The position numbers were made by a program, and so were the translations under genes. Below, one piece after another: positions 1 to 57,008 of a stretch of 57,008 nucleotides of DNA. The stretch spans positions 1 through 57,008 of IMG/VR virus record IMGVR_UViG_3300044611_000653, one strand, 5' to 3'. Position 1 is the stretch's first letter, and every line of letters starts with the position of its first letter. This DNA comes from a virus. Below the pieces are notes generated by a model. That model was not told the DNA's origin. It saw nothing but the letters and a program-made list of their open reading frames with translations, and did not search any database.

Positions 1-2
1 CA

Positions 3-1508
3 AATACAGAAACAGTTCAGGCAGCGGTTGACTCAGCAAATGCAACTATTGCACAATTAAACTCAAGCCTTACTCCAGTAGTTGCTCAAAATACTACAAA
101 CACATCTAATATAAATGCTATTAATACAACATCTTTAACTAATACCGTAAACTCAGCGGTATCAACAAAGACTTCTTTACAGTCAACATTAAACACTAAA
201 GCAGGACAACTTGTCTCTGCTATTAATAACAACATTCCAACACCTGCCCCAATAATATCTCAAGCAGTAGTAGATGGATCAACAGTAACTGTTATGCCAG
301 AATTACCATCTGGATATACACCAAACACATGGTTCTATCAAGTAGTAACTGAAGATGAAAATGCAGAAAATCCATATGAAGGACAAACATTAAACACAGA
401 CGGAGCGCCAGAATTTATTCAATTAACTGGATTAACAGAAGGTGCTTCATATACAATTAGAATTGCAAACTGGTCTGGTCCAGTAAGTCAGTATGTTGAA
501 ACTATTATTACAATTCCACAAGAAGAAATAATTAGTGTGCCGTCACAGCCATCTTACATAACACCAATAGAGCCAATCATTGATGAACCTGTTATACAAG
601 AACCAATCATTGATGAACCTATTATAGAAGAACCAATTATTGATGAACCTGTTATAGAAGAACCAATTATTGATGAACCTGTTATAGAAGAACCTATTAT
701 TGAGGAACCTATTATTGAAGAGCCATCTAACGAAGAAATTTCTGTTAGCGAAGAAGCAGAAATTGTATTTGAAGAAAGCGAAGCCTCTATTGAAGACATA
801 TCCGAAAGCGGTGCAAACCTTTCCGTAGAAGATGTTCAAGAAATTATTACTGATTTAATTAGCGATAGCGATTTAGATGCATTTGAAGTTTCTGCAGTGC
901 TAGAAGCAATTGCTGAAGGCGGAGAGGTGTCTGCAGAAATCGCTGCTGAAGTATCTGAATCTTTATCGGAGGGTGGGCTGACAGAAGCAGAAGCAGAATT
1001 TATTACAGAAATGCTTTCTGCAGATGGAGAAATAACAACTGCAGAAGTTGTTAATTTATCTGAAGCCTTATCTGAAGACGGTAAATTTACTTTAGTAGAA
1101 AAAGATTTAGTTGCAGATGTACTGGTAACTTCAGCAGAAGGAGCACCTGTAACTGCTGCCAACATAGAAGCAGCGGGACTTGAATATCGTGATCTTCCCC
1201 CAACAATTCCAGTAGAGGTAAGAGAAGACGCTAATGGTAATCCAGTAGTTATTCAAGCAGAAGTTGCTTCCGCATTACTTGTTTTAGAAAGCCCAGCAGC
1301 AATAGCAAATGCAATTGCTACTTGTTTTAATCCAGAAGAGGCAATTGAAGGTTTAACAGAAGAGCAAAAATGTGAATTAGGCAAAGCACTACTTAACATG
1401 GGTGCCGATATGTCTATTCCAGAACGTGAAAAAGCAGAAGATATCGTAGTAGTAACAATAATAGCTGGCCAGATAGTTCTTGGCACAGCATATAGAAGGA
1501 AGGTATAA
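3..1508 (+). CDS. Fn3-like surface/tail protein, acidic repeats, C-terminal membrane segment (5' partial)
   Basis: The frame is open from the first bases of the window, so the start lies upstream; the ATG at 294 is internal. The visible N-terminal part is Ser/Thr/Asn/Gln-rich and coiled-coil-like, as in tail-fibre shafts. A fibronectin-III-like domain follows (about codons 80-165, with a typical ending of the kind TGLTEGASYTIRIANWSG). Next is a Pro/Glu/Ile tandem repeat (EPIIDEPVIEEP units, nt 571-724), then a long acidic Ala/Glu-rich stretch. The C-terminus is hydrophobic (VVVTIIAGQIVLG) and ends in RRK, like a membrane or sorting segment. Probably a virion or cell-surface adhesion protein; the exact role is unknown. 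The lysis genes follow directly. Confidence 0.75.
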   Translation, partial: NTETVQAAVDSANATIAQLNSSLTPVVAQNTTNTSNINAINTTSLTNTVNSAVSTKTSLQSTLNTKAGQLVSAINNNIPTPAPIISQAVVDGSTVTVMPELPSGYTPNTWFYQVVTEDENAENPYEGQTLNTDGAPEFIQLTGLTEGASYTIRIANWSGPVSQYVETIITIPQEEIISVPSQPSYITPIEPIIDEPVIQEPIIDEPIIEEPIIDEPVIEEPIIDEPVIEEPIIEEPIIEEPSNEEISVSEEAEIVFEESEASIEDISESGANLSVEDVQEIITDLISDSDLDAFEVSAVLEAIAEGGEVSAEIAAEVSESLSEGGLTEAEAEFITEMLSADGEITTAEVVNLSEALSEDGKFTLVEKDLVADVLVTSAEGAPVTAANIEAAGLEYRDLPPTIPVEVREDANGNPVVIQAEVASALLVLESPAAIANAIATCFNPEEAIEGLTEEQKCELGKALLNMGADMSIPEREKAEDIVVVTIIAGQIVLGTAYRRKV

Positions 1509-1515
1509 TAAGAAT

Positions 1516-1701
1516 ATGAAATGGTTAAAAAAATGGAGCCTAGCCGCTCTAAATGAAAACTTTACATTCCTTGGATTTTTTGTAGCCTGGGTAGTATTAG
1601 AAGGTAGCGCAAAAACCGTTGTAGGTTATGTAACCCTAGCCTCAGTAGCCTTATGGTTTATGACTATAGGAATTAGAGAAAAGGCTGAAAAAGAAGAATA
1701 G
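1516..1701 (+). CDS. Small two-helix membrane protein
   Basis: 61 residues. I chose the ATG at 1516 rather than an in-frame upstream start inside the preceding gene, because a purine-rich stretch (AGAAGGAAGG) precedes it. Two hydrophobic segments (about residues 14-27 and 32-50) are flanked by basic N-terminal and charged C-terminal tails. It lies just upstream of the lipoprotein, holin candidate and endolysin, so a lysis or membrane role is plausible. No family recognised. Confidence 0.65.
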   Translation: MKWLKKWSLAALNENFTFLGFFVAWVVLEGSAKTVVGYVTLASVALWFMTIGIREKAEKEE

Positions 1702-1734
1702 TCCTTGTAGTAATAAATTTGCTATAATAGGAAT

Positions 1735-1941
1735 ATGAAAAAATTAAAAGCTATTGTTTTATCTAGCCTATTAATGCTATCATTAACAGGTTGTGGATAT
1801 GATGGGCATTTTAGATACCCCTGTCAAGATCCAGCAAATTGGGAAAAAACAGAATGCAAACCACCAGTCTGTACGGCCAACGGGGCATGTCCAGAAGATT
1901 TAGTAAGCCGAGAAGAGATAGAAGGAACACAAAATGGCTAA
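1735..1941 (+). CDS. Small Cys-rich lipoprotein
   Basis: 68 residues: a lipoprotein signal peptide with lipobox LTGC (Cys20), then a short chain with six further cysteines (motifs YPCQDP, CKPPVC, GACP). From memory, small Cys-rich lipoproteins of this type occur next to lysis genes in T4-like marine phages; this was not checked. An extended -10 (TGCTATAAT, hexamer 1723-1728) is followed by exactly six bases and the ATG, so the mRNA is probably leaderless. The end overlaps the holin candidate by 8 nt. A spanin-like role is possible but unproven. Confidence 0.75.
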   Translation: MKKLKAIVLSSLLMLSLTGCGYDGHFRYPCQDPANWEKTECKPPVCTANGACPEDLVSREEIEGTQNG

Positions 1942-2341
1942 AGAAAGATTATCGCCTCAAGATTTAGATGCAAGATTAAAGTTTATTCTAGGAATTACTT
2001 TAGGATCAATTTTATTTATAACTTCAACAGGCATTATGTATGCTTTAATATTTGTTACACAACCAATCACTGGACAATCCGAAAATGATAAAATGTTCTT
2101 TAACGTATTAGGTAGCGTTGCTACATTTATTACTGGAACATTGGCTGGACTTCTTATTGGTTCATCTGGCGCTAAAGATGTTATGGCAGCACAAATTGCA
2201 AACAAAGAAATTGATGCAAAAAATACACAAGCAGATAAAAAATTAGAAGCTGAAATTGATGATGCAAAGTCACGTAGATTGGCTAAACCAGATGGCGCAA
2301 TGCCAGCAGAGCAACCAGTAGACACTAGCTGGGACAAATAA
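1934..2341 (+). CDS. Holin candidate (two transmembrane segments)
   Basis: 135 residues. Two hydrophobic helices (about 15-41 and 53-77) are followed by a charged, probably helical tail (residues 80-120). Its stop codon overlaps the endolysin start (TAATG at 2339-2343), so the two are translationally coupled. The topology and the position directly before a CHAP endolysin suggest a holin. It could also be another inner-membrane lysis regulator, since a second holin-like protein lies at 41827-42054. Confidence 0.65.
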   Translation: MAKERLSPQDLDARLKFILGITLGSILFITSTGIMYALIFVTQPITGQSENDKMFFNVLGSVATFITGTLAGLLIGSSGAKDVMAAQIANKEIDAKNTQADKKLEAEIDDAKSRRLAKPDGAMPAEQPVDTSWDK

Positions 2342-2925
2342 TGTCAGAGCAAGGAACTGCAGCAAAATTAGTTGAAATTGCAACAGCAGAAATAGGTACC
2401 GTAGAAGGTCCTAAAGACAATGAAACTAAATATGGTAAATTTACCAAAGCAGATTTTCAACCTTGGTGTGGATCATTTGTTAATTGGTGTGCAAACGAAG
2501 CTGGAGTAAAGATTCCAAATACGGTATATACTCCTGGTGGCGCACAAGCATTTAAGAAAGCAAACTCATGGATTGATGGAGACCTTGCAGATCCAGAGCC
2601 AGGAGATATTGCTTATTTTGATTTCCCATCAGACGGTGTTGATAGAATATCACACGTAGGAATAGTTGCAATAGATAACGGTGATGGAACTGTTTGGTGC
2701 ATTGAAGGTAATACTTCTGGAGATCCTAAAGGAAGCCAAAGAAATGGCGGAGAAGTTTGTAAAAAGCTTCGTGCATATAAAAAAAATAAAAAGAATATAA
2801 TGGTTTCAATTGTTGGATTTGGAAGACCTAAATTTGGAGCAAGCATTGCTAAAAAATCTGAGCCTGCTGCAAAAACAACTAAAAAGGTAAAAACTTGTTC
2901 AGAGTGTGGTCAAGTAGTTAAATAA
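2341..2925 (+). CDS. CHAP-domain endolysin
   Basis: 194 residues. The CHAP amidase/peptidase fold covers about residues 5-165: nucleophile Cys43 in WCGSFVNWC, catalytic His105 in SHVGIV, and an acidic/Asn partner in IEGNTS near 122-126. Such enzymes cut peptidoglycan peptides or amide bonds. The C-terminus (CSECGQVVK) holds a short CxxC that may bind metal; no separate wall-binding domain is evident. It has no signal peptide, so release would depend on the holin candidate immediately upstream, with which it shares a TAATG overlap. Confidence 0.88.
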   Translation: MSEQGTAAKLVEIATAEIGTVEGPKDNETKYGKFTKADFQPWCGSFVNWCANEAGVKIPNTVYTPGGAQAFKKANSWIDGDLADPEPGDIAYFDFPSDGVDRISHVGIVAIDNGDGTVWCIEGNTSGDPKGSQRNGGEVCKKLRAYKKNKKNIMVSIVGFGRPKFGASIAKKSEPAAKTTKKVKTCSECGQVVK

Positions 2926-3069
2926 ATGAATACTTATAGAGTAAAATTAGAAGTAGAGGTAGAAGTAGAAGCCTTTGACGAAAATGATGCTCTAGACTAT
3001 GCAAATGATATATTTGGCGTAGATGACGAAATAAAAAACGTTAAAATAATTAACGTTAAGGAGAAATAA
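2926..3069 (+). CDS. Short acidic protein, unknown function
   Basis: 47 residues, starting at the ATG directly after the endolysin stop (TAAATG) and ending in a TAATG overlap with the next gene. The sequence alternates Val/Glu/Lys (KLEVEVEVEAFDEN) and reads like a beta-alpha-beta mini-domain of the kind seen in phage DpnD/PcfM-like proteins, but this is only a resemblance. Confidence 0.6.
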   Translation: MNTYRVKLEVEVEVEAFDENDALDYANDIFGVDDEIKNVKIINVKEK

Positions 3070-3731
3070 TGGCAAAAGAAGGATATAAGCCAACGTCAGG
3101 AATGCAATCAGCAGCACGTCGTGCTATTAAATTAAAAGAGCAAGGCAAAGCAAAAGGTGCTGGCACAGCAGTAGGTTGGACTCGTGCAGGACAACTAGCA
3201 AGAGGCGAAACTCTAAGTTTATCTACGGTTAAAAGAATGTATTCTTATTTTTCACGCCATGAAGTAGATAAAAAAGGTAAAGACTGGAATAATGCAGAAA
3301 GCCCATCTAATGGAAAAATTATGTGGTTAGCATGGGGTGGGGACGCAGGGTTCTCGTGGTCCAGAAAAATAGTTAACAGGGAGAAAACAATGAAAAAGAA
3401 TTTAGAATTAAATGAAATCGTAGAAGAAATTAAAGATATACTTGATGATGTAGTAAATCCAATTACTAAGGTAATTGAGATTGAAGACGATATAGTAAAG
3501 TCAATTGATCCTAAGCTAGAAGATCTTACAGATGAAGAGATTTCAAAGTCTTACGAATCAGATAATGAAGATGAAGATAAATGGAATAATATGGAAAAGG
3601 CTTGCTGGTCTGGATATAAGCAGGTCGGAATGAAAGATAAAGGCGGAAAACGAGTACCTAATTGTGTACCAATTAAAAAGTCTTTATTTGGCACAGATGG
3701 ACCTCAAACATTAATACCTAAAAATAAATAA
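3069..3731 (+). CDS. Phage protein with SYFSRHE and ACWSGYKQVGMK motifs
   Basis: 220 residues. The N-terminal part has the motif TVKRMYSYFSRHEVDKKGKD followed by a SNGKIMWLAWGGDAGFSW signature, found in many phage head-region or DNA-associated proteins. A flexible acidic middle (residues 115-175) leads to a C-terminal CWSGYKQVGMKDKGGKRVPNC signature, which is a separate common phage motif. The two appear fused here. Biochemical role unknown. The start overlaps the preceding stop. Confidence 0.7.
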   Translation: MAKEGYKPTSGMQSAARRAIKLKEQGKAKGAGTAVGWTRAGQLARGETLSLSTVKRMYSYFSRHEVDKKGKDWNNAESPSNGKIMWLAWGGDAGFSWSRKIVNREKTMKKNLELNEIVEEIKDILDDVVNPITKVIEIEDDIVKSIDPKLEDLTDEEISKSYESDNEDEDKWNNMEKACWSGYKQVGMKDKGGKRVPNCVPIKKSLFGTDGPQTLIPKNK

Positions 3732-3741
3732 TAAAATCAGT

Positions 3742-3781
3742 TGACAAGGCCTAAAAGATCCCTGTATAATAGTATACAGGG
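3742..3781 (+). promoter_or_regulatory. Sigma70-type promoter with palindromic operator over the -10
   Basis: TTGACA at 3742-3747, an 18-bp spacer, and TATAAT at 3766-3771. A perfect inverted repeat (CCTGTATA, four bases, TATACAGG; 3762-3781) covers the -10 and the start site. It drives the 3807 gene and the WhiB gene. A dimeric repressor or activator site is the natural reading. Confidence 0.75.
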
Positions 3782-3806
3782 ATTCGCCTTTTATATTTAA
3801 GGAAAA

Positions 3807-4037
3807 ATGTTACATTTAAATGAACGTGGTGTAGACGTATTTATAAATAAATATAAATCAATTACCAATGATGCATATTGGAACAACTATGATTTAATTA
3901 TTTGGAAAAAAAATAACAATGCATTTTTTAATATAAAAGGAATATTTAATAAAGCTTGGGGAATGGCAGATAGAGTATCTGTAGATAATAAAGGAATGTG
4001 GGTTCTACCTAAACAATATGTCAAATATTTTAAATAA
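3807..4037 (+). CDS. Small hypothetical protein upstream of WhiB
   Basis: 76 residues, rich in Asn, Lys and aromatics (NNAFFNIKGIFNKAWGMADR). First gene after the operator-bearing promoter at 3742. A purine-rich AAGGAAAA precedes the ATG. No family recognised. It overlaps the WhiB-like gene by 20 nt. Confidence 0.6.
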   Translation: MLHLNERGVDVFINKYKSITNDAYWNNYDLIIWKKNNNAFFNIKGIFNKAWGMADRVSVDNKGMWVLPKQYVKYFK

Positions 4038-4329
4038 TTTAGGGGTAGACAAAGACGATTTAGACTGGTGGCACCTTGCAGTTTGTAGAGGCATGGACAC
4101 TAACTTATTTTATGATAAATATGAAAATGATCCTAAAATTGCAAAAAATGTTGACGAAGCATGTCTAGCTTGCCCAGTTATATCAATGTGTTATAAATCT
4201 GGATCTGATGGCGATGAGTATGGCGTATGGGGCGGAGTTTATTTAAACTCTGGATCGATTGATAAAACTAGAAATTTACATAAGACAACTGATACATGGA
4301 AAAGATTGAAAAAGAAAAATGTTTATTGA
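4018..4329 (+). CDS. whiB: WhiB-family iron-sulfur transcription regulator
   Basis: 103 residues. It has the four WhiB cysteines that ligate a [4Fe-4S] cluster: Cys23, then Cys49-x2-Cys52-x5-Cys58, followed by the family turn GVWGG (69-73) and a basic tail (KRLKKKN) for DNA contact. The family is restricted to actinobacteria and their phages, where it binds sigma factor region 4 or DNA. This is the best host indicator in the window. It is the second gene from the 3742 promoter and overlaps its neighbours on both sides. Confidence 0.92.
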   Translation: MSNILNNLGVDKDDLDWWHLAVCRGMDTNLFYDKYENDPKIAKNVDEACLACPVISMCYKSGSDGDEYGVWGGVYLNSGSIDKTRNLHKTTDTWKRLKKKNVY

Positions 4330-4639
4330 TAAAGATAAAAATCATTTTAAACATGGGATTAATCAATGGACTGGGGAACCCAACAAGCCAGTATTTTATA
4401 CACCAGAAATGTCAAAAGCAATAAGAGGAATTACCAAACCAGCAAACAACTTACAAATGGATATAGTAAAGTATCCAGAATTTTTAGCAATAAGATTATA
4501 TGAAAACAACTTTGTACAATTTGAAGGCGTTAAAAAAGAAATGGTCATAGATTATGTAGCAAAAGTAAAAAAGCTACTTGAGTCATATGGAGTAAGATGT
4601 GAGCTGGAAGGAGTGCCTAGTGAAAGAATACTACGATAG
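4319..4639 (+). CDS. Hypothetical protein
   Basis: 106 residues, overlapping the WhiB-like gene by 11 nt, so probably co-transcribed with it. The N-terminal half is hydrophilic; residues 48-95 (IVKYPEFLAIRLYENNFVQF and a following Lys-rich helix) look like a compact alpha/beta domain. No recognisable family. Confidence 0.6.
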   Translation: MFIDKDKNHFKHGINQWTGEPNKPVFYTPEMSKAIRGITKPANNLQMDIVKYPEFLAIRLYENNFVQFEGVKKEMVIDYVAKVKKLLESYGVRCELEGVPSERILR

Positions 4640-4823
4640 AGTATTAATTGTATTTATTCATGATCTAGGAGTTTATGGAACTACAGAAAAACTAGGAGCA
4701 TTTGCCTCTATAGTAAAATATAAAAAAGATGAAATGGAGTACGAAGAAATGATAGATAATTCAGAATTTTCAATTATGGATGAAATTGTATTTTCACATG
4801 TAGAAGAGGAATATAATGGATAA
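4620..4823 (+). CDS. Small acidic hypothetical protein
   Basis: 67 residues from the GTG at 4620. This start is preferred over the in-frame ATG at 4599 because GGAAGGA at 4606-4612 sits seven bases upstream. The protein is acidic (KDEMEYEEMIDN, HVEEEYNG) with a hydrophobic strand near the N-terminus. It overlaps the next gene by 8 nt. Confidence 0.55.
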   Translation: MKEYYDRVLIVFIHDLGVYGTTEKLGAFASIVKYKKDEMEYEEMIDNSEFSIMDEIVFSHVEEEYNG

Positions 4824-5052
4824 GGTTCTTTGCTATTCTTGTAACAAAACTAAAAATAAGTTAAATCTTAAAAAGTCTACATTGCTTCCAATAAATTTAT
4901 TTATGTGTGATGGATGTATAGAATTAAAATTTGAACCAAGATGGCTAGTAATCATTACTGGTAGACAAAACGGGCCAGAAAGCGTTAGAGAGTTTGTTTT
5001 AAAAAAGAAATATGTTGGAGATGAAATTTCTGCTTCTGAGTTATTAATTTAG
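4816..5052 (+). CDS. Zinc-ribbon-like small protein
   Basis: 78 residues. Two CxxC knuckles, CYSCNKTK (6-9) and CDGC (31-34), suggest a treble-clef or ribbon zinc site, followed by a beta-rich segment. Last gene of the WhiB cluster. Function unknown; such proteins are common in actinophage accessory regions. Confidence 0.6.
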   Translation: MDKVLCYSCNKTKNKLNLKKSTLLPINLFMCDGCIELKFEPRWLVIITGRQNGPESVREFVLKKKYVGDEISASELLI

Positions 5053-5082
5053 TATACATTCTACGGTATAATATGATATATA

Positions 5083-5394
5083 ATGAATCTGGATCTGAAC
5101 TCTATAATTATTGCAATATCTGCTGCGATATTGTCTGGCATGGGGACGGCAATTATTGCTGGTCTGAACGAAAATAAAAGAGAAAAAAATAGAAAACAAG
5201 AGCGTGAGCAGGACCATTTAAAGTTAGAAGTAAAAGATTTAAAAATTGAATTATATCAAATAGAAAAAGAATTAACTGAGTGGAAAGATAAATATTATGA
5301 GGCCATTCAGGAATTAATTTTAATTAAATCTGAGCTAGAAGATGCCTTAAGAAGCCTTTCAGAAATAGACTCAAATGAGGTTTTGGACAGATAA
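5083..5394 (+). CDS. Membrane-anchored coiled-coil protein
   Basis: 103 residues: an N-terminal hydrophobic helix (7-27, IIIAISAAILSGMGTAIIAG), then a highly charged coiled coil (residues 30-98). A TATAAT at 5067-5072 lies only ten bases before the ATG, so the transcript has at most a very short leader. Resembles phage membrane-tethered spanin- or Rz-type proteins in layout only. Confidence 0.65.
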   Translation: MNLDLNSIIIAISAAILSGMGTAIIAGLNENKREKNRKQEREQDHLKLEVKDLKIELYQIEKELTEWKDKYYEAIQELILIKSELEDALRSLSEIDSNEVLDR

Positions 5395-5419
5395 TTTTTA
5401 ATTTAGTATACTAGTCTGT

Positions 5420-5989
5420 ATGACAGCAGTGGTAGCCCTTATTCATGAAAATAAAGTCCTTCTAGGAGGAGATTCTGCTGCATCTGATGATAAAACAGGA
5501 TTAATTTTTTCACGCACAGATCCAAAAGTTTTTAGAGTAGGTCAGTTTGGAATTGCATTTGTTGATAGTTTTAGAATGGGACAAATTCTTCAATATAACT
5601 GGACGCCACCAATTTACAAACCAACAGCAGGATTTAAAAATTTAGAAAAATTTATGCGTACCAAGTTTGTTGAATCAATTAAAGAAACATTTAAAGAACA
5701 GGGATATGGTAATCAAACCGCAGGATCTACAGAAGATGGCGATGAAGGCGGAGTTTTCTTAATAGCAGTTCAAGGTGCAGGTAGAATATTTACTATGGAT
5801 AGTGATTTCCATATAGGTGAAGCAGACATTCAATACATGGCAGAAGGTGCTGGGCAAGAATTAGCTTTAGGATCACTATACTCAACATCATCTATTAAAA
5901 CACCCCGTAAACGGGTCAGGATGGCTCTAGAAGCGGCTGCAAAATTTAACATGGCAGTTAGAGCACCATTTACAATAATTGAAATTTAG
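5420..5989 (+). CDS. Proteasome beta/HslV-like Ntn-hydrolase
   Basis: 189 residues. The N-terminus MTAVVAL... would expose Thr2 as nucleophile after Met removal. GGDSAAS places Asp18 (mature Asp17) and the TDPKVFRV segment places Lys36 near the position of proteasome Lys33, so the catalytic Thr/Asp/Lys set appears complete. The later motifs (GAGQELALGSLY, ALEAAAKFN) fit the family's C-terminal helices. It could be a self-compartmentalised protease in the infected cell or a virion maturation factor; no ATPase partner is visible here. The start is leaderless: TATACT at 5407-5412 is seven bases before the ATG. Confidence 0.75.
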   Translation: MTAVVALIHENKVLLGGDSAASDDKTGLIFSRTDPKVFRVGQFGIAFVDSFRMGQILQYNWTPPIYKPTAGFKNLEKFMRTKFVESIKETFKEQGYGNQTAGSTEDGDEGGVFLIAVQGAGRIFTMDSDFHIGEADIQYMAEGAGQELALGSLYSTSSIKTPRKRVRMALEAAAKFNMAVRAPFTIIEI

Positions 5990-6004
5990 AGTATAATTAA
6001 ATAT

Positions 6005-6208
6005 ATGGACATTAATAATCTTAAGCCAGAAAATTATAACATGGCTATGGATTTAAGAGGAACACCAACTCATGTTTGTCCTTGTGGATGCTTTATATGG
6101 AATCTAAAAGTAATCTTTGAAGATTTTGATATTGCAACATATTTTTTAGATATGGAATGTGCAAACTGTGGTAGTTTAGCAACGGCTCCCACCCCAACAG
6201 ACAGGTAA
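6005..6208 (+). CDS. Small Cys-rich (zinc-binding?) protein
   Basis: 67 residues with CPCGC (25-29) and CANC (52-55), consistent with a metal-binding ribbon. TATAAT at 5992-5997 is seven bases from the ATG, so the mRNA is leaderless. No specific family recognised. Confidence 0.6.
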   Translation: MDINNLKPENYNMAMDLRGTPTHVCPCGCFIWNLKVIFEDFDIATYFLDMECANCGSLATAPTPTDR

Positions 6209-6211
6209 AAA

Positions 6212-6382
6212 ATGAGAAAATCAGAAAGATTACGATTGTTAGAAATGCAAATAATCAAACTAGAGTTTGAGATAGATTTATTAAACAACATGCTTGCCGC
6301 ATTATTAGAGGCAAACAATTTACCACAACCTCAATTAGACGCTGGTAAATGGTACCAGAGACGGATAGATAGAAACTCTTGA
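6212..6382 (+). CDS. Short coiled-coil protein
   Basis: 56 residues beginning three bases after the previous stop, an almost uninterrupted amphipathic helix (ERLRLLEMQIIKLEFEIDLL) with a basic tail. The stop codon overlaps the -35 box of the next gene's promoter. Function unknown. Confidence 0.55.
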   Translation: MRKSERLRLLEMQIIKLEFEIDLLNNMLAALLEANNLPQPQLDAGKWYQRRIDRNS

Positions 6383-6408
6383 CAGATTTGGGTATGTTTT
6401 AGTAAAAT
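6379..6408 (+). promoter_or_regulatory. Promoter of the subtilisin gene (leaderless)
   Basis: TTGACA 6379-6384, an 18-bp spacer, TAAAAT 6403-6408, then six bases to the ATG at 6415. Transcription is expected to start at the A of the start codon. Confidence 0.7.
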
Positions 6409-6414
6409 GTACCT

Positions 6415-7548
6415 ATGAATAAAAAACTAATAACTGCAATATCAATACTATCACTAACACTATCTACTACATTTATTGCTGTAGAGGCGAAAGCTAATCA
6501 AGTACCCTCAACAATAGCAATTCTGGACACTGCATTAGACACTTCTCTACCAATTTTTAAAGATAAAATTGTATATGAAGTTTGTGTTTTAGAATTGGCC
6601 TCATGTCCAAATGGACAAAAGTTTATGGAAGGTCCAGGATCTACTGTACTTCCATTTGATATTATTTCTAAAAATGGTTTTGATCACGGAACACAAATGG
6701 CATCAGTTGCAGTAGCAACTAATCCAAATATTAAAATTGTTTTTGTAAGAATTATTGGAAACAATCCATCTGGCTCAAGACAATCAACTGGCGAAACTGG
6801 TGTTTCTTTAGCATTAAAATGGGTATTAGATAATAAATCTCGTTTTAATATACAGAGCGTTGCAATGTCTCAATCAAATCATGCAATACTAACAACATTA
6901 ACAGACTATTGCCCTACAACACCAATGTTGCGTGGAGTAATATCTTCATTAGTTTCTTCAGGCACACCAGTGTTTTTTCCAGCAGGAAACAACAGAGACC
7001 TTTCAAGGTTATCTTGGCCAGCATGTATTAACGATTCAATATCAGTTGGAATGGCAGACCAGTATGAGCAAATAGATAACTTTTCTAACTTTGATAAAGA
7101 TAGATTAGACTTTTATGCTCTTGGAAATATGAAAGTTGCGGTTCCAGGAGGTTCTGTAAAAAATGCAGCAGGGTCATCAATTTCTACGCAAGTTGCTGCT
7201 GCTACATGGGCTGGAATTAAAAGTTCAAATCCTTCTTTAACTTATCAACAAGTTTTAGATATGCTAAATAATGCTTCAAAGCCAATCCGTGGTGCTAGGG
7301 GGCAATATGGTAAACTTATCTCTAGTGCCCCTATTGAAATTGCACCAAGTGCTCCAATAGTAACAAAACCAGTCGCTCCAGTAACTAAAACTGCAGAGCA
7401 ATTGGCTGCCGAAGCAAAGGCTGCTCTTACAATTGAGGCTAACAAAGCAATTTCAGAGGCGGAAGCAAGATACCAAGCTGAAGTTAAACTGGCTGCAGAT
7501 AAACTGGCTGCAATTAAATTGGAGTGGGCTAAAAAAATAAATGGCTAA
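6415..7548 (+). CDS. Secreted subtilisin-like serine protease (S8)
   Basis: 377 residues. A signal peptide (residues 1-27, cleavage near VEAKA) precedes an S8 domain. The catalytic triad is visible: Asp38 in AILDT, His91 in FDHGTQMA, Ser255 in AAGSSISTQVAAA, with oxyanion Asn192 in PAGNN. The tail (330-377) is Ala/Lys/Glu-rich and helical. It would be exported by the infected cell and could cut host surface proteins, competing phage receptors or virion proteins. A secreted protease is unusual phage cargo. The promoter is canonical and leaderless. Confidence 0.85.
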   Translation: MNKKLITAISILSLTLSTTFIAVEAKANQVPSTIAILDTALDTSLPIFKDKIVYEVCVLELASCPNGQKFMEGPGSTVLPFDIISKNGFDHGTQMASVAVATNPNIKIVFVRIIGNNPSGSRQSTGETGVSLALKWVLDNKSRFNIQSVAMSQSNHAILTTLTDYCPTTPMLRGVISSLVSSGTPVFFPAGNNRDLSRLSWPACINDSISVGMADQYEQIDNFSNFDKDRLDFYALGNMKVAVPGGSVKNAAGSSISTQVAAATWAGIKSSNPSLTYQQVLDMLNNASKPIRGARGQYGKLISSAPIEIAPSAPIVTKPVAPVTKTAEQLAAEAKAALTIEANKAISEAEARYQAEVKLAADKLAAIKLEWAKKING

Positions 7549-7747
7549 CATGACAGTGCTAGAAGAAATAATTAAAGAAATCGGTGAGGAGTTGTACCAG
7601 AAATGGTACAACGCCCTTGCAATAGAAGACAGAACAGAAGAATCTTCTAAGGCTATGTCTATAAATGCTGGAGAAACAACATTTTGGGTAGTTCAAACAT
7701 TTATGAATAAATTTAATGCAGCAGCAGAGGAACTAAAAGACAAATAA
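7541..7747 (+). CDS. Small helical hypothetical protein
   Basis: 68 residues, overlapping the protease gene by 8 nt and the thioredoxin gene by one base (TAATG), so part of one operon. Mostly helical (EEIIKEIGEELYQKWYNAL). No family recognised; a later start at 7550 is possible. Confidence 0.55.
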   Translation: MANMTVLEEIIKEIGEELYQKWYNALAIEDRTEESSKAMSINAGETTFWVVQTFMNKFNAAAEELKDK

Positions 7748-8052
7748 TGCTAGAAATAAATGACGAAAATTTTGATAAAATATTAACTCTTCATAATGTT
7801 TTAGTTGTTGATTTTTGGGCAACATGGTGTAGGCCATGTAAAATGTTTTCTCCTATTTTAGAGGAAATTTCTAAAGAAAATAATATTTGGATTGCCAAAA
7901 TAGATGTAGATCAAAATCCAATACAGGCTTCAAAATACAACATAACCTCAGTTCCAACAACAATTATATTTGAAAATGGTAAAGAGGTTAAAAAAATACT
8001 TGGCGCAAAACCTAAACATCAAATGATTGAGGAGTTAAGTAAATGGCTATAG
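7747..8052 (+). CDS. trxA: Thioredoxin
   Basis: 101 residues, typical thioredoxin length. The redox site is WCRPC (Cys28, Cys31), with the preceding VVDFWATW strand and the cis-proline loop SVPT (Pro70). It reduces disulfides and could supply electrons to the class II ribonucleotide reductase (39823) or the GPx-like peroxidase (33586). The variant Arg-Pro dipeptide replaces the common Gly-Pro and may shift the redox potential. Confidence 0.93.
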   Translation: MLEINDENFDKILTLHNVLVVDFWATWCRPCKMFSPILEEISKENNIWIAKIDVDQNPIQASKYNITSVPTTIIFENGKEVKKILGAKPKHQMIEELSKWL

Positions 8053-8219
8053 ATTTTTTAGATGTTCAATCTTGGTATGAGTATGGTCGTGAAAAAAATT
8101 GGGTATCAGAGGTATTTTGCGACACACATGAAGGACCACCACTTTCTGATGAAGAAATGGAAGAATGGGAAGAGGGCGGAGATCCTTGTAGCTTTCATGT
8201 AAAACTTTGGGATCAATAA
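8043..8219 (+). CDS. Small acidic protein after thioredoxin
   Basis: 58 residues, starting inside the end of the thioredoxin gene (10-nt overlap). Rich in Trp, Glu and Asp (LSDEEMEEWEEGGDPC) with two cysteines. Unknown function; last gene of the protease-thioredoxin operon. Confidence 0.55.
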   Translation: MAIDFLDVQSWYEYGREKNWVSEVFCDTHEGPPLSDEEMEEWEEGGDPCSFHVKLWDQ

Positions 8220-8255
8220 AGACAACAAATTGCTTGGTTAAACGTTTATATATAT

Positions 8256-8308
8256 GGGTGTACACCCAAAATAGAATTCCATTTTGTAAAAAAATGGATA
8301 AAAAGGAG
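8256..8308 (+). promoter_or_regulatory. Palindrome, 5'-UTR hairpin and strong RBS
   Basis: A perfect 12-bp palindrome GGGTGTACACCC (8256-8267) is followed by TAGAAT (8272-8277) as a possible -10, an 8-bp stem (TCCATTTT / AAAATGGA, 8278-8298) and the Shine-Dalgarno AAGGAG (8303-8308) ahead of the ATG at 8319. It looks like an operator plus an mRNA-stabilising leader. Confidence 0.5.
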
Positions 8309-8318
8309 AAATAAAAAA

Positions 8319-9332
8319 ATGAAGTCATTAAAAAAGATTGCCGTTGCTTCGGCTGCAGCCCTAGCATTACTAGGCATTCAATCAATTAATGCATCAGCAG
8401 CACCGTTAGCAGTAACAGTTGCTGGTTCAGCAAATACTACAACATCTACAGCGCCTGCGACTGCGAACGTTCCAGCCGACAACACAGTAGATTCAGCAGA
8501 TGCCATTGCTTTAGCAGCAACAGCAGATACTGGAACTGTAGTTACATTTACAGCAACAGGTGGCGTTAAGCTAGTCACAGCTTTAAGCGCAACAAATGCA
8601 GTAGTTAGTTCTTCTGCAGGTTCAACGTCGTATTCAGTAACTTCTGCAGGATCTGCAGTAACTGTTTATGCATTCACAACATCAACAGCAACAGGTTCAG
8701 TTACAATTGTAAATGGATCTTACTCTACAGTTGTTTTTGTTAAAGGAATTGCAGGTTCTGTATCAAACGTCGGAGTTTCAGTACCAACTTCAGTGGCAGT
8801 AGGAACCATTCCAGCAATTACAGTAAGCACAACAGACGTGTTTGGAAACGCAGTTTCTGATACCGTAACAGCAACATTAATTGGTGGAACTTGGGCAGAT
8901 GGCTCAATTTCTAAACAAATTGTAACATCTACTGCAGCTCAGGTTGCAGCGGATTCTACATTAATTTTAGGATCTAAAAAAGAGAATACTTCAGTTGCAA
9001 CAATTGGTAATGTAACAATTGCAGTAACTGGTGCGACAACAGCAACAGCAGTCACTGGACTAAAAGTTCCAGTAAAAGCCGTAGTTGCGTCATACACAGT
9101 TACCGATTTAAATGGCACAATTGCACAACTTCAATCTCAAATTAGCTCATTGTCAGCAGATTTAAATTCAGCAAAAGCTGACGCTGCTTCAAAACAATTA
9201 GTTATTGATTCCGCAACAGCAGCAAAAATTATTGCTGATGCAGCAGTAATTAAGGAAAAGGCTGATTATAATAAATTAGCTACAGCCTGGAATAAGGCAT
9301 TTCCTAAAAAGAAGGTTGCTTTAAAGAAGTAA
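8319..9332 (+). CDS. Secreted Ala/Thr/Val-rich surface protein
   Basis: 337 residues. A classic signal peptide (MKSLKKIAVASAAALALLG, cleavage near ASAA at 28) precedes beta-rich, low-complexity Ala/Thr/Ser/Val sequence with Ig-like spacing (residues 30-260), then a helical coiled-coil tail (265-325) with a basic C-terminus (KKKVALKK). It resembles an actinobacterial S-layer-like or secreted envelope protein and may be host-derived. The strong RBS, structured leader and perfect terminator suggest high expression as a single-gene unit. A role in superinfection exclusion or virion attachment is speculation. Confidence 0.8.
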   Translation: MKSLKKIAVASAAALALLGIQSINASAAPLAVTVAGSANTTTSTAPATANVPADNTVDSADAIALAATADTGTVVTFTATGGVKLVTALSATNAVVSSSAGSTSYSVTSAGSAVTVYAFTTSTATGSVTIVNGSYSTVVFVKGIAGSVSNVGVSVPTSVAVGTIPAITVSTTDVFGNAVSDTVTATLIGGTWADGSISKQIVTSTAAQVAADSTLILGSKKENTSVATIGNVTIAVTGATTATAVTGLKVPVKAVVASYTVTDLNGTIAQLQSQISSLSADLNSAKADAASKQLVIDSATAAKIIADAAVIKEKADYNKLATAWNKAFPKKKVALKK

Positions 9333-9346
9333 ATTCTTTAAATAAG

Positions 9347-9373
9347 GGGCAAGGGAAACCTTGCCCTTTTTTT
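9347..9373 (+). terminator. Rho-independent terminator
   Basis: Perfect 8-bp stem GGGCAAGG / CCTTGCCC with a GAAA loop (9347-9366) followed by seven T. Ends the secreted-protein transcript. Confidence 0.93.
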
Positions 9374-9395
9374 ATTTAAATGGTAGAATATATAT

Positions 9396-9533
9396 GTGGA
9401 GTACATTGAAGATCAAATAAGAGAAAAAATATTAAACGAAATTAAATATTTAGAGTTACCATATGAATGGAAACCTAACGAAGTAATTAATTATATATAT
9501 AATAAATTAAGTAGAGGTAAAATTAATGAATAG
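9396..9533 (+). CDS. Small hypothetical protein (GTG start, leaderless)
   Basis: 45 residues from GTG. The overlapping ATG at 9394 opens only an eight-codon frame. TAGAAT at 9384-9389 lies exactly six bases before the GTG, matching the leaderless spacing seen elsewhere in the window. Charged, helical (EDQIREKILNEIKYLE). It overlaps the next gene by 8 nt. Confidence 0.5.
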   Translation: MEYIEDQIREKILNEIKYLELPYEWKPNEVINYIYNKLSRGKINE

Positions 9534-9744
9534 TAAAAAAAGAAGTGTTTATAAATCAATTACATGGCCAGCAGTACATATTTTGTTTGTTGGTACATTA
9601 GTATATTTATTTGAAAAAGCTATTACTGGCGAAGCACATTGGGAATATGCTGGTTCATTTGCAATAATTTATACAGCATGTGAAATGATTGGCTTTTTCT
9701 TACACGAAAGAGCATGGGAAAAATTTGGAAAAAGAGTAAAGTGA
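9526..9744 (+). CDS. DUF2061-like membrane protein
   Basis: 72 residues with two transmembrane helices. The pattern KSITWPAVHILFVGTLVYLF...TGEAHWEYAG...FLHERAWEKFG matches the DUF2061 family (ITWR.., TG, HERxW). Function of the family is unknown; small inner-membrane protein. Confidence 0.7.
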   Translation: MNSKKRSVYKSITWPAVHILFVGTLVYLFEKAITGEAHWEYAGSFAIIYTACEMIGFFLHERAWEKFGKRVK

Positions 9745-9887
9745 GTTTAGTATTAAAGTCAGAAAATCCATTAGTTCATAGTATGTGTGAAAAAAATGAT
9801 TGTGAAAATAAAGCAACAAGAATTATTAAAGATTTAAATCTTTATAGCTGGGTGTGTGAAGAATGCTATGGAAAATATAGGCCTTGA
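9741..9887 (+). CDS. Small zinc-ribbon protein (GTG start)
   Basis: 48 residues starting at the GTG that overlaps the previous stop (GTGA). Cys16-x4-Cys21 and Cys39-x2-Cys42 suggest one zinc site. Its end overlaps the TTG start of the following oxygenase (TTGA). Confidence 0.55.
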   Translation: MSLVLKSENPLVHSMCEKNDCENKATRIIKDLNLYSWVCEECYGKYRP

Positions 9888-10507
9888 TAAAAAATATAAA
9901 TAATAAAATTTATATAATTGAGGGATATATATCTAAAAGCACATCAGATTTTTTAACAGAAACATTTAATAGTACTACATCAGATGCACCAGATTACCAG
10001 ATAAAAGGTGGTCCGTCCTTAAGTCCAGAAAATGGATATACTTTTAAATGTGGTAATCCTATTAAAAGCTACCAAGATGATAATAATTACAATATTGGAA
10101 TAGACATTTTGACAATGTTATGTAATTCAATGTCAAACACAATTTCAGACTTTTTAGATACAAAAATGGATATTAAAACAATGTTTTATGGGTTAATGCT
10201 AGAAGGTTCTGAAATGAAAACGCATACAGATAATTACATTACACCTAATGACCCAGAAAGTATTAGAAAAAATTCAAAAGACGATTGGTCTGGGCTTCTT
10301 TATCTTAACGATAATTATGAGGGTGGGCTTTTAGAGTTTCCTCAAGAAAATTTTTCAATAAAACCAAAACCTGGAACCTTTATTTTTTTTAAAGGGGATC
10401 ATGATTTACCACATCAGGTGTCAAAAATTGAAAAAGGGCATAGAAACGTAATAATATCATTTTTTTGGCCTATAAAATATCGTGGCCTAGATACTGTTTT
10501 GGGTTAG
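9884..10507 (+). CDS. 2OG-Fe(II) oxygenase, prolyl-4-hydroxylase type
   Basis: 207 residues from a TTG start. The double-stranded beta-helix core carries the iron triad His114-x-Asp116 and His177, with Arg187 for the 2-oxoglutarate carboxylate; the YLNDNYEGG turn is the signature of the phage P4H-like group. It couples 2OG decarboxylation to hydroxylation of an unknown, probably protein, substrate. Translationally coupled to the zinc-ribbon gene upstream; a TATAAT at 10523-10528 separates it from the next unit. Confidence 0.88.
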   Translation: MIKNINNKIYIIEGYISKSTSDFLTETFNSTTSDAPDYQIKGGPSLSPENGYTFKCGNPIKSYQDDNNYNIGIDILTMLCNSMSNTISDFLDTKMDIKTMFYGLMLEGSEMKTHTDNYITPNDPESIRKNSKDDWSGLLYLNDNYEGGLLEFPQENFSIKPKPGTFIFFKGDHDLPHQVSKIEKGHRNVIISFFWPIKYRGLDTVLG

Positions 10508-10586
10508 TAATTTCTTAAATGCTATAATAAGGGTATAGATGGATTTCTAGACCCATCTAAATACAACAACCTATAGGAGAAATAAA

Positions 10587-10745
10587 ATGTCAGACGGAAA
10601 AGATTTAAAAGGATTTAACGAAACAAAGCCAGTAGGATCATCACCATGGTCAACAGAATCATACACAGAGGCACCAAAAGCTGCATTCCCATCAACTGAT
10701 AAGTCATCACAAGATGGCGCAGGCGTAAACAACGGCGGTAAGTAA
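10587..10745 (+). CDS. Short hydrophilic protein
   Basis: 52 residues, disordered-looking, rich in Ser/Gly/Lys/Asp with SSPWSTESYTEAP. A TGCTATAAT promoter (TATAAT 10523-10528) and a 7-bp hairpin (TAGATGG/CCATCTA) lie in its leader, and TAGGAGA precedes the ATG. Possibly a small virion or DNA-associated protein; unknown. Confidence 0.6.
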   Translation: MSDGKDLKGFNETKPVGSSPWSTESYTEAPKAAFPSTDKSSQDGAGVNNGGK

Positions 10746-10747
10746 TA

Positions 10748-10897
10748 ATGTGTTTTGAATGCGGATGTGAATCAGTAGGAAGTACAACTGGAATTGTTCC
10801 AGTTACAATTACTGAAGTTTCAAGAGATGGAGAGGCTGGTCTTACATTAAATATGACCGCCACTCCAGCGCAAAGAACATCATTTATCAATGAGTGA
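10748..10897 (+). CDS. Small protein with Cys-rich N-terminus
   Basis: 49 residues beginning MCFECGCES, three Cys within seven residues, then a beta-strand-rich tail (TTGIVPVTITEVS). Two bases after the previous stop. The CxxCxC cluster could bind metal. Overlaps the next gene by 8 nt. Confidence 0.5.
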   Translation: MCFECGCESVGSTTGIVPVTITEVSRDGEAGLTLNMTATPAQRTSFINE

Positions 10898-11108
10898 AAA
10901 TGGCACAGGTATGGCGACACCGCCAAACAATGAACCAGCAGGCGCAGTAACTTCTCAAGAAGTTGGTCGTAAAAAACCAAATCAAGGTAAATTTAGATCT
11001 GGAATTGCAAATCAAAGATCATTAACAAGAGTTGACCGTAATAAACATGGGATTCGTAGAGAAACCAATATGGGTCCTAAAAAAACTGGTAGACCAAAGA
11101 AGGTTTAA
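10890..11108 (+). CDS. Basic protein with AT-hook-like tail
   Basis: 72 residues, strongly basic in the second half. The C-terminal KKTGRPKKV matches an AT-hook core (GRP flanked by Lys), which binds the minor groove of AT-rich DNA. Inferred DNA-binding or packaging-associated role; no enzymatic motif. Confidence 0.55.
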   Translation: MSENGTGMATPPNNEPAGAVTSQEVGRKKPNQGKFRSGIANQRSLTRVDRNKHGIRRETNMGPKKTGRPKKV

Positions 11109-11110
11109 TA

Positions 11111-11212
11111 ATGTGCACAAGATCAATATCTAGTTCTTCGGATCTAGATATTGATATTTTAAATACTATAGATGATCAAATTGATAAAGCTGAAGGAACA
11201 GGATTAATATAG
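11111..11212 (+). CDS. Very small acidic protein
   Basis: 33 residues (MCTRSISSSSDLDIDILNTI...). Its stop TAG shares a base with the GTG start of the oxygenase at 11212, and its start sits two bases after the previous stop, so it fits the operon but has no recognisable function. Confidence 0.4.
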   Translation: MCTRSISSSSDLDIDILNTIDDQIDKAEGTGLI

Positions 11213-11880
11213 TGATAGAAATTATTCATAAATCAGATATTGTTGAGTATAAAAATGTATTTACAAAAGAAGAATGTGATTATATAATTTCATATTGGAA
11301 TAGTCTTGATGACTGGATGCTCTCTTGCTTTTATAATATGTATACAATTTCTGGGAAAAAACCCCATACTAAAGAAGGCGGAGAAGCTTTAAATAAATTT
11401 AAAATGTTTTCACAAAATTTAGCCGAGAAAGTATTTAATAGGAAATTAAAACAAATTAGTGTAAGCTCTCATATGTGGCAGCCAGGTGCTTTTGCAGCAG
11501 ATCATGCTGATAATGCTGAACTTGATGGTACTCCAAATGCATGGATTGAAAATAAATTAGTTACAATGATTTATTTAAATGATAATTTTGAAGGTGGGCA
11601 TTTAACTTTTAGAGATCATAAATTAGCTTTTAGGCCACAGGTTGGAAGTGTTATTGTTTTTGATGTTGGAATAAATAATGTACATGCAGTTACTGAAGTA
11701 ACTTCTGGAACTAGGTATACAATGATGGCTTCTTATGACTATGCAGATAGCGTTTATAATGTAGATTATAAAAAAATTAAAAATGAAAGTGAACCTTCTA
11801 GAAAAAAATTACAAGAAGAATGGGCAGAAGGAATTATAATGCCTAAAAGTGCAGCTACTAGATATGACCCAATAAATTAA
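11212..11880 (+). CDS. 2OG-Fe(II) oxygenase, prolyl-4-hydroxylase type
   Basis: 222 residues from GTG. Iron ligands His98-x-Asp100 and His158, 2OG anchor Arg168 (SGTRYTM), core turn IYLNDNFEGG. The segment DHADNAELDGTPNAW and the tail ASYDYADSVYN are closely echoed in the protein at 55747-56511, so those two form one subfamily despite lying 44 kb apart. Protein substrate unknown. Confidence 0.9.
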   Translation: MIEIIHKSDIVEYKNVFTKEECDYIISYWNSLDDWMLSCFYNMYTISGKKPHTKEGGEALNKFKMFSQNLAEKVFNRKLKQISVSSHMWQPGAFAADHADNAELDGTPNAWIENKLVTMIYLNDNFEGGHLTFRDHKLAFRPQVGSVIVFDVGINNVHAVTEVTSGTRYTMMASYDYADSVYNVDYKKIKNESEPSRKKLQEEWAEGIIMPKSAATRYDPIN

Positions 11881-11881
11881 A

Positions 11882-12745
11882 ATGTATACAATAAAAACTA
11901 TAGAGTTTCCTGGATACGAAGAACTTAAAAATAACTTTAATCAATATAAGGATATGTTTTTAAGTGACAGTATTATTGCATTTAGAAATGCAAATATTAA
12001 TTTTGAAATGCAAACTAAAATAATGCATTTATTTGGAGACAATCTATCCTGGTATCCAAATTCTTCAAATAAAAATCCTTCGGATTATATAGAAACACAT
12101 CACAAACATATGGACGAAAAAAACGTTTTTGATAAAAATTCTATTATGCTTCAATGGCATCAAGAACATGTTGCTCAAGAACATAACCCTTATGTCAGTG
12201 GATTATGGAATATGATTTTATTTAAATGTGAACCAAATACTGGAAAAACATTTTTTGTAGATATGTCTAAATTATTTAATATGTTTAATGATGAAGATAA
12301 AGATTTTTTATCAAAATGCCAAATATTAATTAAGAATTATAGGTGGCATGGCAAAAAAGATTATTATTATTATCTTGATGAAAAAGATTCAAAAAATAAT
12401 AATGATGAGTTGGTTACCTACAGTTTAGTTTCAGAACATTGGATAACTAAAGAAAAAACAATTAGAACATATTTATCTGAAAGTGAGGTTACAAGTCTAT
12501 ATAAATTTAATAATGAAACTCCTACCATTGAAAATATTAATAAATATAAAGAAATATCTAAAAAAATAAATAATGAAATAAATAATAATGAAGATATAAG
12601 AATGCAACATATTTGGGAACAAGGTGATCTTTTAGTACCAGATTTATTTAAACTGGCACATGCTGTTAGCGGTGGATTTAATAAAGATCAAAGACAGCTA
12701 GACGGAATGTTCGGCACACTAAGTCCTTGGCCAAAAAGAAATTAA
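11882..12745 (+). CDS. TauD/TfdA-family 2OG-Fe(II) dioxygenase
   Basis: 287 residues. Iron site His93-x-Glu95 (QWHQEH) and His260 (FKLAHAV); Arg271 (QRQLDG) would bind the 2OG carboxylate. The surrounding WEQGDLLVPDLFKLAHAV is typical of TauD-like enzymes, which usually act on small molecules, or on amino acids when they carry HxE. This is a different class from its P4H-like neighbours. It begins one base after the previous stop. Confidence 0.85.
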   Translation: MYTIKTIEFPGYEELKNNFNQYKDMFLSDSIIAFRNANINFEMQTKIMHLFGDNLSWYPNSSNKNPSDYIETHHKHMDEKNVFDKNSIMLQWHQEHVAQEHNPYVSGLWNMILFKCEPNTGKTFFVDMSKLFNMFNDEDKDFLSKCQILIKNYRWHGKKDYYYYLDEKDSKNNNDELVTYSLVSEHWITKEKTIRTYLSESEVTSLYKFNNETPTIENINKYKEISKKINNEINNNEDIRMQHIWEQGDLLVPDLFKLAHAVSGGFNKDQRQLDGMFGTLSPWPKRN

Positions 12746-12748
12746 TAC

Positions 12749-13318
12749 ATGCTTGAAGAAAAAATTAGAAAAGCAAAAGTAGAAAAAAGGCCAGTTTTAT
12801 TTAAAGGGATACTTCCAACTAATTCGGACTGGAACTATATAATGAATTATATAAATAATAAGTTTAATGAGACCCCAGAATACCCAGTTCAAAATGATAG
12901 ATTTTTTAAAAATAAAAAAGATAAAACTGTTTCAATGTTTAGCAATTCTGACCTTAATTTACAGGCATGGGGAATTAAATTACCAGAATGCAAAAATCTT
13001 TCTGATACATTTTCAATAACTAACAAGGTAAATGAATCTTCATTTAAACTTTTAATAGATTTTTTAGGATTTGGAAATTTAAACAATATACATAAAGATA
13101 AATCAGAGGTATATTCTTGGACTCTAATTAATTCTGTAGAATATAGAATATATGAAAATAAAAATGAATATCCTTTTGAAGAAACACTAGAGATTGATAA
13201 TGAACCTTATGAATCTTTTATTATTGAAGCTGGTGACGTTATGTACATGCCTAAAGGAGTTGTTCATCAATCAGTAGTCAATGAGCCTAGAGTATCATTG
13301 GTAGCATCTTTTTTATAA
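12749..13318 (+). CDS. JmjC/cupin-like Fe(II) oxygenase
   Basis: 189 residues. The C-terminal cupin shows His115-x-Asp117 (IHKDKSEVYSW) and His173 within AGDVMYMPKGVVHQ, the hallmark of JmjC-type hydroxylases, with Arg181 following. Shorter than typical ribosomal-protein hydroxylases. Probably hydroxylates a protein side chain. It completes a three-gene rightward block of different oxygenase classes. Confidence 0.75.
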   Translation: MLEEKIRKAKVEKRPVLFKGILPTNSDWNYIMNYINNKFNETPEYPVQNDRFFKNKKDKTVSMFSNSDLNLQAWGIKLPECKNLSDTFSITNKVNESSFKLLIDFLGFGNLNNIHKDKSEVYSWTLINSVEYRIYENKNEYPFEETLEIDNEPYESFIIEAGDVMYMPKGVVHQSVVNEPRVSLVASFL

Positions 13319-13320
13319 TA

Positions 13321-13887
13321 TTAATATTTTAAAGCGTAATTTTTATCATTACCTAACCAAATTAACATAGTGTATCTAGTGTCTACTATTTTTTTAATTT
13401 CATGGTCATAATTAAGTTCTCCATTTTGAGATGGAAAACAAAAAAGGTCCCCAGAACGAGGTTGATATTTATATTCTAAATAAGGAAAATGAACTTCACC
13501 TTCATTAAATACATCATTTAAATAAATAGAGCAGGTATATTTAATATGGGGATTTCTTCCAAAATCGTTATCTCCATGAATTTCTAAAAATGCACCATCC
13601 GTTTGTTTTGCCAACCAAAAAGAAGAAGGGTAAAGATCTTCATAACATTGATATTCAGACCTTATCTTCTCGACACATTTTTCAAAATATTTTAATACTA
13701 AATTTTTAATTTCTTCAAGTTCATTTAAATTTATTGATGATTCATGATAATTGTCTTTACCAAACATTTTTATAAAGTATTTATTCTCTTGAAAAGATTG
13801 AAATTTATTTAAATTATTATCAATATATGTTATTACCTGATTAGACTCTGATTTTTCAATAAATTTATTAAATATTTTTATAGTCAT
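13321..13887 (-). CDS. 2OG-Fe(II) oxygenase, prolyl-4-hydroxylase type
   Basis: 188 residues on the opposite strand, convergent with the cupin gene (two bases between the stops). Iron ligands His104-x-Asp106 and His162; Arg171 in DTRYTMLIW. The usual YLNDxxEGG turn is varied to YLNDVFNEGEV. Divergent from the leaderless gene at 13924, with about 36 bp between them. Confidence 0.85.
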   Translation of the reverse strand: MTIKIFNKFIEKSESNQVITYIDNNLNKFQSFQENKYFIKMFGKDNYHESSINLNELEEIKNLVLKYFEKCVEKIRSEYQCYEDLYPSSFWLAKQTDGAFLEIHGDNDFGRNPHIKYTCSIYLNDVFNEGEVHFPYLEYKYQPRSGDLFCFPSQNGELNYDHEIKKIVDTRYTMLIWLGNDKNYALKY

Positions 13888-13923
13888 GGTATTATTGTAT
13901 CATTTATGGTATAATTTTGGTAT

Positions 13924-14106
13924 ATGCGTAAATTAATTGACGGTTCTATAGTTAATTCATATAAAGAGCCAACGACTTTAACAGTTAAAACAAAAGCCCC
14001 AGAAAAATGGAAGCTTATTGATATGGAAACTGGACAGGAATATGTTGGTTCCCCAAACCTCACTAAATATGGAATGTGGATTAGAGTTAAGGATAAAAAT
14101 AATTAA
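13924..14106 (+). CDS. Small beta-rich hypothetical protein
   Basis: 60 residues with a Lys/Trp-rich, probably SH3- or Ig-like strand pattern (KAPEKWKLIDMETGQEYVG). An extended -10 (TGGTATAAT, hexamer 13910-13915) lies eight bases before the ATG, so it is near-leaderless. Found two bases upstream of an oxygenase; role unknown. Confidence 0.6.
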   Translation: MRKLIDGSIVNSYKEPTTLTVKTKAPEKWKLIDMETGQEYVGSPNLTKYGMWIRVKDKNN

Positions 14107-14108
14107 TA

Positions 14109-14801
14109 ATGAAATATAATCTTGATTTGACTACAATTGAAGGAGATCTTCAATATATTGATAATTTTTTAACACAAGAAGAATTAGATTTTTTTAAACC
14201 ATACATGGACGACCATGAGGGATGGTATACAACTATGCGTTCTCCATATAAAAATATTTTAAATAAATTTATTTCTGTTGATTTGCCAAGAAGACCAGAT
14301 GGAAGCACTGGTGTGCCATCCGATGAGCCACCTATATTACATGATGTTTTTCATAGACCAATGGGAATATATGAAAGATTGTTTAAAGTTATGCCTCCAA
14401 CATATAGGCCGCATAATGCTTTACAAACATTTAAATATTGTACAGATGAAGAAATTTTAAGAGATCTGCATCCAGACCTTAAAAAAGAATATAAAGGTAA
14501 AGAGCATGAAATTGATTTTGCTATGTCATTTCACTGTGAGTGGAGCGATGAAAGTACTGTGCCTGAATTTAATAGATCTTTGTCTATTTATTTAAATGAT
14601 GATTTCGAGGGCGGAATTTTAGATTTTAAATTTAAACCATATAAAATTAAGCCAAAAGCTGGCATGCTAGTTTTGGTTCCAGTAACTCACGAATTTACTC
14701 ATAGGGTTACTAAAATAACTTCTGGCAACTGGAGACACACTCTTTATGGTGCTTCTTGGAATGGTAAATTTCCTCCTCCAAGCACAGAAGAAACTTGCTA
14801 A
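14109..14801 (+). CDS. 2OG-Fe(II) oxygenase-like protein with HxE iron site
   Basis: 230 residues. The core IYLNDDFEGG and the C-terminal THRVTKITSGNWRHTLYGASW align with the P4H-like group (His198, Arg209), but the first ligand pair reads His142-Cys-Glu144 instead of HxD. HxE is tolerated in some asparaginyl hydroxylases, so activity is plausible but should be tested. Follows the small gene at 13924 by two bases. Confidence 0.82.
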   Translation: MKYNLDLTTIEGDLQYIDNFLTQEELDFFKPYMDDHEGWYTTMRSPYKNILNKFISVDLPRRPDGSTGVPSDEPPILHDVFHRPMGIYERLFKVMPPTYRPHNALQTFKYCTDEEILRDLHPDLKKEYKGKEHEIDFAMSFHCEWSDESTVPEFNRSLSIYLNDDFEGGILDFKFKPYKIKPKAGMLVLVPVTHEFTHRVTKITSGNWRHTLYGASWNGKFPPPSTEETC

Positions 14802-14807
14802 TATCTA

Positions 14808-14837
14808 TTGACTAAATCAATATAAATATTGTATAAT
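14808..14837 (+). promoter_or_regulatory. katG promoter
   Basis: TTGACT 14808-14813, an 18-bp spacer, TATAAT 14832-14837. The predicted start near 14844 leaves a leader of about 21 nt before the ATG, unlike the leaderless genes around it. Confidence 0.75.
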
Positions 14838-14864
14838 AAACACCTACTAGTAGAAAGATAAATA

Positions 14865-16907
14865 ATGAGCGAATCTAAATGCCCATTTACGGGTAATGCT
14901 TTAAATAATGAAAAAACATCTAACGAGTATTGGTGGCCTAATCAATTAGACCTATCACCACTAAGAAAACATTCAGAAAAATCTAATCCAATGACAAATG
15001 GATTCGATTACGCTAAAGAGTTTAATAGCTTAGACCTTGATGCCCTTAAGAGTGATATTAATACACTCCTTACTACCTCACAAGAATGGTGGCCAGCAGA
15101 TTACGGAAACTATGGACCATTCTTTATTCGTATGGCATGGCATTCTGCAGGTACGTACAGAACAACAGATGGTCGTGGCGGTGCAGGAGAAGGATTACAT
15201 AGATTTGCTCCACAAAACTCTTGGCCAGATAATGGTAATTTAGATAAAGCTCGTCGTTTGCTCTGGCCTATTAAGCAAAAGTATGGAAATAAAATTTCAT
15301 GGGCAGACCTTATGATTCTTGCAGGTAATGTTGCTCTTGAAAATATGGGATTCAAAACATTTGGTTTTGCTGGTGGTCGTGAAGATGTTTGGGAATCAGA
15401 TGATACATACTGGGGTTCAGAAAAAGAATGGCTTGCAGATAATCGATATAGTAGAGATCGTGAATTAGAAAATCCTCTTGCTGCAGTTCAAATGGGATTA
15501 ATTTATGTAAACCCAGAAGGTCCTAATGGAAATCCAGATCCAATTCTTTCTGCAAAAGATATTCGTGAAACATTTGCACGTATGGCTATGAATGATGAGG
15601 AAACTGTTTCTCTTATTGCAGGTGGACATGCATTTGGTAAAGCACATGGCGCTGGTGATCCATCAAACGTTGGGCCAAATCCTGAAGCTGCACCTATTGA
15701 AGAAATGGGTCTTGGTTGGAAAAACTCATTTGGAAAAGGAAACGCAGAAGACACAATTACAAGTGGTATTGAAGGTGCATGGACTGCAACCCCTACTAAG
15801 TGGGACAACTCATACCTTAAGTTATTGTTTAAGTATGATTGGACACAAACAAAGTCACCTGCTGGTGCAACACAATGGATTCCAACAGATGAGTCTGCTG
15901 CTAATTTAGTTCCAGACGCACACATTAAAGGTAAGTTCCATGCTCCAGTGATGACAACTGCAGACCTCGCATTGAAGTTTGATCCAGAGTACGAAAAGAT
16001 TTCACGAAGATTCCTTGAAGACTTTGACTACTTCTCAGATCAGTTTGCTCGTGCATGGTTTAAGCTAACTCATAGAGATATGGGTCCAATTGCAAGATAC
16101 CTTGGCAAAGAAGTTCCTTCTGAAGAATTAATTTGGCAGGACCCAGTTTCATTATCTAATACAAATATTGATATAGACTCTATTAAGAATAAGATTAAGT
16201 CTTCTGATATACCTATGTCATACTTTGTAGAAACGGCATGGGCTTCTGCATCTACTTTCCGAAAAACAGATAAGCGTGGCGGAGCAAATGGTGCTCGTAT
16301 TAAATTAGAACCACAAAACAAGTGGGAAGTAAATAGCAGCAATGCAGTATCAACCGTTATTAATTTCCTAGAATCTATTAAAGAAGAGTCTGGTGCTTCT
16401 CTTGCTGATTTAATTGTTTTAGCAGGATGTGCAGCAATTGAAAAAATCTCTAAAGACTTATTAATAGTTCCGTTTACTCCTGGGCGTGGGGACGCAACAC
16501 AAGAACAAACAGACATAGATTCATTTGCAGTCCTTGAACCAAAATTTGATGGTTTCCGTAACTACACTCATTGGAGCATAACTGTCCCAGAAGAAGTTTT
16601 ATTAGTAGAAAAAGCTAATCTATTAGGCCTAACCCCAGTAGAATTAGTGCTTTTGTTATCTGGTATGAGAATGTTAAGCAATAATAAACTAGACAATAGT
16701 TACTTAATTGAATTACTTTCATATACCAATGCCAATCAAGCAAAAGGTATTCCTGTTGTAGATTTAATCATTGCGTCTAACTCTGAACTTCGTGCAATTG
16801 CCGAAGTGTATGCCTCAGATGATGCTAAAGATAAATATATTAAAGACTTTATTTCAGCGTGGGATAAGGTTATGATGTTAGACCGATTTGATACAAGAAA
16901 AGGATAA
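14865..16907 (+). CDS. katG: Catalase-peroxidase KatG
   Basis: 680 residues, slightly shorter than bacterial KatG (about 730-740). Distal haem residues Arg89, Trp92 and His93 ([11 protein letters not shown]), the Tyr214 and Met240 partners of the Met-Tyr-Trp adduct that catalase activity requires, and proximal His255 ([10 protein letters not shown]) are all present, each offset by 15 from M. tuberculosis numbering. The C-terminal duplicated domain is also there. It destroys hydrogen peroxide and peroxidises small donors. The frame is intact, with its own promoter. Probably a captured host gene; rare in phages and noteworthy beside many iron oxygenases. Confidence 0.95.
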
Positions 16908-16909
16908 AT

Positions 16910-17014
16910 ATGTTTTATTTACTACATTCATCAGCAATTGTCTTGTTAATGCTAGGCTCATATGGACTAGGATATAAACAGGCTACAAGCAGGGTAAAAT
17001 CAAAGACTAAGTAG
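16910..17014 (+). CDS. Tiny membrane peptide
   Basis: 34 residues with one hydrophobic helix (SSAIVLLMLGSYGLGY) and a basic tail. Begins two bases after the katG stop. No function assignable. Confidence 0.45.
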   Translation: MFYLLHSSAIVLLMLGSYGLGYKQATSRVKSKTK

Positions 17015-17020
17015 TCATAT

Positions 17021-17218
17021 ATGATACCAGACCTTAGAAATGAAACTCTTAACCTAATAGATGATTTTATATTAGATCATATAGATGACTTTACAAATGA
17101 AGAGCTATATTGGATTATAAATGAATTAGAGTCACTGTCTAATACATTTTATAAAAAGTTTAAGCCACTAATCGATGAAGATATAGAGGCCTTAATTGAA
17201 GATATTGAGGAAGAATGA
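17021..17218 (+). CDS. Small acidic helical protein
   Basis: 65 residues, very acidic (FILDHIDDFTNEELYWIINE and ...EALIEDIEEE), predicted all-helical. Overlaps the following gene by four bases (ATGA). Unknown; an acidic DNA-mimic or regulator is only one possibility. Confidence 0.55.
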   Translation: MIPDLRNETLNLIDDFILDHIDDFTNEELYWIINELESLSNTFYKKFKPLIDEDIEALIEDIEEE

Positions 17219-17466
17219 TAAGGTATTTTAAACTTAGAAAAGCCATGAAAGAAGTAATTAAAAATAATAATGAATTTTTAATGGCATTGGCAGAGTCTGA
17301 AAGAAATGAACAATCATCTAATTTAACATGGGATGAAGACGGTGTATGGAAAGGCTGGACCTATAATAGAGACACAAATAGATACTATTTTGATGACATA
17401 GGTAATGAATCTATTACGGGATTATGGGAAAATCAAATTACTCAAGAAGCTAATGAAAGAATTTAA
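17215..17466 (+). CDS. Hypothetical protein
   Basis: 83 residues; a basic N-terminal helix (YFKLRKAMKEVIKNN) and a Trp-rich, beta-like C-terminal half (DEDGVWKGWTYNRDTNRYYF). ATGA overlap with the previous gene and a 14-nt overlap with the next. No family recognised. Confidence 0.55.
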   Translation: MIRYFKLRKAMKEVIKNNNEFLMALAESERNEQSSNLTWDEDGVWKGWTYNRDTNRYYFDDIGNESITGLWENQITQEANERI

Positions 17467-17602
17467 ATCTTATTGTAGATATTGTGAACAGGTAGTTGAA
17501 GGAAAGACTACTGCAGTAACCGTACTAGAATCTGGCAATTACTTATATATTGGTGAATGTAATGTTTGTCTATATGAGATAAGAAGAATCTCTAGGCCAT
17601 GA
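17453..17602 (+). CDS. Zinc-ribbon mini-protein
   Basis: 49 residues from the ATG at 17453 (the upstream in-frame ATG at 17405 lies deep inside the previous gene). CRYC (8-11) and CNVC (36-39) form a four-cysteine ribbon. First of several tiny zinc-ribbon genes here; overlaps the next by four bases. Confidence 0.6.
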   Translation: MKEFKSYCRYCEQVVEGKTTAVTVLESGNYLYIGECNVCLYEIRRISRP

Positions 17603-17748
17603 ACAAATTAACCTGCCATGGGTGCCAGAAGTCTGCTAAATTATTTTTACATGTTATGGATGATAGTTTTATATACGCCCTATGTAGAAAATGTGTAATA
17701 GTTCAATTAGACATAGAGCACTACATGAGAAAGAATAATGAATTGTAG
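17599..17748 (+). CDS. Zinc-ribbon mini-protein
   Basis: 49 residues. CHGC (6-9) and CRKC (29-32) spaced as in a zinc ribbon, with a helical acidic C-terminus. ATGA overlap with the previous ribbon gene; two bases before the HNH gene. Function unknown. Confidence 0.6.
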   Translation: MNKLTCHGCQKSAKLFLHVMDDSFIYALCRKCVIVQLDIEHYMRKNNEL

Positions 17749-17750
17749 GT

Positions 17751-18209
17751 ATGTCTAAAAGGCATAGAAATAGACCAGAGTGCGGTACAAGATCTGGATA
17801 CGATTGGCATAGAAGAGATGCTAAAGAACTTGCTTGCTTAGAGTGTCGCAATGCTGAGGCATTGTATTGGCGGGAACAAAGGATAATCAGGGGCGATGTA
17901 ATAAGACAAAATAACCAAAGAAGACGTTCCAGATACTTTAGAGCTATAGGAAAAAATACCAAGATATCTGTATTTACAGAAAAAGAAATATTAGATTTAT
18001 ATGGGACTAATTGCCACATATGCCACAGACCAATAGATTTAAATGCCCCCAGAGGGGTAGGTAAGCCTGGATGGGAAAATGGACTACATTTAGACCATGT
18101 AATACCATTATCTAAGGGTGGAGATAATACTATTGAAAATGTAAAACCATCTCATGGATATTGTAATATAACTAAGAATGCTACAATTATTAGTAAACAT
18201 AATACATAG
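17751..18209 (+). CDS. HNH endonuclease
   Basis: 152 residues. A basic N-terminus with CG/CLEC cysteines precedes an HNH core: zinc knuckle CHIC (88-91), catalytic LDH (Asp115-His116), Asn130 in NTIENVKPSH and a second knuckle including Cys138. The residue pattern LHLDHVIPLSKGG is typical. Could be a free-standing homing enzyme or act in packaging or host DNA degradation; no intron is evident around it. Confidence 0.88.
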   Translation: MSKRHRNRPECGTRSGYDWHRRDAKELACLECRNAEALYWREQRIIRGDVIRQNNQRRRSRYFRAIGKNTKISVFTEKEILDLYGTNCHICHRPIDLNAPRGVGKPGWENGLHLDHVIPLSKGGDNTIENVKPSHGYCNITKNATIISKHNT

Positions 18210-18301
18210 TATATTGATCTAAATTAGTCCAAGCAAAAGTGCGGCGAAAAGTAGAAGCCCCCAAGCCAGTACCTGGCCTGACAATATAGTATAATGGATA
18301 T
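18210..18301 (+). promoter_or_regulatory. Short gap with leaderless promoter
   Basis: Contains a small hairpin (GCCAG/CTGGC, 18265-18277) and TATAAT at 18290-18295, six bases from the next ATG. No clear -35 at normal spacing. Confidence 0.5.
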
Positions 18302-18427
18302 ATGACCTGTAAATGTAATGATGAGCAAAAAACAGGATACGGGTATGATGAATTAAAAGACTTTGATATGGGATATAGAGATCCTAGGCAAAGTAGAATA
18401 ACTCCATTTAGAGGACCAATTAGATAA
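18302..18427 (+). CDS. Tiny hypothetical protein (leaderless)
   Basis: 41 residues (MTCKCNDEQKTGYGYDELKD...) with an N-terminal CxC. TATAAT at 18290-18295 plus six bases gives an exact leaderless start. Arg/Pro-rich C-terminus. Unknown. Confidence 0.5.
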   Translation: MTCKCNDEQKTGYGYDELKDFDMGYRDPRQSRITPFRGPIR

Positions 18428-18429
18428 GG

Positions 18430-18510
18430 ATGAGCATGGGATTTTTAGACAGATTAGAGGAGTGGCTGGATTTTGAAGAAGAGGTAGATCTGGAGTCAGA
18501 ATCTTCATGA
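18430..18510 (+). CDS. Very short acidic ORF
   Basis: 26 residues (MSMGFLDRLEEWLDFEEE...), preceded by AAGGA and ending in an ATGA overlap with the next ORF. The tight coupling supports translation, but the length makes it tentative. Confidence 0.4.
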   Translation: MSMGFLDRLEEWLDFEEEVDLESESS

Positions 18511-18662
18511 TTAAATTTAGAAGCCCTATATACTGGGAGCATAAGTTCAATGCAACACTGAGTATATTATGCCAAAATTGTGGTGTAAGGTTTAATACAA
18601 CATTTAAGAAGTATGAGAGAAATAAAAGCTGTCCTAGATGCATGTATAAAGCAGTTGACTAG
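18507..18662 (+). CDS. Zinc-ribbon mini-protein
   Basis: 51 residues; CQNC (22-25) and CPRC (42-45) with basic residues between, a classic short zinc ribbon. Its last codons overlap the -35 box of the next promoter. Probable nucleic-acid or protein adaptor. Confidence 0.6.
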   Translation: MIKFRSPIYWEHKFNATLSILCQNCGVRFNTTFKKYERNKSCPRCMYKAVD

Positions 18663-18684
18663 AATAATATAGATATAGTATAAT
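18655..18684 (+). promoter_or_regulatory. Canonical leaderless promoter
   Basis: TTGACT 18655-18660, an 18-bp spacer, TATAAT 18679-18684, then six bases to the ATG at 18691. Confidence 0.75.
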
Positions 18685-18690
18685 TACTAT

Positions 18691-18807
18691 ATGAACCTAC
18701 TTACACATCAAGAGCCATATAATCATTTAAATAGATCTATTTTAATCATTGGCATCATATCAGTAATATGCTTAATGGTTTACGTATCCAAAAAAGGGCG
18801 GGGCTGA
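18691..18807 (+). CDS. Tiny single-pass membrane protein
   Basis: 38 residues: hydrophilic N-terminus, one hydrophobic helix (SILIIGIISVICLMVYV) and a basic end (SKKGRG). A leaderless mRNA is expected. TGATG overlap with the next gene suggests the pair act together. Confidence 0.5.
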   Translation: MNLLTHQEPYNHLNRSILIIGIISVICLMVYVSKKGRG

Positions 18808-18995
18808 TGATAGAACTACTACTAATAGCCATTACATGGTATGCAACTAAGGTATTTTACACAAGAGATATAAAGATCAATATCCCCCAAAGGGAGACAG
18901 ATTTCATAGATGCTTTATGTGCTAAATGTGCTCAGACCCTTGTGATCCATAAAAAGCATATGAGAACTCCGTTCTACTGTTTGCTCTGTAGATAA
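18807..18995 (+). CDS. Membrane-anchored zinc-ribbon protein
   Basis: 62 residues from the ATG at 18807, which overlaps the previous stop. A short hydrophobic N-terminal helix (MIELLLIAITWYATKVF) leads to CAKC and CLLC knuckles near 38-41 and 58-61. Looks like a zinc ribbon tethered to the membrane. Role unknown. Confidence 0.6.
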   Translation: MIELLLIAITWYATKVFYTRDIKINIPQRETDFIDALCAKCAQTLVIHKKHMRTPFYCLLCR

Positions 18996-19012
18996 TAGGA
19001 TATAATTGATAT

Positions 19013-19366
19013 ATGAAGAAATATATGATTGCTGATATGGTTAAATCTGCAAGTGTTGACTACGTAGAATTATGGCGTGAAAAAGGATATCCAGAACAAT
19101 TCTATTTTAAAATAAAGCCATCTAAGTCTACTTGGCGAAGAAATATGGCGGAGGACCCAGCTGAGGTAGATGCTTACCCTATATATGAATCAATAGGCGA
19201 AGATGGAGAGGATACTCCATATTATTATGTAGATGTAAATTGGCCTAAAGGATCGACAAATGCTAAATATATTAAAACATATGAAATGGATATAGATACT
19301 ATAGAATCTTGGTCAAATGATACTTCAGGCACTTATTTTAATGCCAACATACGTGGCAAAATATAG
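19013..19366 (+). CDS. Hypothetical acidic/aromatic protein (leaderless)
   Basis: 117 residues, Tyr/Asp/Glu-rich, with beta-strand character (TPYYYVDVNWPKGSTNAKYI). TATAAT 19001-19006 lies six bases before the ATG. Last rightward gene before the convergent, gene-free stretch. No family recognised. Confidence 0.6.
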   Translation: MKKYMIADMVKSASVDYVELWREKGYPEQFYFKIKPSKSTWRRNMAEDPAEVDAYPIYESIGEDGEDTPYYYVDVNWPKGSTNAKYIKTYEMDIDTIESWSNDTSGTYFNANIRGKI

Positions 19367-19892
19367 CCTCATATCCTAGGTTACCCTTACCCTTAAACCC
19401 CCCTCAAATAGTCTTATATGCCTTTTTAGAGCCATATCTACTACATATCTATCAAAGTAAATACTATTAATTATAACGTAAATGTTATCGATATATACTC
19501 AGATATATATACATGTTATGGGACGTGCCCTCCATAATCCTCCACATAATACCATTTTGCTCCACATGGCATATATTACCCATATTGTCAAGAGCTTTGG
19601 ACCAAATGTTATATATATGTTGTATAAATGTGTTCCAGGATATATAAACATGTCTCGTAAAGCCATATATTTGCCCACATATTTTGCCATATTTTATATA
19701 CTTTTTGTTATATTCTATATATGTTTAATAAAATAATTATACATTTATTATATATTTTGAGAGATTTTCAGGGATTTTTTATAGCTCTTCGTAAAGCGAA
19801 CATTCTGCCCTTACGGATATATAACAAATGGGACATATATATCCAAGATGTACATATAGTACAAATCGGACATACTGTCCCAATATGTTTTG
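19367..19892. other. 526-bp AT-rich gene-free junction between converging modules
   Basis: Very AT-rich, with many TATATA and CCACAT runs and only low-complexity open frames, which I do not accept as genes. It holds ACAAATGGGACAT (19824-19836) and ACAAATCGGACAT (19861-19873), near-identical motifs that recur at the other border of the leftward module (30953 and 31034). A small palindrome GGACATACTGTCC starts at 19869. No strong terminator seen. Confidence 0.6.
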
Positions 19893-20084
19893 TTATTTAG
19901 TTATACGTGTTACGGTTACTGGACCACATAGGGTATTGTATCTATCTTGTTCCGCCGTCTTTCTTGCCTTCTCTATTTTCTTCCATTTACGGAAAGCTGT
20001 TAGGGCATGATTCTTATCTCTACCCCGCTTTGTATCCTCCCATTTCTTCGGCTTACGTTGAGAGGACCCCGTAGCTTTGCTCAT
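19893..20084 (-). CDS. Small very basic protein
   Basis: 63 residues, rich in Lys/Arg (SSQRKPKKWEDTKRGRDKN, AFRKWKKIEKARKTAEQD). ATGA overlap with the preceding leftward gene supports translation. Probable nucleic-acid binder; it is the last gene of the leftward module. Confidence 0.55.
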   Translation of the reverse strand: MSKATGSSQRKPKKWEDTKRGRDKNHALTAFRKWKKIEKARKTAEQDRYNTLCGPVTVTRITK

Positions 20085-20350
20085 GCGGTAGGCTCATGCA
20101 TTTCTATAACCTCAGCAAGGTGGCTAGATAACATCAGAGCCTCAGAGGTAATACCCTCAGCCCAATAGGGTTCAAAGTTGCCAGCCTGATATCTAATAAT
20201 TTCCTTTATCAACTCCATAAGTCTATCTTGGGTATATAGAGGAAAGTTATTTACAATTATGTTAGCGCATATCATTGGATTAAACCAATGGTTGTCTAAC
20301 ACTTTTGCTAATTGTTCTGCGATTTTTTCTTCATCTGTTTTTTTAGCCAT
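20081..20350 (-). CDS. Helical hypothetical protein
   Basis: 89 residues, acidic and helical (KIAEQLAKVLDNHWFNPM...). AAAGGCGGA lies just before the start. It is expressed from a near-consensus promoter (TTGACC, 17 bp, TATAAT) whose -35 lies inside an imperfect inverted repeat. Function unknown. Confidence 0.6.
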   Translation of the reverse strand: MAKKTDEEKIAEQLAKVLDNHWFNPMICANIIVNNFPLYTQDRLMELIKEIIRYQAGNFEPYWAEGITSEALMLSSHLAEVIEMHEPTA

Positions 20351-20367
20351 GTCCGCCTTTCATAAAG

Positions 20368-20424
20368 ATTATACCAAAAAGGTTGGAGAAGGTCAACGAT
20401 TTCGGGGGCTCGTCAACCCTCTCC
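20368..20424 (-). promoter_or_regulatory. Leftward promoter with -35 inside an inverted repeat
   Basis: On the minus strand: TTGACC (20396-20391), 17 bp, TATAAT (20373-20368). GGAGAAGGTCAACGA near 20385 pairs imperfectly with TCGTCAACCCTCTCC ending near 20424; this may be a regulator site, or a terminator remnant for the gene at 20437. Confidence 0.6.
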
Positions 20425-20436
20425 AATATTTATTGT

Positions 20437-20580
20437 TTACTTAGTTAGTTTAACTTCTGCAGTAAACTTTACGCCGTTCTTCTCTGCCTCTGACAGAGCT
20501 TGCTTAGCAGCACCTGAGAAGCGACCACGCTTGCCCACTGTAATGCCCTTGGTCTTTAGATATTCACGCTTTGTTGTCAT
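20437..20580 (-). CDS. Lsr2-like DNA-binding mini-protein
   Basis: 47 residues. REYLKTKGITVGKRGRFSGA resembles the C-terminal DNA-binding motif of Lsr2 (xWAxxxGxxVSxRGR), whose RGR enters the AT-rich minor groove. Only this domain is present. ATGA overlap with the upstream gene. An anti-silencing or xenogeneic-silencer mimic is an attractive inference. Confidence 0.55.
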   Translation of the reverse strand: MTTKREYLKTKGITVGKRGRFSGAAKQALSEAEKNGVKFTAEVKLTK

Positions 20581-21014
20581 TGTGTTGACCCTTCTAATAC
20601 TACAGGCTCCGCCTTGAAGCCTGCTTCTTGCGTTCCATATTCAGTTGTGTTATCTGACTGCACGTCGTCAGAATCCTCGTCATCTAGCCAGCCGTCTTCC
20701 TCCAGGGCGGCAAGGTAGTCGTTGTCTATCATCCAGTCTTGGATTGCCTCATCAACATACTCTGCCCCATATTCAAGGGTAAATTCAGTTGGCGGGTTAT
20801 CCCAAAGTTTCTCCCAGATATTATCCAGAGTAATACCTTCAGTAACAACATATTCATTATATTCATTAGGTTCTTTATAAGTATCATATTTGTCTGAGAT
20901 TACGTCCCAAACCCATAACCATACTAATGGAGCACCAATTGGCATACCCTTTAGAGTATTTATAATTTGGTCTAACTGCATTTTAGTTTGTGGACCTAGA
21001 TCTTTATTAACCAC
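20577..21014 (-). CDS. Acidic hypothetical protein
   Basis: 145 residues. The N-terminal half is globular with a Trp-rich patch (APLVWLWVWDVISDKYD); the C-terminal half is strongly acidic (LEEDGWLDDEDSDDVQSD). Overlaps both neighbours. No family recognised. Confidence 0.6.
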   Translation of the reverse strand: MVNKDLGPQTKMQLDQIINTLKGMPIGAPLVWLWVWDVISDKYDTYKEPNEYNEYVVTEGITLDNIWEKLWDNPPTEFTLEYGAEYVDEAIQDWMIDNDYLAALEEDGWLDDEDSDDVQSDNTTEYGTQEAGFKAEPVVLEGSTQ

Positions 21015-21255
21015 GTTGTTTAGCCCTTTCGTTGATAGCGAATGATAAATTATACGTCATAACATAGATTTCTGTCAATGCGTCTAGTCGACCTGAAAAA
21101 TATTTATATTCAGGCATATCCTGTAATTCAGATATGTCTAACAGTTTAGTTTCACATTCATACATTAGATTCTTCATATGTCCATGCATGATGTCTGTAC
21201 CTGTCTCACCCATGTCTACAAGCTTTTGAAGATGTGTGTCAAGTTTGTCACTCAT
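21007..21255 (-). CDS. Helical hypothetical protein
   Basis: 82 residues, predicted alpha-helical, with His/Met-rich segment (DIMHGHMKNLMYECET). Coupled to the upstream gene by ATGA and overlapping the downstream one by 8 nt. Confidence 0.55.
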   Translation of the reverse strand: MSDKLDTHLQKLVDMGETGTDIMHGHMKNLMYECETKLLDISELQDMPEYKYFSGRLDALTEIYVMTYNLSFAINERAKQRG

Positions 21256-21428
21256 AGTAATACTCCCGTCATATGAATATCTAACAGATGTCTAACTGCA
21301 TGTATCTGTCCTTCTATAAATATAATATCTTCAGGACTTTTATCTAATGGGTCCCTATCTTGATTAAGACTAATTAAATATATCTTCATATACTCAACTA
21401 AGTAATTATCCGTAGTAAGTGTTTTCAT
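21252..21428 (-). CDS. Small hypothetical protein
   Basis: 58 residues: MKTLTTDNYLVEYMKIYLIS... helical, with ...PLDKSPEDIIFIEGQIHAVR. Start overlaps the upstream gene by 23 nt; stop and next start share ATGA. No family recognised. Confidence 0.5.
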   Translation of the reverse strand: MKTLTTDNYLVEYMKIYLISLNQDRDPLDKSPEDIIFIEGQIHAVRHLLDIHMTGVLL

Positions 21429-21573
21429 CTATATACCCTTCTGCTAGTAGGCCTTCAAAGAAGTCCCATATGGTTAATAGACCTTGCTTAACATCAGGGT
21501 CGGAAGCGGAATCAATAGCAACAGTTAAACTATTACCAAAGTTCTGTATATCCTTATATGTATATCCTAACAT
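21406..21573 (-). CDS. Small hypothetical protein
   Basis: 55 residues (MLGYTYKDIQNFGNSLTVAI...), acidic, with GLLTIWDFFEGLLAEGYI resembling other small phage helical proteins. Overlaps both neighbours in the leftward operon. Confidence 0.5.
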   Translation of the reverse strand: MLGYTYKDIQNFGNSLTVAIDSASDPDVKQGLLTIWDFFEGLLAEGYIDENTYYG

Positions 21574-21806
21574 TCTATGTAGTATTCCTCTCCAGGTTCT
21601 ACCTGCCAGTATTCATTAAATTGTTTCTTGACGGATTCATCAGAACACATACTTGCCATTTCATAGTCAGCAATAAACATACCTTCATCTATATGACCAG
21701 TTATCCAAGAATCAAATAACTGTTCTTGAATATCTTGTAATACAGCGTCTGATATATGCTTAGGCATATCATCAAACATACTAGGTTTATCATTTTGATA
21801 TCCCAT
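21567..21806 (-). CDS. Small acidic hypothetical protein
   Basis: 79 residues, acidic, helical (DMPKHISDAVLQDIQEQLFD). First gene of its transcript: the leader reads GCGAAAGGA before the ATG, and the TGTC-motif promoter sits just upstream. Confidence 0.6.
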   Translation of the reverse strand: MGYQNDKPSMFDDMPKHISDAVLQDIQEQLFDSWITGHIDEGMFIADYEMASMCSDESVKKQFNEYWQVEPGEEYYIEC

Positions 21807-21829
21807 ATATTCCTTTCGCTAGGACCTTA

Positions 21830-21852
21830 ATTATATAACAGACCACTGACAT
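21830..21852 (-). promoter_or_regulatory. Leftward TGTC-class promoter
   Basis: Minus strand: ATGTCAGT (21852-21845) begins the 17-bp spacer, then TATAAT (21835-21830). A -35-like TATACA precedes the motif. Confidence 0.7.
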
Positions 21853-22109
21853 TGTATATAGAATATAGGTGTGTTTCACACCACATGTCCAAGCTTTGAG
21901 ATTTCAGGGAAATATATTTGACTGTCGTAAACAACATATGCTACCCTCACCCGTGAGCGCAAAAGAGAAGCCCCCGTGTATGGGATCACGGGGACTAAGA
22001 TAAATGGCTGCTAGGACCTCAACGAAAGGAAAAACCTGCCTTACTTAGCATCTAGAGGAGATGCACCATTTATATAAATAGGCACAAGGCCTATTCAAAT
22101 TATATCACA
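21853..22109. other. Gene-free gap with hairpins and an orphan leader motif
   Basis: Holds a hairpin GGTGTG/CACACC (21868-21882), a GC-rich hairpin CCCCGTG/CACGGGG (21972-21993), and ATAGGC/GCCTAT near 22080, likely terminating the gene that ends at 22110. It also holds AACGAAAGGA (22021-22030) in rightward orientation, the leader motif otherwise found only before leftward genes; no credible ORF follows. A small RNA is possible. Confidence 0.5.
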
Positions 22110-22514
22110 CTAAACGAGTAATCTTTCCAGCGCATACTTCTCACAGAACGCCGATAGGTCCATGGTAAAAATTGCTTCATTCTTCATACCAAGAACTTTG
22201 TTTTCAAGGTTTCGGTGATCGTCTTGCTCATGTAGCGAGAACGTTTGATCTTTCCAGTTGATAACAGCAATCTTATGCTCGTTATCTCCAATTGAATTTA
22301 CTTGAAGACCCCAGCCTGTTTCCATGTTCCATTGATCTCCGATTAATTGACTGATCGCAATACGTGTAGCATATGATTCATCTGTCCAACGGGGACGGGC
22401 AGCAATGACAGCATCCGCCAATTTACCTAACATGTTATATCCAGCCCAATGTCCATACAGACATATAGTGTCGCCTGCTCCGTCTACGAATACGTAGTTT
22501 GCTCTATCTCCCAT
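22110..22514 (-). CDS. Conserved phage protein (MGDRANYVFV type)
   Basis: 134 residues. MGDRANYVFVDGAG...LYGHWAGYNML...RPRWTDESYATRIAISQLI...ETGWGL is a pattern I recognise from conserved hypothetical proteins of actinophages and some bacteria; function unknown. Likely a compact alpha/beta domain. Adjacent to a DUF7455-like gene, sharing one base at the junction. Confidence 0.65.
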   Translation of the reverse strand: MGDRANYVFVDGAGDTICLYGHWAGYNMLGKLADAVIAARPRWTDESYATRIAISQLIGDQWNMETGWGLQVNSIGDNEHKIAVINWKDQTFSLHEQDDHRNLENKVLGMKNEAIFTMDLSAFCEKYALERLLV

Positions 22515-22741
22515 TATATTTCCGCCTTTTCTAGTTGAGGGACTTTTTCTGTTTTATTTAATTCTACTATTTCTAGTGTTACTTTGTCAAGAGCCTGTTT
22601 ATTCTTGTTTAAATGGTGGCTACAGAAGCTGAGCTCATTTGATGTAAGCCCTCCCACTGTATCTACATCTGACTTATTAACAAATCTAATTATCCATTTA
22701 GCCTGAGCTGGACAAGAATCGCATTTAATCCATTCGCTCAT
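22514..22741 (-). CDS. DUF7455-like zinc-binding protein
   Basis: 75 residues. CDSCPAQAKW (Cys8, Cys11) and LSFCSHHLNKN match the DUF7455 pattern (CxxCxAxA...FCxHH), a zinc-binding domain common in actinobacteria and their phages. A Lys/Glu tail follows. ATGA overlap with the upstream gene. Confidence 0.65.
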   Translation of the reverse strand: MSEWIKCDSCPAQAKWIIRFVNKSDVDTVGGLTSNELSFCSHHLNKNKQALDKVTLEIVELNKTEKVPQLEKAEI

Positions 22742-22884
22742 AGTTTATTACTTTCAATCATGTCTGATAGTCTGTCTAATAACCATGAATCAATGTCAGC
22801 GATATCAATCTCCCGTAACTTCTCAATCATTTCTTCACGGGCAAACTTATAGCCTTCTTGGAATCCATCTTTATAATCAGACAT
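22738..22884 (-). CDS. Small helical protein
   Basis: 48 residues (MSDYKDGFQEGYKFAREEMIEKL...), with the DGFxxGYxxAREE pattern of small phage helical proteins. Overlaps both neighbours. Confidence 0.55.
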   Translation of the reverse strand: MSDYKDGFQEGYKFAREEMIEKLREIDIADIDSWLLDRLSDMIESNKL

Positions 22885-23116
22885 TTAACATCCTATCATA
22901 TCTATATGCCAATTCGTTATCAGCATATTTACTTTCGACTAAAACCTTAAGTTGGTGCTTAGATATTAATCTAGTTACCTTCTCAATGTTACCAGTTCCT
23001 ATTTCGAAAGTCAATGTTTCTTTGTTATATGAATCAGGATCTAATCCTCCAACCTCAGCGTCCCATATAGAAAAATGGAACGCCCTGGATGAATCTGCTT
23101 TTAATTTATAAAACAT
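22877..23116 (-). CDS. Hypothetical protein
   Basis: 79 residues from the ATG at 23116, which shares TAATG with the upstream stop; the upstream in-frame TTG is less likely. Beta-strand-rich (LTFEIGTGNIEKVTRLISKH). No family recognised. Confidence 0.55.
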   Translation of the reverse strand: MFYKLKADSSRAFHFSIWDAEVGGLDPDSYNKETLTFEIGTGNIEKVTRLISKHQLKVLVESKYADNELAYRYDRMLNV

Positions 23117-23748
23117 TAGTTCCAATCCACATCTGTGTCTTCAATTGACCAATCATTTACTTCAACATCATTGCCATATGATGTTAATGAAAGTTCATCT
23201 CCGAGTTTGTAATGAGCGTCAAAGTTATCAATCTCATCAAGTGGGACCTGAACAGTTACTTCAAAGTTAATAGTTCCAGTTACTGTAACTGTCTTTGATA
23301 ATTCAAAGCCAAACAGTTCTGATATTTGTTGAAGCGCTTCTTCTTTTGTATAATTAGGATTATACAATTCAACTAGAAGTTCCTCTAACTCATTAACTTT
23401 AAGTTTAAGGCCATTGTATAAATCATCAGCACGGCGACCTTGTTCAAGGGCCCATTCGATGTCGACTACCTTCTCTGTCGAGTAAGTTGTCTCCCCGTTA
23501 AAAATCTTCTTGTAAGTTACAAGTAGATTAGAGTTATACTCATTAGGTACTGCAGGTGTTATTGTTGCTCCATATGTTTCCATTTTATTCCTTTCGTTGG
23601 TTGAGAGTATTGTAGCATCTTGCACTGACAATAAGGTGGACCGTATCAAACAGTGTGAAATATTTGTAGCTTCCCCTTTTCGTGTTACCTCAATCAAGGC
23701 ATCACAATTAGTGCAAAGGTATGTATCCTTAAACCATTTGTCAGTCAT
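23116..23748 (-). CDS. Composite ORF: zinc-ribbon leader fused to a beta-rich protein with internal start
   Basis: The full frame (210 residues) starts at an ATGA overlap and encodes a CxxC segment (LCTNCDALIEVTRKGE). A complete TGTC-class promoter, the leader AACGAAAGGA and a second ATG (23583, METYGATITPAV) lie in frame inside it, so a 155-residue short form is probably the main product. The short form holds a helical middle (residues about 60-100) and strands at the end. Function unknown. Confidence 0.6.
   Translation of the reverse strand: MTDKWFKDTYLCTNCDALIEVTRKGEATNISHCLIRSTLLSVQDATILSTNERNKMETYGATITPAVPNEYNSNLLVTYKKIFNGETTYSTEKVVDIEWALEQGRRADDLYNGLKLKVNELEELLVELYNPNYTKEEALQQISELFGFELSKTVTVTGTINFEVTVQVPLDEIDNFDAHYKLGDELSLTSYGNDVEVNDWSIEDTDVDWN
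23609..23631 (-). promoter_or_regulatory. Leftward TGTC-class promoter (inside an ORF)
   Basis: Minus strand: TTGTCAGT (23631-23624), nine bases, TACAAT (23614-23609). Drives the short form beginning at 23583. Confidence 0.65.
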
Positions 23749-24479
23749 ACTTTAACCTTATGAACACTGCATTCTGCCATGGCCTGTTCATCTTGCCAAG
23801 ATCCTTGATTACAAAGTTCACAGAATTCACCGCATCCCTCTTCGCAGTATTCTATTGTATTGTAAGATTGACAGGCATAGCAACGATTTTGATATTCCAT
23901 TAATTCGTTAACCTCACCACGGACAATCTCGTATTCTCCGCCCCAACCTGTTTCTTCCTCAAATTCAAGGGTTAGTAAAGAGTTAGGAACAAGATTACTT
24001 AGTTTAGTTAATATAGTTACAGCAGGTGACCAAGCAGTATTATATTTATATACCAACCAGTTATCATCACCGTCTGATGTGTATTCAAGTAATTCAGTAT
24101 CAGGATACTCGTCACCGTCTGATACGGCTACATCCCATTTAGTTCCCCAGTTAGTTGTATTCCATGAATACCAATCTTTCTGAGTCATAGCATGCGCTAC
24201 CTCTTTAGCAAACCAATCAGGTGCACTCGTGTCTGTTCCTAGTCGTGTAGGCTGTTGAACATATTCTTGCATTGTAATACCGTCTTGTAGTGGAGAATGT
24301 ATATTCCAAAATGCAAAGACAGGATTAGAGTAAGTTGATTCTGTTATTTCCATTTTCATAGTTTCCATATTCCAACTATCGTGCCATACCATAAATGGCT
24401 CGTTAAGTTTATCTTTGATAAAATCTATCTCAGACTTTGGACCTTGGATTGTTAATGTGTTATACACCCAGTTAGGCAT
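23745..24479 (-). CDS. Api92-like (DUF1281-type) phage protein with Cys-rich tail
   Basis: 244 residues from the ATG at 24479, preceded by AACGAAAGGAATAAT; a longer frame to 24533 runs into the promoter. The start MPNWVYNTLTIQGPKSEIDFI is characteristic of Api92/DUF1281 proteins with a ferredoxin-like fold. The C-terminus (CYACQ, CEEGCGEFCELC) is a zinc-binding add-on. Function unknown; widespread in phages and plasmids. Confidence 0.7.
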   Translation of the reverse strand: MPNWVYNTLTIQGPKSEIDFIKDKLNEPFMVWHDSWNMETMKMEITESTYSNPVFAFWNIHSPLQDGITMQEYVQQPTRLGTDTSAPDWFAKEVAHAMTQKDWYSWNTTNWGTKWDVAVSDGDEYPDTELLEYTSDGDDNWLVYKYNTAWSPAVTILTKLSNLVPNSLLTLEFEEETGWGGEYEIVRGEVNELMEYQNRCYACQSYNTIEYCEEGCGEFCELCNQGSWQDEQAMAECSVHKVKV

Positions 24480-24504
24480 ATTATTCCTTTCGTTGAATAG
24501 CGCA

Positions 24505-24533
24505 ATTGTAGCAGAGTCAACTGACATTATCAA
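24505..24533 (-). promoter_or_regulatory. Leftward TGTC-class promoter with -35
   Basis: Minus strand: TTGATA (24533-24528), ATGTCAGT (24527-24520), TACAAT (24510-24505); the spacer is 17 bp. Confidence 0.72.
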
Positions 24534-24598
24534 GGATTTCAGGGCTTTTTATACACATGCCGTAAAAAAGAAAAATGGCCTTTACGTCTGGGGGCTTG

Positions 24599-24672
24599 CG
24601 ATCCATAACGGACTTGAACCGTCGACCTCTACCGTGACAGGGTAGCGCTCTAACCAACTGAGCTAATGGACC
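24599..24672 (-). tRNA. tRNA-Asp (GTC)
   Basis: Minus-strand cloverleaf of 74 nt: acceptor GGTCCAT/ATGGATC (one G-U), anticodon stem CTACC/GGTAG, loop CTGTCAC with anticodon GTC, and a T-arm with GTTCAAGTC. The CCA end is not encoded. It stands alone between the DUF932 gene and the Api92-like gene. Confidence 0.93.
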
Positions 24673-24679
24673 TAGATGT

Positions 24680-24697
24680 GGGGCCCTTTCGGGCCCC
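24680..24697 (-). terminator. GNRA-capped hairpin after the DUF932 gene
   Basis: GGGGCCC / GGGCCCC stem of seven pairs with a GAAA loop on the minus strand, between the DUF932 stop and the tRNA. No T-run, so processing or attenuation is as likely as termination. Confidence 0.55.
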
Positions 24698-24703
24698 AGT
24701 TGA

Positions 24704-25711
24704 TTAGGCTAACGCCTTAACCGCTTTGAGAATTTTATTCTTCTCTGCGGTAATGATTGGATCGAAACCACTTGCACCAGCATTTAGCGATTCGGTGTTA
24801 CCAGTACGGGCGGTACGGTAATAATCTAAACGCTCAGTCAATGCATTAAACGCACCCCAAGCAGTGCCTTTAATTGTGTTATTAGTTGGTGAGTTATGAT
24901 AAAGGTCATCAATTAAAACAACCTTATTCTCCCACTTCTTTAATGCGCCTTTAACATCTGCTTCAGGCTTTGGGTATAGATTGCGAATCAAATCCGAGAA
25001 TTGCTTATCGGTAATTGATTGCTTGAATAATTCGTCCGCTTCCTTTTGAAATGCATCTGCGTATGCAAATGTTAATCCCAATGCTTGACGGGCTTGCACA
25101 ATTCTACCTTCGGCAGTTTGTGTATGACGAATCTTGAATGATTGCTTAGCGCCCTTCATTGCAAGATTAAGAGTGTTTTGGCATACAACACGAACGGGTG
25201 TAATTGCTGCTTGAACCGCAACTGAACCGTCGTGAGATGTCCATACAATTAAATATAACTTAGTTTTATCGTTAATACCTTGTGGGTCTAATACGATCTC
25301 TCTAGGTATATCTAATGAGCCAAATACAACTTTGCCCTTTTTAATTGAGCCAGCAGATTCCCATTTAGCAGAATCGTTATCTAATACATTATCAGCAAAT
25401 GCGAATAACTCTTCATTCTGAACAGTTTTGTATCGCTTGCCAACTACTGATAAAACATCAGTGCCTTGGTCAAATGGATTATCACGAATGACAAAGAAAT
25501 TGTCTGATGTATTTCTCCATGTGTTTGGGATATGATCTGCAACATCTGACAAGCGGACATTCCAGTTATTCAACTTTGCTTCTTCAAGCATTGTTGCGGT
25601 AGTTACATTTTCATCTTGAGCGAAAATGCGATTTGCAAGATTATGCCAAGCAGGTGCACCACGCAATGCAAATGCTACTTGACCATCTTGCTCTTCGAGA
25701 TTATGAGCCAT
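24704..25711 (-). CDS. DUF932 phage/plasmid-like protein
   Basis: 335 residues. AHNLEEQDGQVAFALRGAPAWHNL at the N-terminus and PVRVVCQNTLNLAM in the middle are diagnostic for the DUF932 (TIGR03299) family, found in phages and plasmids; the biochemical role is unsettled, perhaps related to DNA replication or repair. Length is normal. The leader has AACGAAAGGA, and a TGTC-class promoter lies upstream. Confidence 0.88.
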   Translation of the reverse strand: MAHNLEEQDGQVAFALRGAPAWHNLANRIFAQDENVTTATMLEEAKLNNWNVRLSDVADHIPNTWRNTSDNFFVIRDNPFDQGTDVLSVVGKRYKTVQNEELFAFADNVLDNDSAKWESAGSIKKGKVVFGSLDIPREIVLDPQGINDKTKLYLIVWTSHDGSVAVQAAITPVRVVCQNTLNLAMKGAKQSFKIRHTQTAEGRIVQARQALGLTFAYADAFQKEADELFKQSITDKQFSDLIRNLYPKPEADVKGALKKWENKVVLIDDLYHNSPTNNTIKGTAWGAFNALTERLDYYRTARTGNTESLNAGASGFDPIITAEKNKILKAVKALA

Positions 25712-25738
25712 TTTATCCTTTCGTTTGGTTGAATGCTT

Positions 25739-25767
25739 ATTCTAACATACACGACTGACATTGTCTA
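25739..25767 (-). promoter_or_regulatory. Leftward TGTC-class promoter for DUF932 gene
   Basis: Minus strand: TAGACA (25767-25762), ATGTCAGT (25761-25754), TAGAAT (25744-25739); 17-bp spacer. Confidence 0.72.
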
Positions 25768-25816
25768 TCTTATTTGACATGAATTTGCGGGGGTTTTCCA
25801 CAGGGTGCCGTAAGGC

Positions 25817-25825
25817 TGTGGATAA
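25817..25825 (-). other. Perfect DnaA-box match
   Basis: TTATCCACA on the minus strand (TGTGGATAA on plus), next to TTTTCCACAGGG. A second perfect box lies at 29557-29565. Confidence 0.45.
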
Positions 25826-25853
25826 GTCCCCAGCTATTGAGGGCAGGGGAAAT

Positions 25854-25876
25854 GGGCCAGGGGACTAGGCTGGCCC
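25854..25876 (-). terminator. Hairpin downstream of the 25884 gene
   Basis: GGGCCAG/CTGGCCC stem of seven pairs with a nine-base loop, just beyond the stop of the leftward gene at 25884. No T-tract follows, so termination is uncertain. Confidence 0.45.
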
Positions 25877-25883
25877 AAGTTTA

Positions 25884-26096
25884 TTAGATTAAGTTATGAA
25901 TCTCTTCTGGAAAGAATGCTGCGAATACTTTTTTGTTTTCTTGTGTATCAACAACATATGCTTTAACATTGCCTTGGAATTTTTTTAAATTACTTTTAAC
26001 TAACTTAGTTAATGCATCACGATTATAACTATTTGCAGACCATAACGTTAGATCATGAGCTTTGTTAGCATCATAGATTTCTACTCTATACCGCAT
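25884..26096 (-). CDS. Small hypothetical protein
   Basis: 70 residues, beginning MRYRVEIYDANKAHDLTLW, with beta-alpha-beta character. Its promoter is of the ordinary type (TAGACA, 18 bp, TAAAAT) and overlaps the preceding hairpin. No family recognised. Confidence 0.6.
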   Translation of the reverse strand: MRYRVEIYDANKAHDLTLWSANSYNRDALTKLVKSNLKKFQGNVKAYVVDTQENKKVFAAFFPEEIHNLI

Positions 26097-26123
26097 TTGT
26101 TTCCTTTTGTAGTAGGGACAACT

Positions 26124-26158
26124 ATTTTAACATAAGGGGCTAGAGTTTGTCTAGCCCC
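26124..26158 (-). promoter_or_regulatory. Leftward promoter overlapping a 9-bp hairpin
   Basis: Minus strand: TAGACA (26153-26148), 18 bp, TAAAAT (26129-26124). A perfect stem GGGGCTAGA/TCTAGCCCC (26136-26158) covers the -35 and probably terminates the upstream leftward gene. Confidence 0.6.
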
Positions 26159-26166
26159 CATTATTA

Positions 26167-26589
26167 TTACAAGTATCTTGCGATAGCGTTGTAGGTGCTT
26201 GTGCTTACTGTATCCTCATCGGTCATTTTGAGAATACGGATAGCGTTTTCCATTTCCTCTCTCATCTCATTGTAAGAGTGGCGGTGGATTTCCTCGTAGT
26301 CCTTTTCAGGTTCAGCAGGGAAGTCTTTGCTATCGCAAATTAAATCAAAATCTACATTTAGAGTTTTGTTCCAAGCACGATAGTTGGTGCGTAGGTTTTC
26401 TGCTTTAGCAATTTTGCTAACTGCCCATGCCCCAATTTCTTTTTGCCATTTTTCCTGAGCCTTACGATACTTTGCTTCGTTTTCGTCTTGCTTCTTAAAG
26501 TCAGCCTCTAATTTGGCTAACCTAGTTTCTAAGGCTTTAATAACCTTAGTTGTAGCGATTTTTACGCTGATGGGTTTGCTTCTTGCCAT
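26167..26589 (-). CDS. Coiled-coil hypothetical protein
   Basis: 140 residues; a long charged helix (ALETRLAKLEADFKKQDENE, about 15-55) followed by a Trp-containing middle and acidic helical C-terminus. The leader carries ACGAAAGGC. Unknown function. Confidence 0.6.
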   Translation of the reverse strand: MARSKPISVKIATTKVIKALETRLAKLEADFKKQDENEAKYRKAQEKWQKEIGAWAVSKIAKAENLRTNYRAWNKTLNVDFDLICDSKDFPAEPEKDYEEIHRHSYNEMREEMENAIRILKMTDEDTVSTSTYNAIARYL

Positions 26590-26621
26590 TTGTATTGCCT
26601 TTCGTTAGGTGGGTTGGTTTG

Positions 26622-26762
26622 TTATGCTTTAACGCTTGTCCAGCGGTCTGTTCCATTTACATCAAGCAGAATACGATTAACTCCGCTTGGGTGGTTATCT
26701 ATTGCTTTGATAACTCCAGTAATACCACTTTGGGTGGTTGTGTATGTTGTTCCGATTTCCAT
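26622..26762 (-). CDS. Small beta-barrel-like protein
   Basis: 46 residues: MEIGTTYTTTQSGITGVIKA...RILLDVNGTDRWTSV, a strand-turn pattern like a KOW/SH3-type mini-barrel. The leader holds AACGAAAGGA seven bases upstream; a TGTC-class promoter precedes. Unknown function. Confidence 0.55.
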   Translation of the reverse strand: MEIGTTYTTTQSGITGVIKAIDNHPSGVNRILLDVNGTDRWTSVKA

Positions 26763-26785
26763 TTGTTTCCTTTCGTTGAGGTTGT

Positions 26786-26808
26786 ATTATAGCACCAGCC
26801 ACCGACAA
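26786..26808 (-). promoter_or_regulatory. Leftward TGTC-class promoter
   Basis: Minus strand: TTGTCGGT (26808-26801), nine bases, TATAAT (26791-26786). Confidence 0.7.
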
Positions 26809-27078
26809 TTAGTAGTCGGTTTCAGGTAGCCACGCTTGTAGGTGATGAGCCTCTATAATCGCATAGGCAGGGGCTTCAGGTTTGCCTTTCCAATATACGC
26901 CTTCAGGCAGTTTGATTAACTGATTAAGTTCATCAGCATAATAAGCATCAATAGCATCAATACATGGTGCTACCATAGATGATGGAACGGGTGGATAATG
27001 ATTACTTTGTAAGTGGATTAGAATTGCTTGGTCTAAGTCAAAACTCTCCGCTAAGTCCGTTGCTGTGTTGTATCCCAT
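26809..27078 (-). CDS. Hypothetical protein (MGYNTATDLAE type)
   Basis: 89 residues, alpha/beta, Ala/Tyr-rich. Leader AACGAAAGGA; TGTC-class promoter at 27102. The stop is adjacent to the spacer motif of the next promoter. No family recognised. Confidence 0.58.
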   Translation of the reverse strand: MGYNTATDLAESFDLDQAILIHLQSNHYPPVPSSMVAPCIDAIDAYYADELNQLIKLPEGVYWKGKPEAPAYAIIEAHHLQAWLPETDY

Positions 27079-27101
27079 TTGTTTCCTTTCGTTAGATTGG
27101 A

Positions 27102-27124
27102 ATTATAGCAGACTTAACTGACAT
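27102..27124 (-). promoter_or_regulatory. Leftward TGTC-class promoter
   Basis: Minus strand: ATGTCAGT (27124-27117), nine bases, TATAAT (27107-27102). Confidence 0.7.
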
Positions 27125-27131
27125 TTTTTAA

Positions 27132-27209
27132 GACACGCCCATATTTTTCAGGGTGATTTATACCACACCCTTAACGACACGCCCGACCCCGCAGCTATGT
27201 GGGCGCCTT
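27132..27209. repeat. Intergenic repeat unit with GACACGCCCGA
   Basis: Contains GACACGCCC (27132) and GACACGCCCGA (27176-27186) in a block (CAGGGTG, CACACCCTTAAC, GACCCCGCAG) repeated almost exactly at 28275-28322. It ends in a GC-rich GTGGGCGCC next to the stop of the 27210 gene. Confidence 0.65.
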
Positions 27210-27338
27210 TTATCCGCTAAGCCCGTCTTGATCTGTATCAGGTTTAGAATATAGCAAAACAAAAAGAAAAATAATAAATGGAGCAATTATTGCAATTGAT
27301 AAAATTGCTCCAATTATTTCACCTAACAAAAAATCCAT
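27210..27338 (-). CDS. Small single-pass membrane protein
   Basis: 42 residues: a short acidic N-terminus, a long hydrophobic helix (GAILSIAIIAPFIIFLFVLL) and a hydrophilic tail. AAGGGCCC precedes the ATG, and it starts six bases after the gp88-like stop, so the two are co-transcribed. Confidence 0.55.
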   Translation of the reverse strand: MDFLLGEIIGAILSIAIIAPFIIFLFVLLYSKPDTDQDGLSG

Positions 27339-27344
27339 GGGCCC

Positions 27345-28064
27345 TTATTTCTTAGTAGCAGAAAATCTTATATCTGCTTTACCATAAACACATAAGCCGC
27401 ATGACACACATGCGCTGCCGCTAGTAGAAATTAGCGGAATGCTTTTATTATTTTCAGGGCATTTAGCGCCAGGTTTACCAATTAATTCTTTCATAGTACT
27501 TTCTGTAACGCCGAAAGTTTTACCTAAGTATGCTAATCTAATTTTATTACCAGTCTTACGTAGATCATGCGCTATATCTTTATTCTCATCATCCGTTGAA
27601 TAATAAAGAGATAAGTTTTCGATACCGTCTAAGATAAGAGCAGCAGACTTAACTCGTGTATACACCCAGAATTGAATATCGGTATTAGTTAAAATAACGT
27701 ATTGCCATGCACGTGCATAAGTATCATTAAAAAAATCGCCATCCCAGTGGATACGGAACAATAATTTAGCATTTTTCTTTTCACAATCTTTTCTAAAATC
27801 ATTAATCATATTTTCTAATAAATCCACCATAGTAGGCTCGTCGGCGTCCTTAAGTAAATTCCAATTGTGAATGAGCACGTCTCTAACGCCCTTATATACT
27901 TTTTCTAATTTACCCGCATAACATACGCTTTCGCATATGCTAGTAGCGCCAGGGCATGAGAATTCCTTTCCCGCAGGCAGGCCGAAAGTATTAGCAATGG
28001 CAGAAGTCTTGCCATTTTTAGATACAAGATTAGTAACCTTGCGATCATTAGATCTTTTTAACAT
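27345..28064 (-). CDS. Gp88-like phage protein
   Basis: 239 residues from MLKRSNDRKV. The segment KTSAIANTFGLPAGKEFSCPGATSICESVCYAGK, described here by its ends, matches the actinophage gene-product-88 family with conserved cysteines; further Cys lie at the C-terminus (CPENN, CVSCGLC), suggesting a metal or Fe-S centre. Function unknown. A TGTC-class -10 lies seven bases before this ATG, so this form is leaderless; an upstream in-frame ATG (28094) shares TAATG with the previous gene and would add ten residues. Confidence 0.75.
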   Translation of the reverse strand: MLKRSNDRKVTNLVSKNGKTSAIANTFGLPAGKEFSCPGATSICESVCYAGKLEKVYKGVRDVLIHNWNLLKDADEPTMVDLLENMINDFRKDCEKKNAKLLFRIHWDGDFFNDTYARAWQYVILTNTDIQFWVYTRVKSAALILDGIENLSLYYSTDDENKDIAHDLRKTGNKIRLAYLGKTFGVTESTMKELIGKPGAKCPENNKSIPLISTSGSACVSCGLCVYGKADIRFSATKK

Positions 28065-28071
28065 GGGAGCA

Positions 28072-28094
28072 ATTATAGCAGCGGGAACCGACAT
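28072..28094 (-). promoter_or_regulatory. Leftward TGTC-class promoter (leaderless)
   Basis: Minus strand: ATGTCGGT (28094-28087), nine bases, TATAAT (28077-28072), then seven bases to ATG 28064. Confidence 0.68.
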
Positions 28095-28201
28095 TACAAA
28101 TCCCCCATTTCTGCATCGGCCATTCTTGACATAGCCCAATCTTGAGCTAAATCCCGATCATAGACAACGCTACAATCTAAATCAAAATCAAATTCGTCCA
28201 T
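28094..28201 (-). CDS. Very small acidic protein
   Basis: 35 residues (MDEFDFDLDCSVVYDRDLAQ...). Leader AACGAAAGGT and the TGTC-class promoter at 28230 support it; its stop forms TAATG with the upstream start of the gp88-like gene. Confidence 0.5.
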   Translation of the reverse strand: MDEFDFDLDCSVVYDRDLAQDWAMSRMADAEMGDL

Positions 28202-28229
28202 TAGTTTACCTTTCGTTGGGTGAATTGAT

Positions 28230-28252
28230 ATTATACCTAATACGGCTGACAT
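28230..28252 (-). promoter_or_regulatory. Leftward TGTC-class promoter
   Basis: Minus strand: ATGTCAGC (28252-28245), nine bases, TATAAT (28235-28230). Confidence 0.68.
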
Positions 28253-28274
28253 TTATTTGAAAACACCCAGTTTT

Positions 28275-28372
28275 TCAGGGTGTTTTTAGTCACACTCTTA
28301 ACGACACGCCCGACCCCGCAGCCCTGGGGGCGCCGACACGCCCGACTGCGTTGTAAGCTGCGACACGCCCGA
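28275..28372. repeat. Intergenic repeat with three GACACGCCCGA copies
   Basis: Second copy of the 27.1-kb block, with 11-mers at 28303, 28335 and 28362. The first part (CAGGGTG through GACCCCGCAG) is nearly identical to 27150-27194. Confidence 0.65.
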
Positions 28373-28374
28373 AA

Positions 28375-28506
28375 TTATATTAAATCAGATTTTTTATATT
28401 TAATTTTGCGTGTGTATTTTTTTTTATTGCGAATAGGTTGCGCCGCATTACTACGGCGCAACTCTTGTATTCGTTTTACTTTATCTAGAATTAAATTGGG
28501 GAACAT
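28375..28506 (-). CDS. Possible small basic protein
   Basis: 43 residues from an ATG at 28506 (MFPNLILDKVKRIQELRRSN...), ending in Lys/Arg-rich KKKYTRKIKYKK. It overlaps the end of the previous gene by 26 nt and lacks a clear RBS, so it is tentative. Confidence 0.35.
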   Translation of the reverse strand: MFPNLILDKVKRIQELRRSNAAQPIRNKKKYTRKIKYKKSDLI

Positions 28507-28672
28507 GATAACCGCTTGCTTCATAAAATTTGTTTGCGTCAAATTTAGGATTATCTTTAGCAAACATTAAAGCAAAATCCACAATTACTTTAGAAAATAA
28601 AGCAGGGTGAGTTTTATCTGAAATATATTTCATAATTTCAGCAGTAGCAATATAATCTTTACGGGTCATCAT
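28481..28672 (-). CDS. Conserved small phage protein (TRKDYIATAE type)
   Basis: 63 residues. TRKDYIATAEIMKYISDKTHPALF...FDANKFYEASGYHVP is a pattern I recognise from many actinophage small proteins of unknown function. ATGATGA overlap with the upstream gene. Confidence 0.68.
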   Translation of the reverse strand: MMTRKDYIATAEIMKYISDKTHPALFSKVIVDFALMFAKDNPKFDANKFYEASGYHVPQFNSR

Positions 28673-28869
28673 TTCTGCGACACCAATCCAATCCGATTAA
28701 AGTTTTTAGTATACATTTTGCCATTAGGCATAGATAAATTATATGTTGCTAATTCATCAGCAAAGCCGACATCATAACATTTCGCAAACGCTTCAAACGC
28801 TTGTAATGCGTCAGCAAATTGGTATGTGTATTCTAATTTGCCGTCATAGTAAGTATCTAGTCTATACAT
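28669..28869 (-). CDS. Small hypothetical protein
   Basis: 66 residues from the ATG at 28869, sharing TAATG with the upstream stop (an earlier in-frame ATG at 28881 lies inside that gene). MYRLDTYYDGKLEYTYQFADALQAF: strand then helix. Unknown. Confidence 0.58.
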   Translation of the reverse strand: MYRLDTYYDGKLEYTYQFADALQAFEAFAKCYDVGFADELATYNLSMPNGKMYTKNFNRIGLVSQK

Positions 28870-29000
28870 TAGATACCCCACACATCTTTAACACAATCGC
28901 AACTTTCCACATCATAGTTTTTTTCATCGCCCCAAAATATGAAGCCAGCACCGCCACACTCATCGCAAGCGACCCCGATTATTTCTGCTAGATTTCCCAT
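28869..29000 (-). CDS. Small Cys-rich (DnaJ-zinc-like) protein
   Basis: 43 residues. ACDECGGAGFIFWGDE and a later CDC resemble one CxxCxG zinc repeat of DnaJ. The leader reads AACGAAAGGA, with the TGTC-class promoter at 29032. Unknown function. Confidence 0.58.
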   Translation of the reverse strand: MGNLAEIIGVACDECGGAGFIFWGDEKNYDVESCDCVKDVWGI

Positions 29001-29031
29001 TTATAGTTTTCCTTTCGTTGTTGTTAATGTA

Positions 29032-29054
29032 ATTATAGCCTAAGCCACCGACAA
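29032..29054 (-). promoter_or_regulatory. Leftward TGTC-class promoter
   Basis: Minus strand: TTGTCGGT (29054-29047), nine bases, TATAAT (29037-29032). Confidence 0.7.
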
Positions 29055-29071
29055 AGTGGGAAGGACACGCC

Positions 29072-29194
29072 CTAAAGCGCACCCTCATTAAATAACCCGA
29101 TTTCTAAATCTAGTAATTCATCAGGGGTGGCTTCGGATAAATCTACCCAGCCAGCACCCTCATCATCTAAGCGAAATATTTCTATGTATCCCAT
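29072..29194 (-). CDS. Very small acidic protein
   Basis: 40 residues (MGYIEIFRLDDEGAGWVDLS...EGAL). Its ATG immediately follows the stop of the upstream gene (TAAATG). GACACGCCC overlaps its end. Unknown. Confidence 0.5.
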   Translation of the reverse strand: MGYIEIFRLDDEGAGWVDLSEATPDELLDLEIGLFNEGAL

Positions 29195-29386
29195 TTACTC
29201 ACCTACCTTAACCGCTATATTTCGGTAAGTATATTTACCAGTATCAGATTTAACCTGAACCAAATATCCTTCAGCATTTTCATAAAAAATATCTGATTTA
29301 TCTGCTGAGATAATTTCTCCACGCAGAGTTTTTGAGTTATAGATTTTACCAATTAGTAAATCTTGTATTGTGTATAAGTTAGCCAT
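29195..29386 (-). CDS. Small beta-rich hypothetical protein
   Basis: 63 residues: LYTIQDLLIGKIYNSKTLRG...GYLVQVKSDTGKYTYRN, strand-rich, SH3-like. The leader carries AACGAAAGGA, and the promoter is at 29423. No family recognised. Confidence 0.58.
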   Translation of the reverse strand: MANLYTIQDLLIGKIYNSKTLRGEIISADKSDIFYENAEGYLVQVKSDTGKYTYRNIAVKVGE

Positions 29387-29422
29387 TGTTAGCCACTTCC
29401 TTTCGTTTTGTTATATGCCGAT

Positions 29423-29445
29423 ATTATACTCTAACCCACCGACAA
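29423..29445 (-). promoter_or_regulatory. Leftward TGTC-class promoter
   Basis: Minus strand: TTGTCGGT (29445-29438), nine bases, TATAAT (29428-29423). Confidence 0.7.
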
Positions 29446-29658
29446 TTTGCATATTACTTGTGAGTAATCCCATATTTTGAGACGCTCAACTTATGTGTTC
29501 TTAATCACATTTAGCCTGTGGACGACACGCCCGACACGCCACGACACGCCCGAAAGTTATCCACAGATTTCAGGGCTTTTTTTTAATGTGTCTTAAATCA
29601 CATTTTGCCCCCACAGCTTTTGTGGGCGCTTCCGCCTTTTGTCAAGGCGACACGCCGT
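29446..29658. other. Gene-free segment: repeats, DnaA box, two hairpins
   Basis: GACACGCCCGA copies at 29524 and 29543 (plus a variant at 29533), a perfect DnaA box TTATCCACA (29557-29565), then two hairpins downstream of the 29659 gene: CCCACA/TGTGGG (29610-29626) and CGCCTT/AAGGCG (29633-29649). No ORF. Likely terminator plus regulatory or replication-related sequence. Confidence 0.6.
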
Positions 29659-29856
29659 TTAGTCTATGTGACCTTCCTCACGCATATATTCCTCATGCTC
29701 AATTAAACCAATAGAGAACGCAATCGGATCGCAACACTCTAAGATTTCGCTGGCGGTGAATGTTGATACTCCGATTTTATAAGTAGGATAAATCTCATCT
29801 AACATCTGGCAGAAACTTTCCTTTAATTCTAAATCCTTTTCAAATTGTGATTTCAT
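29659..29856 (-). CDS. Small acidic helical protein
   Basis: 65 residues; Glu/Cys-containing helices (FEKDLELKESFCQMLDEIYP). ATGA overlap with the upstream gene; last of the 29.6-30.5 kb cluster. Unknown. Confidence 0.58.
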   Translation of the reverse strand: MKSQFEKDLELKESFCQMLDEIYPTYKIGVSTFTASEILECCDPIAFSIGLIEHEEYMREEGHID

Positions 29857-30005
29857 TTATCTCTCCTAAGTAATACGATAGAATAAACAAAAGCAATAGA
29901 GCCAACTAGTAGCCATGTTGGAATATCTATACCGACACCATTAGGCCATAGCCCGTTAATATATAGCGAAAAGTATTCGCTATCTATAAATAATTCTAAG
30001 TTCAT
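29853..30005 (-). CDS. Small membrane protein
   Basis: 50 residues, with a C-terminal hydrophobic helix (PTWLLVGSIAFVYSIVLL) ending RRDK. Coupled on both sides by ATGA and TAATG overlaps. Confidence 0.55.
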   Translation of the reverse strand: MNLELFIDSEYFSLYINGLWPNGVGIDIPTWLLVGSIAFVYSIVLLRRDK

Positions 30006-30178
30006 TATTCGTATTCCTCCCAATCTAGTGTTAAGCCTTTTTCGATTACCTCGTCCATGCTAATCATGTCCTCATCAAATAGACTTTCCTCGTTATGTTT
30101 GTCTAACTTTTCGGCCTCATCTAAGTAGGCATAAGCGTCTGCTATGTCCGCTTGAATAGTGTCCCATTTAGTCATCAT
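30005..30178 (-). CDS. Small acidic helical protein
   Basis: 57 residues, highly acidic (DEAEKLDKHNEESLFDEDMI). ATGATG start; TAATG overlaps at both ends. Unknown. Confidence 0.55.
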   Translation of the reverse strand: MMTKWDTIQADIADAYAYLDEAEKLDKHNEESLFDEDMISMDEVIEKGLTLDWEEYE

Positions 30179-30339
30179 TAGTTATTCACCTGCTCTATCT
30201 TATGTATTAGGTATTCGAATTTTAGCGGAGGGTTTGCCTCGTTTAATTCATTAACTAGAGCGATAATTTCTTTAATGCTCTTAGCGGTTAGTGTGCCTTT
30301 TTGTAAAGAGCCTTGCCAAATTGAGTAGGTTAGTTTCAT
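30178..30339 (-). CDS. Small helical protein
   Basis: 53 residues (MKLTYSIWQGSLQKGTLTAK...). TAATG overlaps at both ends, as in the rest of this cluster. Unknown. Confidence 0.55.
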   Translation of the reverse strand: MKLTYSIWQGSLQKGTLTAKSIKEIIALVNELNEANPPLKFEYLIHKIEQVNN

Positions 30340-30452
30340 TAGTTATTACCTCCACTAACAATAGCGCCGACAATAGCAATTAGAGTTATCGTGCCTAACA
30401 CGATAGGCAAAACAATATGAGGATAATCCTCTACCCAATCAAAAAATAACAT
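30339..30452 (-). CDS. Tiny membrane protein
   Basis: 37 residues: a short amphipathic start, then one hydrophobic helix (IVLPIVLGTITLIAIVGAIV). TAATG overlap with the neighbours. Confidence 0.5.
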   Translation of the reverse strand: MLFFDWVEDYPHIVLPIVLGTITLIAIVGAIVSGGNN

Positions 30453-30544
30453 TAGTTAGCCTCGCTCTCATCTATGTCGAACATTTCAGCAAACACTCTG
30501 TTTGCTTGTTGTAAGGCCTCTAGTGCCTCGTTTAGTTTATCCAT
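30452..30544 (-). CDS. Tiny helical acidic protein
   Basis: 30 residues from the ATG at 30544 (MDKLNEALEALQQANRVF...). A longer in-frame start lies in the promoter region. The leader has AACGAAAGAAGGACAG. First gene of the TAATG-linked cluster. Confidence 0.5.
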   Translation of the reverse strand: MDKLNEALEALQQANRVFAEMFDIDESEAN

Positions 30545-30581
30545 TTTCTGTCCTTCTTTCGTTAGGTTGTTCATTAAGGTA

Positions 30582-30610
30582 AGACTATCATTACTGACCG
30601 ACAATATCAA
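30582..30610 (-). promoter_or_regulatory. Leftward TGTC-class promoter with -35
   Basis: Minus strand: TTGATA (30610-30605), TTGTCGGT (30604-30597), TAGTCT (30587-30582). Confidence 0.65.
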
Positions 30611-30620
30611 CACGACACGC

Positions 30621-30803
30621 TTAGAGCGTGGCGTGAGATACCTCACACTCCTCAGAGCAGCGTGGCGTTTCCGCCATGATTAAGGTCATCAGACCTACAC
30701 GCTCAGACTTAGTAAGTCTAAGACGGCTAACAGTATCGGACTTGATACCGCCATGATTATATTCGAACAAAAGTTCGGTATAGATGTCATTTAATTTATT
30801 CAT
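30621..30803 (-). CDS. Small hypothetical protein (MarR-HTH-like pattern)
   Basis: 60 residues; SDTVSRLRLTKSERVGLMTL looks like the end of a helix-turn-helix, but the domain is too short to assign. AAAGGATAA precedes the ATG. First gene of the leftward module. Confidence 0.5.
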   Translation of the reverse strand: MNKLNDIYTELLFEYNHGGIKSDTVSRLRLTKSERVGLMTLIMAETPRCSEECEVSHATL

Positions 30804-31146
30804 TTTAAGTTATCCTTTCTAAGATACTTTCTTGGAGAGCGGTTATTTGCTAGGCTCACCCTTTTGGGATTATTTGCTAGGCTCACGCTCTAATTCTTTA
30901 TTTAATTTGTTATACTATAAGCCTAACAGGGGGGACTGACATTTTGCCTATCACAAATCGGACATGTCGGACATTTCAAAATAAATCTTAGAATAATCGT
31001 GTGATATACGCCACATATGGTCGCTCTATCTGGACAAATCGGACATTTTAAATACGTGGATCATACAAATAAAATCTCTATTAACATTTTGGTAGATATG
31101 AATATTATAGTCGACTAGGATTATATATGGTATATAATATACATAT
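30804..31146. other. Divergent intergenic region with paired motifs
   Basis: Holds a direct repeat TTATTTGCTAGGCTCAC (near 30842 and 30868), ATGTCAGT (30942-30935, minus) with TATAGT downstream as a variant promoter, and two exact ACAAATCGGACAT copies (30953-30965, 31034-31046). TATAAT at 31133-31138 serves the rightward oxygenase at 31147. No ORF. Confidence 0.6.
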
Positions 31147-31872
31147 ATGAAAATATCTAATCTTGGTCCAAATATTTGGTATTACGAAAATGCAATACCA
31201 GAATCTAAAAAATTTATTTCTTTGCTTAATGAAAATAATGATAATGAAAGAATTACATCCATAATTCCTAAATGGTCTACATGGATGGACGGGGGACCTA
31301 AGAAAGATGATTACTCCCAGTGGAATCAAATTGGATCTCCTATGGGAGAGGATAAATTTATTGACTGGGATCGTACATTAAATGGCTTCGGTAAAATTTG
31401 GCCAAAGATACAACCTAACTCAGATGCACATACAGAGGCATATGAGATACTTAAGTTAATAGATATACCATTCAATGAGGTAATTGAGCATTATTGGTCT
31501 ACCCGCCCAAAACTTCCTAAATTAAATTATGTATCTAAAAATTATCCAGTGAGAAAATATAATACTGGAGCTTCCATGGGGGCACATATAGACATAAATA
31601 AATATAGCCCATCTATGGACATATCAATATTAATATATTTAAACGACGATTACACTGGAGGAGAAATATATTTTAATGATTTAAATTTGAAAATTAAACC
31701 AACTGCTGGCTCTATTTTGATTTTCACTTGCAATCATTTACATGAATCTTTACGCATAGAATCTGGAAATAAATTATATATACCTATGTTTGTGCATTCT
31801 GAATATGGCATAATAACTGGATTTAGAGAAGAATATAGCGCCATGCTTCCACTTATTAAAAATAAAAAATAA
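31147..31872 (+). CDS. 2OG-Fe(II) oxygenase, prolyl-4-hydroxylase type
   Basis: 241 residues. Iron ligands His147-x-Asp149 (GAHIDIN) and His199 (NHLHES), core IYLNDDYTGGEIYF. The 2OG-binding position is Lys209 (GNKLYIPMF) rather than Arg, as also in the proteins at 51300 and 52016. TATAAT (31133-31138) is eight bases before the ATG. Transcribed away from the leftward module; substrate unknown. Confidence 0.87.
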   Translation: MKISNLGPNIWYYENAIPESKKFISLLNENNDNERITSIIPKWSTWMDGGPKKDDYSQWNQIGSPMGEDKFIDWDRTLNGFGKIWPKIQPNSDAHTEAYEILKLIDIPFNEVIEHYWSTRPKLPKLNYVSKNYPVRKYNTGASMGAHIDINKYSPSMDISILIYLNDDYTGGEIYFNDLNLKIKPTAGSILIFTCNHLHESLRIESGNKLYIPMFVHSEYGIITGFREEYSAMLPLIKNKK

Positions 31873-31928
31873 GCTCTACTTTTCGACGCACTTTCAATTT
31901 CGCACTATATTTAGTATACTGGACATAT

Positions 31929-32001
31929 TGGTCCATAGCTCAGCTGGCAGAGCGCAGAGCTGTTAACTCTGATGTCCCAGGTTCGAGCCCTGGTGGACCA
32001 G
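31929..32001 (+). tRNA. tRNA-Asn (GTT)
   Basis: 73 nt: acceptor TGGTCCA/TGGACCA, anticodon stem CAGAG/CTCTG with loop CTGTTAA (anticodon GTT), T-arm with GGTTCGAGCCC. TATACT at 31915-31920 is just upstream. CCA not encoded. Confidence 0.94.
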
Positions 32002-32004
32002 CAT

Positions 32005-32076
32005 GGCTTCATCGTCTATCGGTTAGGACATCGCCCTTTCACGGCGGAAAGACGGGTTCGATTCCCGTTGAAGCTA
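32005..32076 (+). tRNA. tRNA-Glu (TTC)
   Basis: 72 nt: acceptor GGCTTCA/TGAAGCT (first pair G-U), anticodon stem TCGCC/GGCGG with loop CTTTCAC (anticodon TTC), T-arm GGGTTCGATTCCC. Three bases after tRNA-Asn, so one transcript. GAA is heavily used in this AT-rich genome. Confidence 0.93.
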
Positions 32077-32095
32077 CATTTGATATAATGTCAAT

Positions 32096-32737
32096 ATGAG
32101 TATACCTAAAGTAATTTGGCAAACACATGAATGGGAATATTCCGATCTTCCAGAAATATATCTAGAAAATAGTAAAAAATGGCAACAAGAAAATCTAGAC
32201 TGGGTCTATAGATATCATAGCTCTAAAGACCGTAGAGACTTTTTACTAAATAATAATTTTTTGCAATCTAAAACTGCCATTACAAGGTACGATAATATGT
32301 TTAAACAGCAACAAGCAGATTTTTGGAGAGTGGCTGTAGTTTATTTAAACGGGGGTGCCTATATAGATATGGATTCTATTCCTAAAGGCCAAAACATGCT
32401 TGATAAGGCCGTAGTGGACGCAGACTCTTTAGGTACACCATATAGCATAATATGTACTTATGACCCAAATCATTTAGGTGTAGGGTGTAATAATTCTCAT
32501 TTTATAGGAAAAACAAAATCTGAGTTTTTAAAAAATTTGTTAGATAAGTATTATATAGGTTTTCATAAAGAATGGGATTACGAGCTAGATATACAAATAA
32601 AAAGATTAGAATTTATAGTCAACTCAATTAATTTCGGCAGAACAGCTTTATATAGAGATGACGTTGCTTTTACCTTTGGAGAACTTTATCATGGCGATGA
32701 ATATAAGCCTGAAAACTGGGAAAGTTTGACAATCTAA
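32096..32737 (+). CDS. GT32-type glycosyltransferase
   Basis: 213 residues. PKVIWQTHE at the start and QQADFWRVAVVYLNGGAYID followed by MDS give the Gly-Gly and DxD motif (Asp91, Asp93) of glycosyltransferase family 32 (Och1/capsular type), which binds a metal-nucleotide sugar. It may glycosylate host surface polymers or phage protein. Leaderless: TGATATAAT (32084-32089), then six bases. Confidence 0.85.
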   Translation: MSIPKVIWQTHEWEYSDLPEIYLENSKKWQQENLDWVYRYHSSKDRRDFLLNNNFLQSKTAITRYDNMFKQQQADFWRVAVVYLNGGAYIDMDSIPKGQNMLDKAVVDADSLGTPYSIICTYDPNHLGVGCNNSHFIGKTKSEFLKNLLDKYYIGFHKEWDYELDIQIKRLEFIVNSINFGRTALYRDDVAFTFGELYHGDEYKPENWESLTI

Positions 32738-32755
32738 TTTTTTAAATGCTACAAT
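32726..32755 (+). promoter_or_regulatory. Strong promoter ahead of an unassigned leader
   Basis: TTGACA 32726-32731, an 18-bp spacer, extended -10 TGCTACAAT (hexamer 32750-32755). Predicted start near 32762. Confidence 0.75.
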
Positions 32756-32761
32756 CTTAGC

Positions 32762-32861
32762 CTTGGACAGTTTTCGGAGATAATATCAAGGGGTTAAACT
32801 CCAAGTGCGACAATGACGGAAGTTATTAGTCTGATGATCTAATCCATAGATTATTCAACCG
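32762..32861 (+). ncRNA. Possible structured leader or small RNA
   Basis: About 100 nt after a strong promoter with no ORF. A terminal pairing CTTGGA/TCCAAG encloses a purine-rich loop, and TAATC/GATTA forms a small hairpin. It matches no riboswitch or tRNA I recognise. It may be the 5' leader of the following small ORF and HNH gene. Confidence 0.35.
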
Positions 32862-33032
32862 ATGAATTGCAGGCTTACAACCTTAAAAGACAATTTCGGG
32901 GTCCTTTTACAAAAAAGGGGTGTAGGGGTTGTATGCTCCAAATCTGGAAGTATCCAATTAAAAGAACATAATATAATAGATTATAATAATATAAAGATAT
33001 ACTTAGATTATGAAGTCGGAGAAGACGACTGA
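32862..33032 (+). CDS. Possible small protein
   Basis: 56 residues (MNCRLTTLKDNFGVLLQKRG...YLDYEVGEDD) with believable amino-acid composition, but no clear RBS. It overlaps the HNH gene by 23 nt. Tentative. Confidence 0.4.
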   Translation: MNCRLTTLKDNFGVLLQKRGVGVVCSKSGSIQLKEHNIIDYNNIKIYLDYEVGEDD

Positions 33033-33294
33033 TCGTAAACATAAAGCTTTTTTGATAGAATATATCCAAAAGCTAAAGTCTTCTACTCCTTGTATGGATT
33101 GTAAAATTTCTTATCCATACTACGTTATGGATTTTGATCATGTCCGTGGGCGTAAGCAAAAAAATGTAATGGAACTCATCCCTACATTATCTAAAAAGAA
33201 AATAGATGAGGAAATAGCAAAATGCGAAATAGTGTGTTCAAATTGCCACAGAATCAGAACTCATCGAAGGATAGTAAAAAAAGCGGGGAAATGA
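33010..33294 (+). CDS. HNH endonuclease
   Basis: 94 residues, a minimal HNH: CMDC knuckle (28-31), catalytic DFDHV (Asp43-His44), second knuckle CSNCH (76-80) and a basic tail. TATACT (32998-33003) is six bases before the ATG, so leaderless. Possibly a homing or nicking enzyme; no intron boundaries recognised. Confidence 0.85.
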   Translation: MKSEKTTDRKHKAFLIEYIQKLKSSTPCMDCKISYPYYVMDFDHVRGRKQKNVMELIPTLSKKKIDEEIAKCEIVCSNCHRIRTHRRIVKKAGK

Positions 33295-33425
33295 GAATTT
33301 GGGACTTTGATCTTAGACCAATACCAGTAGATCATGAGACTGATTGGGAATACATTAATAGATGCCATAAGGTCCATATATACGTAGTTGGTCCTAATCC
33401 TCCAGCTATATGGTGGAGTATATAA
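33291..33425 (+). CDS. Small hypothetical protein
   Basis: 44 residues from the ATG in the ATGA overlap with the HNH stop (the longer frame from 33222 lies inside that gene). Trp/His-rich (MRIWDFDLRPIPVDHETDWE). Unknown. Confidence 0.5.
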   Translation: MRIWDFDLRPIPVDHETDWEYINRCHKVHIYVVGPNPPAIWWSI

Positions 33426-33426
33426 T

Positions 33427-33573
33427 ATGCAACTTTGCCACGTATCAGATCATATTTTTGAAAAAAATTCAGAAAATCAGCTATTATGTGTTAACTGCAA
33501 TGTAGGGTATTTAGATTATTTAAAGGCATTAGATCAAGTAGCTGAATCTTTTAGGCAATCTAAAAAAATCTGA
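33427..33573 (+). CDS. Small zinc-site-like protein
   Basis: 48 residues from the ATG at 33427. Cys4-His5 and CVNC (25-28) could bind zinc; a helical tail follows. One base after the previous stop. Confidence 0.5.
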   Translation: MQLCHVSDHIFEKNSENQLLCVNCNVGYLDYLKALDQVAESFRQSKKI

Positions 33574-33585
33574 TATAATTAATTC

Positions 33586-34218
33586 ATGTCTATATATGAT
33601 ATTTCGCTAAAATCTTGGGATGGTAAAGAAAACATCTTATCAAATTATAAGGGTAAAGTAACCTTAATCACTAATGTCACTGGAGATTGTGGAAATGCTC
33701 CTCAATTTTCTGTAATAGAAACACTATATAAAAAGTACAAAAATGATGGTTTTGAAGTACTAGCTATTCCAACAAATGATTATTGTGGTGCAAATTTAAC
33801 ATACGGAGAGCACGTACATGGAACTGAAGATGCTTCGGGAGCTAAAGATTTTGCCGAAAACCTATACAATGTTACATACAATTTTTCTGAACTAATTAGT
33901 TCAAATCCAACACCAGAAGAGGTTATTCCTGGTCTAGCTTCAAAATATGGACAAAATCCCGTACACGAAGTATATCAAGAAATTTTTAATCAAATGGCAG
34001 AGTCAGAATATTCCAATAAAAAATATATGTTCGGAAACTTTGAAAAATTTTTATTTGATAAAAATGGAAAATTAATTAAGCATTACTCTAATGGATCTTT
34101 GTTAAATCAAAATTATGAAAATTATTTGATGGGTCTAAGTGATAAGCCTAATGCTGACAGGGCAGATAAAGAATATATGCAAATATGCTCAGACATAGAA
34201 ATGGCGCTAGCTTCTTAA
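33586..34218 (+). CDS. Glutathione-peroxidase-like thiol peroxidase
   Basis: 210 residues. SLKSWDGKENILSNYKGKVT and VTGDCGNAPQF with Cys35 match the thioredoxin-fold GPx family (Cys-type), followed by FEVLAIPTNDYCG where the family has a PCNQF motif. It would reduce peroxides, probably with thioredoxin as donor; the trxA at 7747 is a candidate partner. Leaderless: TGATATAAT (33574-33579) plus six bases. Confidence 0.75.
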   Translation: MSIYDISLKSWDGKENILSNYKGKVTLITNVTGDCGNAPQFSVIETLYKKYKNDGFEVLAIPTNDYCGANLTYGEHVHGTEDASGAKDFAENLYNVTYNFSELISSNPTPEEVIPGLASKYGQNPVHEVYQEIFNQMAESEYSNKKYMFGNFEKFLFDKNGKLIKHYSNGSLLNQNYENYLMGLSDKPNADRADKEYMQICSDIEMALAS

Positions 34219-34238
34219 ATAACCAAGTAATATTCTAG

Positions 34239-34267
34239 TTGACTAAGATATATATTAGATATATAAT
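34239..34267 (+). promoter_or_regulatory. Canonical leaderless promoter
   Basis: TTGACT 34239-34244, a 17-bp spacer, TATAAT 34262-34267, six bases, ATG 34274. Confidence 0.72.
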
Positions 34268-34273
34268 AAATAT

Positions 34274-34357
34274 ATGAGATCTATTTATCAGAAATTAATA
34301 GCAAGTGCTTTAATTATTATGATGGCATACATAGCATTTGCCTACATCTTAGCCTAA
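34274..34357 (+). CDS. Tiny membrane peptide with its own promoter
   Basis: 27 residues, almost entirely one hydrophobic helix (LIASALIIMMAYIAFAYILA). A near-consensus, exactly spaced leaderless promoter supports real expression. Function unknown; small membrane peptides can act as exclusion factors or toxins. The 144-bp gap after it holds only an imperfect hairpin around 34393-34423. Confidence 0.5.
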   Translation: MRSIYQKLIASALIIMMAYIAFAYILA

Positions 34358-34501
34358 ATTTAAAATAGCCTTTAAAAGCCTTCTAAGGCCTATATCCCGA
34401 TTTTCTGGGTATATAGCTAGGGGTAAGTATGGGTCTTCTACTTCCGCCGCACTGAAATTTTTGCAATTGCACTTATTGAGAGGATTTAGTATCCTATAAC
34501 T

Positions 34502-34999
34502 ATGGAACAATATATTAGGGGAGATAAGCCCCTCTGGGAGTATCTAAATGAAGAACCTTATACTATCAGACAAAGAATGGCTGAATATTTTTTAGCTGAC
34601 GAACCGTTGGTAATAGATATAGGTACCTATAAAGTTCCACTTAAGACTAATCAACAATTAATATCTATAGATCCACTTAAGACTTTTGAGGGTGGATACA
34701 ATAAGGACGTTAAAACATTTTTAAAAGAAGTAAATCCAATTAATTTTTCATTATCTTGTCTAGGACTAGCTATTGAAGGTGGTCAAGATCAATGGGATGC
34801 ATTTATAGAATTATTTAAAAGATCTAAGATATCAGTAGTAGAGTATTCTAGGGATGTGCATGATCATTCGTATTTTGATCAAATAGAGACCTTGTGTAAT
34901 TATAAAAAGGTTTATTTTAAAGCATTTTTAGATATGCCAAATGTTGAGGTTGAAGGTATTAAGCCATACCCTAGAAGAAAATTTTTAGTTTTTAAATGA
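34502..34999 (+). CDS. Hypothetical protein, possible methyltransferase-like fold
   Basis: 165 residues. The pattern LVIDIGTYKVPL...LISIDPLKTFEGG and NFSLSCLGLAIEGGQDQW loosely recalls a Rossmann SAM-binding unit without a clear GxGxG. It converges with a real SAM-methyltransferase-like gene, overlapping it by 15 nt. Assignment is weak. Confidence 0.5.
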   Translation: MEQYIRGDKPLWEYLNEEPYTIRQRMAEYFLADEPLVIDIGTYKVPLKTNQQLISIDPLKTFEGGYNKDVKTFLKEVNPINFSLSCLGLAIEGGQDQWDAFIELFKRSKISVVEYSRDVHDHSYFDQIETLCNYKKVYFKAFLDMPNVEVEGIKPYPRRKFLVFK

Positions 35000-35593
35000 G
35001 TATTGTAAGGTTTCTTCTACACTAATAGGTTTAGGTAATTTATTGTATTTTTCAATATATTCAATAATCTTATTATGATCTATACCGTAATTTTTTACTA
35101 TATCCATATCTGTATTGTAAATCTCTTCCATCTGCCAACCCCAAATAACTGAATAGTTGGGTATATTTTTAGATACCTTAAATATTTCCTTAGACACTTC
35201 AGATAATCGAAGTATCTCATAATGATCAATAAATATACAATCGTAAGATTCATCTGATTTACACTCAGAGGCGTCATCAATTATTACTTTTACCTTATTA
35301 GGCATTTTATTATTTTTTAAAAAGCATTCTATAACATCTGGATATTTTTCTATAACATGCACTTCTGTGACATTATCTTTAGAGGCTATCCAATCAGACA
35401 ATACCCCAAAACCAAATCCAGTAAGCAGTACTTTGCCATATGCTAAATCATAGCATGTATAAAGTTGTTCTCTAGATATGTAAGAATCATCAAATCTCAT
35501 CCATTCTACCCCATCTACTATAAGGGCATAGGATACTTCTTCTCTTTTTATTATTGTATTATTTACTTGCGTTTCAGCAAAAACAACCGCCAT
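34985..35593 (-). CDS. SAM-dependent methyltransferase (spermidine-synthase-like)
   Basis: 202 residues. KVLLTGFGFGVLSDWIA is a class I SAM-binding motif, with an acidic residue ending the next strand (VHVIEKYPD) and YDCIFIDHYE as motif IV. The fold and order resemble spermidine-synthase-like proteins. Target unknown. It overlaps the upstream small gene by 31 nt. Confidence 0.7.
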   Translation of the reverse strand: MAVVFAETQVNNTIIKREEVSYALIVDGVEWMRFDDSYISREQLYTCYDLAYGKVLLTGFGFGVLSDWIASKDNVTEVHVIEKYPDVIECFLKNNKMPNKVKVIIDDASECKSDESYDCIFIDHYEILRLSEVSKEIFKVSKNIPNYSVIWGWQMEEIYNTDMDIVKNYGIDHNKIIEYIEKYNKLPKPISVEETLQYSFKN

Positions 35594-35715
35594 AGTTTTT
35601 TTAAAAACCCTTCAAGTTTATTTTGCATTTTAAGCTCAACACTTTCATTTTTATAATGATCTGACTGGAAGTATGGGCTAAACATTTGATCACTAAAATA
35701 TCTTCTTGGACTCAT
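35563..35715 (-). CDS. Small basic protein (leaderless, minus strand)
   Basis: 50 residues (MSPRRYFSDQMFSPYFQSDH...LWRLFLLKRK). On the minus strand TATAAT (35727-35722) is exactly six bases before this ATG, which supports the start. Unknown. Confidence 0.55.
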   Translation of the reverse strand: MSPRRYFSDQMFSPYFQSDHYKNESVELKMQNKLEGFLKKLWRLFLLKRK

Positions 35716-35741
35716 AATATAATTATACACCAATATAGTAT

Positions 35742-35775
35742 AAAACCCAATCAGAGGCGGATCCGATTGGGTTTT
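35742..35775. terminator. Bidirectional terminator
   Basis: Perfect 11-bp stem AAAACCCAATC / GATTGGGTTTT with T- and A-rich edges, between the leftward 35867 gene and the 35715 start. Confidence 0.85.
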
Positions 35776-35866
35776 GCTACTTATTGTAGCTACGTAAGGA
35801 GCCTAAGCTCGACCTACAAAATAATTGTATAATTATTATTTTTCAAAGTCAATAAGATAAATTAAA

Positions 35867-36670
35867 TTATTCCTTAGATATTCTTTCATTCATAAATTTT
35901 GTTTTTTCTTCTATAGTATCAGCAAATTTTGGATTTACTTTAAATGGGCTACACCATTCATCTAATTGTTGCTCTGTAGGATTTTCGTATTTTCCTATTT
36001 GTTCTTGCCATTCTGGGCTTCTGTAGTTATAAAACGTTCCAGGATTATCTTCAGCATTTAATGCAAAATTAGAAAATACAAATCTTGTACCAGAAGTTGT
36101 TTTTTTAGTTCCATGATCGTAAGGTTTACAAGCGCCATGTAAAACAACATCTCCAGCCTCTGGCTGAACTACAAGACAAGGCTCTTCTAGTCTTTCTTTG
36201 CTAATATCTGTTCCATTTTTAATGCTTCCATCTGGATTAATATTTGGGTAAAATAATTCTCCCCCTGTAAATTGTCCAAAATAGGCAGTCATTCCATATT
36301 GTAATGAACAACAAGCAGACCAAGTATCTATTTCAAAAATTTCATCTTCTGCACCCATTCCAGGACTGTCGGCATGAACAAACATTCCTTCATCGTGAGG
36401 CTCTGCAATCATTAAGCTTCTCATTGGATGTATTACAATTTCTGGATGTATCAGCTCAGACATAAATTTCCAAACAAGAAAAGTGCTTGGCATAGGGGGG
36501 CAAACCTTATCTTCATACCAGTTATTTGTACTCCATATATTTTGAGGCATGGTTCTTTGAAAATCTTTTAAATCCTTATTAACCTCATTCATAATTTCTT
36601 GAGGAATTATATTTTTGTAAATAAATATTCTATCTGATAGTTTAATACATTTTGGATTGTCGTAAAACAT
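35867..36670 (-). CDS. 2OG-Fe(II) oxygenase (tandem paralogue A)
   Basis: 267 residues. His99-x-Asp101 (VHADSPG), His186 (YDHGT) and Arg196 (GTRFVFS) form the iron/2OG site. The core has YFGQFTGGELFYPN instead of the usual YLND. A long tail (about 205-267, NPGTFYNYRSPEW) is shared with the next gene. It starts five bases after that gene's stop, a clear tandem duplication. Confidence 0.88.
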   Translation of the reverse strand: MFYDNPKCIKLSDRIFIYKNIIPQEIMNEVNKDLKDFQRTMPQNIWSTNNWYEDKVCPPMPSTFLVWKFMSELIHPEIVIHPMRSLMIAEPHDEGMFVHADSPGMGAEDEIFEIDTWSACCSLQYGMTAYFGQFTGGELFYPNINPDGSIKNGTDISKERLEEPCLVVQPEAGDVVLHGACKPYDHGTKKTTSGTRFVFSNFALNAEDNPGTFYNYRSPEWQEQIGKYENPTEQQLDEWCSPFKVNPKFADTIEEKTKFMNERISKE

Positions 36671-36675
36671 TTTAT

Positions 36676-37461
36676 TTATTTGATCTCTTGTTCATATTTT
36701 TTAATTATTTTTTCAAATTGAGGATTTGCTTTAAGTGGCGTATTCCAATTATTTAATTGATCACTTGTAGGATTCTTATATTTTCCTATTTGATCTTCCC
36801 ATTCAGGAGTTTTATAATTATAAAAAGTTCCTGGGTTATCTATTCCTAATAAAGCAAAAGTAGAAAATGCAACTCTAACCCCAGACCTAGTTTCTCTAGT
36901 TCCATGGTCATATGGAGAACATGCCCCATGTATGACTATATCCCCAGGTTCTGGTTGAATTTCTAAACAAGGTTCTTCAAATCTTTCCTTTGTTGACTTA
37001 CTATCTTTTTTTATCGTTCCATCTGGATTAATGTTTGGATAAAATAATTGACCGCCAGTAAATTCATTAAAATATGCAATTGCCCCGTATTCTAATTCGC
37101 AACAAGTTGTCCATTGATCTATCTCAGAAAGCATATTACAATTTCCTTTTCCTGGACTATCAGAATGTACGAACATTCCTTCATCTCCAGGCAAATTAAC
37201 CATAAAACTGGTTACTGGATGTATGACGAGTTCTGGGTAAATTAAATCAGAAATAAATTTCCATACCAAAAAACTACTTTTATAAGATTCGGTCATTTTG
37301 TCTTTATACCAATCACGGACGCTCCAGTCATTCTGTAAACTTTCTCTTTCATAAGAAGAAAGATCAGAATTAACTAAATCCATTATTTCTTTTGGAATTA
37401 TATTTTTAAATACGTATATTCTGTCTGATAGCTTAGTGCAATTTGGCTTATTATAAAACAT
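36676..37461 (-). CDS. 2OG-Fe(II) oxygenase (tandem paralogue B)
   Basis: 261 residues, strongly similar to the protein at 35867 over its whole length: MFYNKPNCTKLSDRIYVFKN versus MFYDNPKCIKLSDRIFIYKN. Identical iron-site positions His99, Asp101 and His186, with Arg196. Divergence is greatest at residues 35-65 and 105-115, so the pair may have different substrates. Confidence 0.88.
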   Translation of the reverse strand: MFYNKPNCTKLSDRIYVFKNIIPKEIMDLVNSDLSSYERESLQNDWSVRDWYKDKMTESYKSSFLVWKFISDLIYPELVIHPVTSFMVNLPGDEGMFVHSDSPGKGNCNMLSEIDQWTTCCELEYGAIAYFNEFTGGQLFYPNINPDGTIKKDSKSTKERFEEPCLEIQPEPGDIVIHGACSPYDHGTRETRSGVRVAFSTFALLGIDNPGTFYNYKTPEWEDQIGKYKNPTSDQLNNWNTPLKANPQFEKIIKKYEQEIK

Positions 37462-37487
37462 ATAATAATTATACCACTTATATATTT

Positions 37488-37673
37488 TTATTTAATAATT
37501 GATTTTTCTACTAATCTATCATACATACTTGATGATATTGCTTCAAAAGAAGGTTTTCCTTGTTCTATGTGCTGCTCAGACTCTTCATCAGAAATTCCAG
37601 CATTAGAATATATCAATCTCATATCTTCAATAAAGCCATCAACCATTATTTTTATTACTTCTTCTTTATTCAT
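37488..37673 (-). CDS. Small acidic hypothetical protein
   Basis: 61 residues from the ATG at 37673 (MNKEEVIKIMVDGF...), preceded by GGAG at a suitable distance; a start four codons earlier (37685) is possible. Overlaps the next upstream gene by 8 nt. Unknown. Confidence 0.55.
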   Translation of the reverse strand: MNKEEVIKIMVDGFIEDMRLIYSNAGISDEESEQHIEQGKPSFEAISSSMYDRLVEKSIIK

Positions 37674-37887
37674 TTGAGTCTCCATTTTCTGTTGTCAATG
37701 CAGGGGCTGGGCCTAATAAAAATCCCTTTTCATGATACTCTATCAGTTTAGCCACTTCATCCCCATCATCCTTTGATGAGTATTTTGCTAATAACGTTAA
37801 AACATCGTATATTCTATGTAGCATTATATAATTTACCATAGGCAAATTATCTTCAAGGTTCTTAGATTGATTATTCTCGTCAGACAT
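37666..37887 (-). CDS. Hypothetical protein
   Basis: 73 residues from MSDENNQS (the ATG at 37887 lies in the overlap with the upstream gene). N-terminal disordered, then a helix (YIMLHRIYDVLTLLAKY). Unknown. Confidence 0.55.
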   Translation of the reverse strand: MSDENNQSKNLEDNLPMVNYIMLHRIYDVLTLLAKYSSKDDGDEVAKLIEYHEKGFLLGPAPALTTENGDSNE

Positions 37888-38092
37888 TTTTACCAACTCT
37901 TTCTTTTATATCGTTATACAATTTTTCTCCAATAAATTTTTTATAGGAGCATGACAAACAATATAAGTATATATTGTCTTCCAAATCTAAATTAGATTGA
38001 AGAAGGCCTTGGTCCATTGGGCATTCAAGCCTAGGCACAAGACCCTCTTCTGATAAAGCTATATATTGAGATACATATTGTATCTGTCGCAA
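37880..38092 (-). CDS. Zinc-ribbon-like protein (TTG start)
   Basis: 70 residues from a TTG preceded by AAGGAG. LECPMDQGLLQSN...YLYCLSCSYKKF shows a CxxxxG and CxxC arrangement typical of a zinc ribbon. Nine bases after the lytic transglycosylase stop, so same operon. Confidence 0.6.
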   Translation of the reverse strand: MRQIQYVSQYIALSEEGLVPRLECPMDQGLLQSNLDLEDNIYLYCLSCSYKKFIGEKLYNDIKERVGKNV

Positions 38093-38101
38093 AATTGCTC
38101 C

Positions 38102-38662
38102 TTAAGCTTTAGGGAATTGATTAATCAACTCCTTGGCCTTTCCTATTGAGTTAGGCCATGATGACCAATCTTTACCGCCCTTGGTCATATAATACGTTAT
38201 CTCTGCGTTTGTTACTGGATCAAATAATTCCTTATTTGACACTAAATTGAATTTTTCTAATCTATCTACACCAAGTTCCCCTAGCATATTAATTTGAAAA
38301 ATCCCGTAAGATTTATCACCAGTTGATTTGTTGTCGTTTAGAGCAAGCGGTCTTCCGTTAGACTCTACCCTAGCAACAGCCCAAGCTGTTTTTAAAGCAA
38401 TTCCTTCAAATCCCACAGCCCATAATAAATCTTTTAAATCTTCGGCTGCAAGCATTTCAGAATGCTTATAAGTTTCATTGCTGAACTTATTTATTATTTC
38501 TCTCTTTAGTTGTTTTTCGGTTTTTTGTACCTTCTCAGGCGCAGTTGTTAAAGCTTGACTGATTGTAGGACCAGGCTGGACTGTAAATAAAAATAATGTT
38601 ATCATTATAATAACAGTCCAATTATGAACTACATCGCTCAAACTTTGTTTGATTCTCTCCAT
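38102..38662 (-). CDS. Membrane-anchored lytic transglycosylase (SLT-like)
   Basis: 186 residues from the ATG at 38662, eight bases after AAGGAGG (an earlier ATG touches the RBS). An N-terminal transmembrane helix (about 14-30) precedes an SLT-like domain: TAWAVARVESNGRP with catalytic Glu, then KSYGIFQINMLGELG and a YMTKGGKDWSSWP end. It would cleave glycan strands of peptidoglycan, for DNA entry or late lysis. It is separate from the CHAP endolysin at 2341. Confidence 0.8.
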   Translation of the reverse strand: MERIKQSLSDVVHNWTVIIMITLFLFTVQPGPTISQALTTAPEKVQKTEKQLKREIINKFSNETYKHSEMLAAEDLKDLLWAVGFEGIALKTAWAVARVESNGRPLALNDNKSTGDKSYGIFQINMLGELGVDRLEKFNLVSNKELFDPVTNAEITYYMTKGGKDWSSWPNSIGKAKELINQFPKA

Positions 38663-38746
38663 TGGCATTCCTCCTTTAGAGATAACGAACTATAATAGTA
38701 GCATTGATTACTTAAGCGTGTCAACCCAGTTGACCAGAAAGAATTT

Positions 38747-39736
38747 ATGAATATTTCATTTTCTACGCCTATAGTTAACCTAAGAACTAATAATGGATAC
38801 GGATATGCAAGTAAAAATATAGTAAAATCTTTAAATAATCTAGGACACTTCACTCCATTTCAAGATCCAAAATCTAAATTACAATTAAATTTTTCACAAC
38901 CATCACATTTTAAATTACATAAAAATCAATATCAAATTAGTTATACACCATGGGAATCTACCGTAATTCCAGAAGATTGGAAATATTATATGGATGCATG
39001 CGATGAAGTTTGGGTAACTTCAGATTGGTGTGCAAATGTATTTGAAGATAATGGCTTTAAGGTTTCTAATGTATACCCACACGGCATTGATCCTATGTGG
39101 ATACCAAATAGAAGAAAAGAAAACGGTGTAATTAAATTTTTGCATATAGGAGAACCAGCACCAAGAAAAGCTGGACAAATGGTACTAGATGCATTTGGTA
39201 GCTTGTTTGGAAATAAAGAAGGATATTCGTTAACCATTAAAGCAGATCAAATAAATACAACTAGAGTATATAACAATTATTTAGATAAAAATATTTTAGG
39301 CGTTCCAGATAAATATTACAACAACGTGTCTATAATTACAGATGTTTTGAATGACGAAGAACTTGTAAGCCTGTATCAGTCTCATGATGTTTTAGTATAT
39401 CCAAGCTATGGAGAAGGATTTGGATTTATTCCACTTCAAGCACTAGCAACTGGCATGCCAACAATTTGTACAAGCGGCTGGGCACATTATGAAAAATATT
39501 TAGGGCCATTAAAATTAAAATCAGAACTAATAGATTCACCTTGGCCATTCCCACACGAAGGAAAAGTTTTTGAGCCAAACTATCAACACCTACTTGAACT
39601 TATGAGAGACGTTTCAATAAACTTTAATGCATATTCAGGATATTATTTTGCTCAGTCAACTAAAATACATAAAGATTATAATTGGAAACAGTTGACCAAG
39701 AATTCATTTGATAAAATTTTAAAAAAACTTAATTAA
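38747..39736 (+). CDS. GT-B glycosyltransferase (GT4-like)
   Basis: 329 residues. C-terminal domain with the nucleotide-sugar motif VYPSYGEGFGFIPLQALATG (E-x7-E type) and KFLHIGEPAPRKAGQMVLDA at the inter-domain hinge. NGYGYASKNIVKSL at the N-terminus fits the acceptor domain. Likely transfers a sugar to a phage structural protein, DNA or host glycan. AGAAAGAATTT precedes the start; divergent from the transglycosylase operon. Confidence 0.87.
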   Translation: MNISFSTPIVNLRTNNGYGYASKNIVKSLNNLGHFTPFQDPKSKLQLNFSQPSHFKLHKNQYQISYTPWESTVIPEDWKYYMDACDEVWVTSDWCANVFEDNGFKVSNVYPHGIDPMWIPNRRKENGVIKFLHIGEPAPRKAGQMVLDAFGSLFGNKEGYSLTIKADQINTTRVYNNYLDKNILGVPDKYYNNVSIITDVLNDEELVSLYQSHDVLVYPSYGEGFGFIPLQALATGMPTICTSGWAHYEKYLGPLKLKSELIDSPWPFPHEGKVFEPNYQHLLELMRDVSINFNAYSGYYFAQSTKIHKDYNWKQLTKNSFDKILKKLN

Positions 39737-39822
39737 AACCTAGACCAATAAAATAAAGTTTGGTACACTTAGACTTCAATCAAATTTTAAAGCTGCGTTG
39801 GCGGAGAAAAGGTCGTATATAA

Positions 39823-41757
39823 ATGTCATTTACAATTGAAAACCCATATGAAAATTTTATTGCATTATCTAGATATGCAAAGTGGGTTCCAGAAGAAAAC
39901 CGCAGAGAAAATTGGCAAGAAACTGTAGATAGATATTTTTCTTTTATGTTAGATCATTTATTTAAAGAGTATTCATACGAACCTTCGGCAAAATTAATAT
40001 CAGAATTAAAACAAGCAGTTCTAGACAGAAACGTTATGCCATCAATGAGAGCAGTAATGACTTCTGGCCCAGCATTAGAAAGAGATCATGTTGCTGGATA
40101 CAATTGTTCATTTGTTCCAGTTGATTCACCACGTTCATTTGATGAAACAATGTATATTCTTATGTGTGGTACAGGTGTAGGATTCTCTGTTGAGTATAAG
40201 TATATTAATAAACTTCCTGCCGTCCCAGAATCTTTAGAAAAATCAACTACAGTAATTACAGTAGAAGATTCAAAACAAGGTTGGGCAAAAGCATATCGTG
40301 AACTATTAGCATTACTTTGGTCTGGACAGATTCCAGCAGTTGATGTAACTAAACTTAGACCCGCAGGCGCAAGACTTAAAACTATGGGCGGAAGATCTTC
40401 TGGACCACAGCCATTAGTAAATCTTTTTGATTTTACAATTAAGATATTTAAAAATGCAGTTGGAAGAAACTTAAAGCCAATTGAATGTCACGACCTTATG
40501 TGTAAAATTGGAGAAGTTGTTGTAGTTGGTGGCGTTCGTAGATCTGCAATGATATCTCTTTCTAATATTAATGATATTGAAATGGCAGCAGCTAAGTCAG
40601 GTAATTGGTGGGAGAACAGTCCACAAAGAGCATTGTCAAATAACTCAGTTGCTTATTCTAGAAAACCAGAAATGGCACAATTTATAGCAGAATGGAAAAA
40701 TCTTTATGACTCAAAATCTGGAGAACGTGGAATTTATAATGTTGCCGCTGCACAAGCACAAGCAGCTAGATATGGAAGGCGGGATCCTGAAATACACTAT
40801 GGGACAAACCCTTGCTCAGAAATTATTTTGCGTCCTTATCAGTTTTGTAACCTTTCAGAAGTCGTATTACGTGAAAAGGATACAGTTGATGATGTTAAAA
40901 ATAAAGTAAGACTTGCCACTATTTTAGGAACGTGGCAATCTACATTAACAGACTTTAAATATTTGCGTAAAATTTGGAAAGATAATACAGAAGAAGAAAG
41001 ACTGCTTGGCGTATCTTTAACAGGACAATTTGGACATAAATTCTTTTCTGGACAAGAAGGTTTAGACAAACTAGAGCAAACTCTTGTATCTCTCCGTGAA
41101 TCAGCAAGAAAGGTAAATGCTGAAGAGGCTAAAAAAATTGGAATTCAAGAGTCAGCAGCAATTACTTGCGTTAAGCCATCAGGTACAGTCTCGCAACTAG
41201 TCGGCGTTTCTTCTGGAATGCATCCGTGGCACTCTAAATATTATATTAGAACAGTTCGTGGATCAAAGACAGACCCAATCTCTGTTTTCTTAAAAGAAGT
41301 GGGCATACCAGTCGAAGATGATGTCATGAAACCAACAGAAACATATGTATTTTCTTTTCCAATAAAATCTCCAGACGATGCAATTGTTAGAAATGATTTA
41401 ACCGCTATAGATCATTTAAACACATGGCTTGTTTATCAAAGAGCATGGTGTGAGCATAAGCCTTCAATTACTGTGTCAGTAAAAGAAGACGAATGGATGG
41501 AAGTTGGCGCTTGGGTATACAAAAACTTTGATGAAGTTTCTGGAATCTCATTCTTGCCTTCTTTTGATCATTCATACAAGCAAGCACCATATCAGGAAAT
41601 AACAAAAAAAGAATACGAAGACTTGTTGTCTAAGATGCCAAAGTCTATTCGTTGGGAAGATTTATCTTTTTATGAAACAGAAGATGGAACTTCTACAAAC
41701 GCCACGCTTGCATGTACGTCTGACGGAAATTGTGAACTTGTAGATATCTCTGCATAG
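39823..41757 (+). CDS. nrdJ: Class II (B12-dependent) ribonucleoside-triphosphate reductase
   Basis: 644 residues, monomeric RTPR type. Cysteine pattern: Cys95 and Cys342 as the redox pair, Cys331 in NPCSEI as the thiyl radical site (spacing 11 to Cys342 as in Lactobacillus RTPR), and a C-terminal Cys631/Cys637 shuttle pair. It makes dNTPs using adenosylcobalamin and thioredoxin, so no oxygen or separate radical subunit is needed. Related enzymes occur in many actinophages. The leader is 50-60 nt after TGGTACACT; I see no cobalamin riboswitch. Confidence 0.93.
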   Translation: MSFTIENPYENFIALSRYAKWVPEENRRENWQETVDRYFSFMLDHLFKEYSYEPSAKLISELKQAVLDRNVMPSMRAVMTSGPALERDHVAGYNCSFVPVDSPRSFDETMYILMCGTGVGFSVEYKYINKLPAVPESLEKSTTVITVEDSKQGWAKAYRELLALLWSGQIPAVDVTKLRPAGARLKTMGGRSSGPQPLVNLFDFTIKIFKNAVGRNLKPIECHDLMCKIGEVVVVGGVRRSAMISLSNINDIEMAAAKSGNWWENSPQRALSNNSVAYSRKPEMAQFIAEWKNLYDSKSGERGIYNVAAAQAQAARYGRRDPEIHYGTNPCSEIILRPYQFCNLSEVVLREKDTVDDVKNKVRLATILGTWQSTLTDFKYLRKIWKDNTEEERLLGVSLTGQFGHKFFSGQEGLDKLEQTLVSLRESARKVNAEEAKKIGIQESAAITCVKPSGTVSQLVGVSSGMHPWHSKYYIRTVRGSKTDPISVFLKEVGIPVEDDVMKPTETYVFSFPIKSPDDAIVRNDLTAIDHLNTWLVYQRAWCEHKPSITVSVKEDEWMEVGAWVYKNFDEVSGISFLPSFDHSYKQAPYQEITKKEYEDLLSKMPKSIRWEDLSFYETEDGTSTNATLACTSDGNCELVDISA

Positions 41758-41826
41758 TGGTATTATATTAGTATTGGGTAACCCCCAAAATTCCTGGGCA
41801 CAAGGCTCAGAAATAGGAGGATCTTA

Positions 41827-42054
41827 ATGAAAAAAGATCTAAATAACGATGGAGTAATAACAATGACAGAACAAATCCTAGCAGCGCTTGGAACTTATGC
41901 TCGTGCATTTCTTTCAGCAGCTATCGCTTTGTACATGACTGGCAATACAAATCCAAAGGACCTTTTGATGGGTGGAATTGCAGCAGTAGCCCCAGTAATT
42001 TTAAAGGCTCTTTCACCAAGCAATCAAGAGTTTGGTTTCAAGTCAGCTAAGTAA
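41827..42054 (+). CDS. Holin-like small membrane protein
   Basis: 75 residues. KKDLNNDGVITMTEQ resembles an EF-hand/dockerin loop, then two hydrophobic helices (RAFLSAAIALYMTG and LMGGIAAVAPVILKAL). The pattern with TNPKDLLMGG recalls putative holins of other phages. AGGAGG precedes the start and a terminator follows, so it is a single-gene unit. Alternatively a small virion membrane protein. Confidence 0.6.
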   Translation: MKKDLNNDGVITMTEQILAALGTYARAFLSAAIALYMTGNTNPKDLLMGGIAAVAPVILKALSPSNQEFGFKSAK

Positions 42055-42077
42055 TTTAGTAAACTGAATTAAGAAGG

Positions 42078-42107
42078 CTCCTGTGCTAAAATAAGCATAG
42101 GAGTTTT
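42078..42107 (+). terminator. Rho-independent terminator
   Basis: CTCCTGTGCT / AGCATAGGAG stem (10 pairs, one G-U) with a six-base AT-rich loop followed by TTTT. Separates the holin-like gene from the tail cluster. Confidence 0.85.
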
Positions 42108-42129
42108 CCTATTTTAGGAGATTTTGAAA

Positions 42130-42480
42130 ATGGCAGTACAAAAGAATTTTGAAGTAGATCAAAATGCTACATTCACCTTTGAGGTTCAATACACCTTAGA
42201 GGATGAAGTCACACCAATAAGTTTAGTAAATGCAACTGCAAAGATGCAAGTACGTGATACTAAAGGTGGATCCAAACTAGCATTTACACTAACATCACCT
42301 TCTGGTGGTATAACAATTAATGGCGCAACTGGAACACTAACCGTTAAAATGACACCTACCCAGACAAATAAACTCTTTTATCCAAAATCTTCTTATGACA
42401 TTATGGTTGTCGATTCTAACGGGAATAAAATAAAACTCCTTGAAGGGTTTTTAACTCTCAGTAGATCGGTAACTATATAA
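42130..42480 (+). CDS. Tail/baseplate beta-sandwich protein
   Basis: 116 residues from the ATG at 42130 (AGGAG at 42116; the in-frame TTG at 42124 is too close). The strand pattern ATAKMQVRDTKGGSKLAF...GTLTVKMTPTQTNKL...YDIMVVDSNGNKIKLLEG matches the BppU-like N-terminal modules of many tail and baseplate proteins. First gene of the tail-fibre cluster. Confidence 0.7.
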   Translation: MAVQKNFEVDQNATFTFEVQYTLEDEVTPISLVNATAKMQVRDTKGGSKLAFTLTSPSGGITINGATGTLTVKMTPTQTNKLFYPKSSYDIMVVDSNGNKIKLLEGFLTLSRSVTI

Positions 42481-42935
42481 TGTCAACAGAAAAAGTAATA
42501 GTAACAGAAGTAAAAAATAAAGTAATTATAAAATCACCAGGACCACAAGGTCCCGCTGGAAGAACTATATTAAATGGAAGCTCTGCCCCATCAAATAATC
42601 TTGGGGTTACAGGAGATTTTTATGTTAATAATACTACACATGAATTCTATGGACCAAAGCTCACAGACGAATCTTGGGCTAGCGCAAATATAATTCAATT
42701 GGTTGCAGAAGGTGCAGATTTTGCATTTTCTCAATCATGGGAAATAGCTCAAGTAACTGGACCAGTTAACAACGTATATTCAGTATCAATAACACATAAT
42801 TTAGGATTTTTTCCAAACGTAACAACAAAAGATAGTTCAGGTGAAACAGTTGAAACTGGACTAGAATATGTTAATGCAAACACGATTAAACTGACAATGG
42901 CTCAACCATTTTCAGGGACAGCATACCTGTCATAA
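42480..42935 (+). CDS. Tail fibre protein with collagen-like stub
   Basis: 151 residues. GPQGPAGRT (21-29) is a two-repeat collagen-like stub typical of phage fibre trimer seeds, followed by TGDFYVNNTTHEFYGPK, and a C-terminal SITHNLGFFPNVTTKDSSG of phage receptor-binding or fibre ends. Shares one base with the previous stop. Proline in GPQGPAG could be a substrate for the P4H-like enzymes (inference). Confidence 0.75.
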   Translation: MSTEKVIVTEVKNKVIIKSPGPQGPAGRTILNGSSAPSNNLGVTGDFYVNNTTHEFYGPKLTDESWASANIIQLVAEGADFAFSQSWEIAQVTGPVNNVYSVSITHNLGFFPNVTTKDSSGETVETGLEYVNANTIKLTMAQPFSGTAYLS

Positions 42936-42947
42936 AGGAGAAGTAAA

Positions 42948-44315
42948 ATGGCAAGAAAATTTTTAGTTAGCTTAGACCTTAACAAAAATGAATTACAAAA
43001 TGCTCGAATTCAAAACCTTAGTACTGCGCCTTCAAGCCCAGTAGAAGGTCAAATATATTTTAACACAGTAGATAAAATTGTATACTTTTATGACGGAACA
43101 AACTGGATTTCTACATCTGGATCCTTAGAAGTAATTCAAGATGCTATTGGGGCATACGTTTCTGGTGGCACTGGCCTAACAGCGACATATAGTGACTCAA
43201 CAGGCACTACAACAATTGATTTAGATAATACAACAGTAACAGCTGGATCATATGGATCCACAACAGCAATTCCTACATTTACAGTAGACGCACAAGGTCG
43301 TTTGACTGCAGCAGGAACAGTAAACGTAGCAACTAATCTTTCAATTGCTGGAGATACTGGAACAGACACAGTTGATTTATTAACTGACACACTAACTGTT
43401 GCAGGTGGAGAAGGAATTGACGTTGCTGTAACAAACAACACAATTACAGTTTCAGCAGAAGATGCAACTTCATCAAACAAGGGTGTTGCCAGCTTTGATT
43501 CAACAGATTTTACAGTAACATCTGGAGCAGTAACATTAAACGCTGAGCGTGTACAAGATATTGTATCCTCACAAATTGTTGCAGGCGAAGGCATTGATGT
43601 AACATACGATGACAACGCAGGAACTCTAACAGTAGATGCAGAAATTGCAACAACTACAAATCGTGGTGTTGCTTCCTTTGCTACAGCAGACTTTACTGTA
43701 ACAGATGGCGCAGTAAGTATCAAAAATGTTGATCTTGCAACACAGACAACTGGTAACTATATTGCAACAATTGCTGGAACAGCTAATGAAATTGAAGTTT
43801 CTGGCTCTGGATCTGAAAATTCAGCAGTAACAATTGGACTTCCAGACAGCGTAACAATTACCAGCGACTTAACAGTTGGTGGAAATTTAACAGTTAATGG
43901 AACATTAACTTCTTTAAATACTGAACAAGTAACAATTGAAGATAACGTAGTTGTTTTAAATAGCAACGTTACAGGTTCCCCATTAGCAAACGCTGGAATT
44001 GAAGTAGAGCGTGGAACTTCTACAAATACATCAATTATTTGGAATGAAACAGATGACAAGTGGACACTTACAAATAACGGTGCCGACTATCATGCTATTA
44101 CTAGGAAGTATGTAGAAACCCTTTCAACCTCTGCAACTTCTTATACAGTAACTCACAATTTAGGATCTACTGATGTATTAGTTCAGGTTTCAGAAGTAGC
44201 CTCTCCATATGCTAAGGTTGAAACAGATGTAGAACTTACATCCGATTCAGCGGTAACAATTAAATTTGCAACCGCACCATCATCTGGAGCATATAAAGTA
44301 GTAGTTATAGGATAA
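42948..44315 (+). CDS. Large beta-helical tail fibre protein
   Basis: 455 residues. EGQIYFNTVDKIVYFYDGTNW is a module shared by fibre proteins; long Thr/Asn/Ala beta repeats follow (GIDVTYDDNAGTLTV, TTNRGVASFATADFTV units), then a C-terminal YTVTHNLGSTDVLVQVSE domain like the end of the neighbouring fibre. Structural, probably trimeric. RBS AAAGGAGAAG. Confidence 0.85.
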   Translation: MARKFLVSLDLNKNELQNARIQNLSTAPSSPVEGQIYFNTVDKIVYFYDGTNWISTSGSLEVIQDAIGAYVSGGTGLTATYSDSTGTTTIDLDNTTVTAGSYGSTTAIPTFTVDAQGRLTAAGTVNVATNLSIAGDTGTDTVDLLTDTLTVAGGEGIDVAVTNNTITVSAEDATSSNKGVASFDSTDFTVTSGAVTLNAERVQDIVSSQIVAGEGIDVTYDDNAGTLTVDAEIATTTNRGVASFATADFTVTDGAVSIKNVDLATQTTGNYIATIAGTANEIEVSGSGSENSAVTIGLPDSVTITSDLTVGGNLTVNGTLTSLNTEQVTIEDNVVVLNSNVTGSPLANAGIEVERGTSTNTSIIWNETDDKWTLTNNGADYHAITRKYVETLSTSATSYTVTHNLGSTDVLVQVSEVASPYAKVETDVELTSDSAVTIKFATAPSSGAYKVVVIG

Positions 44316-44319
44316 CAAA

Positions 44320-44676
44320 TTGAAACTAAAGTCTTTATTAAATTTAGCAACATTAGCATCCGACCCTGCGGGGTCGGAAGGCGATGTCTTTTTTAATACA
44401 ACAGAAAAGGCTTTAAAGATTCATAACGGAGCAATATGGGTAACAATAGCAAGCAATACAGACCCAGCACCATTTTATTTACACACTCATACATACGATG
44501 GAGCAATACATACAATTGATATTGAAAACCCAATAACATTTAAAGAGATAAATAATGTCGCAAGTGTTTTAGAAAATATTCCTAAAATAACAGGATTTGA
44601 TGGAGGCCAACCTTCAGATATTGTTGAAGATCCTAGCTTCTTAGAACTATCACTGCTAGATGGCGGAAACGCTTAA
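44320..44676 (+). CDS. Small tail-fibre accessory protein (TTG start)
   Basis: 118 residues from TTG, four bases after the previous stop. GDVFFNTTEKALKIHNGAIWVT repeats the YFNT...W module. The middle is His-rich (HTHTYDGAIHT). Likely a fibre subunit. Confidence 0.7.
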   Translation: MKLKSLLNLATLASDPAGSEGDVFFNTTEKALKIHNGAIWVTIASNTDPAPFYLHTHTYDGAIHTIDIENPITFKEINNVASVLENIPKITGFDGGQPSDIVEDPSFLELSLLDGGNA

Positions 44677-44740
44677 TATTTTAGGCAATTATAAATACCA
44701 GATGATATAATTATCTTAAGTCATAACTAAGAGGTAAAAC

Positions 44741-45298
44741 GTGGCAACAAACTTTCCAAACTCATTAGATACATTGGTAAATCCTAATTCAACGGATCCA
44801 TTATCTAGTCCGTCGCACTCTGAACAGCATATAAATCTTAATGATGCTGTTGAAGCAATAGAAACAAAAATTGGAGCAAATGGCTCTAATGATTCAAATT
44901 CTATTCAATACAAGATTGCAGCAATACAAACAACTTTAACTGACATAGAAAACAGCACCTCAGTAGCAGAACTTTTGTTAGGTCTTGAAGGAAATAATGA
45001 TTTAACAATAAGTGGAATAGAGAACAAAACAACAGTAGACAGTTTTGCCAAATCTCTATATTCAACAATAAGATATACACTACAAATCAAAAAAGACAAC
45101 TTGTTTGTTTCTGATCAACTAGATATAGTCAATGATGGAACAGACTTACATATAAATAGATATGAAATATCATCAAATACAAATACTTCTCTTTATACTG
45201 TGCAATTAGAAGAAAATGCAGGTATAATTAGCTTGAAAGTAACACCGACAAGTGGATCTATAACCGCTAGATATTATAGAACCGCCTTAAAGTTTTAA
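44741..45298 (+). CDS. Tail fibre protein (GTG start)
   Basis: 185 residues from GTG with AAGAGGTAAAAC upstream and a TGATATAAT (44706-44711) promoter. LSSPSHSEQHINLNDAVEAIETKIGANGS is a recurrent tail-fibre N-terminal motif. The C-terminus is strand-rich. Virion structural protein. Confidence 0.75.
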   Translation: MATNFPNSLDTLVNPNSTDPLSSPSHSEQHINLNDAVEAIETKIGANGSNDSNSIQYKIAAIQTTLTDIENSTSVAELLLGLEGNNDLTISGIENKTTVDSFAKSLYSTIRYTLQIKKDNLFVSDQLDIVNDGTDLHINRYEISSNTNTSLYTVQLEENAGIISLKVTPTSGSITARYYRTALKF

Positions 45299-45319
45299 GG
45301 CGTAAGGGGAAACAAAAAA

Positions 45320-46927
45320 ATGGCAACAGTAGATAAAAACTTTAGAATTAAGAATGGTTTAGTTGTTGAGGGATCAACAGCTACAGTAAATGGATCTAAT
45401 ATCCTTACTGAAAACTCACTAGAATTTATTCAAGATACCGTAGCGGCACAACTTGTAGACGGAACACATACAAACATTTCAGTAAGTTATAATGACACTA
45501 CTGGAACAATTAGTTTAACTGGCGCAGTAACATACACAGACGAGCAAGCACAAGATGCCGTCGGTAACGCAGTCGGAACTGGACTTTCATACAACGATAC
45601 AACAGGTGCAATATCTGTTGACACAGCCACAATTCAGGCTCGTGTTGCAGATGTATCTGACACTGAAATTGGATACCTTAATGGCGTAACATCTTCAATT
45701 CAGACACAATTAGACGATAAGTCAACTGCAAGCAAAACCGAAACATTAACAAATAAGACCTTAACATCACCAAACATAAATGAAAACGTAGCTCTTACAG
45801 CAACCGCTACAGAACTTAACATTCTTGATGGTGCAACACTTTCTACAACAGAACTTAACTATGTAGATGGCGTAACTTCTTCAATTCAAACACAATTAAA
45901 CAATAAATTTGATTCAGCAAATGCTTCAACAACAAATATTTCAGAAGGCACAAACCTTTACTTTACAGATGAAAGAGCACAAGATGCTGTAGGAAATGCT
46001 GTAGGTAATGGTCTTGATTATGATGATGCAACAGGAGCAATTTCTGTAGACCCTTCAGAGTTTACATTAAACTCTATCGGCGCACCATCTGCAGCAGTGG
46101 CTTTAAACAGTCAAAAGATTACTGGCCTTGCAACACCAACAGATTCAACAGATGCATCAACTAAAGGCTATGTTGACGGATTAATTACAACAGAGGTATC
46201 AAATCGCAACACTGCAATTTCAACAGCAGTTAGCAATTTAGTAGACGGCGCACCAGACCTTCTTAATACTCTTAATGAATTAGCAGCAGCAATTAATGAT
46301 GACGCTAACTACACAACAACTATTACAACAGCATTGGGAACAAAGGCCCCACTTGCTTCACCAGATTTAACTGGAGTCCCAACAGCGCCTACTGCAGCAG
46401 CAAACACAAATACTACTCAAATAGCTACAACAGCTTTTGCTAAAGCAGAAGCAGACGCAGCACAGTCAGCAGCGGAAGCCACAGCATCAGGAGATGCAAC
46501 ATCAAAGGCTAACGCCGCTCAAGCAGCAGCAGAAGCCACAGCATCATCTGCTCTTTCTGGAGTAACTGCAGGAACCACAGCGTTTACAGCAGTAAATGTT
46601 AACTCAGTAGCTAAGCAAATTGCTGCAACCACAGGTAATATTGTTACCGCAGCCGCAACTACAGCTTATGCATGGGCAAAGGCTTCATACCGAAGCGGAG
46701 AATTCCTTGTTAAGTCAAAAAATGGAAATCACACAGAAGTTGCAAAAATTATGGTAACTCTAGACTCTTCAGATAACGTCTATATCACAGAATATGGAAT
46801 GTCATCAACAAGTGGAGTTGCACTTCAAACAGTTTCAGCAGATGTAAGCGGAACAGATGTAAGAATTCGTGTAACACCTGCAAATAACAATACCGAAGTA
46901 TTAATTACTGGTACACTGTTAGTATAA
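45320..46927 (+). CDS. Long repetitive tail fibre protein
   Basis: 535 residues. MATVDKNFRIKNGLVVEGSTATV is shared with the protein at 46996. Repeats of TDERAQDAVGNAVGxGLxYxD (two or more copies) and SSIQTQLDDKSTASKTETLTNKTL; then Ala-rich helical shaft (AAEATASGDATSKANAAQAA) and a compact C-terminal domain. A PLASPxLTGVPTAPTAAANT stretch is shared with the 47395 protein, indicating recombination or duplication among fibre genes. Confidence 0.85.
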   Translation: MATVDKNFRIKNGLVVEGSTATVNGSNILTENSLEFIQDTVAAQLVDGTHTNISVSYNDTTGTISLTGAVTYTDEQAQDAVGNAVGTGLSYNDTTGAISVDTATIQARVADVSDTEIGYLNGVTSSIQTQLDDKSTASKTETLTNKTLTSPNINENVALTATATELNILDGATLSTTELNYVDGVTSSIQTQLNNKFDSANASTTNISEGTNLYFTDERAQDAVGNAVGNGLDYDDATGAISVDPSEFTLNSIGAPSAAVALNSQKITGLATPTDSTDASTKGYVDGLITTEVSNRNTAISTAVSNLVDGAPDLLNTLNELAAAINDDANYTTTITTALGTKAPLASPDLTGVPTAPTAAANTNTTQIATTAFAKAEADAAQSAAEATASGDATSKANAAQAAAEATASSALSGVTAGTTAFTAVNVNSVAKQIAATTGNIVTAAATTAYAWAKASYRSGEFLVKSKNGNHTEVAKIMVTLDSSDNVYITEYGMSSTSGVALQTVSADVSGTDVRIRVTPANNNTEVLITGTLLV

Positions 46928-46942
46928 TTAAATAAAAGGCCA

Positions 46943-46963
46943 GGGGAGAGCCTGAATCTCCCC
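46943..46963 (+). terminator. Intergenic hairpin
   Basis: GGGGAGA / TCTCCCC stem of seven pairs, loop seven, followed by an A-rich stretch. It may attenuate transcription between two fibre genes; no T-tract. Confidence 0.5.
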
Positions 46964-46995
46964 ACAAAAAACAATTAGGGGATATGTGAACTTAA

Positions 46996-47352
46996 ATGGC
47001 AACAGAGAATAAAAACTTTAAAGTTAAGAATGGAATAAATGTCGCAGGAGATGCCACATTTGATTCTAACGTCGTATTAGGTTCAACCCCCCTTAGATTT
47101 GACACAACAACAAACAAACTACAGATCCAATTAAATGGAACCTGGAGTCCAATTGCATTTGTGGCAGATATTCCAGATATGGCAACAGAAATAGGCTTTA
47201 TGGATGTTGGTCTGGCTATTGATTACAATGGTCTTCCAATCTATACAGTTCAGGCAAACGGAGTAAGTACAACAGCAACTAAATTCGCAGACGGTGGAGC
47301 CCCATCAACTTCAACATATGGGTTAACATTCGATTCTGGAGTTATAGTCTAA
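46996..47352 (+). CDS. Small fibre protein
   Basis: 118 residues with N-terminus MATENKNFKVKNGINVAGDA, nearly the same as the 45320 protein, then FDTTTNKLQIQLNGTWSPI (module of the NT..L..NG.W type) and a short C-terminal domain. Possibly a fibre cap or duplicated N-terminal adaptor. Confidence 0.75.
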   Translation: MATENKNFKVKNGINVAGDATFDSNVVLGSTPLRFDTTTNKLQIQLNGTWSPIAFVADIPDMATEIGFMDVGLAIDYNGLPIYTVQANGVSTTATKFADGGAPSTSTYGLTFDSGVIV

Positions 47353-47394
47353 TAAAAAATAAATGCTATAATTAGCAAATAAGGGGTAATAAAT

Positions 47395-49860
47395 ATGTCA
47401 ACAGTAAGAATTCAAGTAAGACGAGGAACAGCATCAGAATGGACCTCAGCAAATCCTACACTAGCCGCAGGTGAACTAGGTGTTGAAACAGACACCAGAA
47501 AAATTAAGGTCGGATCTGGAAGCACAGCATGGACCAGCCTTTCATACATTGCAGCAGACTCACCAGCAATTTCAGAAATTGCACAAGATGCAATTGATGC
47601 AGCCCTTTCAATGGGAGCAGGTCTTACAAAATCTTACAATGACAACGGTAATACAATTTCTATTAACATCGATGATTCTGTTGTTGCACTTAAAACTTAT
47701 GTTGACTCCCAAGTAGGCTCATTACAAAATACTGTAACTCAAGACTACGTACCAGTAGAAGATGTTGGAAACCCTGGCGGACCAGCAAAATTAGATGTTG
47801 ATGGAAATTTATTAATTCCTAAATCAAGCATTATAATTGAAGGATCTACAGCTAATGAATTTGAAACAACACTTACAGCAACAAATCCAACAGCAGATCG
47901 AACTATTTCTTTGCCAGATAATTCAGGAACCGTAGCTTTAGTAGGAGATATTGCAGAACTTTCACAAGATGCAATTAATGACTCTATTTCTGCAGGATTT
48001 GGTATAACAAAATCTTATAACGACAATACAAATACAATAGAATTAGTCGTAGACACCTCAGAAGTTGCAACTGTAGTAGCACTAAACTCAGTAGCTTCTT
48101 CTTTAAATATACATAAAGCAGCGCATGTTGCCACAACATCTGCCTTAGCAGCAACTTATACAGCAGGATCTGCTGATTTAGGAAATGGAACTGGAATTGG
48201 TGCAACATTAACAATGAACTCAAATGGAACATTATCAATAGATGATGTTTTATTAGTTGCAGGATATAGAGTTGTTGTAAAAGATCAAGCAAATAACATT
48301 CATAATGGTATTTATGAGGTTACAAATGCTGGATCAGCATCCGCCCCAGTAGTTTTAACTAGAGCTCAAGACTACAATAATTCAAATGAACAATTACCTC
48401 TTGATGTAGAACAGGGCGATGTTATCTACGTAATAAGCGGAACAGAAAATGGCCTAAAGCAATTTTCTCAAATATATACAGGAACAAATACAGATGGATC
48501 TGTTAGAATTGGTACAGATGCAATAGACTTTACACAAATATCAGGAACATCAAGCTTTAATGTAGGAGATGGAATACTTAAAACAGATAACACTATTCGT
48601 GTAGATACAGAATTTGTTTTAACTACAGCAGAAGCAGATACAACATATTTGAAAATTTTAGATGCAGGTACAACATACTTAAGCCAAGCAGATGCTGCAT
48701 CAGATTATTTAACAATAACTGGTGCAGAAACAACTTATTTAACCCAAGCAAATGCTGGCACAACATATTTAACTCAAGCAAATGCAACAAGTACTTATTT
48801 TGCAAAAAATACAAATGAAATTGGCAATGCAAACATTGCATCTAATGCTGGTATTCAGGCTACAAAAATATCTGGAACTGCAATTACAGGAGCAGATACA
48901 GCAACAGTAACAAATACAATGCTTGCAGGATCTATTGCTAATGATAAGCTTTCTAATTCAACAATTTCAGGAAAAGCACTTGGAACTAATTTAGATGCAT
49001 TAACAATTGGAACTGGTTTAACTGGTACATCTTATAATGGTTCATCACCAGTAACAGTTGAAATAGATTCAACAGTTGCTACTTTAACTGGCTCACAAAC
49101 ACTTACAAATAAAACAATTACTGCACCTCTTGGATTAGTAAAAGGAGATGTCGGCCTTGGTAACGTAGATAACACTACAGATGCTAATAAGCCAGTGTCA
49201 TCAGCAACACAGACAGCTCTTGATCTAAAGGCACCGTTGGCCTCACCAGCACTTACTGGAGTCCCAACAGCCCCTACAGCAGCAGCAGCAACTAACACTA
49301 CGCAAATTGCTACTACAGAGTTTGTTCGTGCAGAAGTTGCAGCACTTGTAAATAGTGCAGGTTCAACACTTGATACTCTTGGAGAAATTGCAACCGCTCT
49401 TGGAAATGATGCAAACTTAAGCACAACACTTACAAACAGCATTGCATTAAAAGCCCCACTTGATTCACCAACATTTACTGGAACAGTAACAGTTGCAGCA
49501 GCAGGTGTAGCATTTACAGATGGAACTCAAACTAAAGAAGGCGTTCCTTCAAGAACTCCAATTATTTCAAAAACTGCAAACTACACACTTTCAGCAGCAT
49601 CTGAAAGAGATTCATTAATTGAAGTAAACTCTACAGATCCTGTAACAATTACAATTCCAACAAATTCAGCAGTTGCTTTCCCAACAGGAACAACACTAGA
49701 TATACTTGGAGTTAATACAGGATTAATTACAATTGCAGGAGATACAGGCGTAACAGTAAATGCTACTCCTGGATTAAAACTACGTACTCAATGGTCATCA
49801 TGTACATTATTCAAGAGAGCAGAAAACTCTTGGGTAGTATACGGCGACCTGAAGTCATAA
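47395..49860 (+). CDS. Large tail fibre / receptor-binding protein
   Basis: 821 residues. N-terminal IQVRRGTASEWTSANPTLAA followed by GELGVETDTRKIKVGSGSTAW is the classic phage fibre attachment module. Middle: Ala/Thr beta repeats, including a SQADAASDYLTITGAETTYL series near 420-470 with TTYLTQANA units. C-terminal head about 740-821. It shares PLASPALTGVPTAPT with the 45320 protein. TATAAT 47367-47372 and AAGGGG RBS. Longest gene in the window; probable host-range determinant. Confidence 0.88.
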   Translation: MSTVRIQVRRGTASEWTSANPTLAAGELGVETDTRKIKVGSGSTAWTSLSYIAADSPAISEIAQDAIDAALSMGAGLTKSYNDNGNTISINIDDSVVALKTYVDSQVGSLQNTVTQDYVPVEDVGNPGGPAKLDVDGNLLIPKSSIIIEGSTANEFETTLTATNPTADRTISLPDNSGTVALVGDIAELSQDAINDSISAGFGITKSYNDNTNTIELVVDTSEVATVVALNSVASSLNIHKAAHVATTSALAATYTAGSADLGNGTGIGATLTMNSNGTLSIDDVLLVAGYRVVVKDQANNIHNGIYEVTNAGSASAPVVLTRAQDYNNSNEQLPLDVEQGDVIYVISGTENGLKQFSQIYTGTNTDGSVRIGTDAIDFTQISGTSSFNVGDGILKTDNTIRVDTEFVLTTAEADTTYLKILDAGTTYLSQADAASDYLTITGAETTYLTQANAGTTYLTQANATSTYFAKNTNEIGNANIASNAGIQATKISGTAITGADTATVTNTMLAGSIANDKLSNSTISGKALGTNLDALTIGTGLTGTSYNGSSPVTVEIDSTVATLTGSQTLTNKTITAPLGLVKGDVGLGNVDNTTDANKPVSSATQTALDLKAPLASPALTGVPTAPTAAAATNTTQIATTEFVRAEVAALVNSAGSTLDTLGEIATALGNDANLSTTLTNSIALKAPLDSPTFTGTVTVAAAGVAFTDGTQTKEGVPSRTPIISKTANYTLSAASERDSLIEVNSTDPVTITIPTNSAVAFPTGTTLDILGVNTGLITIAGDTGVTVNATPGLKLRTQWSSCTLFKRAENSWVVYGDLKS

Positions 49861-49872
49861 GGAGAATTATAA

Positions 49873-51210
49873 ATGAGTAAAAGAGCTGGTAGAAAATCAC
49901 AGTCATCAAATGACTTTTTAGAGCCAAAACCCGTAGAAAATTTAACTGTAACAGATGTTGGAACAAGTAGGACGTATAACGATGGCGCAGCAGATCTTTC
50001 TTGGGAGCTACCAGCTGGATCACCGCCAGCAACTTCTTACTCAATAACAACAAATCCTAGCTCATCAACTTTTACAACATCAAATACATCATATAGAGTA
50101 GAAGGATTATCATCTGACACCTCTTATGTATTTTTAGTAACTGGATCTAATGCTGCTGGAACATCTGCTGCAACATCATCTAGTTCGACATTAATCACTA
50201 CTGTACCAGCACAACCTGTTTCTGTAAGCGCATCTTCACCAACTGTAAATCAAGATAGCGTTTCCTGGTCATCAGGAGGAACTGGCGGTAAGACAATTAC
50301 AAGCTATACCGTTGTTTCTTCAGATGGACCTGAGTACACAAATCAAACTTCACCAGCAACAATTTCAGAAACTGGAGGAACATCACAGACCTATACAATT
50401 TATGCAATAAATGCTAATGGAACGTCTTTGGGAGCAACCACCGCTTCTGTAACTACAACGGCACCGTTCTTCCCACCGTTCTTCCCGTACTTCCCACCGT
50501 TCTTCCCGTACTTCCCACCGTTCTTCCCGTACTTCCCACCGTTTTTCCCATTCTTCCCGTTCTTCCCACCGTTCTTCCCGTACTTCCCACCGTTCTTCCC
50601 GTACTTCCCACCGTTTTTCCCATTCTTCCCGTTCTTCCCACCGTTCTTCCCACCAAGATTTGGACCGTTCTTCCCACCAGCATTTGGACCTTACTTCGTC
50701 AGATGCGTAGATGGAGACACTTTAATATTAACAAGCGAAGGATTAAAACCTGCTAGAGATATTAAGATGGGTGACAAGTTGCTAACAGTAGACGCTAAAG
50801 CAATCTCTGAAGAGTCTAACTTTGCACCACTTCAAATAAATGTCAATGATTTGCAAATAGGAAATCTTGTACACACTGAAGTGACAAATATAATAGCCTC
50901 AGATAAAGTAGATAGAGTTTACTTTAACGATGACGTAACAGCTCAATTTACTGAAACTCACCCAATATTCGTAAAGCGAAATAATGAATATCGTGTAGTA
51001 GAAGCAGGCACAGTGCAAGAAGGAGATTCTTTAATAAAAATTAATCTAGAGTCTCTAAAAGAAACACTGTCTATGCCAGAGGTGATATCAGAAATAGAGG
51101 TTACAAAGGTAAATAAAGTAACTTTAGATTCACCAAAAGATGTATACACATTTAGTTGTGATTCATATAACTGGTATTTTGCTGGTAATATATTAACTCA
51201 CAATAAATAG
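49873..51210 (+). CDS. Fn3 protein with Phe/Pro/Tyr repeat and C-terminal Hint (intein-like) domain
   Basis: 445 residues in four parts. Basic N-terminus (1-20); two fibronectin-III domains (about 20-110 and 112-197); an extraordinary FFPPFFPYFPPFFP-type repeat (198-276) of Phe, Pro and Tyr only, with a few Gly/Arg/Ala at the end; then a Hint domain from Cys278 (CVDGDTLILTSEGLKPARDI) with the block-B motif TETH (Thr360, His363) and a terminal His443-Asn444-Lys445. An N-S acyl shift at Cys278 could cleave or ligate the repeat; Lys after Asn argues against splicing. RBS AAGGAG. Directly upstream of the hydroxylase cluster. Confidence 0.88.
   Translation: MSKRAGRKSQSSNDFLEPKPVENLTVTDVGTSRTYNDGAADLSWELPAGSPPATSYSITTNPSSSTFTTSNTSYRVEGLSSDTSYVFLVTGSNAAGTSAATSSSSTLITTVPAQPVSVSASSPTVNQDSVSWSSGGTGGKTITSYTVVSSDGPEYTNQTSPATISETGGTSQTYTIYAINANGTSLGATTASVTTTAPFFPPFFPYFPPFFPYFPPFFPYFPPFFPFFPFFPPFFPYFPPFFPYFPPFFPFFPFFPPFFPPRFGPFFPPAFGPYFVRCVDGDTLILTSEGLKPARDIKMGDKLLTVDAKAISEESNFAPLQINVNDLQIGNLVHTEVTNIIASDKVDRVYFNDDVTAQFTETHPIFVKRNNEYRVVEAGTVQEGDSLIKINLESLKETLSMPEVISEIEVTKVNKVTLDSPKDVYTFSCDSYNWYFAGNILTHNK
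50464..50700 (+). repeat. Phe/Pro/Tyr-coding tandem repeat
   Basis: Near-perfect nucleotide repeats of CCGTTCTTCCCACCG and TTCCCGTACTTCCC units, GC-rich relative to the surroundings and written with almost one codon per amino acid (TTC, CCG, CCA, TAC), a sign of recent expansion by slippage or recombination. Confidence 0.85.
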
Positions 51211-51217
51211 TAAAATA

Positions 51218-51246
51218 ATTATTAGGGCCCAAAAGGCCCTAATAAT
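51218..51246. terminator. Bidirectional terminator-like hairpin
   Basis: Perfect 12-bp stem ATTATTAGGGCC / GGCCCTAATAAT with a five-base loop. Separates the tail cluster from the oxygenase cluster. Confidence 0.75.
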
Positions 51247-51247
51247 C

Positions 51248-51276
51248 TTGACAATATATATATAATTATATATAAT
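51248..51276 (+). promoter_or_regulatory. Promoter of the downstream oxygenase operon
   Basis: TTGACA 51248-51253, a 17-bp spacer, TATAAT 51271-51276, about 23 nt before the ATG, with AGAAAG near the start. Confidence 0.75.
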
Positions 51277-51299
51277 ATATTTCTAGCAGAAAGAATAAA

Positions 51300-52019
51300 A
51301 TGTCAGATATTTATGATATAGACAGCAATCCTTGGTTTACAAAAGATAGGTCGGAATCAACTTCTTTTAGAGTAGAAAGATCTTTTGGAAATATTAAAGT
51401 TTTAAATCCAGGAATTGGATTAAATATTTATCAATCAGCTATTACAAGCGATGTTTGTGAAACATCAATTAAAACATTAGAAGATAAATTAACTAACGGA
51501 TCACTTTATAAATGGTCAGAGGCACAAGTTACAACTTCCGACAAGCCAGTAAAATCTGCAAGAGACTGTGTTGATTTTAAATTCAAGCCAGAAAACCTTG
51601 GACAAAGAAATGAAAACAATGCAGAACTTTTAGATATGCATAAATCAATATATGATGTATTAAAAAAATGTATAGATGATTATTGTCAATACTGGGGAAT
51701 TAATGTAATATATTATGAAGCATTTAACTTTGTAAAATACACAAGCCCAGGACAACACTTTAGAGTTCATGCAGATCATGGACCGCATTATAATTGTACA
51801 GTATCTGCTGTAATTTATTTAAACGATAACTACGAAGGCGGAGAAATAGCATTTCCAAGATTAGACAAATTAGTATACAAACCAAAACGTGGTGATGTAG
51901 TGATATTCCCATCAAACTATATATATGAACACTCTTCAGAACCAATGATTTCTGGGGATAAGTATTCAGTTGTAGTTATGATGGATATTAATCTATTAGG
52001 ACATAAGGAGAACAAATGA
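51300..52019 (+). CDS. 2OG-Fe(II) oxygenase, prolyl-4-hydroxylase type
   Basis: 239 residues. Iron ligands His157-x-Asp159 (VHADHG) and His211 (YEHSS); core IYLNDNYEGGEIAF; Lys221 at the 2OG position (GDKYSVVVM). DCVDFKFKPENLG and YYEAFNFVKY are shared with the next gene, so the two are paralogues. First gene of the operon after the Hint protein. Confidence 0.9.
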   Translation: MSDIYDIDSNPWFTKDRSESTSFRVERSFGNIKVLNPGIGLNIYQSAITSDVCETSIKTLEDKLTNGSLYKWSEAQVTTSDKPVKSARDCVDFKFKPENLGQRNENNAELLDMHKSIYDVLKKCIDDYCQYWGINVIYYEAFNFVKYTSPGQHFRVHADHGPHYNCTVSAVIYLNDNYEGGEIAFPRLDKLVYKPKRGDVVIFPSNYIYEHSSEPMISGDKYSVVVMMDINLLGHKENK

Positions 52020-52675
52020 CAAATACTCAGACATGGTCTAGCGCAGAAGATTTAGGTTCTGGAATTTGGGTGTACAGAGATGTTTTAACAAAAGATTTAA
52101 ATTTAATTGAAAGATTAGAAAAAGAACTAGATGGCAAGTCTCCAAATTACACCTGGCAACCAGCATATGTTGGATATCAAGAAAGAATGCCAGAGTATAG
52201 AGAATGCGTTGATTTTAAATTTAAAAAAACAGACATAGAGCAAGACAAATCAGAAGTTTCTTTATCTTTACAGCAAATATGGCAAGACTGCTACGACAAA
52301 CAAGCACCAGCAGTTCAAGATTATTGTAAAAAACATAATATACATAAACTGCAATACTGGGAAGCTTTTAATTTTATTAAATATGTGCCTGGTCATCACT
52401 TTATGGAACATCATGATCATGGGTTCTCCTATAACTGTACAGTTTCATTGGTAGGGTATTTAAATGACGACTATGAAGGTGGAGAGTTATATTTTAGATT
52501 ACAAAATTTAAATATTAAGCCAAAAACAGGAGATTTATACATATTCCCATCTACATATATGTATCCTCATCAAGCTAAAGTAGTTAAATCAGGAACTAAA
52601 TATTCTTTGGTTACAATGTTAGATTATAGTGCTAAATTCCATACTCAGGAAATGTATCAAGATACTGGCAACTAG
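52016..52675 (+). CDS. 2OG-Fe(II) oxygenase, prolyl-4-hydroxylase type (paralogue)
   Basis: 219 residues, ATGA overlap with the gene before. His132-x-Asp134 (MEHHDHG), His185 (YPHQAK), Lys195 (GTKYSLVTML). Shares ECVDFKFK and YWEAFNFIKY with the preceding protein, and like it uses Lys instead of Arg for 2OG. Substrate unknown, probably different because the N-terminal regions diverge. Confidence 0.9.
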   Translation: MTNTQTWSSAEDLGSGIWVYRDVLTKDLNLIERLEKELDGKSPNYTWQPAYVGYQERMPEYRECVDFKFKKTDIEQDKSEVSLSLQQIWQDCYDKQAPAVQDYCKKHNIHKLQYWEAFNFIKYVPGHHFMEHHDHGFSYNCTVSLVGYLNDDYEGGELYFRLQNLNIKPKTGDLYIFPSTYMYPHQAKVVKSGTKYSLVTMLDYSAKFHTQEMYQDTGN

Positions 52676-53394
52676 TGTCAATACTAAAAGCGTACAAGAC
52701 TAATCCAGACTCATTTATTATAGAGCCTCTTTCTATAAAAAGAGATTGGATGGAAAACACACCTGATAAACATGCTTATCATTGTTTTCCTGTCACTATG
52801 GCAAATTCAATTGGCTGGACACTCTCTTGTCCAGTTGATTTAAAATTTATATGGAATGGAATAACAGATACAACACCAGATACTGTTAAAATATTGTCTG
52901 GAGAGCAATACGGATATACTGGTAGAGGACAAGGAACAGTTAGTCTTATGACTGGTTTAATATTTAAATCAAAACAAGACGTCAGTTTATTAACTATAAA
53001 TTGTTTAAATTACTTTTATGAAGACTTTGAAGTAATGGCTTCATTAATTAGTACATCATTTTATCCAAACGAATTACCATTAGCAATAAAAGCAAAAACT
53101 GCAAATAAAGAAATTATAATAAAAGCTGGCACTCCAATAGCAACAATTATTCCAATTTCATTAACTAAATTAAAGGATGAGTTTATAGAAATAGAAAATT
53201 TTATACACAATCCAGAATATGCTCAAAAACAAAAAAGTTATGGAGATGCTGCTCAAGAAATAAACAAATCTGGGCAGTGGACAGACTGGTATAGAGATGC
53301 TGTAGATGAAAATAAAAATTCAGTTGGATCACACGAAGTTAAATCATTAAAACTAAAAGTAATAGATAATACCTTGGATAAAAATAATGAATAA
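52675..53394 (+). CDS. DUF6065-like protein (GTG start)
   Basis: 239 residues; shares one base with the previous stop. IIEPLSIKRDWMENTPDKHAYHCFP and GWTLSCPVDLKFIWNGITDT fit the DUF6065 pattern, and KAGTPIATIIPIS closes the core. No catalytic motif is recognised. Its placement between hydroxylases suggests a substrate, chaperone or partner. Confidence 0.7.
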   Translation: MSILKAYKTNPDSFIIEPLSIKRDWMENTPDKHAYHCFPVTMANSIGWTLSCPVDLKFIWNGITDTTPDTVKILSGEQYGYTGRGQGTVSLMTGLIFKSKQDVSLLTINCLNYFYEDFEVMASLISTSFYPNELPLAIKAKTANKEIIIKAGTPIATIIPISLTKLKDEFIEIENFIHNPEYAQKQKSYGDAAQEINKSGQWTDWYRDAVDENKNSVGSHEVKSLKLKVIDNTLDKNNE

Positions 53395-54115
53395 TAAAAT
53401 TAAATTTGTTTCTAATAGACCATGGCTAAACAAAGATAGTATATCAAAACCCTCCCCATCAATTAAAGAAATACCAGAATGGTTTAGGAAAGCAGATAGA
53501 TTTGCAATAAATCCATTAACAAAAGATTACTGGAAAGGTCCAGACGGAGGCAAAATACCAACCTGGAAAGCGTGTCCAGCAATATTTGATATTCTTGGAA
53601 CAGGATATGTTTTAAAAACTCCATGCGATGTTAAATTTTATTTAAAAAATAATAAAATGTCAGTAGAAATTAAAGAAGAAAAATATAAAGACTTTTGTTC
53701 TGAAAGACAACCAATGCCGCAATTTGTTCATCCGCAGGGATATTATAAAGAACATTTTGCATGGTATCCAGACTGGGCAATAGAACTTCCAGAAGGATAT
53801 AGTGCATTATATACAACCCCATTTAATAGATTTGACTTGCCATTTCTTATGTCTGCAGGAATTGTAGATAATGATAAAATAAATTTACCAGGTACAATGC
53901 CCTTTTTTATTATAAAAGGATTTGAAGGCGTGATTCCAGCAGGAACACCTTATGCACAAATAATTCCATTTAAAAGAGAAGATTGGCACTCAGAAGTTTT
54001 TATAGAAAATCCAAATAGTCTATATAAAAAAAATCAAAATAACAGCGATAAATATAGAGTAAAAGATGGTGGAGTTTATAAAAATGAAGTTTGGTCTAAA
54101 AGAAACTATGAATAG
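53387..54115 (+). CDS. DUF6065-related protein
   Basis: 242 residues, overlapping the previous gene by 8 nt. ACPAIFDILGTGYVLKTPCDV, VKFYLKNN and VIPAGTPYAQIIPFKRE parallel the same positions in the 52675 protein, so the pair are distant paralogues. Similar proteins with KSCPPF-like motifs occur in T4-like marine phages. Function unknown. Confidence 0.65.
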   Translation: MNNKIKFVSNRPWLNKDSISKPSPSIKEIPEWFRKADRFAINPLTKDYWKGPDGGKIPTWKACPAIFDILGTGYVLKTPCDVKFYLKNNKMSVEIKEEKYKDFCSERQPMPQFVHPQGYYKEHFAWYPDWAIELPEGYSALYTTPFNRFDLPFLMSAGIVDNDKINLPGTMPFFIIKGFEGVIPAGTPYAQIIPFKREDWHSEVFIENPNSLYKKNQNNSDKYRVKDGGVYKNEVWSKRNYE

Positions 54116-54132
54116 GATGGTATAATAAATAT

Positions 54133-54816
54133 ATGGATAGAGAATTAGCTAATGATACAAAAAATTATAACAATAGGATTTCTATAACACCATCTGGATT
54201 TTTTGGATCTTCTCCAGATATGATTCAAGCAAGAGAAAATTTTATGACACCAGAAGAGTTAGAATTCCTATCTAATTGTGCAAGAAATATATCAGAGTGG
54301 GACGTCACACAAACACACTATAATGAAAATGGAACAATTATTTATGATTCATCTTATTGGGATAATAGGGTAGCGTCTAGACCTATTTTAGATAAAGCGG
54401 ACCCAGAAATTTCAAATGTTATTGGAAGAATGGTTGATAGATTAAAAATTGAAGTAGATAACTTTTTTAAAGTCGATGCGTTTCCCACCAGCCCAGCAAT
54501 AGTAAGGTGGATGCCAGGATATAAACAACTCCCTCATGCTGATAAAGAACTTCATGAGGGATTAGACGCAGGAAAACCAAATGATTTTCCGTACTATGAC
54601 TTATCTGGATTATTTTATTTAAATGATGATTATGAGGGAGGGGAACTATATTTTCCACAGCATAACATACAATTTAAACCAAAACCAGGAGCAGCATATT
54701 TTTTTCCTGGAGATATGAATTATATTCATGGTGTTACTGAAATTACAAGTGGCATTAGATATGTAATCCCATTTTTTTGGACAATATTAAAGCACACTGG
54801 AGAAAAACAACTATGA
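54133..54816 (+). CDS. 2OG-Fe(II) oxygenase, prolyl-4-hydroxylase type
   Basis: 227 residues. His135-x-Asp137 (LPHADKE), His199 (YIHGVTEITSG), Arg209 (IRYVIPFFW); core FYLNDDYEGGELYFP. Leaderless: TGGTATAAT (54121-54126) plus six bases, so it can be expressed independently of the 51.3-kb promoter. ATGA overlap with the next gene. Confidence 0.92.
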   Translation: MDRELANDTKNYNNRISITPSGFFGSSPDMIQARENFMTPEELEFLSNCARNISEWDVTQTHYNENGTIIYDSSYWDNRVASRPILDKADPEISNVIGRMVDRLKIEVDNFFKVDAFPTSPAIVRWMPGYKQLPHADKELHEGLDAGKPNDFPYYDLSGLFYLNDDYEGGELYFPQHNIQFKPKPGAAYFFPGDMNYIHGVTEITSGIRYVIPFFWTILKHTGEKQL

Positions 54817-55634
54817 GCAAAGAGATAGAGTTTATCTCTATATATCCTAAAATAAATGTTTATAAAAATGTTTTTAATGATGTTGATAGTTTTTTAGAAA
54901 AATCAAAAAAATTAACTAGTTGGGATTCATGGTATACATTTGGGGAAATGACTGCATTAGCAGAAAAAGTTTTAGAATTTGATAATTTTCCAACAAGAAA
55001 TGAATTTATAAATTCAAGAGATTGGGAAATTAATGAAAATGAGTTTGAAAAACAAATTAAAAAAACATTATCTATAGAGGTGGGAGAAATTTTTTATGAT
55101 GTAACCAGTCATTTTCTAAAAATGTACCCAGAAACCTCTTTACCAAATTACTATAAACAATCAGCTTCAATTAATAAATATATTAAAAATGGTGAAGGCG
55201 TATCTAAAAATTATTTTATGAATTACCATACAGATTTCGTACAAGCAGAAAAAGAGGTCCCAGGTAATAAATTTGGCATAACTACTACTTTTTACCTTAA
55301 CGATGACTATGAAGATGGCGAAATTTGTTTTAAGATTAATGATGAGTTTATTTCTTATAAACCAAAAAAGGGAGACGTAATTGTTTTCCCTTCAAGACCA
55401 CCGTACTACCACGGAGTTAAAAAAGCTTTTGGAAACGATAGATATATGATAAGATCTTTTTGGCAATATAAATATGAAGGTTCAAAAGAATGGCTAGATA
55501 ATCAAAAAAAATATGGAAAAGACTTATGGGCACAGATGGAAAAAGAAAGAATAAAAGAAGAAGCTTTTGATAATCAAATAGATTCAGAATCTGTAAATAG
55601 ATTTATGGGAAAAGATAATGGTAAATATTTATGA
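54813..55634 (+). CDS. 2OG-Fe(II) oxygenase, prolyl-4-hydroxylase type
   Basis: 273 residues from the ATG at 54813 (ATGA overlap; the in-frame ATG at 54777 lies inside the previous gene). His139-x-Asp141 (NYHTDFV), His200 (YYHGVKK), Arg210 (NDRYMIRSFW); core FYLNDDYEDGEICF. Helical extension of about 60 residues at the C-terminus. Coupled to the CDGSH gene by an ATGA overlap (55631). Confidence 0.9.
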   Translation: MSKEIEFISIYPKINVYKNVFNDVDSFLEKSKKLTSWDSWYTFGEMTALAEKVLEFDNFPTRNEFINSRDWEINENEFEKQIKKTLSIEVGEIFYDVTSHFLKMYPETSLPNYYKQSASINKYIKNGEGVSKNYFMNYHTDFVQAEKEVPGNKFGITTTFYLNDDYEDGEICFKINDEFISYKPKKGDVIVFPSRPPYYHGVKKAFGNDRYMIRSFWQYKYEGSKEWLDNQKKYGKDLWAQMEKERIKEEAFDNQIDSESVNRFMGKDNGKYL

Positions 55635-55750
55635 AACAATGTACTTGTGGAAGGTCTAATGCGTATCCATATTGCGATGGTACACATAAATTAAAAAAAA
55701 TACAAAAAGAAGAAAATTTAGAGATTAAAGCAAAAGAGGAAAAAGAATGA
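55631..55750 (+). CDS. CDGSH-type iron-sulfur mini-protein
   Basis: 39 residues. Cys4-Thr-Cys6-Gly-Arg-Ser9-Asn-Ala-Tyr-Pro13-Tyr-Cys15-Asp-Gly-Thr-His19 fits the CDGSH consensus C-x-C-x2-(S/T)-x3-P-x-C-D-G-(S/A/T)-H exactly, so the three Cys and one His should bind a [2Fe-2S] cluster. A charged helical tail follows. Overlaps both flanking oxygenase genes by four bases. Probably handles electrons or iron for them; phage examples are not familiar to me. Confidence 0.85.
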   Translation: MKQCTCGRSNAYPYCDGTHKLKKIQKEENLEIKAKEEKE

Positions 55751-56511
55751 AAAATGGAATTATAGAACATATAGATAAATCTAATTTTATTTATTTGCAA
55801 AACGAAGAAGTTCCTGTTGATAAAATGGGAGTCCTTGGTGTTAAAGTAAATACAATAGTAGAAATTCCTAATTTTATAGATCCTCAAATTGTTCCAAAAA
55901 TGATAAACTTTTTTGAAAATTGTGATGTTGACTGGGGAGATATTGCATTTTATGGATCATCTGGAAAAGGAATTAAAACAGATGCAGAAACAATGAAAAA
56001 ATTTGATCTCCCAGAAGGATTTTTTGATAAATTAAAAGATAAATATCAAGAAGCAGTTCAAACAGTATTTGAAAGAGAAGTTAGGGCAAATACATCTCAT
56101 GCACAAAAATGGGACATTGGAGGATTTGCAAGCCCGCACTCAGATAATTCAGATAATGATGGAAAACCAAATGCTTTTGAAATAAATAAATATGTAGGAA
56201 TATTGTATCTTAATGACGACTATGAGGGCGGAGAACTATACTTTTGTGATAAAGATAATAATATGGAAACGTATTTATCGTTTAAACCAAATGTTTATTC
56301 TTATTATGTTTTTCCTGGTGGTTATGAAAATATTCACGGAGTATCAGAAATAACTAAAGGTACAAGATACACCATGGTTTCATTCTGGGACTACGCAGAT
56401 TCAGTTTATGATCAAGAAACATTAGATCGATGGGAAGAAGAAGAAAAAGAAGTAAGAAGGCAACAAGCAATTCAAAAAGAAGAATGGCTAAAAGGAAACA
56501 AATATGCTTAA
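55747..56511 (+). CDS. 2OG-Fe(II) oxygenase, prolyl-4-hydroxylase type
   Basis: 254 residues, with an ATGA overlap. His131-x-Asp133 (SPHSDNS), His197 (NIHGVSEITKG), Arg207 (TRYTMVSFW); core YLNDDYEGGELYFCDKD. DNDGKPNAFEINKYV and FWDYADSVYD match the 11212 protein's DGTPNAW and SYDYADSVYN. It overlaps the last gene by 8 nt. Confidence 0.92.
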   Translation: MKNGIIEHIDKSNFIYLQNEEVPVDKMGVLGVKVNTIVEIPNFIDPQIVPKMINFFENCDVDWGDIAFYGSSGKGIKTDAETMKKFDLPEGFFDKLKDKYQEAVQTVFEREVRANTSHAQKWDIGGFASPHSDNSDNDGKPNAFEINKYVGILYLNDDYEGGELYFCDKDNNMETYLSFKPNVYSYYVFPGGYENIHGVSEITKGTRYTMVSFWDYADSVYDQETLDRWEEEEKEVRRQQAIQKEEWLKGNKYA

Positions 56512-57008
56512 TGTAGAAAGATTTGATAAAATATCTTACTACAAAAATGTTATAAAAAATCCAGAATCTTTAATTGATTTAATAGAGGCATCAGATAAAA
56601 ATTTAAATAATAATACAAGTATTCCTGTATGGCAAGAATGGATTGCAAGCGGGGACGAAGAGTATGTTTTTGGATATCAAAAAAGATTTAGTAGCTCTGT
56701 CGAATACGATACAGACCAGGATATACAAAAAATAAACTATATTCTTAAAAAAGCAATAGTCGACTCGTCAGAAGATTATTCAAAATATTATTCAATAAAT
56801 ATAGGTAGCCTAATGCCATTGTCTATAAGTAAATATTCTACTGGAAAATCTATGGGGCCACATGTTGATGATTATAATAACGGAGATGACCCTAATATAT
56901 CAGTAGTGCTATATCTTAATGATAATTATGAAGGTGGAGAAATTAATTTTCCAAATCAAGATATAACTATAAAGCCAGAAGCAGGAAGCATTGTAATATT
57001 TCCATCTG
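56504..57008 (+). CDS. 2OG-Fe(II) oxygenase, 3' partial
   Basis: The first 168 codons are visible. His120-x-Asp122 (GPHVDDY) and core LYLNDNYEGGEINFP are seen; the distal His and Arg lie beyond the window. Sixth oxygenase of this operon and overlapping the previous gene, so the array continues. Confidence 0.85.
   Translation, partial: MLNVERFDKISYYKNVIKNPESLIDLIEASDKNLNNNTSIPVWQEWIASGDEEYVFGYQKRFSSSVEYDTDQDIQKINYILKKAIVDSSEDYSKYYSINIGSLMPLSISKYSTGKSMGPHVDDYNNGDDPNISVVLYLNDNYEGGEINFPNQDITIKPEAGSIVIFPS

What the first reader, a model, noticed from the sequence alone, without database searches (positions are those of the whole stretch)
49873..51210. Fn3 - (FFPPFFPY)n - Hint: a self-processing tail protein with an aromatic-proline repeat
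Residues 198-276 are almost only Phe, Pro and Tyr, and Cys278 of the Hint domain follows directly. Hint domains cleave at their first Cys by an acyl shift, so the repeat would be released with an activated C-terminus or joined to a nucleophile (lipid, peptidoglycan amine or another virion protein). TETH and terminal HNK are present. An extensible hydrophobic proline stalk ending in a reactive thioester would be a new way to anchor a virion part.
Basis: partly seen in the sequence, partly recalled or inferred. Interest (0 to 1): 0.88.

Follow-up and report, generated by a model that had tools for sequence, protein, structure and literature searches.

The report
Self-trimming aromatic-proline phage tail stalk
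A freshwater virus of bacteria encodes a tail-region protein with a long stalk made almost only of phenylalanine, proline and tyrosine, ending in an intein-like domain that probably cuts itself off, and beside it lie enzymes of the kind that hydroxylate proline, which may be what modifies the stalk.

Summary
In detail: ORF 49873-51210 is two Fn3 domains, an 80-residue stalk (F36 P32 Y6) and a Hint with Cys278, TETH and terminal HNK. The Hint fold is predicted confidently and is nearest a bacterial intein-like (BIL) domain. The stalk is not tied to the Hint: it belongs to a large family in uncultured freshwater siphoviruses with an Fn3 or PASTA head, an aromatic/proline stalk of several spellings, and a swappable C-terminus (Hint, Cys-rich tip, short tail). 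Self-trimming by a type A BIL-like Hint is the likeliest reading; covalent anchoring is untested. Two further observations: the residue after His-Asn is Lys in 50 of 57 Hints and never Cys, Ser or Thr, and a studied BIL is reported to join its N-flank to a Lys; and proline-rich stalk genes sit beside clusters of 2OG-Fe(II) oxygenases nearest to prolyl hydroxylases (99 of 142 lie within 10 kb downstream in 20 contigs, 15.2 expected), while related phages with proline-poor stalks mostly have none or one there. Stalk hydroxylation is a testable suggestion for what viral prolyl hydroxylases do.

The parts
49873..51210 (+). Fn3 - aromatic/proline stalk - Hint protein, 445 aa
49873..49932 (+). basic N-terminal segment with the NDFLEP motif, probable attachment site (inferred)
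   Evidence: motif in 37 of 79 FFP proteins complete at both ends
49933..50463 (+). two Fn3 domains (boundaries approximate)
   Evidence: Pfam fn3 at residues 36-103; AlphaFold2 model and Foldseek matches to Fn3 tandems
50464..50703 (+). stalk, residues 198-277, F36 P32 Y6; predicted disordered
50704..51207 (+). Hint domain, residues 278-445, type A BIL-like
50704..50706 (+). Cys278, presumed nucleophile of the N-S acyl shift
   Evidence: alignments
50950..50961 (+). TETH, block-B motif
51199..51207 (+). terminal His-Asn-Lys
51300..52019 (+). 2OG-Fe(II) oxygenase, prolyl-hydroxylase-like
   Evidence: PF13640 3.4e-13; HxD...H and Lys present
52016..52675 (+). 2OG-Fe(II) oxygenase, prolyl-hydroxylase-like
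   Evidence: PF13640 2.1e-12; HxD...H and Lys present
54133..54816 (+). 2OG-Fe(II) oxygenase, prolyl-hydroxylase-like
   Evidence: PF13640 4e-8; HxD...H and Arg present
54777..55634 (+). 2OG-Fe(II) oxygenase
   Evidence: PF13640 3.6e-9; active-site residues not checked
55747..56511 (+). 2OG-Fe(II) oxygenase, prolyl-hydroxylase-like
   Evidence: PF13640 5.8e-9; HxD...H and Arg present
52675..53394 (+). DUF6065 protein inside the oxygenase cluster, function unknown
   Evidence: PF19541 3.2e-28
47395..49860 (+). tail fibre protein upstream, with Mtd_N domain
   Evidence: PF18454 6.5e-16; tail fibre PHROGs

Best explanation
The gene encodes a modular tail appendage of a freshwater siphovirus, probably of an actinobacterium. 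The conserved N-terminus and Fn3 pair probably attach to the tail (inferred). The disordered aromatic/proline stalk projects outward (inferred). The C-terminal Hint is a type A BIL-like domain (fold and motifs shown by computation); it probably makes an N-S acyl shift at Cys278 after folding and so leaves the stalk (inferred). The mature stalk would then end near residue 277, as many relatives without a Hint do from the start. The acyl end is most likely hydrolysed, less likely passed to an amine such as that of the +1 Lys445. The neighbouring 2OG-Fe(II) oxygenases probably hydroxylate the stalk, most likely its prolines (inferred from gene association). Shown: anatomy, fold prediction, conservation, gene neighbourhood. 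Not shown: cleavage, hydroxylation, presence in the virion.
For: Hint model pLDDT 92.7, first PDB match a BIL domain 2lwy, TM 0.80 by target length; sequence profile 2lwy 2.5e-14. Cys1, TETH, HN invariant in the 43-locus window clade as far as its proteins were aligned (13 of 14 rows of A1; the 14th, L042, has SLEQ). HN in 57 of 61 unique Hints. In 26 of 104 unique FFP proteins the chain ends within 20 residues of the stalk with fewer than 4 Cys, so a stalk without a Hint is viable. Stalk genes and prolyl-hydroxylase-like genes co-locate: 99 of 142 within 10 kb downstream, 15.2 expected, with profile best match prolyl 3-hydroxylase 1, 3.7e-11.
Against: No cleavage data. Gln for the block-B His in 37 of 61 Hints, and Hints that have lost HN or Cys1, show that a Hint can stay in place without the full motif set. 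Window oxygenase 51300-52019 has matches in 298 phage records, 241 of them named Synechococcus phages, so such enzymes occur where no such stalk was found. The cluster could act on the tail fibres or on something else.
Confidence: 0.5

Rival explanations
1. The Hint is a non-processing tip: an old BIL domesticated as a C-terminal knob that ends the stalk and perhaps binds the host.
For: Tips are swappable; 37 of 61 Hints lack the block-B His; L143 and L153 have lost HN, L148 and L162 have lost Cys1 and HN.
Against: HN in 57 of 61 and the full set C1, TETH, HN in the window's clade are hard to explain without chemistry.
Confidence: 0.25
2. Covalent anchor: the thioester at the stalk end is taken over by a nucleophile of the host surface or of another virion protein.
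For: Hint chemistry makes a thioester; the stalk end probably faces outward; hedgehog is the second Foldseek match.
Against: No partner-binding extension after the Hint; most FFP stalks lack a Hint; no acceptor identified.
Confidence: 0.12
3. Lys capping: the +1 Lys attacks the thioester and becomes joined to the stalk end, then Asn cyclisation frees the Hint.
For: +1 Lys in 52 of 61 Hints, +2 Lys in 7 more; L223 and L265 have lost Asn but keep Lys. BIL2 is reported to form an isopeptide bond with a Lys side chain (PMC8616854, passages).
Against: The gain of adding one Lys is unclear; the Lys may only stabilise the fold; in BIL2 the Lys lies in a flanking domain.
Confidence: 0.09
4. Degenerate intein, a selfish remnant.
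For: Intein_splicing is the best Hint-type Pfam model.
Against: No endonuclease domain, one residue after HN in 49 of 61 Hints, no C, S or T at +1 in 57; found after different stalks and heads; two paralogues in nine contigs (coordinates).
Confidence: 0.04

Closest known systems
Type A bacterial intein-like (BIL) domains (PDB 2lwy, Clostridium thermocellum)
   Same: Best match by fold and by sequence profile; terminal His-Asn; no Cys, Ser or Thr at +1
   Different: Only one residue follows Asn in most, usually Lys; sits at the end of a repetitive stalk; Gln for the block-B His is common
BIL2 of the Tetrahymena BUBL1 locus (PDB 6y75, 6tmm)
   Same: Same fold; a Lys near the C-terminal junction; isopeptide formation reported for BIL2
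   Different: BIL2 is flanked by ubiquitin-like domains; reaction not tested here
Hedgehog Hog-Hint (PDB 1at0)
   Same: Fold and Cys1; C-terminal autoprocessing
   Different: No sterol-recognition region; terminal HN kept
Collagen-like tail proteins with near-terminal Hint in phages NCTB, pEa_SNUABM_33 and Afa-NA1
   Same: Repetitive stalk and Ig-type region followed by Hint, in tail genes
   Different: Gly-X-Y stalk; 7 to 13 residues after HN; Hint 23-26% identical over the alignment
Prolyl 3- and 4-hydroxylases (PDB 8k0e, 3itq, 5hv0)
   Same: Closest solved relatives of the neighbouring oxygenases
   Different: Substrate not shown; the stalk has no Gly-X-Y; several enzymes per cluster

Membership tests
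HINT superfamily | Hint fold | tested here: met
   AlphaFold2 pLDDT 92.7; Foldseek 59 PDB matches at E 0.001 or less, the 50 listed being BIL, hedgehog or intein structures
Type A BIL | C-terminal His-Asn without Cys, Ser or Thr at +1 | tested here: met
   HNK in the window; 0 of 57 related Hints with HN have C, S or T at +1. Definition from PMC4031507 passages
Type A BIL | N-terminal or C-terminal autocleavage | not testable with these tools
   needs protein
Intein | +1 nucleophile and a C-extein | tested here: not met
   Lys445 then stop
Hedgehog Hog domain | sterol-recognition region after the Hint | tested here: not met
   protein ends one residue after HN
Fibronectin type III | Pfam fn3 over the cut-off | tested here: met
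   41.4 bits against 25
Collagen-like protein | Gly-X-Y repeat | tested here: not met
   stalk has 2 Gly in 80 residues
Prolyl hydroxylase (neighbouring genes) | 2OG-Fe(II) fold family and HxD...H with Lys or Arg | tested here: met
   four of the five genes aligned; PF13640 in all five
Prolyl hydroxylase (neighbouring genes) | hydroxylates proline in a protein | not testable with these tools
   needs assay
Stanwilliamsviridae | genome-level relatedness | tested here: inconclusive
   portal of related contig G001 56-59% identical to Streptomyces phages in the ten rows shown, partly shared gene order with BillNye; no whole-genome comparison; the window itself ends before the portal

The most novel reading that the evidence does not exclude
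These phages build a hydroxyproline-bearing aromatic stalk, a phage counterpart of collagen without Gly-X-Y. A dedicated cluster of prolyl hydroxylases modifies it, and in some lineages a BIL domain finishes its C-terminus by transferring it to an amine, possibly its own +1 Lys. That would give this group of phage 2OG-Fe(II) oxygenases a substrate. The probability is for the hydroxylation core; with Lys transfer on top it is about 0.05.
Probability: 0.35. Interest if true: 0.87.

Novelty: new variant of a known kind. Interest (0 to 1): 0.72.

Why it matters
Its Fn3 part gave no tblastn match in 50,697 phage records (with BLAST's low-complexity filter on), and a pattern scan of genome contigs gave one hit, which I judge spurious. 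One paper says that how viruses use prolyl 4-hydroxylase remains cryptic (PMC9301287, passage). Oxygenase clusters beside proline-rich stalks name a candidate substrate that mass spectrometry can test. The conserved Lys after His-Asn suggests a possible natural Lys-directed BIL reaction in phages, testable with one mutant.

Tried and rejected
Reading the repeat as a feature of Hint proteins only: rejected, since 12 of 104 FFP-stalk proteins carry a Cys-bearing Hint. Chance or artefact: rejected. The only hit among cellular genomes, L211, is a Phe/Ser-rich ORF without Fn3 or regular repeat, and I judge it spurious. The minus-strand ORF 50453-50683 is the complement of the repeat and was dropped. 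Class 3 intein reading: the conserved block-F Cys (45 of 61) lies about three residues past position F:4 by my own reading of the alignment, so it was not pursued. Compensation of the missing block-B His by a bulky -1 residue (PMC6333167, outline and abstract seen): -1 in the 37 Gln rows is Gly 11, Gln 6, Pro 6, Lys 4, Ala 3, Trp 3, and Ser, Leu, Asn, Phe once each, so no consistent compensation. Capsid family Gp23: no match in 20 records, but the search had no positive control. A Hint pattern ending in HNK gave 8 stretches that I did not examine. The S74-like motif of L151 was left, as that ORF ends 46 residues after the stalk. Repeat-number differences between proteins identical elsewhere (80 and 56, 70 and 84, 80 and 45 residues) may be slippage or assembly collapse; I could not tell.

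Limits of the counts. Cys1 in 61 of 61 is by construction, since the selecting patterns contained Cys. One search misparsed the tails of six Hints ending HNK; the Lys counts are recounted. Four of the 16 long C-termini are Hint-like without Cys, at 19-20% identity to the window's, so weak. One search drops stalk genes with under 4.5 kb downstream and its rows are not independent, as many phages are close kin. Stalk centres were set by hand from the coordinates. In the portal tree two of the three joins that mix stalk types have moderate support only and the tool warned of the long BillNye branch; 4 of 23 records had no portal match and are not in the tree. After the self-check the Lys-capping and covalent-anchor odds were lowered slightly because the acceptor evidence is indirect.

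Full report
1. Observation. The ORF at 49873-51210 is as described: a basic N-terminal segment, two Fn3 domains, a stalk of 80 residues (F36 P32 Y6 R2 G2 A1 V1) and a Hint that starts at Cys278 and ends HNK followed by TAG TAA. Pfam gives fn3 at 1.7e-10 and Intein_splicing at 6.4e-8, the latter under its cut-off. AlphaFold2 with 19 aligned sequences models the Fn3 pair and most of the Hint (ten-residue blocks mostly 79-94, with some of 51-75) and leaves the stalk at 35-44. The Hint alone with 37 aligned sequences gives mean pLDDT 92.7. Foldseek ranks the BIL domain 2lwy first (TM by target 0.80), then hedgehog 1at0 (0.76) and BIL2 6y75 (0.77). The sequence profile agrees: 2lwy 2.5e-14.

2. A family. 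Forty loci in viral contigs encode relatives of the Hint. In nine contigs the coordinates show two copies with Hint starts 8.0-8.7 kb apart; the second copy has a PASTA-type head (Pfam PASTA 7.1e-6 to 1.8e-4 in four such proteins, three over the cut-off). The same pattern in genome contigs gave one hit, which I judge spurious. Among phage records, the whole protein gave no tblastn match at 1e-5, the Fn3 part none at E 1, and the Hint 53 records at E 1 or less, best 1e-4, all under 60% identity.

3. Swappable C-termini. Of 104 unique FFP-stalk proteins with complete C-terminus, 49 end in a Cys-rich tip (median 28 residues, 6 Cys), 26 in a tail of 20 residues or fewer, 13 in something else and 16 in 140 residues or more. 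Of the 16, 12 are Cys-bearing Hints and 4 are Hint-like without Cys. Hint is thus one of several tips.

4. Stalk types. A Hint profile found 122 relatives in viral contigs, of which 80 were kept. I extracted 61 of these 80 (the other 19 were loci already in hand) and got 48 unique proteins; each has an aromatic stalk just before the Cys. Spellings differ: PFFPPFFPY, FGFTP, APPGFF, HFPP, IPAPFFPP. In the FFP scan, which does not select for the motif, 37 of 79 proteins complete at both ends have it.

5. Catalytic residues. In 61 unique Cys-bearing Hints the block-B residue is His in 24 and Gln in 37, and HN is present in 57. The +1 residue is Lys in 52 of 61, counting two without Asn; 7 more have Lys at +2; none of the 57 with HN has C, S or T at +1. 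L223 and L265 have lost Asn and keep Lys. L143 and L153 have lost HN; L148 and L162 have lost Cys1 and HN. Type A BILs are described as having terminal His-Asn, lacking a +1 nucleophile, mostly cleaving, and sometimes ligating through a free amine (PMC4031507, passages; PMC7765530, passages). BIL2 is described as forming an isopeptide bond with a Lys side chain (PMC8616854, passages). The role of the conserved +1 Lys here is unknown.

6. The phage. On the related 76.9-kb contig G001, matches to portal, head protease, adaptor and a 2126-residue tape measure indicate a siphovirus-like genome. Its portal is 56-59% identical to Streptomyces phages in the ten rows shown of 335 records. BillNye has glycosyltransferase, RNR, endolysin, two hypothetical genes, portal; the window has glycosyltransferase and RNR at 38747 and 39823, then fibres and the stalk gene. 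An actinobacterial host is inferred from this alone.

7. Oxygenase cluster. Downstream of the stalk gene lie five PF13640 genes; HxD...H and Lys/Arg are present in the four that were aligned. Their profile is nearest prolyl 3-hydroxylase 1 (3.7e-11), then prolyl 4-hydroxylases (8e-9), PiuC and lysyl hydroxylase LH3. In 20 long contigs 142 PF13640 matches were found, of which 99 lie within 10 kb downstream of the stalk gene, 15.2 expected if uniform. In G001 and G002 the two stalk genes bracket 7 and 6 of them. By stalk type, with at least 4.5 kb downstream: FFP 146 genes, mean 3.83 oxygenases within 5 kb; APPGFF 14, mean 4.21; HFPP 3, mean 4; FGFTP 9, mean 0.78; YSFTP 2, mean 0.5. Against the pattern: 16 FFP genes have none (9 of the 15 printed are second, PASTA-headed copies, which in G001 and G002 lie beyond the cluster), L270 and L275 (APPGFF) have none, and L083 (FGFTP) has 3. 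Among nine further FGFTP/YSFTP records 4 have no PF13640 match at all and 5 have 1 to 5. In a portal tree of 19 contigs and BillNye, contigs with proline-poor stalks and 0-1 adjacent oxygenases fall in three places, among proline-rich ones with 6-9 in the same half of the tree; supports 89/91, 80/89 and 96/97. This argues, with moderate support, against shared descent alone. One window oxygenase has matches in 298 phage records at 1e-5, 241 of them named Synechococcus and none Streptomyces: such enzymes occur without this stalk, and the cultured Streptomyces relatives show neither in these searches. In an FGFTP phage the gap between its two stalk genes holds a family 25 glycosyltransferase (8.8e-18).

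8. Print. Searches by repeat string, Hint with phage tail terms, Fn3 with proline-rich repeat and phage, prolyl hydroxylase with phage and tail fibre, and prolyl hydroxylation with bacteriophage showed no description of this family in their listings; only open-licence PMC papers are held. PMC9301287 (passage) calls viral use of prolyl 4-hydroxylase cryptic. PMC12774648 (passages) reports EGLN3-like oxygenases across phages. PMC3368898 (passages) states that bacteria and viruses lack the collagen prolyl hydroxylases. PMC10202952 (passages) reports collagen-like proteins beside a tail fibre in a variable island of Nanopelagicales phages. Named phages carry collagen-like tail proteins with near-terminal Hint.

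9. Verdict. The likeliest mechanism is self-trimming by a type A BIL-like Hint; covalent anchoring is possible and unsupported.

Noticed in passing
50464-50703: Codon use is inverted in the stalk: Phe is TTC 32 of 36 there but 18 of 165 in 12 neighbouring genes, and Pro is CCG 17 of 32 against 8 of 177. Avoidance of T runs or a demand of translation could explain it.
   Followed up: partly
L117, L135, L165, L109 and others: Nearly half of the FFP stalks (49 of 104) end in a short Cys-rich tip, median 28 residues with 6 Cys, while the stalk itself has no Cys. Possible knotted or metal-binding receptor tips.
   Followed up: no
L212:3480-3941 (phage NCTB): A stand-alone Hint-like protein of 153 residues ending HNKVD lies directly after a collagen-like tail protein that itself ends in a Hint.
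   Followed up: no
L241:8558-9983: Between the two stalk genes of an FGFTP phage lie a family 25 glycosyltransferase (8.8e-18) and a weak Anp1-like match (0.0023) in place of an oxygenase cluster.
   Followed up: partly
569-725: A 30-base tandem repeat (5.2 copies, 91% matches) inside ORF 294-1508, which has no PHROG match at 1e-5.
   Followed up: no
L191: A protein with a PASTA-like head, several Thr-Pro repeat linkers, Cys-rich segments and two short FFP stalks: another modular build of the same parts.
   Followed up: no
53387-54115: Protein without a Pfam match inside the oxygenase cluster; tblastn finds relatives in 84 of 119 FFP-scan loci.
   Followed up: no
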